Of a DNA stretch of 37,331 nt, positions 1 to 37,331 are shown piece by piece (positions within the stretch are counted from its first letter, which is position 1; each line of letters begins with the position of its first letter). The translations under genes and the position numbers were made by a program. Source of the DNA: a virus; the IMG/VR virus record IMGVR_UViG_3300046656_000299, positions 1-37,331 of that record, one strand, 5' to 3'. The notes beneath the pieces were generated by a model. It had not been told where the DNA came from, searched no databases, and saw only the letters and a program-made list of their open reading frames with translations.

Positions 1-1651
1 TATAGCCATCACCAGCAGATGCCGTATTACCTGCCGTAACACTATCAACCCAAGATGAGCCGTTATAAACCTTTAATCTTCCAGAAATCGAATTAACATA
101 AATATCACCCTGCGACGCGGATGATGGATCACTATCTTGTGGAACTAGCCTGAGCGCTGCTTTGACAGGGGTAGTAGTGTCTGCCCATGCGACAATCGCA
201 TAATTTGTACCAAAATGACTATCGCCGTAGAGAGCGGGCCCAGATCCATCTGACTCGAAGTAGCCACCGCTGCCGGTGCCGCCGGCCCATCCATAAACGC
301 CGATTTGATCGCTAGTATCGCCCTCAACACCGATGCCTGTAGAGCTACCGCCGATACCATAAATACTAACATTGCTAGTTGCCGAACCTTTGGCATACAC
401 GCCGGCGCCGGCACCCCAAACTGGAACCGTTGCGTTTGCACCATCGCCGACGGCTAATAACCCAACACCAGAGCCGTTACCGTAGGCACCTACGCCGTAA
501 CCATCGGCCTCGCGAGCAATACCTATAACGCCAGGAATGCCCGGGCCGGCGCCAAATCCAACAACACCAGCAGTTAGATCGGAGCTACCAGCTACTCCGG
601 CGGCGCCGGCGAGTGTAAGAACAGAATTAAAAGGATAGCCGCGGACACCCAAAACACCTGCGCCGGTATTACCAGAAGGAGAAAGCTGACCAACCACACC
701 GGCTGGATAAGTGCCACCATTACTCCAGCCTTCAACACCAATGCCTGCGGTGGTCTGAAAAAATGCACCCCACACATCACTTCCATTGGCAACGGAATAA
801 GTAAACATTCCAGTCCAGGCATTGGCTGGTGCCGTGGTCATGTCGGTGTAGATGAGGGTTGTTGCACCGTCGCCGAAACTATCAACGAGACTAGTAATAT
901 CCGATGTAGAACCATATGACTTAACTACAAGACCGGGGCGCTCTGTTTCGGTAGCTGTGGCCACTATTGCGGGTGATGTGCCTTGACCGGCTGCATTTAC
1001 ACTTCCACTTATTACAAGAATACCATTTTCACGATCATAACGAAGATCATTGTCTCCAGCTATGTCAGTTCCAGCACCAGTGAAGAAAGCTATATAGCCA
1101 TCACCAGTCGCGGAAGTATTATCTACGGTGGCATAACCATCAAGTGATTGTATTATTGTTTGATTAATTTCACCTTGCGAATTTTTATTTTCTTGGAATG
1201 TGTCTTCAGATAGTCCGCTGCTACTACTGCCTCCGCCGCCAGAGGGAAAACTAACACCAGTATTAGGATTTGCTTCTATCAAAACATTGTCGCCAGATAC
1301 AATTTGCAAATTGCCACTTATAGTATCAATACCTATAACAAATTCTCTATTTGTAGTATAACCAGGATCTGTGTCTTTTGCTATAATATGAATGCTTCCA
1401 GGCCCAATTGAAGCACTTTGCCATCGTTTGTCTGGTGTCCCTAAACCATGAACATTATCTACGGCAGGATAAAGATAGCCATCAAGAGTATAGCCATCAT
1501 CTGCGACCAATACTGGATTAAGAAGAATGTTATTATCAGTATTTGTGCCAATATAAACTGTTCCACGATCTTTTACATAACCCAATTCTCCCTCATCAAG
1601 ATCAGGAAGATCAGCAAAAAGTCCGCGTCGTATTTTTATTTTATCTGCCAT
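1..1651 (-). CDS. tail fibre / receptor-binding protein, 3' end missing
   Basis: The frame starts at the ATG at 1651 (GGAG about 10 nt upstream) and stays open to base 1, so at least 550 codons are present and the stop lies outside the window. The N-terminus (IKIRRGLFADLPDLDEGELG, then a YIGT motif) is the short trimerising or attachment segment typical of many phage fibres. After a Gly/Ser linker near residue 145, the rest is a long Gly-rich beta region with repeated GVxG / GVYG / GVVG steps, as in fibre shafts. The DNA from about 140 to 870 is visibly richer in G and C than the rest of the window, which suggests an exchanged host-range segment. It follows the metallopeptidase gene directly. 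Fibre identity is confident; receptor and fold are unknown. Confidence 0.8.
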   Translation of the reverse strand, partial: MADKIKIRRGLFADLPDLDEGELGYVKDRGTVYIGTNTDNNILLNPVLVADDGYTLDGYLYPAVDNVHGLGTPDKRWQSASIGPGSIHIIAKDTDPGYTTNREFVIGIDTISGNLQIVSGDNVLIEANPNTGVSFPSGGGGSSSSGLSEDTFQENKNSQGEINQTIIQSLDGYATVDNTSATGDGYIAFFTGAGTDIAGDNDLRYDRENGILVISGSVNAAGQGTSPAIVATATETERPGLVVKSYGSTSDITSLVDSFGDGATTLIYTDMTTAPANAWTGMFTYSVANGSDVWGAFFQTTAGIGVEGWSNGGTYPAGVVGQLSPSGNTGAGVLGVRGYPFNSVLTLAGAAGVAGSSDLTAGVVGFGAGPGIPGVIGIAREADGYGVGAYGNGSGVGLLAVGDGANATVPVWGAGAGVYAKGSATSNVSIYGIGGSSTGIGVEGDTSDQIGVYGWAGGTGSGGYFESDGSGPALYGDSHFGTNYAIVAWADTTTPVKAALRLVPQDSDPSSASQGDIYVNSISGRLKVYNGSSWVDSVTAGNTASAGDGY

Positions 1652-1667
1652 CTATTCTTACTCCAAT

Positions 1668-2222
1668 TTATTTTCCTAATAATTCTTTTTCTTTTTGTTC
1701 TCGTTTTTTGCCATCTAAATTGTGATAATCCAATAGGTCATCTACATACTCTTCCGCCTCTTCTTTTCCTTCGTTTCGTTTCTTGTAATCAACCTGAGTT
1801 TTGAAACTTTCTATTTCAGTGTCTTTGTCTAAATATTCTGATTTTTCATGTCCCTGTGTATTTCCAGTAAATTGTTGTAAAAAGTGGATCATTTCATGAA
1901 CCAAATATTGAGTTGGATCCTTAACCTTACTATCGGCACATAACATACTTTCATTTAAGTATATTTTTTTATTTTTTGTTTTAGCAGATACATCGAGAGG
2001 AACAAATGAAACTTCCACATTATCAATTGTTTCAATGGGAACTTTATATTCTTTAAATTTGCTTATAAGGGCAGGATCTTTTTTAACTTTATCTTTCATT
2101 AATTTTATTATTTTACTAACTTCCTCTTCATTATACTTTCTTTTATTTTTAACTAAATGAACTAAACTATCTAAATCTCTTTTACTTATTTTGTGCTTCT
2201 GGCGAATTGATAGTTTTTTCAT
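1668..2222 (-). CDS. small zinc metallopeptidase-like protein (HExxH)
   Basis: 184 aa. The centre carries YLVHEMIHFLQQ with the zinc motif H109-E110-x-x-H113. About 25 residues later comes an acidic segment (DTEIESF, E136/E138) that could give the third ligand, as in gluzincin-type peptidases. A beta strand (KIYLN) precedes the HExxH helix, the usual order in minimal metallopeptidases. There is no signal peptide and the protein is rich in Lys and Glu. The ATG overlaps the upstream gene by 41 bp but has its own AAGGAG site, so the start is credible. A related HExxH unit sits inside the giant protein at the right edge. The substrate is unknown; a role in virion maturation or lysis is possible but unproven. 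Confidence 0.65.
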   Translation of the reverse strand: MKKLSIRQKHKISKRDLDSLVHLVKNKRKYNEEEVSKIIKLMKDKVKKDPALISKFKEYKVPIETIDNVEVSFVPLDVSAKTKNKKIYLNESMLCADSKVKDPTQYLVHEMIHFLQQFTGNTQGHEKSEYLDKDTEIESFKTQVDYKKRNEGKEEAEEYVDDLLDYHNLDGKKREQKEKELLGK

Positions 2223-2412
2223 TTAATTTAACTCCTTCACTCGCTGTTTTTATCATTCTATTTAATTGTAGTCCTTGTTTCAACATAGATATTCTTAATT
2301 CGGCATTTTTTATAGCATTTTGGAGACCTAAAATTTCCATTTCTAATTCTTCTTCCGTATCAGGATCTTTATATCCACAATAACTTACTGCTAATTTTTC
2401 TACTTTCCGCAT
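2182..2412 (-). CDS. small helical protein of unknown function
   Basis: 76 aa, ATG with AGGAG upstream. Residues 18-57 are predicted to be a continuous helix (EEELEMEILGLQNAIKNAEL), then a polar tail. It contains VEKLA at 4-8 and MIKTA at 53-57, both matching the [LIVM]-x-K-x-A pattern that recurs in the internal and capsid proteins of this window. Its 3' end overlaps the metallopeptidase gene. I do not recognise a family; small size and position between a membrane protein and a peptidase fit an accessory virion or lysis function, which is only inference. Confidence 0.6.
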   Translation of the reverse strand: MRKVEKLAVSYCGYKDPDTEEELEMEILGLQNAIKNAELRISMLKQGLQLNRMIKTASEGVKLNEKTINSPEAQNK

Positions 2413-2428
2413 CTTAACTCCTCTTAAT

Positions 2429-2914
2429 TTATAATCCTATATCTATTCCCCAAACAATTTTAATCACTACGAGCACTAATGCTATTGCACCAGGGGCTAT
2501 TTGTAATATTGCCATCAATTTCTTATTACTTGATTTTTCTTTTTCGTCGTGCTTATTATTAATTTCTTCTATTTTTTTACTAACGCCGTCGATGTGTTTT
2601 ATAGTTTGATCTTTTGTTTCTTCTAATTTTTTATAAACATGTAATTTAAACTCTTTGTAATTTGTATATAGATCACTTAAATCATTTTCTACAAGTGCTA
2701 TTCTTGTCAGCACAGATTTATTTCCATTGTCATCTCTTACTATCTTTGAAAGCGTTCTAGCATTCTCACTTAAAGACTCTAATTTAGCTTCTAAAGTGGC
2801 TAAAGCAGTGGCATTACTTTTCATATCATTCATAAAGCCTTGAATGAGTGAAGTTGTCGCCTGAATGCTTTTTAGTAGCTCTTCTGCTATATTATCGTTT
2901 TCTGAAAAAGCCAT
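2429..2914 (-). CDS. coiled-coil protein with C-terminal membrane anchor
   Basis: 161 aa from the ATG at 2914, which has GGAG six bases upstream. An in-frame TTG at 2935 would lengthen it by 7 residues but lacks a better ribosome site. Residues ~1-130 are a long heptad-like coiled coil (SIQATTSLIQGFMNDM, KKLEETKDQTIKHID). The last ~25 residues form one hydrophobic segment (IAPGAIALVLVVIKIVWGI) ending in a short tail. Coiled coil plus C-terminal anchor resembles XhlA-type or holin-associated proteins, but similar shapes occur in unrelated proteins, so lysis is only a suggestion. The gene overlaps its upstream neighbour by 23 bp, indicating translational coupling. Confidence 0.65.
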   Translation of the reverse strand: MAFSENDNIAEELLKSIQATTSLIQGFMNDMKSNATALATLEAKLESLSENARTLSKIVRDDNGNKSVLTRIALVENDLSDLYTNYKEFKLHVYKKLEETKDQTIKHIDGVSKKIEEINNKHDEKEKSSNKKLMAILQIAPGAIALVLVVIKIVWGIDIGL

Positions 2915-3086
2915 CGATTTCTCCAGCGATGTCAATTACCTCTATACATTTTTTAGTGCATTTTTTTATTTCTATCGAGGTGCCGTCTTTAAGCGTTGAA
3001 TTAAGATTATCCAAATGTTCTTTAAGTTCTAATAATTTTTTACTTACTTCTTTTGATTTTGGAGTAATTTTTAAATTAGGTTTCAT
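2892..3086 (-). CDS. small Lys-rich protein of unknown function
   Basis: 64 aa, ATG one base after the stop of the upstream gene, with AAGG about 14 nt upstream. The sequence is charged and helical (KEVSKKLLELKEHLDNLNST) with two Cys in KKCTKKC. No known motif. Its 3' end overlaps the start of the coiled-coil membrane protein, so the two are probably translated together and may act together. Confidence 0.55.
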   Translation of the reverse strand: MKPNLKITPKSKEVSKKLLELKEHLDNLNSTLKDGTSIEIKKCTKKCIEVIDIAGEIDGFFRKR

Positions 3087-3087
3087 A

Positions 3088-3318
3088 TTATGACTGCCTT
3101 GCTAAAATTTGCCAAACGCCAGTAGCTTGAACTCTAACTTCAAGAACTGGCCCTATTGGAACACTATAAAAACCGGCTGGCACCGTAATATAATTTATTG
3201 TATCCACACTGAATGAAAAAGTAACACCAGAGGTAACAAAAATATTTAATAGATTAACTGGCTTCTGAAAAATCGTAATCGAGTCCCCCGAACCGCCTGT
3301 AAAATAATTTGATGCCAT
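3088..3318 (-). CDS. small beta-rich virion protein
   Basis: 76 aa, ATG preceded by GGGAG. The composition is that of a small beta sandwich: alternating hydrophobics, few charges, Gly/Thr/Val rich (FVTSGVTFSFSVDTINYITV). It resembles in style the 99-aa protein at 9994-10293, which also lies beside fibre genes. Such proteins are usually tail or capsid accessory subunits; I cannot assign a name. Confidence 0.6.
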   Translation of the reverse strand: MASNYFTGGSGDSITIFQKPVNLLNIFVTSGVTFSFSVDTINYITVPAGFYSVPIGPVLEVRVQATGVWQILARQS

Positions 3319-3363
3319 TATTGTGCTCCCATTGTATCGTATTTTCTATTCAATCTTATTTAA

Positions 3364-4257
3364 TTAAATCAACTGCCTTTCACGAAGGTGTCTCAAACGC
3401 AAGAAATTAGGACTAACTGATGTCACTCTGAAAGTTCCTAATCCTTGTGGCGCTGGTTTCATATTTGCCTTTATGTATTTAACCTTTTCTTTATAGTCTG
3501 CCAATTGTTGTCCGTATTGATTATTTAATAATTCTGCGATTTGAGGTGGCTGATAAGTAACGCCATTATCTGTTATAGTAAATTCACGACCCTTTTCTAT
3601 GAGTGCTTGTGCTGCGAGGGCTAAAATAACTGCCCCCTGAACCACAACATCAGAGAAAATAGTATAAATTACCTGATCGGCAAAAGTAAAGGCAGTAAAA
3701 TGTGGAATTTGATTGAATTCAGAAAGTCCATTTACCAAAAAAGCAATTAATTCGGCGTCGCTAAATACATTACATTGCTGTGCCATGTATCCGCCCATGC
3801 CATCTGGAACTTTACTTACCCCGTCATTCTTCAAGCGTTTTTTAAGAAAATTCAATAAAACATTTATTCCATATACCTCTTCTTTCGTGAAATTATACGG
3901 AACTTCGTCTCCTGGAGTATAGGTTGGTTCAGAGTCTTGTGCTATATCTCCCGACGCCATTACTAAAAAGGCAAATGTATTTTGTATTTGCTCTCCACCT
4001 ATTTCTGCGCGCCAGGTGTCCATAGCATAACCATCGGCAGTATTAAGAGGGATTGTATAAGTTAATTTGTAAGTTCCACTATCTGGCTCTATTAATGAGA
4101 CACCAAGATTAGTGAATTGTTGCTGAACTGTTCCATTTGAATCAGTTATTTTTACTTGTGGAATATCGTCTGCTATGGTTGGGTTTCCAGCAGTATCAAT
4201 AAACTTTACAAATAAATCAACAGTTCTACCTTTAATGCCAATTCTATTATCTGCCAA
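3364..4257 (-). CDS. structural protein with N-terminal Ig-like domain (neck/tail)
   Basis: 297 aa if the TTG at 4257 is used; it has a perfect GGAGG five bases upstream. A TTG at 4269 lies before that ribosome site and is less likely. Residues ~1-105 form an Ig-like beta domain (GRTVDLFVKFIDTAGNPT ... WRAEIGGEQIQNTFAFLV), as in baseplate or head-fibre proteins. Residues ~125-260 are mainly helical (FLVNGLSEFNQIP, VVVQGAVILALAAQALIEKG), which resembles oligomerisation domains of connector or adaptor proteins. The C-terminus is basic (RLRHLRERQLI). No exact family is recognised; virion location is well supported by context. Confidence 0.6.
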   Translation of the reverse strand: MADNRIGIKGRTVDLFVKFIDTAGNPTIADDIPQVKITDSNGTVQQQFTNLGVSLIEPDSGTYKLTYTIPLNTADGYAMDTWRAEIGGEQIQNTFAFLVMASGDIAQDSEPTYTPGDEVPYNFTKEEVYGINVLLNFLKKRLKNDGVSKVPDGMGGYMAQQCNVFSDAELIAFLVNGLSEFNQIPHFTAFTFADQVIYTIFSDVVVQGAVILALAAQALIEKGREFTITDNGVTYQPPQIAELLNNQYGQQLADYKEKVKYIKANMKPAPQGLGTFRVTSVSPNFLRLRHLRERQLI

Positions 4258-4279
4258 GAAAACCTCCAAAAAGTTTTAC

Positions 4280-5110
4280 TTATTTTTTAGATTTTTCTTT
4301 AATCTCCATAACTACCAAGCCTCTGTCATTTTTAACTGGCGCTTTGTCTTCTAATTTAATTTCTTCTAAAACGGTTGGATCGCTTTCATTTTTTCTTTTT
4401 ACCGTATTAAACTTTTTATTAGATTTTGTTGTATCCCTCTTTGCACCGACCATAATTGAGTTTTCTTCTTTAGCAATTTTAACTGCTGATTTTTGTTCAA
4501 GTTTTGGCTCAATATTTTCGGCAGGTTGTTTTGATACAACATATGGGGCACTGCTTTTATTCGCGTTTTCAGCAATTTTACCTATTGGATTACTCACATT
4601 TTTAGTCATCGTTTCCATGACAATAGTAGATTGCTTGCTGATACTTGTTTCTAATTTGGGCGCGGTGGAGATATTAGATTTTTGTTCTTGTAAAATATCT
4701 TCTTTTGCCTTTACTAATACCGATGCCTGATCTTTTACCCGACTTACTTCATCAACACCATAATCAGCAAAATCAAATTTTTCACCATTATTACTTTCTT
4801 CTTGTGAATATTCTATTACTACGGAAGATTTGGTTTTCTTAATTTTATATGCCTCATTACTTTGCTTTATTTTGGTCAATGCATTTTCTTTTATATCTTT
4901 TTTCACTATCTTAATGGGCGAATTTTTTGCATTAAGTCTTTTATTTAATGCCCCTTCTTTTAATGATTTATTTACTTGTTCTGCGGTCAAATAAGGATTA
5001 TATTTATATACATTTATAACCTTTCCAGCGGGAACTTTAACACCCAAATCACTAATACTTACATCTGCCTTGCTTTGATTAAATAAAAATAATTCTAATT
5101 TTTTCTTCAT
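4280..5110 (-). CDS. virion-associated protein, compact N-domain and long disordered tail
   Basis: 276 aa, ATG with AGGAAG upstream. Residues 1-70 look folded: a beta stretch LELFLFNQSKADVSISDLGV, then PAGKVINVYKYNPYLTAEQV and a short helix. A small N-terminal domain of this type is common in head- or tail-associated phage proteins. Residues ~95-276 are low complexity, rich in Lys, Glu, Ser and Asn, and probably disordered. One NPIGKIA matches the recurrent [LIV]-x-K-x-A pattern and may be chance. Located between the cold-shock gene and the Ig-domain protein. Function unknown. Confidence 0.55.
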   Translation of the reverse strand: MKKKLELFLFNQSKADVSISDLGVKVPAGKVINVYKYNPYLTAEQVNKSLKEGALNKRLNAKNSPIKIVKKDIKENALTKIKQSNEAYKIKKTKSSVVIEYSQEESNNGEKFDFADYGVDEVSRVKDQASVLVKAKEDILQEQKSNISTAPKLETSISKQSTIVMETMTKNVSNPIGKIAENANKSSAPYVVSKQPAENIEPKLEQKSAVKIAKEENSIMVGAKRDTTKSNKKFNTVKRKNESDPTVLEEIKLEDKAPVKNDRGLVVMEIKEKSKK

Positions 5111-5122
5111 TTTAACTTCCTA

Positions 5123-5350
5123 TTAAACTTCTTTTAAAACTCGTATATTAATTGCCTGCTGGCCACGGTGATTTTCTCCAAGTTCAAACTCTACTGGCTG
5201 TCCTTCTTTCAAGGTTTTAAAGCCATCTGATTGAATATTTGAATAATGAACAAAAACGTCGCCTGTGCCATCGTCTTTTGTTATAAAACCAAAACCCTGT
5301 CTCACATTAAACCAGCAAACCTTACCTCTTAAAACTTTATTTTCTGACAT
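5123..5350 (-). CDS. cold-shock domain protein (CspA family)
   Basis: 75 aa, the usual length of a bacterial CspA-type protein, and the whole sequence fits the five-stranded cold-shock beta barrel. [15 protein letters not shown] contains RNP1 (GFGFI) and DVFVHYSNI contains RNP2 (VFVHY). The [20 protein letters not shown] segment is the typical strand 4-5 region. These proteins bind single-stranded RNA/DNA and melt RNA secondary structure. The ATG has an excellent AAGGAG site and about 160 bp of AT-rich leader without a gene, so it may have its own promoter and be expressed out of step with its structural neighbours. A phage copy in a virion module is unusual; it could favour translation or antitermination of late mRNA. 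Confidence 0.93.
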
Positions 5351-5513
5351 TTGTCTATCTCCTTATTTATGGGATTATTTCCCCTATTTTCGCAGTATAT
5401 ATCGTCATTTAAAAGACAGAGATATACATAATAATTCAAATTATTAGTAGAATTATTAATAACTTTGTATAAATATGATGTTTTTTTGATATAATCTGTA
5501 TAAAATATTGGGT
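5351..5513 (-). promoter_or_regulatory. AT-rich leader of the cold-shock gene
   Basis: There is no convincing gene between the fibre stop and the cold-shock start. The stretch holds a copy of the intergenic motif (minus strand TAATTCTACTAATAATTT, about 92 bp before the ATG) and several -10-like AT blocks. The long leader is a plausible promoter or cold-sensing 5' UTR. No clear intrinsic terminator is visible after the fibre gene. Confidence 0.4.
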
Positions 5514-8500
5514 TTAGGCTATTCTTATAAGATTTAATATACGATTGCTGGTAGTTCCAGTATTTGCATCTACTCTCCACCGCACTTCAACGGCTTGCCC
5601 GCCTGCAGGTGTAATAATGGCATTAGTAGCTAAATTGGCAAAATTATTAGCCGAGCCGCTCACTTGACGTTCTGTGGCAGATACTTGCACACCATTAACA
5701 TAAAATGAAGCAAAAACGCTCTTTCCGGCATTGGAATTGCTCGCCGAACAACTGAAAATTGCCAAATAAGTGCCAGCATCGGGAGTAATTGTCATTGTAG
5801 TCATTAAAACATCCGTAAGTGATGTGGTTGTTATTGTTCCAGTTGCTGTAGCAGAAGTACTAACTAAATTGACAGTATGCGTATGATCCGATCTAGCAAG
5901 AGAAGTGGCTGATCCCTCTGCATTACTTGTTGCTGGTGTAAGAGTGGTAGTTGGTGCTGCCGTAGTAACATCGTGTTTGTGATCTGATCTAGCAACGGTG
6001 GTGGCGGCACCAGCATCGGCAGCAGTCTTTGTAACATTCGCCGGTGCGGCGGGTGCAGTTAGTGCATGAATATGATCTGACCTTGAAAGTGAGGTTGCCG
6101 AGCCTTCCGCTGCAGCATCGCCAACTGATATGGTTCCCGCTGTTGCTGTGGTGACATCGTGTTTGTGATCTGCTCTAGCAACTGTGGTAGCAACACCTGC
6201 AAGTGCAGTAGATTTTGTAACATTCGCTGGTGCTGCTGGTGATGGTAGAGCGTGTCTATGATCCGATCTTGCAAGAGATGTTGCCGTTCCCTCTGCTGCC
6301 GTATCACCAATTGCAATAGTTCCCGCTGTTGCTGTAGTAACATCGTGTTTGTGATCCGACCTTGCCACTGTAGTAGCTACTCCAGCATTAGCAGTGGCTT
6401 TAGTTACATCAGCTGGAGCAGATGGTGCAGTCAGTGCATGTTTATGATCCGATCTAGCAAGAGAAGTGGCTGATCCCTCTGCAGCTGCGTCACCAATTAA
6501 AATAGTTCCCGCTGTTGCTGTTGTAACATCGTGTTTATGATCTGATCTAGCAACTGTGGTAGCCACTCCGGCATCGGCAGTGGCTTTTGTAACATTAATT
6601 GGTGCAGCGGGGGATGGTAGAGAGTGTCTATGATCTGATCTTGAAAATGAAGTTGCTGAACCCTCTGCTGCTGCATCACCAATTGCAATAGTTCCCGCTG
6701 TTGCTGTAGTAACATCGTGTATATGATCTTTTCTTGATAAACCAGTAGCTATACCTGCACTATTTACTGCTCCCGCTAATATCGTAGAAACGCTTCCATT
6801 TGTAACATCTATGGTGTGTATGTGGTCAGCTCTAGACAAAGAAGAGCTTGACCCCTCTGCGTTAGTTGAAGTAGCATCTAAAGAACTGGCGGTTGCTGTA
6901 GAAACATCATGCTTATGATCCGATCGCGATATTTCAGAAGATACTCCTACGACAGCTGTTGCTTTAGTAACATTAACTGGAAAACTAATAGCAAGGTTTA
7001 ATTGATCTGCTGGAACCAAAGCACCGGCATCTAAACTGGCATATCCTCCGATTGCTCCCTTTTCAGTGCGAAGTTGATACTGCGGATGATCATCATGGAA
7101 TAATCCTGTCAATAAACCATGATCAGTGACCGTAGTAGAGCCAGTAGATAGTTGTCCTACTTTTGGTCTTTCGTCGGTAATAGAAGTAATCATTCCCGAA
7201 CCTTGTTGGGACACTATTCCAGCTAAACGCAATGAGTTTGATAACAATATATCTGAAGCAGTTGGAATTGGCCCGGCCTCTGCACCACCCTGATCCTCAA
7301 ACACCTCTTGTCCATAAACAATGTGATATTCTGTGCCATCATCACTTTGGGCAACAAACAATAAATCCTTTTTCCACTTACCTGTATCTATTGGTGCTAG
7401 TGTTCCTGAGCCATCGTCATAACTATCAGGATCGACATTGTTTAGCCCTGTAACGAAAATTTCTCCGTCAGGATTATCTCTATACCAATAAGTAAAGGTT
7501 ATTGGATCTGATGGCGATGTTTGTTTTAGATCGTCAGCAATATAAAAAGATCCCGAATCTACTGCTAGTTGTAATGATGGAGGTGAAGATATTGTGGTTG
7601 CTAGTCCAACAACATGAACTGGCCCAATTACATCTTGAACATATGCATTGTGTCTTGGAATAAATTGATTTATACTTACAAAAAATTTGGAAAGTAAGAT
7701 GACACTAGAGGAATCCGTTCTAGCTGATGCAAGAACAATGTTTGTTTTAGTATCTGGAAAAAATGTAGAATTGGTTATTGTTCCTGATGAATTAACATAG
7801 ATATATTGTGTAGCGTCGGCAGTTAAAGTAATAGTGCTTGCGATCCAATCTACCTTAAATACTCCGGTACCATCATTAATAAAAGAATATCCATCTGTAA
7901 CATCTACATCAAGTCCAGTAGCACGAGTAACGGCACCACCAGAGACCCATCCAGTGCTGAAAGTTGCCACAGCATAACTTCGTAGAGGAATTGACTTTTC
8001 TAAAGTTCCCAGCCATAATTCACCAAAAACAACTAATCCCTCGACATCCGGTGTGTTGTCTGTAAAACTAGCTGAAAAATTAGAAAGCGGATTTACATCA
8101 AATTTTTCTTTTTCCGCGGCACCACCAAATTCCACAATGGAGTCTTCTGCTTCAACAAAAAGATCTTTAATGGCATTATTAACTTGCATAGAAGTTGCTA
8201 CTAAACTAGCGGGCCCAATACTTGGCCCCACATGAAAGGCATTAACGCAATTAGAAAAAATACTATTTGTAAATTGGAAGTCTCCGTAACCATCAACGAA
8301 TACCGCGTCATTAACATTGGTATGTGTTATATCAATACTGGAAATATCGCATGAGGGTGAGCTTCCAACGAGGTAAAAAGCAGCGTCTATCGTGGAAGAG
8401 CCTGTTATAAGAAAACCATTTCCTATAACTTTACTTTTACCAGTTACTCTCATAATATTTGTAACACTATATCCCGGATCAGACCAAAAACACCTGCTAA

Positions 8501-9803
8501 ATATAAAATTATTAGTTGTGGTTACCGAATCTATGGCAATACCATAATCTCCACCCTGAATAACTACATTAAGTATAGCAAACTGTCCTGCGGATTCATC
8601 TACATATCTGATTGCGGCGTTTCCAGATCCAGTTGGCCCTCTTATTAGCATTTGATATAAGCTGGAATTAGATGCCCCTGTGATGAAATCTGAAGAATTA
8701 TTACTTGGGGCTAAAATTACGCTAGATGGGCCACCGACGCCTGCTATTGCAATATAAGGCTGTAAAGAAAATGGAGCCTCAACATAAACTCCAGGATATA
8801 CTTGAACGGTATAGGGTTTTATTACACTAGCGTCTAAAATGGAATCAACGGCAGATTTAACTGAAGTATAGTCTCCACCGCTTTTGGCAACAATGATCGT
8901 TCTACCTTTAGCCGTCCAATTGGGATCCAGTAGCCCAGTACTTAATGCTTTTGGAATAGCATTGGCAGTTGCAGTGGAAGTGGCTATTTCATCACTACCG
9001 CCGTCTTGATGAGTAGTTGCATGTAAAGTGGGAATTCTGGAATTAGTATTTCTTGGATCTGAATCAGTTACATATTTATTAGTATCACTGGGCGCTCCAT
9101 CTGTTCCTGCTAGTGCAAAAGATTCGGTGGCACTAATAGATTCCATGCCATCCATAGATACAATTATATCGCCCAATGTATCTACTTTAACTACTGAGCC
9201 AACATTTTGTATTTCGCCGGTAAACGAAGAGCCAACATCGGCAGGAGGACGACTTACATATCCGTCATTACCTAAAACTAATTGATCAGTTATACTATAA
9301 GTTGAAGTATTTACATCATGCAAAATACCACTGATCATAACTTGACCAGTTGTATCGTTAAGAATGTCTGCAACAACAAATCCAAGAGCTGGTCGTCTAT
9401 CGGGGTCGTCTTTATCTGCCAAAAATACTGTAGTTGTATCTTCGCCAACATTAAAACCAGATGCCGCAACTAACATACCCTTTTCTAGAGTAGCGCCCGT
9501 TTCATTTTTAACTGTAAATAAAACATTCCCTGAGCCAAAACTATCTATATTAATTTTATCAGTAGCGGACATCAAACCTGCTTCAGTTTGAGTTACGATT
9601 GAAATAGTTTTGCCCCAAGTAACGGGGCTATTATTTGTAAGTATCCATATGGTGTTATTGTCTATCTGTCTGGCAAATTTTCCTATGTCAGATGTGGTTA
9701 ATCCCGTAGCAGATATTCTGGCAGTGGCGTCACTATATTCGAATGCGTAAGGTATATGAATTCCATCAGATGTTGTTTGTTGGGAATGAAAAGGACTAGT
9801 CAT
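5514..9803 (-). CDS. large tail fibre/tailspike with beta-helix, DHxH repeats and C-terminal jelly roll
   Basis: 1429 aa, ATG with AAGGAG and an 8-bp overlap with the upstream gene. Residues ~300-550 begin with TIIVAKSGGDYTSVKSAVDS and continue as short beta rungs, the pattern of right-handed beta-helix spikes. A HDDHPQY motif near 900 is common in phage fibres. Residues ~960-1311 hold 12 DHxH motifs (DHKH, DHIH, DHRH, DHTH) in alternating units with VTKATADAGVATTVARSDHK and AAEGSATSLARSDH. HxH motifs coordinate iron along the T4 gp37 needle, so a metal-threaded trimeric shaft is likely. The last ~115 residues (TITPDAGTYLAIFSCSAS...) resemble a C1q/TNF-like trimeric head. It probably binds the host surface; catalytic activity of the helix is not shown. 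Confidence 0.85.
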   Translation of the reverse strand: MTSPFHSQQTTSDGIHIPYAFEYSDATARISATGLTTSDIGKFARQIDNNTIWILTNNSPVTWGKTISIVTQTEAGLMSATDKINIDSFGSGNVLFTVKNETGATLEKGMLVAASGFNVGEDTTTVFLADKDDPDRRPALGFVVADILNDTTGQVMISGILHDVNTSTYSITDQLVLGNDGYVSRPPADVGSSFTGEIQNVGSVVKVDTLGDIIVSMDGMESISATESFALAGTDGAPSDTNKYVTDSDPRNTNSRIPTLHATTHQDGGSDEIATSTATANAIPKALSTGLLDPNWTAKGRTIIVAKSGGDYTSVKSAVDSILDASVIKPYTVQVYPGVYVEAPFSLQPYIAIAGVGGPSSVILAPSNNSSDFITGASNSSLYQMLIRGPTGSGNAAIRYVDESAGQFAILNVVIQGGDYGIAIDSVTTTNNFIFSRCFWSDPGYSVTNIMRVTGKSKVIGNGFLITGSSTIDAAFYLVGSSPSCDISSIDITHTNVNDAVFVDGYGDFQFTNSIFSNCVNAFHVGPSIGPASLVATSMQVNNAIKDLFVEAEDSIVEFGGAAEKEKFDVNPLSNFSASFTDNTPDVEGLVVFGELWLGTLEKSIPLRSYAVATFSTGWVSGGAVTRATGLDVDVTDGYSFINDGTGVFKVDWIASTITLTADATQYIYVNSSGTITNSTFFPDTKTNIVLASARTDSSSVILLSKFFVSINQFIPRHNAYVQDVIGPVHVVGLATTISSPPSLQLAVDSGSFYIADDLKQTSPSDPITFTYWYRDNPDGEIFVTGLNNVDPDSYDDGSGTLAPIDTGKWKKDLLFVAQSDDGTEYHIVYGQEVFEDQGGAEAGPIPTASDILLSNSLRLAGIVSQQGSGMITSITDERPKVGQLSTGSTTVTDHGLLTGLFHDDHPQYQLRTEKGAIGGYASLDAGALVPADQLNLAISFPVNVTKATAVVGVSSEISRSDHKHDVSTATASSLDATSTNAEGSSSSLSRADHIHTIDVTNGSVSTILAGAVNSAGIATGLSRKDHIHDVTTATAGTIAIGDAAAEGSATSFSRSDHRHSLPSPAAPINVTKATADAGVATTVARSDHKHDVTTATAGTILIGDAAAEGSATSLARSDHKHALTAPSAPADVTKATANAGVATTVARSDHKHDVTTATAGTIAIGDTAAEGTATSLARSDHRHALPSPAAPANVTKSTALAGVATTVARADHKHDVTTATAGTISVGDAAAEGSATSLSRSDHIHALTAPAAPANVTKTAADAGAATTVARSDHKHDVTTAAPTTTLTPATSNAEGSATSLARSDHTHTVNLVSTSATATGTITTTSLTDVLMTTMTITPDAGTYLAIFSCSASNSNAGKSVFASFYVNGVQVSATERQVSGSANNFANLATNAIITPAGGQAVEVRWRVDANTGTTSNRILNLIRIA
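5870..6930 (-). repeat. in-frame tandem repeats encoding the DHxH shaft
   Basis: Imperfect tandem repeats of about 85-90 bp units inside the fibre gene, alternating two unit types that each end in an (S/A)(R)(S/A)DHxH motif. Twelve DHxH motifs are counted. The DNA repeats are close enough (repeated gatctgatctagcaa and cccgctgttgctg blocks) to allow slippage or recombination, hence shaft-length variation. Confidence 0.85.
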
Positions 9804-9990
9804 CTGCTATCTCTCCTTCAACCACCATTATTCCAGTATTATTAATTAAAAACACTCCCGAATCAGAAATTAATGGCAGGGCAAAAGCAACACCTGTGCC
9901 ATCGTCTGTCGTTATTAATATTTCGCCCGGAGCATGTTGTGGTGGTAGTGCTGGTATTGTAACTCGGCTAACGCCTAAAAATTTAGACAC
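9796..9990 (-). CDS. small beta-rich protein, fibre-associated
   Basis: 64 aa starting with GTG at 9990; GGAGG lies 9 bases upstream and no ATG is near, so GTG is the likely start. The sequence (VTIPALPPQHAPGEILITTD, then FLINNTGIMVVEGE) suggests a tiny beta domain. It overlaps the giant fibre start by 8 bp, so it is translationally coupled to the fibre and may be its chaperone, adaptor or attachment subunit. That role is inferred from position only. Confidence 0.6.
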   Translation of the reverse strand: MSKFLGVSRVTIPALPPQHAPGEILITTDDGTGVAFALPLISDSGVFLINNTGIMVVEGEIADD

Positions 9991-9993
9991 TTT

Positions 9994-10293
9994 TTATTGC
10001 CTCCAGGCCTCAATTCTTACTATAACTGGCGATCCTACAGTAAATCTTCTAAACCATACTTGACACTGTGATCTGTTATCGAACATAATTGCTTCGGTTG
10101 GGGTTCCTGGAGTTAAGTCTCCATGAACAGTTTGTCCATCAAATGAATATTCTATTACATCGGTTGTGTCGCTACTTTCAACTACAAGTCCAAATCCTAT
10201 AGAAATAAAGTTCCATTTGACCGTTGAATCTTCAAAAGCAGTGGTAGAAACTTCAATTTTATCAAAAAAATTAGTATCCTTAAATTTAGCCAT
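9994..10293 (-). CDS. small beta-rich virion protein
   Basis: 99 aa, ATG with AAGGA upstream. The pattern is beta sandwich-like (VKWNFISIGFGLVVES, IEYSFDGQTVHGDL, FDNRSQCQVWFRR, SPVIVRIEAW), as in small tail or capsid accessory subunits. It is the first gene after the terminator that follows the capsid gene, so it probably opens the fibre transcription unit. No family name can be assigned. Confidence 0.6.
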   Translation of the reverse strand: MAKFKDTNFFDKIEVSTTAFEDSTVKWNFISIGFGLVVESSDTTDVIEYSFDGQTVHGDLTPGTPTEAIMFDNRSQCQVWFRRFTVGSPVIVRIEAWRQ

Positions 10294-10322
10294 TTATAAA
10301 TCCTTCACTTAATATGAAAAAT

Positions 10323-10335
10323 ATTAATAGATTTT
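10323..10335 (-). promoter_or_regulatory. intergenic TCTATTAAT motif, candidate promoter element
   Basis: Minus strand AAAATCTATTAAT lies just after the capsid terminator and 30 bp before the ATG of the next gene, where a promoter is expected. Near-identical copies occur at 5442-5454, 13113-13125, 28540-28552 and 32299-32311. A candidate phage-specific promoter box; no conserved upstream partner was recognised. Confidence 0.4.
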
Positions 10336-10342
10336 AATTATC

Positions 10343-10381
10343 AATAAAAAAATAGGGGCAGTGTTTGAAGTTGCCCCTATT
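10343..10381 (-). terminator. intrinsic terminator after the major capsid gene
   Basis: The minus strand reads AATAGGGGCA, an 11-nt loop, TGCCCCTATT, then a run of Ts. This is a perfect 10-bp stem with a GC core followed by a U tract, 40 bases after the capsid stop. It should end the capsid transcripts, or reduce read-through to the fibre genes. Confidence 0.88.
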
Positions 10382-10421
10382 TAATATTATATTATAAAAC
10401 TATAACTAAATCAGCTACTTA

Positions 10422-11447
10422 TTAACCTGCAGCTACGCTCTTGCGGCCAACTGCGACACCTCGTGGATTGACAATTCCAATACCAACGATTTCGTTAACA
10501 ACCCAACCTAATTTAAGTTGTTTTGGCTCGTCTGCAGGAAGAACTTCGATATCCTGACGAACTGGCATAACGCCAACGAATTCTGGATCAGCAACGCCGA
10601 ATACAGTACCAACTGGAACAACTTTGCTAACGATTATATCCGCGCCCCAAAGGTGAGCAAATAAACCAGTTTGCAAGATTTCGCGTTGAGTAACCATATC
10701 AACTTCGCCACCAGTACCAGCAGCCTGACCACCACCAGCGCCCCAGTTAAGAATATCGTTAAACTCAACGATGTTCATGAGGAATTTGGTAGTAACCAAG
10801 TCCCAACGATCAACTTGGACTTTGATTTCTGAAAGATCACGCTTTAAGAGACCTGCGTCAGCAACGTCTTGAGCAGTGTTTTCACCACCCAAGCTTGAGT
10901 CGCCTGCAAAGTCTAATGCGGCAAAAATGTTAGCATCTTCTTGAGCCTGAATTTCTTGACGGGCCTTTTGCTGGGCACGGTCAATAACATTAAATCTTCG
11001 GCGTTTTACTTCGGCGATACGAACTGTTGGATTTGAGACGATCTCAAATTCTGGAACAGTTACGCGATCCGAGAAAACTCGTGATTCTGGTGCTGAACCG
11101 TTGCTTGAAACAACGACTGCAGCGACATCAATATCACGATCATAAACTGGCAAAGCACCTTGTGGAAGCGGATCTACTACAAGAACTCTACGACCAACTC
11201 CCTGATAATCCAAGTTTCTACGGATTGGATTTGCCATTGCTTGACCTAAAGCAACCTTACCTTCTGTCGTCATTAATGCTCGACGAATTAACTCATCCTT
11301 CTGCTCTTCGGTAAAAGAAGGGCTACCGGAAAGAGCATGATTCGATGGTTGATTTCTTTCTAAAATCGAAGCATATTTTACAATCTGTGAGAGAGCGTCG
11401 CGATCACTTAATGCGTTTAACTCTCCGTGAGTGTTGAACATACTCAT
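10422..11447 (-). CDS. major capsid protein (HK97 fold)
   Basis: 341 aa, ATG with GGAGG. The pattern is that of a HK97-type coat protein: a helical N-terminal arm (residues 1-75), then RRVLVVDPLPQGALPVYDRD, an E-loop-like basic stretch (AEVKRRRFNVIDRAQQKARQ) with a long spine helix (QEIQAQEDANIFAALD), a peripheral domain (DRWDLVTTKFLMNIVEFNDI) and a C-terminal GIGIVNPRGVAVGRKS strand. It lies between decoration-like paralogs and a strong terminator, suiting the most abundant virion protein. The N-terminal arm contains IVKYA at 22-26, the same [LIV]-x-K-x-A pattern found in the scaffold, so arm removal by the prohead protease is possible. The DNA uses more preferred-looking codons and less AT than its neighbours. 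Confidence 0.85.
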   Translation of the reverse strand: MSMFNTHGELNALSDRDALSQIVKYASILERNQPSNHALSGSPSFTEEQKDELIRRALMTTEGKVALGQAMANPIRRNLDYQGVGRRVLVVDPLPQGALPVYDRDIDVAAVVVSSNGSAPESRVFSDRVTVPEFEIVSNPTVRIAEVKRRRFNVIDRAQQKARQEIQAQEDANIFAALDFAGDSSLGGENTAQDVADAGLLKRDLSEIKVQVDRWDLVTTKFLMNIVEFNDILNWGAGGGQAAGTGGEVDMVTQREILQTGLFAHLWGADIIVSKVVPVGTVFGVADPEFVGVMPVRQDIEVLPADEPKQLKLGWVVNEIVGIGIVNPRGVAVGRKSVAAG

Positions 11448-11580
11448 TTAAAACCTCCAATATATATTGAAGTTCATTTAATAATGAACCCTTTTGTCAA
11501 ATTTGACTTAAATTGCTGACTATTATCAGCTGACTCACAACAATATAAGTCTTATGTATTTCTTTAATTATTAATCCAAC
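11448..11580 (-). promoter_or_regulatory. leader region of the capsid gene
   Basis: 133 bp without a gene. It holds a perfect 12-bp palindrome GTCAAATTTGAC (11496-11507) and a GTTCATT/AATGAAC inverted repeat (11472-11489) between it and the ribosome site. On the minus strand TTGACA occurs here with an imperfect AT-rich -10 downstream. The palindromes could be an operator or mRNA structures; no terminator is evident after the upstream paralog. Confidence 0.4.
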
Positions 11581-12276
11581 TTAAAGATTGGCACCAAATC
11601 CTGCACCAAAATACTGAATAACTAAACGATCTGGGTTAGAAGTTGCCCCAACTAATCTTCCTGGAGTATTAACGAGAGATCTATTACTGGTCATTTCTAC
11701 AAACATAGCAACCTTATCTTCAGTATCAGAAAGGCTTGTTAATTTACCAGTATTATGTTCTCTATATATTAAATCACCTGGTAATGGGGTGTCATTTAAG
11801 TCACCCAATCCAGCACTTACGGCATCCAATGATACGGCATAAAGTCCTGGTTTATCCCAAAGTGTTACTTTACCAGAAGCAGCGGCGGTATGTGGGCCAA
11901 GATTGGCACTAACAGCGGTACCAAGACCAACTGGAGAACCTATTAATCCACCCAACATAGTTCCATATTTTGCTGTTCCATCGTCTATTAAATAAAAGGT
12001 TTTCCAAGGCTCTACCTTTATATCTCCCTTGCTTGCATCTAAAAACGAATCGCTATAACCATCAGCAAGACGGGCCACTACTCTAGTGCCAACATTTGCT
12101 CCATCTGCTACATAGCCGTCAAATACATCTGCGGCTGCTTTTTCAGAAGAAGTATTAAGTCTTGATGTTTTATCCAATACAGCCAACTCGCCACCAGTTA
12201 CAAGAGATAAGTCCGTATCTAGTAAGTCAAAGTCGCCAAGTGATTGTAAGCCAGGTTGTAAGATGTATAAAGCCAT
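11581..12276 (-). CDS. capsid decoration-like protein, paralog 1
   Basis: 231 aa, ATG with AGAGGA. It shares most of its length with the next gene upstream (12348-13004): the same start MALYILQPG, NTSSEKAAADVFDGYVADG, a LGPHTAAASGKVT-type strand, WDKPGLYAVS and a PGRLVGA-type end. Beta-rich, low charge, no hydrophobic segment. Two paralogs directly ahead of the capsid gene suggest abundant head decoration (cement) or other outer-shell proteins. A tail-tube role is an alternative. It has an insertion (DSFLDASKGDIKVEPW) absent from its paralog. Confidence 0.65.
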   Translation of the reverse strand: MALYILQPGLQSLGDFDLLDTDLSLVTGGELAVLDKTSRLNTSSEKAAADVFDGYVADGANVGTRVVARLADGYSDSFLDASKGDIKVEPWKTFYLIDDGTAKYGTMLGGLIGSPVGLGTAVSANLGPHTAAASGKVTLWDKPGLYAVSLDAVSAGLGDLNDTPLPGDLIYREHNTGKLTSLSDTEDKVAMFVEMTSNRSLVNTPGRLVGATSNPDRLVIQYFGAGFGANL

Positions 12277-12301
12277 TTAATTATCCTCTGATAGTGGTAT
12301 A

Positions 12302-12331
12302 AATGTGGGGCCAGTTACCCAGCCCCGCATT
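12302..12331 (-). terminator. GC-rich hairpin after decoration paralog 2
   Basis: Minus strand AATGCGGGGC, a 10-nt loop, GCCCCACATT: a 10-bp stem with one G-T pair, 16 bases after the stop. The T run is weak on the minus strand and better on the plus strand. It is probably a partial terminator or mRNA-stabilising hairpin that tunes the ratio of the two paralogs. Confidence 0.6.
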
Positions 12332-12347
12332 TTTAATCTTTTATGTA

Positions 12348-13004
12348 TTAAGCGTTATGAGTAGCACCCAAGTATTGGATCACGATACGATCAAATACTT
12401 CACTTGCACCTACTAAGCGTGCTGGGGTATTTACTAATGAACCATTGCTAGCCATTTCTACGAACATAGCAATTTTATCGCTAGATCCTGGTGATTCTGC
12501 AAGAGAACTTAATTTACCAGTAGTAGCTCCACGATATAACAATGCACCTGGTAATGGAGTATCAGTTAAGTCGCTCAAATCTGCAAGAACGGCGCTTGTT
12601 GATACAGCATAAAGTCCTGGTTTATCCCAAGCAGTGACCTTGCCAGAAGCAGAGGCAGTGTGTGGGCCAAGATTAGTTCCGGTAGTAGTAAGGCCAGTTG
12701 GAACACCAATTACCTGACCGAATAATGTACCGTAACCTGCTTTTCCATCATCCAAGAGATAAAACAATTTACGACTTTCACTTGAAGTATCTGCAATGCG
12801 TAATATAACGCGTGTAGCGGCAGAAGAACCATCTGCTACATATCCGTCAAATACATCTGCTGCGGCTTTTTCGCTACTTGTATTAACGCGCGAAGCCTCG
12901 TCAAGAGTACCAACTTCTCCACCGACTACATTGGGTAAATCAGTATCATCACAATCGAAATCACCAAGGGGTTGAATTCCTGGTTGTAAAATATATAAAG
13001 CCAT
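12348..13004 (-). CDS. capsid decoration-like protein, paralog 2
   Basis: 218 aa, ATG with a strong GGGAGG site. Paralog of the following gene with the same opening residues and the same SSEKAAADVFDGYVADG block. It lacks the ~15-residue insertion near position 85. The hairpin behind it and a structured leader in front suggest separate control of expression. Role as for paralog 1: head surface protein most likely, not proven. Confidence 0.65.
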   Translation of the reverse strand: MALYILQPGIQPLGDFDCDDTDLPNVVGGEVGTLDEASRVNTSSEKAAADVFDGYVADGSSAATRVILRIADTSSESRKLFYLLDDGKAGYGTLFGQVIGVPTGLTTTGTNLGPHTASASGKVTAWDKPGLYAVSTSAVLADLSDLTDTPLPGALLYRGATTGKLSSLAESPGSSDKIAMFVEMASNGSLVNTPARLVGASEVFDRIVIQYLGATHNA

Positions 13005-13134
13005 TTAATTATCCTCCCAAAATTTTAATTTGGTTTTTTAGTTTTGGGAATATTCTTTTTGTAAAGAACATAGTTCTCCACAGAGAATAACCTTTCGTAT
13101 ATATATTGTTATATTAGTAGATTTTCGTCATTTA
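13005..13134 (-). promoter_or_regulatory. structured leader of decoration paralog 2
   Basis: There is no gene here. From 5' to 3' on the minus strand it has the motif GAAAATCTACTAATA (13113-13125), two hairpins that share one arm (TTCTC/GAGAA at 13087-13074 and AGAAC/GTTCT at 13077-13065), then CCCAAAA/TTTTGGG (13048-13042 with 13022-13016). The last stem takes in the first three G of the GGGAGG ribosome site. This looks like a promoter plus a leader able to change structure. Confidence 0.45.
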
Positions 13135-14703
13135 TTATGATCTTTCTAACATTTTTAACACTTTTATTAAATTATTATAAGAAATTATGCTTTTGTTTTG
13201 CCTATTAACAAAGGTTCCAGATATGTCTTTGCCTGTTCTTTCGACAGGAAACTCTCTTTCCAGCGCTTCTAATGCTGAAATTGTTGTATTATCAACTTCG
13301 CCCGTGACTGGAATATTATAACCTCTATTATTTAATAATTGTTGAACTTTGGTTATTTCGTTATTACCCAATGGTTTATTAGAAGTTTGTAAATTTATAG
13401 AAATTCCCAAGTCTTTTCCAAGTTTTCCAATATTATTTTGCGAATTATCTATAAATTCTTTAATTTTAGATCTTGCTTGTTCTGCCACTCCACGATCTTT
13501 GCTATTTCTAACAACCTGATCCCAATTATTAAGAGCTGATGTCAAATTAGTAACTTCTTGAACAACACCATTTAGATAGGTTTTTGCTGTCACTTCTGGA
13601 TCTTTATCAATATTGTCGTCAAGATGATCTGCTAATTGTTGTATTTTATTAGCCGCGCTCTTGGCACTATTTAATATATTTGAACCCAATCCAGAAGTCT
13701 GAACTGCATTTAAAGTACTTAAAAGCCCATTTGATTTAGAAGTGGTGCTTTTTGATTCATCATTAAACCAATTAAACAATTTAACAGTAGCAAGCCCGCC
13801 GCCCGTTAAAGCACCAGCGGCAAGACCAAGTTTTTTAGCCATATCTCCAATGCTAAATCCTAATAGTTTATTACGCAATGGGACTGATACTGCATCGTCT
13901 TTAATAAGTTTAACTACTTTATCGAGAGACAATAGTTCTTCTAATTTTCTAAAATTATTTGGGTTGGACAGCCAAAATTGCAATTGTTCTTCGCCGCCGG
14001 GGAGCCGTTTTTTGGTTAAATATTCTTCGAGAAATTTTGCTGAGTTCCCGATGTTTTTGCTTTGAGACGAATTTATAGCTTTTGTGTCTCTTAAAATTTG
14101 AGACACTTGGTTTCGCCAATCACCCACTAAAGTAAATAAATCTGGATCGGAAGAAGCTAATCTTAATGCCTCGTCTGGATTTTTTTCAGCAGAAATGAAC
14201 ACATTTTTTAATTTTTGTATTTGATCTTGTGTTTCCGCTATTTTTCTTTCTGTATCCATTTTACTTTTACTAAATAATTTAATACGATCAAATATACCTT
14301 TATTTTTTTCTTCAATTCCCTCGTATTTCGCTATATTACGATCGGTTCTTTCCAAGAATCTTTCTAGCTCTTTTAAATGTGAATTTCGTTCAGCAATTAT
14401 TTTTGATAGTCCCGTTCGTGCTCCATTTGCTTTTTCTTCTAATTCGCGGGTAAGTTTTGTGCGAATTAATTTTGATAAATTAAGCCCCTCACCAACTTCT
14501 TCTACTATCTTGGTTGGATTTTTAGAACCCGCCTTCCACCAATTTTTCAAAGCACCTAATAATTCTCCGCCAGATGATTTTATAGCTTTTCCTGCTGCTC
14601 GGGCAATATCATCTATTAAACCAACGGGAAGTGCTGTTTTATATAATGGACTTATCCCTGTTTGGGCGCCTATTATAAAGGGCTTTTTGCTTTCTCCAAT
14701 AAT
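13135..14703 (-). CDS. internal virion protein with PG-binding-like domain; start unclear
   Basis: The only standard start codon in frame is TTG at 14550 (471 aa), but it has no well-spaced ribosome site. The frame upstream of it encodes sensible protein (GISPLYKTALPVGLIDDIAR) with the same codon style. The frame reaches back to a stop in the upstream gene with no ATG/GTG/TTG, only ATT at 14703/14700, the start used here (522 aa). Alternatives are a -1 frameshift from the upstream gene or a sequence error. The N-terminal half is coiled coil (LKELERFLERTDRNIAKYEG), with a short Gly/Ala hydrophobic segment (LGLAAGALTGGGLATVKLF). Near the C-terminus VQQLLNNRGYNIPVTGEVDN followed by TTISALEAL fits a PG_binding_1 repeat. 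Probably an ejected or cell-wall-contacting virion protein. Confidence 0.6.
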   Translation of the reverse strand: MIGESKKPFIIGAQTGISPLYKTALPVGLIDDIARAAGKAIKSSGGELLGALKNWWKAGSKNPTKIVEEVGEGLNLSKLIRTKLTRELEEKANGARTGLSKIIAERNSHLKELERFLERTDRNIAKYEGIEEKNKGIFDRIKLFSKSKMDTERKIAETQDQIQKLKNVFISAEKNPDEALRLASSDPDLFTLVGDWRNQVSQILRDTKAINSSQSKNIGNSAKFLEEYLTKKRLPGGEEQLQFWLSNPNNFRKLEELLSLDKVVKLIKDDAVSVPLRNKLLGFSIGDMAKKLGLAAGALTGGGLATVKLFNWFNDESKSTTSKSNGLLSTLNAVQTSGLGSNILNSAKSAANKIQQLADHLDDNIDKDPEVTAKTYLNGVVQEVTNLTSALNNWDQVVRNSKDRGVAEQARSKIKEFIDNSQNNIGKLGKDLGISINLQTSNKPLGNNEITKVQQLLNNRGYNIPVTGEVDNTTISALEALEREFPVERTGKDISGTFVNRQNKSIISYNNLIKVLKMLERS

Positions 14704-15113
14704 TTCTTTGCGGCATCTGTAAGTAAATCGGCGGCAGCAACTTCTTCAAGTTCATCGCAAGTTTCAGCAGTTTTAAGTAATACATTGGCTAAAGCGGCGT
14801 ATCTATGAACTAAATTACCAGTAGGCATTTTATTTATCACTTCTATCATTTTTTTCTGATTTTCTATTTCATTCTCCACTAATGCCCCATCGCCCATGCT
14901 TTCAGCAATATATACCGGTTCTGGGTGTGCTACTTCCATTATACTTTTTTCTGATGGTTCAAGTCTTTTTTCTTCTATTGTTTTTTTATTTTCTTGATAG
15001 GGATTTGGTGCAGGTAAAGCACTTTTATTTAAGGCTATTTTGATCAACTCATTCATAGTTTCAGATTTATCATAAACCACATTATCAGATTTTTCACCAT
15101 AAAATTTTACCAT
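14673..15113 (-). CDS. small acidic virion-associated protein
   Basis: 146 aa, ATG with AGGAG. The N-terminal third contains ELIKIALNK (LIKIA at 23-27), a match to the recurrent [LIV]-x-K-x-A pattern, followed by a Pro-rich linker. The C-terminal half is helical (LVHRYAALANVLLKTAETCD, then AADLLTDAAKKLLEKA) and resembles the helical-hairpin module of the cargo proteins in degenerate form. The next gene's frame enters 28 bp before this stop, at an A-rich run, so the two might be joined by frameshifting. Function unknown. Confidence 0.55.
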   Translation of the reverse strand: MVKFYGEKSDNVVYDKSETMNELIKIALNKSALPAPNPYQENKKTIEEKRLEPSEKSIMEVAHPEPVYIAESMGDGALVENEIENQKKMIEVINKMPTGNLVHRYAALANVLLKTAETCDELEEVAAADLLTDAAKKLLEKAKSPL

Positions 15114-15124
15114 ATCATCAACTC

Positions 15125-15667
15125 CTATACTTCAAAAAGTTTTTTTAAGTCCTTCATATTATTATCGTATGTTTTTTCTTCTACATTATTAAAGAGTCCG
15201 GCAATAGCATTATCAAGCGAACCATCTAATTTTACATCATCTCCTGCTTTTAGGCCCATTTTCTTATCTAAATATTTACCAAAATCTTCAATTCCATAAC
15301 CTTGTTTTGATAAAAACTTATCCAATATAAGGGCTATACTTCCACCAAACAAACCACCGAAAGCGGGCATAGAGTAAGTTGCTATTCTAAAAATATTCTC
15401 GAATGGGCCCTCATTTTGTCGCCAAAATTTCCATTCACGATTTTCTTCTTCCAAGGCGCTTAATGGATTTTCTTTTGCCTTTTCGTATAAATCAGATAAA
15501 GTTGTTATACCAAAAGTTAATAAAACCCAAGTGGTAATTTTCTTAACTAACGACGCAACCAATACTATTATTTTTTTAAGACCAGTTAATTTTAATAAAC
15601 TTAATAGGCCGCCATGTTTATTTATTTCTTCTTGGGTGAATGCATATTTTATAAGCTGGCTATTCAT
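15125..15667 (-). CDS. virion protein with membrane-active segments
   Basis: 180 aa; its ATG overlaps the stop of the upstream gene (TAATG) with AGAGG before it. MNSQLIKYAF carries LIKYA at 5-9. Residues ~22-58 are hydrophobic (LKKIIVLVASLVKKITTWVL) and residues ~98-116 form a second hydrophobic, Gly-rich segment (SMPAFGGLFGGSIALILDKF). It lies between two large proteins with PG-binding-like repeats, so a pore- or channel-forming part of an ejection apparatus is a reasonable inference. A holin is the alternative, though holins usually lack the long charged C-terminal domain seen here. Confidence 0.55.
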   Translation of the reverse strand: MNSQLIKYAFTQEEINKHGGLLSLLKLTGLKKIIVLVASLVKKITTWVLLTFGITTLSDLYEKAKENPLSALEEENREWKFWRQNEGPFENIFRIATYSMPAFGGLFGGSIALILDKFLSKQGYGIEDFGKYLDKKMGLKAGDDVKLDGSLDNAIAGLFNNVEEKTYDNNMKDLKKLFEV

Positions 15668-17307
15668 TAATAACCTCTTAAAACATCAAACCTTGGGCCA
15701 GAAACATATTTTAATAATAAAGGCATGCTCCAATCTTCTGATTTAGCTCCTCTGAAAAGTCTAACCATGAGCGCTACTATATCATTGTCTCGCATACCCT
15801 TTTGTTTTAAATATTCATAAGCGTTGTAATTTTGTTCAGTTTGTGGATCTCTCAACATTCTATTTCGCAAACAGGCTAAAATTTCTTCTGGACTTGGATC
15901 TTCCTTGTCTTCTCGACATTGAGTTTTCTGATCATATTGCGTCTGAGTGTTTGGTTGCTTTTTACCCTGATTGTCTTGTTCTTGTGGTTTCATTTTATTT
16001 ACCACCGCTGAAAGAAGACCAGCCAATCCAGTAAGATATTCCTTATCTTGTTTCATAAGATTAGTATTTTTTACATCATCTTTGTTAATACCAATACTAC
16101 GCGTCATATAATTTTCTATTGCAGGATATTTTTCCAATAAAGAATGAAGTGCTACGGAAGTATTTGTTCCATAATCTCCATCTTCCGCAATACGAGAAAT
16201 TCCAGTTTTTAAATTAATATTTAAATAGTTTAACGCCTTTTGTAATGCTACAACTACCGGATCTTTTATTGATTGAGATTTTTGTGCCTCTGGGCTAACT
16301 ACAGATTTTTGTTTTTCGCCGCCACCAGCAGGAGTAGCGCCCGGCATATGAACCGCTCGTTTTGAAATATTTAATTTTTGGAAGCTTTTCTTTTTATTAC
16401 CACCTTGCTTTCTTTGTTCTTGTTTTAATAATGCTTGAAGGCCAGAAATTAGCCTCATCATCATTGAGCCATACTGATTAATATCTTGTATTTCTGCCTT
16501 ACCCGCCAATATGTTTTGTGCCAAGTTAAAAGCTGGCACTTCGTATTTTTCATATTCAGGTGCAACTCCAGATATTTGAACAATCTGGTTGTGAAGATCT
16601 ATTACCTGTTTTGCTCCAGCCTGATAATCCTGACCCGTTTGTTTGCCCATTTCTTTTATTAATTTAGAGCCTTCTTGTTGGGCGGATTGTTTAATTTGTG
16701 CTAATCCAGTTTCAGTTGCTTGGATAGTTTTAGTAAGAGCGGTTTCTGCTTGTTTGGCGTCAAAACCCCAATCAGTTAAATTTGGTTTAATTTCCGATCC
16801 CCACTGTTCCCACATTCCTTTTAAATAAGCTAAAAGAGAACTAATATTTTGTATTTGTTCTTTGATTTGACTTGCTCTTTGTGTTGGATCTTGTGATTTA
16901 ACTTGAATTTGAAATACATTTTTAAATTGTTCCAATTCTTTAATCCAGGTATCAACTACATTTTTTGCTTTATCGTTTGGATCTAAAGCATCAAGTCTTG
17001 AGATAAGATCTTCTACATTGTCGTCTGCATGTTGCATTACGCTATAAACAGTATAAGCAACTCCGGCAGCCGCTAATACAGCTGGAACAATACCAGTTCC
17101 TATTCCCAACCCACCTAAAATGCCAGCGCCTATTCCAGTGCCAGCAGCGGCGGCACTTCCCGCTCCAATGCCAGCGCCAAGTAAAGCATCCAATCCTAAA
17201 GCATTACCTATGTCTGCCCAGTCCCAAGCAACCTTTTGTAGTTCAGATTGTTTCAGGTTATTGGCAAATTTAACTAATATTTCATCTTTTTCAGAAATAA
17301 TATTCAT
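15667..17307 (-). CDS. large internal/ejection-type virion protein with PG-binding-like domain
   Basis: 546 aa, ATG with AGGGG. Order: LVKFA at 11-15; a long Gly/Ala hydrophobic stretch at 38-92 (GAGIGAGSAAAAGTGIGAGI) that could span a membrane; a helical central region rich in Gln (residues 95-300); ISKRA at 314-318; a PG_binding_1-like repeat at ~350-392 (LQKALNYL ... EDGDYGTNTSVALHSL); a Gln-rich linker; and a separate C-terminal domain (~465-546) beginning CREDKEDPSPEEILACLRNR. The mix of amphipathic segment and wall-binding repeat is known from ejected phage proteins. The [LI]-x-K-x-A sites fall at a domain edge and near the N-terminus, consistent with maturation cleavage. No tape-measure-like length. 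Confidence 0.6.
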   Translation of the reverse strand: MNIISEKDEILVKFANNLKQSELQKVAWDWADIGNALGLDALLGAGIGAGSAAAAGTGIGAGILGGLGIGTGIVPAVLAAAGVAYTVYSVMQHADDNVEDLISRLDALDPNDKAKNVVDTWIKELEQFKNVFQIQVKSQDPTQRASQIKEQIQNISSLLAYLKGMWEQWGSEIKPNLTDWGFDAKQAETALTKTIQATETGLAQIKQSAQQEGSKLIKEMGKQTGQDYQAGAKQVIDLHNQIVQISGVAPEYEKYEVPAFNLAQNILAGKAEIQDINQYGSMMMRLISGLQALLKQEQRKQGGNKKKSFQKLNISKRAVHMPGATPAGGGEKQKSVVSPEAQKSQSIKDPVVVALQKALNYLNINLKTGISRIAEDGDYGTNTSVALHSLLEKYPAIENYMTRSIGINKDDVKNTNLMKQDKEYLTGLAGLLSAVVNKMKPQEQDNQGKKQPNTQTQYDQKTQCREDKEDPSPEEILACLRNRMLRDPQTEQNYNAYEYLKQKGMRDNDIVALMVRLFRGAKSEDWSMPLLLKYVSGPRFDVLRGY

Positions 17308-17315
17308 TTTAGCCC

Positions 17316-18929
17316 CTATATCGCTTTTTCTACATCTTCTTTTGTAAGCCCCGATATAACCTGATTAACCCACATACCAAGTATTCCAGCATGAGCGTTT
17401 GGAGTTTTGTTGTATTGACTAACAAGTTTATCCGCTTCTTGGCTCAAGTAATCACTTATAGATGGTGAATTTAAATAATTAGCATTTCTAAACTTCCTGT
17501 CAAAAGCACTACGAAGTTCTTGAAGCACTATATTTTTATCAATGCCCTTTTGTTTTTCGCCCCGTTCTTGTGGTTGTTGCGCCTTTCCTTCTTTTTCCTC
17601 GCGCATAATTCTTATAGCATTTTTGGTTTCTGGCCCAACAATTCCATCTTCTTTGATCTTTTTGTATTTTCCAGCAAACATTTTATTAAATCTTTGTTGA
17701 AAAGCCATTACCATTGGATTTTGTGGTTTTATCGTTATAGAGTTTTTTTCCTCAACTTGTTTTTTATATTCAGGATACATCTTTTGTATCTTGGCAATTT
17801 GATCGCCTATAATATTCCCTATATCAGAATTGCTTCCAGCAACATATTGTCCAATTGAAAGAAGACTTTGCATAAATCTGTCCAAGTCATCGGTTGGAAG
17901 TCTTGAAATCATTTGCGTTGCCTTTGTTCTTACATTTGCCTCTTCTGGGCGCGGGTTCAAAGTATTTATCCAAGAAATAAGTTGATTTTTTGCCTGTGCC
18001 ACATTAAAATCTTCAGCTCTTTTGCTTATTTGCTGCTTAACACTTTTCACATCCACAACTGCAGCCGTTGGTGATGCTACTGATTTTTTTAATATACCAT
18101 CCACTGCGTTTGCTTGTTTGGCATAACCTAAAGTATCTAATTCATCAGCTAAAGTAATTAAAGTATGCTCAACCACATCTTCTTCTGTGGCAATTAATTG
18201 AATGGCGTTTTTAAGCCCCTCTAATTTATCGGCATGACCTAATTTTGAAAGTTTATTATAAAGATTTACAAGAGTAGCGTAAGTTCCCTTTGGTGCTTTT
18301 TTAGCAACTTCAACATCTCGTTCTTGTTGTTCTACTATGGTCTCAACAAGATTTTCTTTAGTTTTGCTATGGGTTAATTCGGTTGCAGTTCCGCCGCCTT
18401 TATGTGCCTGATCTACCAAATCTTCTCCAGTTTCGCCAGATACATCATAAAGTTTATCAGCACCTTGTTTGTTTATCTCACTTTCAGCAGAAGCTTTTGA
18501 TACTAAAGCAAGTGCATTTGCTATGGATTGGCTATAAGCTTCTTGATAATTAGCTGGCATTTTTTTCAATTGTGCTTGTAATTTTAAAACAAAAGGTTTA
18601 ACTTTAGATTTAAGAACCATTGCTTTATTTTTACCATCAACATCTGGACTGGCTGACCAACCATCAACGAATTTTTTGAATTCTGGGGAGCCTAATTCCT
18701 TTAATAATGCCGAGCCATCAGTAATTCTTTGGCCATTATTAAGCATATTTATCATTGGAAATGCCAAAATCTGTTCATCAAAAGCACTAACTTTTGTAGA
18801 TGGCATTGGATTTTGAGTTGGCCCTGGTAAAGTTTCGGGGCCAGCAGCGGTTTTAACTATTTCATTTTCTCCCAAGATACGAGACAATTCGCGCAAAACC
18901 GAGCTTTCGTCGAATGATATATTTCTCAT
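17316..18929 (-). CDS. large internal virion protein with hairpin modules and PG-binding-like domain
   Basis: 537 aa, ATG with GGGAG. Order: IVKTA at 24-28 before a Pro-rich linker; a helical domain to ~155; a TELTHSKT motif (183-190) shared with the protease-scaffold; two tandem copies of the helical-hairpin module (217-247 and 256-285, the second LADELDTLGYAKQANAVD); ISKRA at 301-305; another helical domain; and a PG_binding_1-like repeat at ~405-442 with the signature DGIVGPETKNAI. It thus joins features of the cargo proteins with those of the three wall-binding proteins. Probably inside the head or in the ejection machinery; enzymatic function is not visible. Confidence 0.65.
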   Translation of the reverse strand: MRNISFDESSVLRELSRILGENEIVKTAAGPETLPGPTQNPMPSTKVSAFDEQILAFPMINMLNNGQRITDGSALLKELGSPEFKKFVDGWSASPDVDGKNKAMVLKSKVKPFVLKLQAQLKKMPANYQEAYSQSIANALALVSKASAESEINKQGADKLYDVSGETGEDLVDQAHKGGGTATELTHSKTKENLVETIVEQQERDVEVAKKAPKGTYATLVNLYNKLSKLGHADKLEGLKNAIQLIATEEDVVEHTLITLADELDTLGYAKQANAVDGILKKSVASPTAAVVDVKSVKQQISKRAEDFNVAQAKNQLISWINTLNPRPEEANVRTKATQMISRLPTDDLDRFMQSLLSIGQYVAGSNSDIGNIIGDQIAKIQKMYPEYKKQVEEKNSITIKPQNPMVMAFQQRFNKMFAGKYKKIKEDGIVGPETKNAIRIMREEKEGKAQQPQERGEKQKGIDKNIVLQELRSAFDRKFRNANYLNSPSISDYLSQEADKLVSQYNKTPNAHAGILGMWVNQVISGLTKEDVEKAI

Positions 18930-18943
18930 AATTTTCTCCCTTG

Positions 18944-19333
18944 TTATTTCAATTTTTCAATTTCTTTTATAGTTTTTTCTATGATATAAGCAGTTTCATG
19001 ATCTCCATTTTTGCCCACATCATAAGCGATTTTTTCTAATTCGTTAATTATTTGTTCTTCCACTTTAACAATTACTACTGGTTCTATATCTTCACTCACT
19101 ATTTCTTTTTGTTCTATTTTCTCGACAACACAATCTAACTTATCACCAGCAATTTTTAATTTTGATAAAGATGATAAAATTAATACAAGATCTTTAGTAT
19201 CTATTAAATTAACAATCTCTTGTTTGGTAATTAATCCACTATCAATTACTCTTTTAGCTTCTTGAATTATCATATCTTTCAAAAAACTTTTTACAATTTT
19301 ATCATCATTTAATAAATCTTGTGCTATGCTCAT
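18944..19333 (-). CDS. small helical virion-associated protein
   Basis: 129 aa, ATG with TGGAGA. All-helical and acidic. The C-terminal 35 residues (ELEKIAYDVGKNGDHETAYI ...) match the helical-hairpin module, including LEKIA and the Gly turn. It sits between a beta-rich structural protein and the large internal proteins. No known family. Confidence 0.55.
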   Translation of the reverse strand: MSIAQDLLNDDKIVKSFLKDMIIQEAKRVIDSGLITKQEIVNLIDTKDLVLILSSLSKLKIAGDKLDCVVEKIEQKEIVSEDIEPVVIVKVEEQIINELEKIAYDVGKNGDHETAYIIEKTIKEIEKLK

Positions 19334-19348
19334 TGTGTCTCCATTTTA

Positions 19349-20041
19349 TTATAACCACATAAATTCAATGGTGTTATTAATTGCAGTTGGTGGCCCCGTG
19401 CAAAGAGCTACACCAGGATGTTGAGGGGTTTCTTGTCTGGTGGTTAATTTGCCCTCTGAATTAACAAACAGGGTTGCATTAACCACATATCTTTGTTTTG
19501 TATCATACATATCTGTTTCAAAAATACCTCTTTGAAACCAAATGGTAATTCTTCCATTTCCAACCGTTGTATTATCACCTGGAATATTTGGGATGCGATA
19601 TATATAATTAACTATAACTCTAACCGTATCTGGTATTCCGTCGCCATCTAAATCTTTATTTATTGCCGTTCCCTCTGATACTGTAATAACTCCATTTATT
19701 TCATTCAAAGTAATTCCTTCTATATCGGCAATAAAACTACTTCTCACTATGTTTGCAAACCTCAGCTCTTGTTTTGCTGCCATTGCCACCACATAGTTTC
19801 CGTATCCATCACTTACGCCAACTACTGGAACATCCACCACTTCATCCACAACTGGTGCAGTAAAAGCAGCGGTATTTATTTCATCAATTATACCAATTGG
19901 TGCGGAGCCATCAGAAACACCACAAACAATTTCATTACCAATTACTTTAAGCTGACCTATCATTCCAGGTTCAAAAGTAGAAGTCGGATCTACGGGATAT
20001 GAAAATGGAAGTCCAGAGCCAATTTGCACTAAGCGCAACAT
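19349..20041 (-). CDS. beta-rich structural protein, decoration-like
   Basis: 230 aa, ATG with AGAGG. N-terminal PTSTFEPGMIGQLKVIGNEI and GVSDGSAPIGIIDEI look like the start of phage head-decoration or structural beta domains that display Gly turns. A DLDGDGIPDTV calcium-loop-like motif (D-x-D-G-D-G) follows near residue 130. The C-terminal part (RYVVNATLFVNSEGKLTTRQ) resembles the end of outer-shell proteins. No [LIV]-x-K-x-A site. Most likely a head or vertex surface protein; the name is uncertain. Confidence 0.6.
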   Translation of the reverse strand: MLRLVQIGSGLPFSYPVDPTSTFEPGMIGQLKVIGNEIVCGVSDGSAPIGIIDEINTAAFTAPVVDEVVDVPVVGVSDGYGNYVVAMAAKQELRFANIVRSSFIADIEGITLNEINGVITVSEGTAINKDLDGDGIPDTVRVIVNYIYRIPNIPGDNTTVGNGRITIWFQRGIFETDMYDTKQRYVVNATLFVNSEGKLTTRQETPQHPGVALCTGPPTAINNTIEFMWL

Positions 20042-20096
20042 GATGAAGCCTCTTGCTCTCTAAATAATTTATTCATTTTTCTTCCTTAAAAAATAA

Positions 20097-20414
20097 TTAA
20101 GCTTCGTCTTTGATATTTTTAACAATAACTTTTAAAGCATCATCAACTAAACTTGCTGCATCTTCGGCACCAGAAGCATCCAACTCTTCAGCCAATTTTA
20201 CTAAGTTGTTTAATAGGCTCTGCAAGTCTGCTTTCTTTTTCTTCTTGCCTTTTGCTTTTGGCTTTTCTTTCTTCTCTTCCTTATCTTTTTTATCAGCATC
20301 TTCTTCTTTATCTTCTTTTGGTTCTTTTTTTGCCGCAGTTTTATCTAAGCCAACATCACGCTTATTTAAAAGATTGACGAGCTCAGATATCATTTCATTA
20401 CCATATTTTGACAT
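20097..20414 (-). CDS. small protein: charged linker plus hairpin module
   Basis: 105 aa, ATG with AAGGGG. A short N-terminal helix is followed by LDKTA (23-27), a highly charged Lys/Glu/Asp stretch (30-65) and a C-terminal helical-hairpin module (LLNNLVKLAEELDASGAEDA). The same lysine/glutamate style appears in the scaffold protein next door, so it may be an auxiliary scaffold or internal protein. Unknown family. Confidence 0.6.
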   Translation of the reverse strand: MSKYGNEMISELVNLLNKRDVGLDKTAAKKEPKEDKEEDADKKDKEEKKEKPKAKGKKKKKADLQSLLNNLVKLAEELDASGAEDAASLVDDALKVIVKNIKDEA

Positions 20415-20441
20415 ATTTAACCCCTTATTATATTACTAAGT

Positions 20442-20600
20442 TTAATTTTCATACTTATCGTCAGGTTTGTCTTTTGAAATCCAGTCATCGGCATAAAATT
20501 GAAAATATCCTTGAATTTCCTCTTCAGTTAAACCTATTTTCTTTAACTCTTCTATTTCTAAAACAATTTCCAAATCTAATAAAAATTTTTTTATTTGCAT
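20442..20600 (-). CDS. 52-aa protein of unknown function
   Basis: An ATG at 20600 opens a 52-codon frame (starts MQIKKFLLDLE, ends DDKYEN) that fills the gap between the scaffold gene and the next one and stops 28 bp before that gene's start. Codon use matches the neighbours and the product is a plausible acidic helical peptide (LTEEEIQGYFQFYADDW). There is no good ribosome site; a strong hairpin lies 20 bp upstream. Moderate support only. Confidence 0.5.
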   Translation of the reverse strand: MQIKKFLLDLEIVLEIEELKKIGLTEEEIQGYFQFYADDWISKDKPDDKYEN

Positions 20601-20619
20601 TTTTTTATATAAATGAGAG

Positions 20620-20643
20620 AGGGGGAGAGTTGCCTCTCCCCCT
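20620..20643 (-). terminator. GC-rich hairpin after the protease-scaffold gene
   Basis: Minus strand GGGGGAGAG-GCAA-CTCTCCCCC: a perfect 9-bp stem (10 with the flanking A-T) closed by a GNRA-type tetraloop, 30 bp after the scaffold stop. It lacks a U tract on the minus strand, so it may end transcripts weakly or protect the 3' end of the scaffold mRNA from exonucleases. Confidence 0.6.
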
Positions 20644-20671
20644 TAAAATATGAATTCTATTTGACTACAAA

Positions 20672-23600
20672 TTACTTCCAACCAAGATTATCTAATAAAT
20701 CTGTCAAATCTGGTTCTTGTTCTGACTTACCAGCGGTGACATTCATTGCTTGAGTTGCTGCGTCTAAACCAACTCTTGGCAACGATCCACTTTTCTTTGA
20801 AGATTTATAATTTGCTATAACTCGCTTATTTGATTCAAAAGCAGCATCATCAAAGTGCATGATTTCATCAACATAAGTGTCAAGTGCTTCGCGAGTTGTC
20901 GCGATCAAGCCTTTATCTTGTGCTTGAAGACCAACATCATAAGCTCTGCGTAGTTTCACTTTATAAGTATTATCTGATGCTTCTTTTTTCTTGGAAGTAA
21001 ATTCTTTGCTTAAGTCCGCACCAAAACTACCGGCGCCGGGAGCTTGAGCAAAATATTTTTTCCAATAAGCAGCTGCGGCAGAATCAACTTTGCCTTCGGC
21101 AACTAATTTCTCAACATCTGCGGCAGTAAAAGCACCTTTCACAATTTGCTCTTGAAGTGATGCGGCGGCTTCACGAACATTGCGTGGTTCGCTTTCAGCA
21201 ACATCTCTCATAATAGCATGAACTTCTGAAATGGTCTCTACTTTGGCTTCTGGAGTTTTAGTGTGAGTTAATTCAGTCACAGTTCCCTTGCCACCTGGAT
21301 GTGCTCTAAAATAAGTTGGCTCTGTTGCATTTTCTGCTTTACCAAGATCCAATTCATATTTACCTAACACATCGCTGGCTTCTGCAACTAATTTTTCTCT
21401 TGCTGCCTTACGGGATGCAGTTTTGCCAACTTCGGCATCCATTGCAGGCATACAATTTGCATCATGTTCATCTTCTGGGCCATGAGCGCACATTGTCTCT
21501 GCTTCGTCTGCCATCATTGGAAGAGCATCTGCAGCATCATCTTCTTTTACTTCCATTGCCTCATCTTCCGCAAGCTGTGGGTGCATTGGCTTACCAGTAG
21601 CATCCACTTCACTTTTTTCTTCTTTAAGAAGCTGTTTCATCTGACCTTCTTCTTGTGGAGTTAAAGCCATATCCTCATATTCCATTGCGGCTTTTAAAAG
21701 ATTGGCACGATTTTCAGCACGGACTTTTAAAGCACGATCTAAAAGTTCTTGAGCTTTTGCTTCTTTTTCGTCCTTTTTCTCCTCTTTATCTTCTTTATCG
21801 GCCTTTTCTTCTTTTTCCTCTTTCTTATCTTCTTTTTTCTTTTTGGTTTTCTTTACCTTTTTCTTAGCAGCTTCAATAACCAAACTGGCTTCAGAAACTA
21901 ATTTATCGCCATCTGAAAGTGCTTCACCAGCGGCTTTCACAAGTTTAGTTTGAACTGATGCTTCTAACTTATCTAACCCTTCAAGAGTTTCGCTGATAAG
22001 TGCTAATTCATCGGCGGCGTCATCCAATAAGGCTTCAACTTTTAACAAATCTTCGCCTGATGCTAAAACCTGATCCATTGGTGATTGCTCTGCTTTATTT
22101 GCGCTCATATCAACATCAACAAGTTCATTATCGCTGCCAGAAACCAAATCACGAATTTCTGATATTTTCTCTTCCATTGTGCTTAGTGCTGCATTTACTT
22201 TTTCCATCATACCACCATCTTTCTTTTCTTCGGCAGTTGGGGCAACTGGTGCCTGTTCTGCTGGTGCGGCAGCTTCTGGAACTGCTGGTGCTGGCATTGG
22301 AGCAACTTCTGGAGTTGGCTCTGCTGCACCCTTGAGTAAATATGCTGTTCGTTCAAAACCTTCCGAACGAATTGACTTCATAACTTCTTTGCCATAATCT
22401 TTTGAGCTGAAGAAGTCCCAATTGGCATCAACTTCATCTTCAAATGCTTCGGTGGCAGTAGCAGAAAGAATTAACTTATCATCTGCAAATATATCCCACT
22501 TTGATGCACCTTTGACCAAATTACCTTTTGCATCAGCAACTTTGGTAAGTTTAGCACGAAGTTTTGCTCTTAAAAGATGTTCTTTGACTTTAAGATCATC
22601 TCCCATAAGACCATCTTTGCCTGTCTCTAATGGTTCGCCTACCATTTGCTTATCTTGGGTGTTGCGAATTGTATCAGCATCTTCTTTTGGATATTTTGGC
22701 TTGCCTGGGGTTGGCTCATTTATTCCGCCACCACCTTGAAAATAAGCACGACGCTGAAGTCTTCGTGCCTCTAATTCAGCTTCAGTTAATTTACCTTCCG
22801 TGCTAACTTCTTGAACTAAAGCTTCTCTTTTTAACTTGCGATCTTGAAGTTCCTCGGCGCGAAGTAGTTTCTTTTTAACTTCTTCATCACCAGGGTGCAT
22901 TCCTTCGGATCCAGTTTCTAACGGTTCGCCTACCATTTGCTTATCTTCTTTATTGCGGATTGTGTCCGCATCCTCTTTTTCATATTTTGGCTTGCCCGGA
23001 GTTGGTTCATTAACGCCTCCGCCACCAAGCCAATAAGCGCGTCGAGCTTTTGCTCTTGCGCGTAGTCTCGCAGAATTCATATTTTTCTCCTCCTTAGAGA
23101 TTGATAATCTAAGATCATTTATATCTTTATTCATATTTTCCAACTTGGATCGAAGAAGACCTATTTCATTAACTAAAGCACCCTGATTTTGGTCTCCCTC
23201 TAAACTTGCTAATCTCTTGGACGGATCCAATGAGATATTAGTCGGCTCTGGTTCTGGTGCCTGCATGGCATAACCCTCTCCACCGCCAGTTGTTGCTCTT
23301 GTCGCTTCTGGGGAATGGTCTTCTGGCAAACCGTCTAACACCGCTCTTTTCTTTGCTTCAAGTTTTGCCTTTTCTTGTGGATCAGTTGCCTTTTCAATTT
23401 GTTCTTGTAAGGCTTGAATTAAACGGGCAGTATCACCTTTATCATCTTCTGATAATTTTTCTAGGCTAGCGACTTTCATTAACGAAGAAAGTTTTTGCTG
23501 AATGTCGCTAAAAGCATCTGCTAATGATTGTAGTTCTGTTGGATTTACGCAGCAGTCAGCTTTCATTTTTTCAATATTTGCTTGTTTTGTATTAACATAA

Positions 23601-24370
23601 TTATTCATGCTCGCTATAACATGTTTTATTTTTGCTAATGTATCTGCTGGGGTCACCACCAAACTTAATTCGATTGGATTTAGATCAAGATTAATTTCGC
23701 CATAATTAGCACGGGCACGAATACAATTACAATATTCTTTTTCAACCGTTGCTATGTTTTGGCATTCAGTGCAAACTGATCTACCTACCGCTGTGCCCAT
23801 AGAAACTGAATTGGCATAACCCGTTTCTACTTTACGAGCGAGATCAGCATAGTTTTTCTTGTCGAGTGCAAATAGAGCATGAACTCTTTTGAATTTTGGA
23901 TCATAATAAGTATCAACTATAATTCCCCTAACGCCCTCTACCGAATCTGATTTATGATCTTTGCATAATGGGCGACCTATCCACATTTTGTGTGCTTTTT
24001 TAAGTTCTGCTTCTGGAAAAATATCGCCGTTATGATTTTTATAAGGCTTTACCCCATCTGGTGAAATCCATTTAACCGATTCTTTTCCGTTTGATAATTT
24101 AACTGCTTCAAACCAACCCTTAACTGGCTCGCCCTTTGTATTTAACTTTGGATTTCCAGTTGCCTGATCAACCAGGGCGGCTTCGGAGGCATGCATCATT
24201 ATAGCGTGTCCATATAAAAAGTCTTCTGCCTTTGGTGCTATTTTCTTCAATTGCTTTGCCATCTTAACAAACCTTTCAGCAACATCTTCTTTTGCCAATG
24301 CTTGTTGTGGAGTAAGCAAATCCGTTTCTGGATTGAAGTTTAAATTTTCACCAATCTTTTTAAATGCCAT
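20672..24370 (-). CDS. prohead protease fused to a long scaffold
   Basis: 1232 aa, ATG with GGGAG. Residues ~50-250 follow the HK97-type prohead protease pattern: WIGRPLCKDHKSDSVEGVRG (H139), an inner strand VHALFAL, GYANSVSMGTAVG (S188/S190), and NPIELSLVVTPAD, the family's closing motif. A Cys cluster C200-x-x-C203 ... C214-x-C216 after the Ser motif may bind zinc. The remaining ~950 residues are acidic, helical and low in aromatics, as scaffolds are, with a Lys/Glu-rich block and an internal ~45-residue duplication. At least seven [LIVM]-x-K-x-A pentapeptides are scattered along it (FVKMA 34, LKKIA 41, LMKVA 297, then LTKVA, LVKGA, LLKGA, IVKGA), which would suit self-digestion of the core. 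A protease-scaffold fusion fits one-gene assembly and emptying of the prohead. Confidence 0.82.
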   Translation of the reverse strand: MAFKKIGENLNFNPETDLLTPQQALAKEDVAERFVKMAKQLKKIAPKAEDFLYGHAIMMHASEAALVDQATGNPKLNTKGEPVKGWFEAVKLSNGKESVKWISPDGVKPYKNHNGDIFPEAELKKAHKMWIGRPLCKDHKSDSVEGVRGIIVDTYYDPKFKRVHALFALDKKNYADLARKVETGYANSVSMGTAVGRSVCTECQNIATVEKEYCNCIRARANYGEINLDLNPIELSLVVTPADTLAKIKHVIASMNNYVNTKQANIEKMKADCCVNPTELQSLADAFSDIQQKLSSLMKVASLEKLSEDDKGDTARLIQALQEQIEKATDPQEKAKLEAKKRAVLDGLPEDHSPEATRATTGGGEGYAMQAPEPEPTNISLDPSKRLASLEGDQNQGALVNEIGLLRSKLENMNKDINDLRLSISKEEKNMNSARLRARAKARRAYWLGGGGVNEPTPGKPKYEKEDADTIRNKEDKQMVGEPLETGSEGMHPGDEEVKKKLLRAEELQDRKLKREALVQEVSTEGKLTEAELEARRLQRRAYFQGGGGINEPTPGKPKYPKEDADTIRNTQDKQMVGEPLETGKDGLMGDDLKVKEHLLRAKLRAKLTKVADAKGNLVKGASKWDIFADDKLILSATATEAFEDEVDANWDFFSSKDYGKEVMKSIRSEGFERTAYLLKGAAEPTPEVAPMPAPAVPEAAAPAEQAPVAPTAEEKKDGGMMEKVNAALSTMEEKISEIRDLVSGSDNELVDVDMSANKAEQSPMDQVLASGEDLLKVEALLDDAADELALISETLEGLDKLEASVQTKLVKAAGEALSDGDKLVSEASLVIEAAKKKVKKTKKKKEDKKEEKEEKADKEDKEEKKDEKEAKAQELLDRALKVRAENRANLLKAAMEYEDMALTPQEEGQMKQLLKEEKSEVDATGKPMHPQLAEDEAMEVKEDDAADALPMMADEAETMCAHGPEDEHDANCMPAMDAEVGKTASRKAAREKLVAEASDVLGKYELDLGKAENATEPTYFRAHPGGKGTVTELTHTKTPEAKVETISEVHAIMRDVAESEPRNVREAAASLQEQIVKGAFTAADVEKLVAEGKVDSAAAAYWKKYFAQAPGAGSFGADLSKEFTSKKKEASDNTYKVKLRRAYDVGLQAQDKGLIATTREALDTYVDEIMHFDDAAFESNKRVIANYKSSKKSGSLPRVGLDAATQAMNVTAGKSEQEPDLTDLLDNLGWK
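22615..23055 (-). repeat. internal duplication in the scaffold
   Basis: Two copies, about 290 bp apart, encode RRAY(W/F)xGGGG(V/I)NEP, then TPGKPKYxKEDADTIRN and DKQMVGEPLETG. One spans about 22910-23050, the other about 22620-22755. The DNA copies still match over most of their length, so the duplication is recent or under selection. Function unknown. Confidence 0.8.
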
Positions 24371-24384
24371 TTTTAACTCCCTTA

Positions 24385-25017
24385 TTAGCCATTTATCGCC
24401 CTGTCATCGTCTATTTTGTTTAAGACATTATTTATCTGTTCGATTAATTTTTTATATCCGTCCGCTGTTTTATCTGGATCGCCCATGCTTTTAGCGATAC
24501 TGCGCATTCCGCTAATATGATTTGCCAGCCACATTAAATCACCATAATTTAATTCATTTAAACTTTTTATACTTTTATTATATATACTACTTATTACTTG
24601 GTGCCCAAAACTATCTAATTCGCTCGCATCGTCTTTACTTACTGGGCCGCTGCTCCAAGGTTTTCCAGTCACAGGATTATGTGTGTTTATAGTTTGTTCC
24701 TCTGGCTTTTCTATACCTACCCTTTTACGAGCCGCATCCATATAATAAGCACACTCATCTGGGTCGTGCGCTTCATTTGATTTTGCGTTCATCAAATCTT
24801 GGGTTAGAAATTTAAATTCTTGTGTCGTTATGCCCAAGTCTTCATTGTTCATACCAAGCAAACCTTTTATGGCACCATCAAGATCGTCATTTTTAAGTGC
24901 TCTAAATAATTCATGTCTGCCTGCGTCTTTTTTAATTAAGGCGTCAATTTTAGCCACTTCTTTTGTATAACCGCGTTTGTCTAATTCATCGGCTAATTTA
25001 ATAAGGTTCTCAAGCAT
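24385..25017 (-). CDS. hairpin-module protein, function unknown
   Basis: 210 aa; the ATG overlaps the stop of the upstream gene (TAATG). Residues 1-30 (MLENLIKLADELDKRGYTKE ...) are the recurrent helical-hairpin module with LIKLA at 5-9. The rest is helical and acidic; the LNELNYGDLMWLANHISGM segment is echoed in two neighbours (LNYDDLMNLHKELV, LDEGALNSFLRYLSGK), so the genes may be distant paralogs in their C-terminal parts too. No catalytic motif seen. Confidence 0.6.
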   Translation of the reverse strand: MLENLIKLADELDKRGYTKEVAKIDALIKKDAGRHELFRALKNDDLDGAIKGLLGMNNEDLGITTQEFKFLTQDLMNAKSNEAHDPDECAYYMDAARKRVGIEKPEEQTINTHNPVTGKPWSSGPVSKDDASELDSFGHQVISSIYNKSIKSLNELNYGDLMWLANHISGMRSIAKSMGDPDKTADGYKKLIEQINNVLNKIDDDRAING

Positions 25018-25976
25018 TAATCACCATAATATAATTCGAAATTATTTTTTTCTGCAAATTCAGAGACCGCTTGTTTTGCCTCTTCTTTTGTATTAAATGG
25101 GCCAAGTGGTGGTAGTTCTTTAATTAAATAACCTTGTTTGTCATCAAATTTAACCCAGATTTTTTGCCCTCTTAATAATTTATCAGGAGCATCGCCCATT
25201 TCCAATTCTTCTGCTGGAAGCATCTTATTTCCAACGACCGCGACTGCACTATCGAAATAATAAGGCCATATAACTTTAATGTCATTTTGCTCGACCATTT
25301 TTTCTTTCTTTTCTACTGGTTTATATCCAACATTTGCCACTATTAACGCTTTTTTCAACACATCTAATGGATAAGGTAAATTATCAGCAACAAGATCTAA
25401 CATAGAGTATCCAGCAAGGTCTTCGCCAAGTTTTGCCTTTGCTTTGGAAACCACATCTTTAACTTTCTTTGATATTTCAAAAATACTCAATTCATTTTTG
25501 TCTTCTGCATTTGCTTCGTCTTTTTTCAATCCATTTATTGGATTATACATTTTATCATAGAATTGAGAGGCTTTAATATAAAAATCACCAAATTTTGCTC
25601 TCATATTACTGTCATTATTATTGTACATTTTGCCACTTAAATATCTTAAAAAGGAATTTAATGCGCCTTCATCTAAATCCTCTAACCTTTGAACATTAGT
25701 CTTAAAATAATCTGTCATTATGTTTCGTTCTAATAATGTAAGAGTAAAATCTGGATTATCCATATCATACGGCTTTTCTTCTGATTCTGTATGTTCTTCT
25801 GTGAATTCTTGCTCGAATTGTTTTAGTCTTTCCTCATCCATCGGACGACCATAATATTTTTCATATTCATCTGGATCCATAGTCGCTTTCTTTAACAATT
25901 CATCGAGCAGGTCTGCTTCTTTAAATAAACCCAATTTATCGAGTTGATTTGCAAGTTTTACAAGTTTATTAAGCAT
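25017..25976 (-). CDS. hairpin-module protein with EYxKYYGxPMD motif
   Basis: 319 aa, start overlapping the previous stop. Module at 1-31 (LVKLANQLDKLGLFKEADLL), nearly identical to that of 26997-27506. It is followed directly by PDEYEKYYGRPMDEERLK (35-52), a motif also present in 26997-27506 and 27506-28465. A helical middle follows, then a C-terminal beta domain (VIWPYYFDSAVAVVGNKMLP, WVKFDDKQGYLIKEL) ending in a small GPFNTKEEAKQAVSEFAEK unit, of the kind that binds glycan or DNA in other proteins; that is only a resemblance. Function unknown. Confidence 0.6.
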   Translation of the reverse strand: MLNKLVKLANQLDKLGLFKEADLLDELLKKATMDPDEYEKYYGRPMDEERLKQFEQEFTEEHTESEEKPYDMDNPDFTLTLLERNIMTDYFKTNVQRLEDLDEGALNSFLRYLSGKMYNNNDSNMRAKFGDFYIKASQFYDKMYNPINGLKKDEANAEDKNELSIFEISKKVKDVVSKAKAKLGEDLAGYSMLDLVADNLPYPLDVLKKALIVANVGYKPVEKKEKMVEQNDIKVIWPYYFDSAVAVVGNKMLPAEELEMGDAPDKLLRGQKIWVKFDDKQGYLIKELPPLGPFNTKEEAKQAVSEFAEKNNFELYYGD

Positions 25977-26832
25977 TAAATAAGTTCCAAATTCTATCTC
26001 GAAAGTTTAACATTTTTTCTGCTGACTTAAACATTTCACTTGCTTCGGCATCTGATATTTCTTCATCTAAACTAAATAAAAACTCATTAAATGCCTCTTT
26101 TCCAATAGAAGCTAATTCTTTTTTTGTATTAAATTCTTTGCCTAAAAGTCGCTTCATCAGTTGTTTTTCCCATGTATAAAATTCGCTTTTAACCATTGGC
26201 ATATCTGACGCTTGTTTTAATGATTGTCCATCATTAGCATCGTCTTCGAATGCTGGTTCTTTTCCGCCCCAAAATTCATCCATTTCTTCGTGGGTTGGTG
26301 CTTCTTTGTTGGTGCCAGTGTAAGAAACATCTTCATCTGGAACCATGCGATCTGGCATTAAGTCTTTTTGTTCATCAGTGATGCGAGCAAAAGAAAATGG
26401 GTCTTCTGCGTCTTGTTCCTTCTTATCTTCTTTTTTGAGTGATTTTAAATATTCTTTTGGCAACTTACGACCAAAGGCCATTTCATACATCTTGTGAGTT
26501 GCCCCATTTATCTTGTCGCTTAATTCTTTTACTTCTTTAAGCATATCTGGCAACTTTAAGCCCTTCACTTCACCATCTACATTGAAATAACGAAGGCGTC
26601 TCATGAGTTCTTCAAGTGCTTTTACCGAGTCGGTCATATCATTGCACACACAGCCCAAAAATTTAAATAATTCGTCTTTTACTTTATCGTCCATTTTTTT
26701 AAGTGGCTTGTTTGATTTTGGACGGGCGGCGAGACTTAATATTGTTTCATCTACTGCCGCAGCTAACTTGGTTTGTCCTGCGTTGTCAAACCTATCAGCC
26801 ATTTTAACTAACTCTTTGATTATTTCATCCAT
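25969..26832 (-). CDS. hairpin-module protein, function unknown
   Basis: 287 aa, ATG with GAGG, 8-bp overlap with the next gene. A divergent copy of the module is at 1-34 (IIKELVKMADRFDNAGQTKL) with LVKMA at 8-12 and a run ending LSLAARP. It continues with helical regions and an acidic centre. A CVC pair occurs near residue 60. The C-terminal ~70 residues are helical (LLGKEFNTKKELASIGKEAF). No recognised domain. Confidence 0.6.
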   Translation of the reverse strand: MDEIIKELVKMADRFDNAGQTKLAAAVDETILSLAARPKSNKPLKKMDDKVKDELFKFLGCVCNDMTDSVKALEELMRRLRYFNVDGEVKGLKLPDMLKEVKELSDKINGATHKMYEMAFGRKLPKEYLKSLKKEDKKEQDAEDPFSFARITDEQKDLMPDRMVPDEDVSYTGTNKEAPTHEEMDEFWGGKEPAFEDDANDGQSLKQASDMPMVKSEFYTWEKQLMKRLLGKEFNTKKELASIGKEAFNEFLFSLDEEISDAEASEMFKSAEKMLNFRDRIWNLFNA

Positions 26833-26842
26833 GTTTGCCTCG

Positions 26843-27010
26843 TTAATCTAATTTGGTTTCTTCTATTTCACATTCACAGATTAATTTGTTATTACTTTCA
26901 TTAACAACTATTATAGTTTTTGGTTTATGGCACTTTTCACAAATCAATTGTTTTTCGCCATCATCCACGCTTATTATTGGTTGGGCATCTCCTGTCTTAA
27001 CGAATGTCAT
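26843..27010 (-). CDS. 55-aa zinc-ribbon-like protein
   Basis: ATG at 27010 with GGAG upstream; overlaps the end of the upstream gene by 14 bp and stops 10 bp before the next start, filling the gap exactly. The product has CEKC (24-27) and CEC (45-47) separated by a beta hairpin (KTIIVVNESNNKLI), the layout of a small zinc ribbon. Codon use matches its neighbours. It may bind nucleic acid or a protein partner; not identified further. Confidence 0.72.
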   Translation of the reverse strand: MTFVKTGDAQPIISVDDGEKQLICEKCHKPKTIIVVNESNNKLICECEIEETKLD

Positions 27011-27506
27011 TGTTTTTCTCCGCCTCTTCTTTTTCTACTAAATTGAGAAGCCGCTCATTCCCTTCATCTTGTTTTTCTAAATTATCATAATATTCTATTC
27101 TTTTATCCAAATCTTCTTTTGTGCCCCAACTGGAATAACAATTGCACCCGTCTTTTTTACACTCTTCGTCGTGGAAGAAATGATTACACAACTCACATGG
27201 TTCTGCTTCCTGATGTCCCTCTTTACATCTAAAATCTGCTCGACCATTTTCTGGATCGTTGCCTGGATACATAAACACTAATTGTTTATTACATTTTGGG
27301 CACGTTTTAGTTGTAGTTGGGCGGCTTTTATGTTTTAACGCCATCCATTCTTTTAATTTTTCCATGTCCATTGGTTTCCCATAATATTTAGCATATTCTT
27401 CTGGAGACATGGACGCCTGTTTTAATAATTCGTCGAGTAAATCTGCTTCCTTGAATAAACCCAATTTATCGAGTTGGTTTGCTAAAATAACAAGTTTTTC
27501 AAGCAT
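26997..27506 (-). CDS. hairpin-module protein with zinc-finger clusters
   Basis: 169 aa, start overlapping the upstream stop. The module at 1-31 is almost identical to that of 25017-25976. SPEEYAKYYGKPMDMEKLK follows (34-52). Then comes a Cys/His-rich part: CPKC (69-72), C94, H98, CELC (104-107), H112, C116, C121-x-C123, enough for two or three zinc sites. The tail is acidic and helical. The domain order (targeting-like module, short motif, effector-like zinc domain) supports the cargo idea. The zinc domain's partner is unknown. Confidence 0.65.
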   Translation of the reverse strand: MLEKLVILANQLDKLGLFKEADLLDELLKQASMSPEEYAKYYGKPMDMEKLKEWMALKHKSRPTTTKTCPKCNKQLVFMYPGNDPENGRADFRCKEGHQEAEPCELCNHFFHDEECKKDGCNCYSSWGTKEDLDKRIEYYDNLEKQDEGNERLLNLVEKEEAEKNNDIR

Positions 27507-28465
27507 TAATCGCCCCTATCAAATGGAAAGTCTTTTTCTCTGTATCTTAATTTCCATTGTCCTGCCTGTTGTTTAACTTTTTCATCGAACGCTATAAATA
27601 TATTTTTAGCATATTCGGTATGATTTGGATCTTGTGCCAAATTAACCAACTCTTTATGTAAATTCATCAAGTCATCATAGTTTAACGATGCGATATTTTT
27701 TTTACGAGATAGTTCAAATAAAATTTCATCTTCTTGTGGTGTTAATTCTACTCTTTCAGACTTCTCTATTTTTACTTCTGGTGATACTGATGGAATTATA
27801 TCTTTACTTATGTCCTCATACTCGTGTTCTTTTAATCTTTCAGTATCCATTGGTCTTCCGTAATACTTTTCGTATTCTTCTGGGGTGAAAGCTCCGAATA
27901 ATCTAATAAGCCTACTGCGTTTTTGTATTCTAAATTTTAATTCGCTTATTCTTATTCTACCCAAAATATCATTCTCAATGTGGCTAAATAGTTGAGAATT
28001 AACGACATCTACAATAGATTTTTGTCTCTTCTCTAATTGAGCCGTTATTTGTTCCAGAGTTTTGGTGAAATTATCTCTATCAGTTTCACCAAATAAGTCC
28101 ATTAATGCTTCAACGCCATCGGAAAGTTCGCCTATTTCAGCGATTAATATTTCCCTTAATCGTATCATTTCTGGATCACTAATTTCTGTCGCTTTCTCGA
28201 GAGTTGTTTTAGTGTGTTCAAGAAAGTGATTAAAAGCTTCTTTTAACTTTCTCTTATAACGAATAAGACGACCTCTATATTTGGTATTAAGATCTTCTTT
28301 GGATGGACGCTGATCAGTTATAGCATTTCTTAACTCTAATACTATTTTAATGGCAGAATTAAGTTCTTTTACTATCGTTTTAAACTCTTTTTTGACATTT
28401 CTGGCTATTTCCTTCTCTTTTTCGGTTATTTCAAGGGTCATTTGGGGATTTGCGACAATTTTCAT
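27506..28465 (-). CDS. helical protein with EYxKYYGxPMD motif
   Basis: 319 aa from the ATG at 28465 (GGGG about 11 nt upstream). Longer starts run back to a TTG at 28525, which lies inside a terminator hairpin and is therefore rejected. Residues 1-190 are long amphipathic helices. PEEYEKYYGRPMDTERLK lies at ~195-212, shared with two neighbours but here without the N-terminal module. The C-terminal part has LNYDDLMNLHKELVNLA, echoed in 24385-25017. Lacking the module, it may be a partner or an older family member. Function unknown. Confidence 0.55.
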   Translation of the reverse strand: MKIVANPQMTLEITEKEKEIARNVKKEFKTIVKELNSAIKIVLELRNAITDQRPSKEDLNTKYRGRLIRYKRKLKEAFNHFLEHTKTTLEKATEISDPEMIRLREILIAEIGELSDGVEALMDLFGETDRDNFTKTLEQITAQLEKRQKSIVDVVNSQLFSHIENDILGRIRISELKFRIQKRSRLIRLFGAFTPEEYEKYYGRPMDTERLKEHEYEDISKDIIPSVSPEVKIEKSERVELTPQEDEILFELSRKKNIASLNYDDLMNLHKELVNLAQDPNHTEYAKNIFIAFDEKVKQQAGQWKLRYREKDFPFDRGD

Positions 28466-28502
28466 ATTTAGAAAAGCCCCCATGATTTTAGAATAAAAAG
28501 TC

Positions 28503-28531
28503 AAAAAAATACACTTGCCCAACAAGTATAT
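28503..28531 (-). terminator. intrinsic terminator upstream of 28465
   Basis: Minus strand ATATACTTG, 5-nt loop, CAAGTGTAT (9 pairs with one G-T), then seven Ts. It lies 70 bp after the stop of 28601-29542, and only about 40 bp before the next start. A copy of the TCTATTAAT motif lies on its upstream side, so a transcript from that motif would meet the terminator before the gene, as in attenuation. Confidence 0.7.
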
Positions 28532-28600
28532 AATAAATTATTAATAGATTTTGATGGTTTATATTTACATTTTTAACATATTTATACATTTCTGTATAAT

Positions 28601-29542
28601 TTAAGGCGCGATTTTATACCTATTGTCTAAATTATCATAACTTCGGTAGAAATAACTATCAGAAAGCCCATTAAATTGATTTGTGGCGTCATTGGTACTG
28701 CCCTGTAAGCCATTTGAGTGTGTAAGCATATCTACATTGTCCATATCATAAGGATTGTTCCATAAGGTAAGAGCCGACTGATATGCTTCTGGATTTCCGC
28801 CCGCTTCATTTGGTTGTATCGCTTCCATTGCCACCATTAGACCATTTAAAAATCCCATGCTTTCATCGTTATTTGGGTTCATTCCAAATGCTTTTGCCAA
28901 GTAAGTCTCAATTCTGTTATTTTTTATTAAGTTGTCAAAAATGCCATCATTGTAGTCTCGTTTTACTTTTTGAACCAAGTCGGACATTCTTTTATTTTCC
29001 ATTTCCTCTTCGTATCGCATTTCATCTATTTCATAATCATATGGATTGGCAAGGGTAGTTAATATATCATCTGCTTGATCGGCTAATTCAAACTCTCCCA
29101 TTTTATCGAGTTTATTAGCCAAATTAGCAAGCCTTTCTGCCTCTGGTGCATTAAAGGTGCCTTGACTAAATCCAGTATCACCCAAGTTGTTAATATTTTC
29201 CGCGTTTCTTTGTGCGTCTGGGATCATACTTGCGTCCTCTAAACTCTGATCTATGTCTCCCATAATAGCATACATTTGTTCTGCCTTTTCAATTAATCCA
29301 GCATTTTCTAAATATTGAGCCATTTCTGATATTGCTTTAAGTGCCTTTGTTTCATTATCTTGTGTATCTTGGTCATCAGCTCCGTGTCCTTTAAAATACC
29401 AAACCGCCTTCTCATGTTTTTCTGCCTCCGATCGTGAATTAAAAGTTCCTAAATTTTTTCTTTTACCACTTTTATCTTTTTTACGCGAATATAGGCGATA
29501 ATGTCCATTTGGAAGTTTTTTTATAATGGCTGTTTTAATCAT
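28601..29542 (-). CDS. protein with small basic N-domain and two hairpin modules
   Basis: 313 aa, ATG with AAAGGA. Residues 1-55 form a small basic beta-beta-alpha domain (PNGHYRLYSRKKDKSGKRKN, LGTFNSRSEAEKHEKAVWYF), a type I recall at the ends of diverse phage proteins; role unknown. The helical-hairpin module is present twice: a degenerate copy at ~66-95 and a good one at ~133-165 (LANLANKLDKMGEFELADQA), ending LTTLANPYD. The C-terminal region is acidic and Asn-rich; PYDMDNVDM is echoed by PYDMDNPDF in 25017-25976. MIKTA at the very start fits the pentapeptide pattern. Confidence 0.6.
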   Translation of the reverse strand: MIKTAIIKKLPNGHYRLYSRKKDKSGKRKNLGTFNSRSEAEKHEKAVWYFKGHGADDQDTQDNETKALKAISEMAQYLENAGLIEKAEQMYAIMGDIDQSLEDASMIPDAQRNAENINNLGDTGFSQGTFNAPEAERLANLANKLDKMGEFELADQADDILTTLANPYDYEIDEMRYEEEMENKRMSDLVQKVKRDYNDGIFDNLIKNNRIETYLAKAFGMNPNNDESMGFLNGLMVAMEAIQPNEAGGNPEAYQSALTLWNNPYDMDNVDMLTHSNGLQGSTNDATNQFNGLSDSYFYRSYDNLDNRYKIAP

Positions 29543-29553
29543 AGTATTTCCTT

Positions 29554-29931
29554 TTAATGAATGACCCCACCATATCCCTGTTCGAGGCGTTTCTTTCTTA
29601 CCTCTTCACTTGGTTGTTTAATTGAGGGTTGAACGGCTATAACATCATATTTGCCACCGCCTGATCTAATAACACCCAAGTAGTAGAAATTGTGCGATTT
29701 ACGAAATTCCCCAACCTCTTTTGATTTCAACTTAAACCTGTGTAAAACTTGGGCCTTTTGATAGTCTGCGGCGATTACATCATTTAATTCCGAATTTCTT
29801 AACGAGCTCATAGCATCCACGCCAGATTTTTGATAGTATTCTCTAAAATATTTACGCACAGATGTAGATACACCTATGCCCAATGATGATGTTTCTATCG
29901 CGGCGATTTTTTGACGAGTAGAAATATACAT
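29554..29931 (-). CDS. small basic protein of unknown function
   Basis: 125 aa, ATG with AAAGGT. No hairpin module. An N-terminal helical part (STSVRKYFREYYQKSGVDAM) is followed by a basic beta section (FYYLGVIRSGGGKYDVIAVQ) and a basic tail. Predicted to bind nucleic acid from its charge only. It starts 3 bp from the stop of the upstream gene. Confidence 0.55.
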   Translation of the reverse strand: MYISTRQKIAAIETSSLGIGVSTSVRKYFREYYQKSGVDAMSSLRNSELNDVIAADYQKAQVLHRFKLKSKEVGEFRKSHNFYYLGVIRSGGGKYDVIAVQPSIKQPSEEVRKKRLEQGYGGVIH

Positions 29932-29933
29932 AT

Positions 29934-30260
29934 TTACCTTTTTAACGGAACCTTGCTTATATCAAATGGTTTCTTTCGTGGATCATTATACGACTCATCT
30001 CTAATTTTTTTCAATTGTATTTCTTTCCATACCCCTTCTGGTGATGAGAATTTAATATTTGGATGAATGGTTTTTAATTTATTCATTACCTCACCATTCC
30101 ACAATCCTGGTTTTAATCCCAGTGCTTTTCTTACTTGATTTATCGTATTATTATCAATCGCTTCTCGTATAATAATATCCAATTGGCTTGCTTCTTTAAG
30201 ATGCCCCATATGATCAAGTTTATTGGCAAGTTCAGTCAAATCATTTAATATTTTTTTCAT
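29934..30260 (-). CDS. small hairpin-module protein
   Basis: 108 aa, ATG with AGGTG. Module at 1-34 (LTELANKLDHMGHLKEASQL), ending IIREA. The rest (LGLKPGLWNGEVMNKLKTIH ...) is basic and may be a small folded domain of helix and beta hairpin. No known family; probably cargo like its neighbours. Confidence 0.6.
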   Translation of the reverse strand: MKKILNDLTELANKLDHMGHLKEASQLDIIIREAIDNNTINQVRKALGLKPGLWNGEVMNKLKTIHPNIKFSSPEGVWKEIQLKKIRDESYNDPRKKPFDISKVPLKR

Positions 30261-30270
30261 ATAACACCTA

Positions 30271-30684
30271 TTATTTCTTATTCATTATAGTTTTTATTTT
30301 AGCATCACTTAATTCATTATGCCAGATGTCTCCTACAATCTCGTCTATTCGTTTTTTAGAATAGTTTGGATTTTTCTTTTTAACATCTTTTACCATTTCA
30401 TTAAACCAATTTTTTGGTGGCTTTGGGCGATTTTTATGAGGAGGTTTATCTGTTCCTTTACCCTTCCATTCCTTATATTTTGCTTCTTTTGCCATATTAT
30501 CGAATTTATCGGCTAATTCAGTATCACCAAGATCGTCAAAATGATTAGCTAATGAGGTTAAATCTTCAACTTTAAGACCAACTCTTTTTGCCATAAGTTT
30601 CATTACTTCTTCAATTTCTTTTGCCTCGCTGTGAAATCCTTTTTTATCAAGATCGTAAGCCAGTTTGTATAATTTGGTAAGCAT
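30271..30684 (-). CDS. small protein with two tandem hairpin modules
   Basis: 137 aa, ATG with AAAGGAG. Module copies at 1-34 (LYKLAYDLDKKGFHSEAKEI) and at ~40-69 (LTSLANHFDDLGDTELADKF), then a basic Pro-rich linker and a C-terminal helical domain (FNEMVKDVKKKNPNYSKKRI). Tandem copies support the idea that the module is an independent folding unit. Function unknown. Confidence 0.6.
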   Translation of the reverse strand: MLTKLYKLAYDLDKKGFHSEAKEIEEVMKLMAKRVGLKVEDLTSLANHFDDLGDTELADKFDNMAKEAKYKEWKGKGTDKPPHKNRPKPPKNWFNEMVKDVKKKNPNYSKKRIDEIVGDIWHNELSDAKIKTIMNKK

Positions 30685-30696
30685 TTCATTTCTCCT

Positions 30697-31008
30697 TTAC
30701 ATTATATCTCGATCTTTCTTATTGTATAATTTTTGTCCAGTATTGCGCATAGAACGAACATTTTCCAATAACTTAAAGCCCGGTGTCCAGAACATTTGAA
30801 TATATTGCTCTGATACATAAAACTCTTGGGTTCCAGTATTAAATACTAATACTCCGCTGTCATTATCATAACTTATAAAAGTAGCACGAATTATCATGTT
30901 GCTTATAGACTGGGCTTCAGCGTATTGAACCCACTCAAGGTCATGATTTACAAGTATTTCCACTTCTTTATTTTTAAAGTTTTTTTCAAAAAATGATCCA
31001 AGTCCCAT
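30697..31008 (-). CDS. small beta-rich protein of unknown function
   Basis: 103 aa; its ATG overlaps the stop of the J-domain gene (TAATG) with AAGGG before it. The sequence alternates hydrophobic residues (IIRATFISYDNDSGVLVFNT, EFYVSEQYIQMFWTPGF) as in a small beta barrel (SH3-like?). No hairpin module. Position suggests that it works with the J-domain protein. Confidence 0.55.
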   Translation of the reverse strand: MGLGSFFEKNFKNKEVEILVNHDLEWVQYAEAQSISNMIIRATFISYDNDSGVLVFNTGTQEFYVSEQYIQMFWTPGFKLLENVRSMRNTGQKLYNKKDRDIM

Positions 31009-32126
31009 TATTCGCCCTTCTTTTTATTTATTTGTTCTTGAACTTGTTTTAGCATTTCAATTAACTCTGGCGGTTCCCATTCTGGCAAACGCTGTATCAT
31101 AACTTCTAATGCTTTAGATGCCTTGCCTTTATCCATGCGGGTCATATCTTTCTTACTATCATCGTAAGCATATTCGCCCACTATGTATCTTGGAAGAGCT
31201 GGCTTTGTTTTCCACGCCCACTCGTTGCTTTTTTCGCTTAATGGGTACTCTTTACCATTTATAATTAAAACTATATTTGGATTCGCAAAACTCTTTCCTC
31301 TTGCCAATGAAAAGACTAAACTTAATTTTCTGCCCTTCCAAGATTCTGGAGTTTTTTCACCCATTATATCCATAGCATCTTTAAATGATATGGATTTTCC
31401 AACACTACCCATGTGTGAAGATAATGTTGTATCATCTGAGAGTAAATTAACTTTGGCGTTGTATGGCTTAACATCAATAAAATTATTCCAGAGATCTCTA
31501 ATTATTCTTGGTGCCACCGATGACAATGGTTCTGGTTTTGGCGCTGTTTTAACCCAAACCTTATGATCATCTAGATTTTGATGAGTAAAGGCATTTGCTA
31601 CACGCTTATTGTATATACCTACAAATACATGTTCACTTTCGGTAGTCCCATATACCACAAACCCGCTGACATTAGTGTCAAATCCATAAGTTCCATATTG
31701 CTTACCTGTGGCAAATTTCCACTTGACACCTGCTGGAATATCGGCTTTGGATATAGCTTGGTCAAAAGAATCACCGGTTTGTTCATCAGTATACATCTTA
31801 TCCTTTTTATGAACAGAGGGAGCTGTGGGCGGAGTATGTGTTTTATCTGGCACGGCATCACCAACTAATATATCTCTGGCAACATTAACTTGTTTCATTA
31901 TTTCTGGGTCGCCACCTCTATCTGGATGGTGTTCAAGTGCCTTTTGTTTCCAAGCCTTTTGAATTTCTTCATTGGAGGCACCATGAGAAACTTCCAATAG
32001 GTTTCTTGCCTCATCTAACCCCATGGCTAGACGAATTATTATATCATCCAGAATATCGGCCTCTTTAAATAAATTAAGACTATCTAGATGATTAGCTAAT
32101 GAAATAAGTCTTTTAAACTGGTTCAT
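31008..32126 (-). CDS. J-domain (DnaJ-like) protein with hairpin module
   Basis: 372 aa, ATG with AGGAAG, overlapping the stop of the small zinc gene (ATGA). Module at 1-34 (LISLANHLDSLNLFKEADIL), then a J-domain at ~37-89 with helix II (NEEIQKAWKQKALEHHPDRG) and the intact HPD (67-69) needed to stimulate Hsp70 ATPase. No Gly/Phe region or zinc domain, so a class III type. The rest (~110-372) has a fold I do not recognise (ADIPAGVKWKFATGKQYGTY; LSLVFSLARGKSFANPNIVL). If packaged, it could recruit host DnaK on entry; alternatively it helps assembly. Confidence 0.78.
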   Translation of the reverse strand: MNQFKRLISLANHLDSLNLFKEADILDDIIIRLAMGLDEARNLLEVSHGASNEEIQKAWKQKALEHHPDRGGDPEIMKQVNVARDILVGDAVPDKTHTPPTAPSVHKKDKMYTDEQTGDSFDQAISKADIPAGVKWKFATGKQYGTYGFDTNVSGFVVYGTTESEHVFVGIYNKRVANAFTHQNLDDHKVWVKTAPKPEPLSSVAPRIIRDLWNNFIDVKPYNAKVNLLSDDTTLSSHMGSVGKSISFKDAMDIMGEKTPESWKGRKLSLVFSLARGKSFANPNIVLIINGKEYPLSEKSNEWAWKTKPALPRYIVGEYAYDDSKKDMTRMDKGKASKALEVMIQRLPEWEPPELIEMLKQVQEQINKKKGE

Positions 32127-32284
32127 TTGAACTTCCTGCTCCTAATATTTTTAGTAGAATAGGTTTTTGTGGTATTTTTTTGCTTATTTTTACAATCACC
32201 ACATTTTGCTTTTGGTGGAGATACATAAACACCCTTTTTATGAACGATTAGTGCTTTTTTATTTTTATTGCATGGGCATGACAT
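32123..32284 (-). CDS. 53-aa Cys-motif (zinc-binding) protein
   Basis: ATG at 32284 with AAGGTGA upstream; the stop overlaps the start of the J-domain gene (ATGA), which argues for a real coupled gene. The peptide has CPC (3-5) and CGDC (28-31), likely a single zinc site, and is very basic (many Lys/Asn). Possibly binds nucleic acid. Together with 26843-27010 it makes two tiny zinc proteins in this cluster. Confidence 0.72.
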   Translation of the reverse strand: MSCPCNKNKKALIVHKKGVYVSPPKAKCGDCKNKQKNTTKTYSTKNIRSRKFK

Positions 32285-32313
32285 TTAATCACCTTTTTAT
32301 TAGTAGAATTAAC

Positions 32314-32349
32314 TTTTTTTCGTTTTTTTGTCGATTTTTGCGAAAAAAA
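32314..32349. repeat. 9-bp inverted repeat beside the plus-strand promoter
   Basis: TTTTTTTCG (32314-32322) and CGAAAAAAA (32341-32349) are perfect inverted copies separated by 18 bp, ending one base before the -35 hexamer. The A/T-rich arms could serve as an UP element or as an operator. Confidence 0.5.
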
Positions 32350-32350
32350 C

Positions 32351-32379
32351 TTGACAAATGTCTTCAAACTTGCTATAAT
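32351..32379 (+). promoter_or_regulatory. consensus sigma-70 promoter on the plus strand
   Basis: TTGACA (32351-32356), a 17-bp spacer and TATAAT (32374-32379) match the bacterial consensus exactly, with an A-rich block directly upstream. Transcription would start near 32386 and run rightward, antisense to the 3' end of the giant gene. No plus-strand gene follows: GGAGGA at 32399 has no start codon at a suitable distance. It may drive an antisense or small RNA. Confidence 0.65.
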
Positions 32380-32470
32380 GATCAATTCATTCGTCACCGG
32401 AGGAAGATCACTAGTAGAAGGGGTTTAAGTATTAATAGTAGTCTAATATAAGTGATATATCCTGATTAAA

Positions 32471-35400
32471 CTACTCTTCCTTCATCCTCATTATAATCCA
32501 CTTCTTTCCATCAGTTTTATGTAAGGTATAAGCCCCCTTTTCTTTACTGCCCTTTAATTTAAACTTAATAGTATCTCTTTTCCACTCAACCAATTCGTAA
32601 GTTCCACTATCGTGTATTTTTACATCACCTTTTCCATAGCCTTCTGATATTTCGCCCTTAAACTTATTGTAGGCTATGGGATGATCTTCGGTTTGTTGAG
32701 CAAATAACCTCTCGCCATCAGTAGGTAATTTATGTTTTGGAATAGCAAATGAGGTCATAGTTCCATTATCATTTTCTAATCTTAAATCAAAATGTAGCCC
32801 AGCCTTATCAGCATCATGTTTTTGAATTACAAATCTGTGCTTGTTTTTGCCTTTTTCTATACTACCTTCTGGTTCTTTGGTTTCGTTAAAATCTCGCATA
32901 TTTTTATATTTAAAAAGAGGGTCTTTGGCTATTTTTTTATTAATCGCTGGTTTTTGGTCTTTAAGTATTTGCTCAAATCCACGATGTAGTTCTTTAATAA
33001 ACTTACTATGTTTATCAGGATCGTATTTTTTAAAATGTTTTAATGTATCATCGTAATTTTCTATATATCTTTTAAATCTATTTTTCATTAATTCTATTCT
33101 ATTATTAAGATCTAATTGATATATATTTTTAATTTTCTGATCAGCAATCATTTTTTGGTCAAAGAAATCAATTCCTGGGTCTCTCATCATTCTTTGCATT
33201 CTACCTAATGAATCCTCTAAACGAGAATAAAATTCAACATCAGAAAGTGCATGTTGTTTGTCAAATTCCCTATCTTCGCCAGGAAGTCCAGAATACATGT
33301 GATATTTACTTTTATCGTATTTTCCAGGAATGCCAGCGTGCCAGTTTTTGTTTTTTAAATTATCATTGCGAAGTTTGATGGCATAAGTCATTAAATCTTG
33401 CATTAAATGAACTAATTCATGAGATAATGTTCTAATAAATCCAGTCTCACTTGCCTGTTCATTAGGTAATTTCTGAATATGTATTATGGGTTTCCCAGTA
33501 TTGATTGGTGAATCATACCATCCCTCATCTTTATCACCCACAGACACATTTACATCTACTTCTTTAAATGTGTCTTTTAATAATTCATCAATTTCTTTTT
33601 TAAAATTTAGATATTGTTTTGTTCCAGAAGGATCTACTTTAAAAGATTTAATTGAATTGGATTGAATTTGTCCCTCGGCGTCTTTATATGGTTCAACTTG
33701 TGTAGGCAAAGACATATTAGTTTTAACACTATGTAGATAATTACTTAACCTATTAACTAAAATATCAACCTCATATAGATGTTTTTGATAATTTAGTAAA
33801 TTATTTCGTATGAGCCACCCTAAACCATTTGTCTCGTCCCATTGTATTTTTGATTTTTTTAATCTAATTCGCTCAAAAATAAAATTTTCAAATTCCCATT
33901 CTTCGTATTGATTTTGTTTATGCCCACTTTCAATTTTCTTTATTATATCTTCTATGTGTTTTATTAATCTCTGCCTATCTTTTCCCAAATAACTTTCATC
34001 TATTATATCAACTTCTAAAGTATTATTTTCTTTATTGTAAGTAAATTTAAATAAATCATACATTAAATCTGCATCACAATCATTATATTTCATTTCTGGT
34101 TCGCCATATGTTAATCTGATTTCTTGCAAACTGGGCCAACATTTATAAGGAACGCCTGATATTATTTTATCGTTATTTTCATAAATTTTAAAATCTGTAT
34201 TTTCATTATTTATGGTTATATTATAACTGCCCTCAGAATCTGTATTAGCCTGTTCTAAAATAGTACCATTGGCTATTTTGTCAAAAAATCCATCTTGAGA
34301 ATTCTGCTTGTCAGAATGTATGCCATGAAAAAATGCAATAAACTTATCTATATTGAGATTTTTATTAATTGGAATATTAAGATTTTTAGCAAAATCAGTT
34401 ATACTTCCTTTACCACCGCTTTTTATCATTTCAAGTAAAAAATTTATATTTTTTTTATATTTTTCGGATTGTAGTCTAAAATCACTAACAGCCAATGTTT
34501 TTAATAAAGGTATGGCCCATTGATAAATTTCATTAACCATTTTTACAGGAACTTCTATATTTCCAGCTAATTTAGAAATAGATTTTCTACCAAAATTAAA
34601 TTTTTTTTTACTTCCATCGTTCCATAATTCTACTTTTTCTATTGTAAAGGAACCATGCGGAACATCACCATCATACTTTTCTTTACCCTCTTCCATGTAT
34701 TCAAGAGTTATATGTGGTTTATAGGTAGGAAAATTATCTTCCATCTCTATACCAGCATCTTTAACTGCTTTTTTTAATTTTTTATTTAATTCATGTAAAT
34801 CATCTGATATTATTTTTATCTTGGCGACCTTACAATTATCTGATTGTTTTGTGGCGGGAAAATAACTAACCCTGTCATCTAATTTTACCTTAAATGGTTT
34901 TTGGTCTTTTAAAACCTCTTTAATAGTTTTTTTTAACAACTCTTCTTGTTTTTTAGGAACCTTGCCAATAAAAAGAACGGTTATATGTGGCTTACTACTA
35001 TCGTGTTTTCCTAATGACGGAAATTGTTTTGCTAATTCTTTTGGGACAATAGCAAATATCCCCGCTTTATAATGTTTCTTCGCTTCCTTAGATATGTATT
35101 TTTTGTGTAAGCATGGAATAGCAACGACTAAAGTAGATCCACAATTGCAGTCTCTATATACATGATCTATTTCTGGTTGTTCAAATTCTTCTCCACACAT
35201 CAGCCCGACATCATCTGTTGTTATTTCTGGCACCACTTTATCTCTAAATGGCTGATTAAAAAACTCTTCGTAGTTATTATATTTTTTTCCACAAACCTTA
35301 CATTCTTTTGGAAATTCTTGAACGGAAGCTTTAGAGAATAAAGGAATTACATTATTTACATTAAAATATTCAGGATACTTTTCTTTTAATACCTTATCAG

Positions 35401-37331
35401 AATTATTTTGTAAATCTTTTAAAACACCCTTTAATTTATTTACAAGTGGAATTAACTTTGGGCCATATTCTCTAAATATTTGTTCGTTTAATTGTTTATG
35501 TTCATCAATAACAATTAAATTAACTGCCACCTTATATTGTTTATCTGGTGCCTGATATGGTTCTAATTTATAAGAATTTACCACCCAATGAATATAGGCT
35601 TTCGGCTCGTCGCTTATTGGCAGATTTCCACGAATTGTATCTATTATTGGAGTTTTTACTGGCTTTCCGTTTTCCATAGTATAATAATTAAGCGTATCTA
35701 CTTTTCCAGGAAGTTGCTTTAGGTCTTCTATTATAGAACTTGGTATGCCAGACAATTCTATCATTTCACCAGCTCTTTTAGAAATAGAGGCTTTTTTATT
35801 TAAAGCGTGTTCTGCTATTTCTTTTAAATGATGAAAGTCTTTGAACCTTTCTAATGGCATAATAGTATCTAAAAAGAACTTGGGGTTTTTATTAGCAAGA
35901 GCAAACATAGCACCATCTAATAAGTCGCTTAATTCGGGCTCGTCGAATAATCCAAGTGTAAAGTATAAGTGTGGCTTAAAAGAAAGTAAATTAATTGCTG
36001 CCTGACGAGTATAGTGCTTAAATTCTGGTTGTTTATAATATTTACCAACGAAAAAAGCAGCGGGGTTTTCTTCTATTGTTGTTTGTATATTTTCTTCGGC
36101 TCGTTTAGATAAACTAACACCCGCTTCCTTTTCAGTTATTTCCACTTGAACTTTTTGAGGATCTATGATATTTCTGGCATTATTGGCACTTTCTATGTAG
36201 TCGGGATAGAATTGATCTAACCCAAGATCAAAGAAGGATCCGGGATTATTGTCGATTAATCTTATAACAGCTCCCCTTCCTAATTCTGGAAACTTTTCAT
36301 TTAAATAATAATAAAAGAAAGCACGGGCATCTTGTTGTGCCAATGCCTCCGCTGCTGGTTTCATTAAGTCTTTATATTCCTGTTCTTCGCGCTCGTTATA
36401 TTTAAAAACAAAATAAAATTTAGCATTGTCTTTTATAATGTTTTTAAGCGCCTCTATTTCCAATTTAGGATATTGTTTATGGAGCCCTTTGTAGAAAAAC
36501 TTATCGGGTTCAGATGTAGATAGTGATTTCGCCTCTGCCTCGGAAAGTTCTGACGAATTACCGATTTCTTTATTTCTAAACATCGGCATTTTTTCAAAAA
36601 AATCGCCCATTTCGTCGTCTTTTCCAAATCCCATATCGTTTTGAGTTTGTTCTTTGGGAATATTCACTTCTGGATTTTCACCTACTCTAATTGACAAAGA
36701 TGCTTTTTTACTTGCCTTTAATGGCTCTTTAACTCCACCCTTTGTTTCGTGAATAGCATAGGGCACACGAATGTTTCCATTGTTTTTAAGAGTTGTGGTG
36801 TCTGTTCTTACTCCATTACCTTTAACAATACCAGTAGTAAATCCTTCATATTTTTCATTTAACTTTTCACAAAGATCGTGTAGTTCATCGCGTAAAGCAT
36901 CTGTGTCTTTTTCTTGTTTTAATTCGAATTCAATATGATAACCAGATCCACCACTATCATAAATAATTGGATTTGTATTGTATTTTGTTTTTATTTCATC
37001 AGCAGCCTCTTTGGCGTATTCCTGAACCTTGGCATCAGAAAAATCACCATGAACATCTAAATCAACAAATCCCAATTTTGTCTTTTTTCCAAATACACGA
37101 TGGATCCCTGTCATTCTACGATCTGCCCAATATTCTAAATCTTCTTTATTTTTAATTACTATTGGCTTATCATTATGATGGCGTTTTAATATTTTTTCAC
37201 CTTTCCCTGTCCCAATATAAATCATAACAGGATGATTGTCTATTTCTTTTAATATTTTATCGGCATTTTTAACATAATGGTCTCGTATTTCTTTTCGTGT
37301 CCATTTTTGCCCATCGTGGTCTATTAAAACT
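32471..37331 (-). CDS. giant multidomain protein: LigD-type polymerase, 2H phosphoesterase, metallopeptidase, LigD-type 3'-phosphoesterase; 5' end missing
   Basis: The frame is open at the right edge: 1619 codons are visible and the true start lies outside. Numbering from the first in-window Met (37225), the 35 residues before it (VLIDHDGQKWTRKEIRDHYV ...) match the start of LigD polymerase domains. Polymerase domain to ~170: DLD (D55, D57), SGGSGYH (91-97), and RTDTTTLKNNGNIRVPYAIH, so the metal and NTP sites look intact. Helical FF-type repeats lie at ~240-475. Cys clusters: C642/C645, C677, C693/C695, C705. 2H phosphoesterase at ~715-880 with HITV (747) and HITL (838). HELVH (1269-1273) metallopeptidase-like unit. 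The 3'-phosphoesterase at ~1460-1584 keeps the known catalytic positions (H1470, H1478, D1480, R1482, H1515). LSKRA/ISKRA/ISKLA/FDKIA sites at 372, 481, 883 and 981 separate these parts. No ligase domain is visible. Confidence 0.8.
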   Translation of the reverse strand, partial: VLIDHDGQKWTRKEIRDHYVKNADKILKEIDNHPVMIYIGTGKGEKILKRHHNDKPIVIKNKEDLEYWADRRMTGIHRVFGKKTKLGFVDLDVHGDFSDAKVQEYAKEAADEIKTKYNTNPIIYDSGGSGYHIEFELKQEKDTDALRDELHDLCEKLNEKYEGFTTGIVKGNGVRTDTTTLKNNGNIRVPYAIHETKGGVKEPLKASKKASLSIRVGENPEVNIPKEQTQNDMGFGKDDEMGDFFEKMPMFRNKEIGNSSELSEAEAKSLSTSEPDKFFYKGLHKQYPKLEIEALKNIIKDNAKFYFVFKYNEREEQEYKDLMKPAAEALAQQDARAFFYYYLNEKFPELGRGAVIRLIDNNPGSFFDLGLDQFYPDYIESANNARNIIDPQKVQVEITEKEAGVSLSKRAEENIQTTIEENPAAFFVGKYYKQPEFKHYTRQAAINLLSFKPHLYFTLGLFDEPELSDLLDGAMFALANKNPKFFLDTIMPLERFKDFHHLKEIAEHALNKKASISKRAGEMIELSGIPSSIIEDLKQLPGKVDTLNYYTMENGKPVKTPIIDTIRGNLPISDEPKAYIHWVVNSYKLEPYQAPDKQYKVAVNLIVIDEHKQLNEQIFREYGPKLIPLVNKLKGVLKDLQNNSDKVLKEKYPEYFNVNNVIPLFSKASVQEFPKECKVCGKKYNNYEEFFNQPFRDKVVPEITTDDVGLMCGEEFEQPEIDHVYRDCNCGSTLVVAIPCLHKKYISKEAKKHYKAGIFAIVPKELAKQFPSLGKHDSSKPHITVLFIGKVPKKQEELLKKTIKEVLKDQKPFKVKLDDRVSYFPATKQSDNCKVAKIKIISDDLHELNKKLKKAVKDAGIEMEDNFPTYKPHITLEYMEEGKEKYDGDVPHGSFTIEKVELWNDGSKKKFNFGRKSISKLAGNIEVPVKMVNEIYQWAIPLLKTLAVSDFRLQSEKYKKNINFLLEMIKSGGKGSITDFAKNLNIPINKNLNIDKFIAFFHGIHSDKQNSQDGFFDKIANGTILEQANTDSEGSYNITINNENTDFKIYENNDKIISGVPYKCWPSLQEIRLTYGEPEMKYNDCDADLMYDLFKFTYNKENNTLEVDIIDESYLGKDRQRLIKHIEDIIKKIESGHKQNQYEEWEFENFIFERIRLKKSKIQWDETNGLGWLIRNNLLNYQKHLYEVDILVNRLSNYLHSVKTNMSLPTQVEPYKDAEGQIQSNSIKSFKVDPSGTKQYLNFKKEIDELLKDTFKEVDVNVSVGDKDEGWYDSPINTGKPIIHIQKLPNEQASETGFIRTLSHELVHLMQDLMTYAIKLRNDNLKNKNWHAGIPGKYDKSKYHMYSGLPGEDREFDKQHALSDVEFYSRLEDSLGRMQRMMRDPGIDFFDQKMIADQKIKNIYQLDLNNRIELMKNRFKRYIENYDDTLKHFKKYDPDKHSKFIKELHRGFEQILKDQKPAINKKIAKDPLFKYKNMRDFNETKEPEGSIEKGKNKHRFVIQKHDADKAGLHFDLRLENDNGTMTSFAIPKHKLPTDGERLFAQQTEDHPIAYNKFKGEISEGYGKGDVKIHDSGTYELVEWKRDTIKFKLKGSKEKGAYTLHKTDGKKWIIMRMKEE

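Follow-up and report, generated by a model that had tools for sequence, protein, structure and literature searches.

The window analysed is the whole of a 37331-base virus record (G000), in which all recognised genes lie on the minus strand. The element studied here sits in a gap of 186 bp (32285-32470) that separates the 3' end of a giant gene from a gene of 52 aa (Table 1). The parts of the giant protein are separated by repeated SxSKRAG-like linkers. The major capsid gene (10422-11447) matches phrog_2522, and its product is 54% identical to the Bacillus phage G counterpart across 79% of its length; relatives were found on virus contigs, the longest of them 435 kb. The proteins at 24385, 25017, 26997, 29934, 30271 and 31008 (minus strand) were seen, as cross-hits in relatives, to have a similar N-terminal segment of ~30-35 residues, which could serve as a virion-targeting or propeptide tag. 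The genes at 11581-12276 and 12348-13004 (minus strand), immediately upstream of the capsid gene, both matched the same positions in relatives and look like paralogues. A leftward terminator in the A/T block of the gap was rejected, as this block gave a weak hairpin only (z −0.94).

Table 1. Features of the locus and of the late-type motif, in window coordinates
Feature	Position	Strand	Remarks
Giant gene, 1584 aa	32471-37225	-	Stop codon 32471-32473; would-be antisense target
Giant protein domains			Weak LigD prim-pol-like N-terminus; LigT/2'-5' RNA ligase-like; LigD_N 3'-phosphoesterase
Hairpin, 11 bp, at giant gene's stop codon	32436-32475	-	In minus-strand RNA; fold z −2.43
Predicted non-coding RNA start region	32385-32470	+	Complementary to giant gene's 3' untranslated region
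GGAGGA	32399-32404	+	No ATG, GTG or TTG in reach
Predicted transcription start	near A32385	+	Predicted from promoter position
-10 box TATAAT	32374-32379	+	
Extended -10, TGCTATAAT	32371-32379	+	TG one base ahead of TATAAT
-35 box TTGACA	32351-32356	+	17-nt spacer to -10
A-tract GCGAAAAAAA	32340-32349	+	Immediately upstream of -35 box; UP-element-like, putative function
Inverted repeat (9 bp), right arm CGAAAAAAA	32341-32349	+	Inside A-tract
Inverted repeat (9 bp), left arm TTTTTTTCG	32314-32322	+	
Motif copy TCTACTAATA	32298-32307	-	Back-to-back with sigma70 site; TA box out of register
Small cysteine-containing gene, 52 aa	32127-32284	-	Downstream of gap; end overlaps start of DnaJ-domain gene
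DnaJ-domain gene	31008-32126	-	
TCTAYTAATA motif starts	13121, 28548, 5451, 10331, 32307	-	

The gap contains a perfect core of the sigma70 class, TTGACA-17-TATAAT (32351-32379, plus strand), which matches at 12 of 12 positions and has its hexamers within the 16-18 nt range of that class, the host's own sigma consensus being assumed to be alike. An earlier note on this DNA had described the core, together with an upstream A-rich block and a 9-bp inverted repeat, as the best promoter-like sequence in the window, facing against all genes. The elements were recovered within a few bases of the positions it gave, no other perfect match occurs in the window, and the orientation against every recognised gene stands as described. 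The start, placed there near 32386, is now predicted near 32385. The flank at 32285-32350 is 77% AT. Two further sequence features were observed at the locus. A 10-bp palindrome, GACAAATGTC, lies across the -35 box (32353-32362) and is operator-like; its second copy in the window is at the start codon of the gene ending at 5350. The sequence TTCTACTA has three minus-strand copies (32159, 32308, 32419) in ~270 bp and five on that strand in the whole window.

Perfect matches of this kind are rare. Four of 100 whole-window shuffles contained one, and the number expected in the intergenic bases is ~0.008, or 0.0001 when the TG and the 17-nt spacer are included. When scored with a sigma70 matrix whose frequencies were taken from general knowledge, the site reached 14.8, while 9.6 was the highest score of any other gap site across the window, G004 and G001. 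Of 2000 shuffled gap sets, which preserve base composition only, one had a best site that reached 14.8. All of these figures refer to a site that had been preselected as the best of many features. The core was also calibrated on other viruses by scanning virus contigs for ACTTGACA-N14-TGCTATAAT, with genes approximated as ORFs of at least 50 aa. Among the usable matches listed, 48 of 73 (66%) were intergenic, compared with 41 of 400 random positions (10%), from which it was deduced that the core usually marks a real promoter. Nine intergenic matches among those listed looked at first as if they pointed away from the following gene; on reading, these mostly have a sense ORF close behind, and one has a tmRNA ~130 bases on. 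By this comparison, a core with nothing recognisable behind it, as here, is unusual. The earlier reading of a real host-type promoter is thus well supported by the statistics and the calibration, and 32351-32379 is predicted to be, with good probability, a genuine promoter of the host-sigma70 class. Perfect sigma70 sites numbered two in 30 records, and sites with up to two mismatches were no commoner than a reversed control pattern, so that no general reliance of the phage group on sigma70 consensus sites was seen. A host origin of the promoter was also considered; the core together with GATC occurs in seven Clostridia contigs, which is too few to name a host.

The gene strand carries a different promoter-like motif, TCTAYTAATA, whose five window copies each lie in a gap on the minus strand; gaps make up 4.6% of the bases. 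Across 66 non-redundant capsid-gene loci, 44 copies were found on the gene strand and 4 on the opposite strand, and none of 629 letter permutations of the motif exceeded 21. When the copies were aligned, a TA (T 90%, A 76%) emerged as a second box with constant spacing from the first. The full bipartite motif, aaaTCTAYTAATAwtt-N5-TA, is strand-specific, intergenic and also present in many relatives, and is probably the late promoter of the phage group; among the papers listed by a full-text literature search, none was found in which the motif string serves as a phage promoter. Sigma-70 region 2 was matched in 7 of 11 records searched, 4 of them above the Pfam cut-off, the proteins being of ~190-230 aa (L132-L137 in G011, G004, G006, G007, G026 and G009, and one in G022). 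The RNA polymerase family PF00562 was matched in none of the 11 records, a search in which genes can be missed on fragments; neither family was matched in the window. Given a sigma factor in several relatives, in which no subunit of an RNA polymerase was detected, early transcription by the host holoenzyme is expected. We infer that host polymerase with the phage sigma factor would read the TCTAYTAATA motif late, and that the site at 32351-32379 would belong to a host-type, early class.

With the predicted start 86 nt beyond the end of the giant gene, the plus-strand RNA would be antisense first to the 3' untranslated region and then to the coding end, and the earlier claim of a non-coding RNA antisense to this gene follows from the geometry. 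No plus-strand ORF with a ribosome site was found behind the promoter, and a coding product was rejected on this ground; the plus-strand ORFs across the start region, 32167-32451 and 32351-32428, are open upstream of the start site. The GGAGGA indeed lacks a start codon, as had been stated before. Since nothing codes behind the promoter and all recognised genes oppose it, an antisense RNA would be its only evident product. The downstream inverted repeat previously located at 32409-32453 exists, with corrected arms at 32407-32412 (ATCACT) and 32451-32456 (AGTGAT). The suggestion that it folds was not supported, as the plus-strand RNA was no more stably folded than shuffled sequences (z −0.4 to +1.3). 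A search of Rfam with the same RNA gave no match, and on both results a structured form of the small RNA, another of the earlier candidates, was rejected. No intrinsic terminator-like site was found on the plus strand from 32386 to 37331, a kind of search to which Rho-dependent ends are invisible.

Conservation in relatives, which the earlier note had proposed as a check, was examined by a GenBank phage DNA search with 32000-33000, an exact 22-mer scan, and scans with the giant C-terminus, the giant's middle domain, the DnaJ-like protein and one neighbouring gene. These searches returned only G004, G005 and G010, and G010 stops short of the locus, leaving G004 and G005 as the syntenic relatives found. 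In both, the giant gene overlaps the next gene, with no gap and no promoter element, and so the element looks specific to the window's lineage as far as can be seen. LigD_N-like homologues occur in G006, G007, G011 and G012; the comparison of the gap covered G004 and G005. Weak DNA matches to the gap at G012 28354 and G015 9955 were read and are not promoters, and at G011 8242 another has TTGACA preceded by an A-tract, without a perfect -10 box. An assembly chimera was rejected as unlikely, since gene order from the giant gene through its downstream neighbours is conserved in G004 and G005.

Cis-antisense RNAs of the OOP type are characterised by a decrease in target mRNA that is linked to RNase III. 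The lambda promoter pO is located just downstream of the cII 3' end and points back into cII, and OOP RNA is short, terminates at tO and has a 52-base overlap with cII (PMC5869508). The promoter described here is likewise past the 3' end of a gene and directed back into it, whereas no terminator, and with it no short RNA ending at one, was seen here, 86 nt separate the start from the stop codon and a giant gene would be the target. For the virulent phage PAK_P3, 15 of 20 antisense RNAs are in the structural region and early, and early silencing has been proposed for antisense RNAs over its late-region genes (PMC4933390). Antisense transcription across late-region genes, predicted in the present case, is the feature in common; the PAK_P3 RNAs come from RNA-seq measurements and, with one exception, lie inside genes, whereas here a single predicted promoter lies in a gap. 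Phages 7-11 and phiEco32 transcribe their early genes with host sigma70 and have bipartite late promoters that are read with a phage sigma factor (PMC8948821); a sigma factor and a bipartite motif are likewise present in the relatives studied here. The motifs themselves differ, being GTAAtg-16-aCTA in 7-11 and TCTAYTAATA-N8-TA here, and the main text of PMC8948821 does not contain the word 'antisense'.

With a probability of roughly 0.4, we propose that the host-sigma70 promoter yields an early non-coding antisense RNA that interferes with the giant-gene mRNA. Host RNA polymerase would initiate near 32385, the first 86 nt of the non-coding plus-strand RNA would pair with the giant gene's 3' untranslated region and, if the RNA extends further, it would be complementary to the coding end. 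Interference with leaking giant-gene mRNA could then occur via pairing or head-on transcription. Such an RNA would belong to the early phase, given that transcription of the leftward genes seems to depend on another class of promoter, of the phage-sigma type. This proposal is favoured by a core that is perfect, rare and intergenic and that elsewhere usually has a sense gene or RNA behind it. The earlier claim that an antisense RNA restrains the giant gene early also has the above precedents on its side, but is weakened by the absence of the element in G004 and G005, the two relatives bearing the locus, and of a plus-strand terminator, as well as by folding at chance level and the lack of group-wide sigma70 enrichment. 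That the scheme holds in full, with sigma-encoding jumbo phages using early antisense from a sigma70 promoter, back-to-back with a late-type promoter, to restrain a giant RNA-ligase/phosphoesterase-like protein until the phage sigma takes over, is unlikely.

Of the specific readings, antisense restraint of the giant gene is the best, though as yet unproven. Nearly as likely is an orphan or vestigial promoter, arisen by chance or left behind by an early gene since lost, which may fire but regulates nothing. The lack of conservation in the two syntenic relatives, of a product and of structure is consistent with such an origin, as are the AT-rich gap and the selection of the site as best of many; moreover, the gene or RNA usually found directly behind the core elsewhere is missing here, as it would be behind a vestige. 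This is countered by the perfect consensus with TG and A-tract at the 1-in-2000 level, and a promoter long unused should decay. The core precedes a tmRNA in another virus and can therefore serve RNA genes, which together with the GGAGGA would suit a short RNA or tiny peptide acting elsewhere than on the giant gene; given that there is no usable start codon, Rfam match, terminator or fold better than shuffles, we regard this as improbable. It would be more surprising still if the promoter primed replication within an origin or drove plus-strand genes past the window's right end. The AT-rich flank would fit the former and the end of the contig at 37331, beyond which the sequence lies outside the record, the latter; however, GC skew does not change at the site, genes of relatives on both sides of the giant gene are mostly co-oriented, and G004 and G001 are almost wholly unidirectional.

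To our knowledge, few antisense RNAs of such a kind are known in uncultured jumbo phages. If the promoter fires, it would provide a further case in these phages of antisense transcription over a late-region gene, of a kind already known from a few viruses. The late-type motif would give a culture-free sequence handle on the late gene programme of the phage group.
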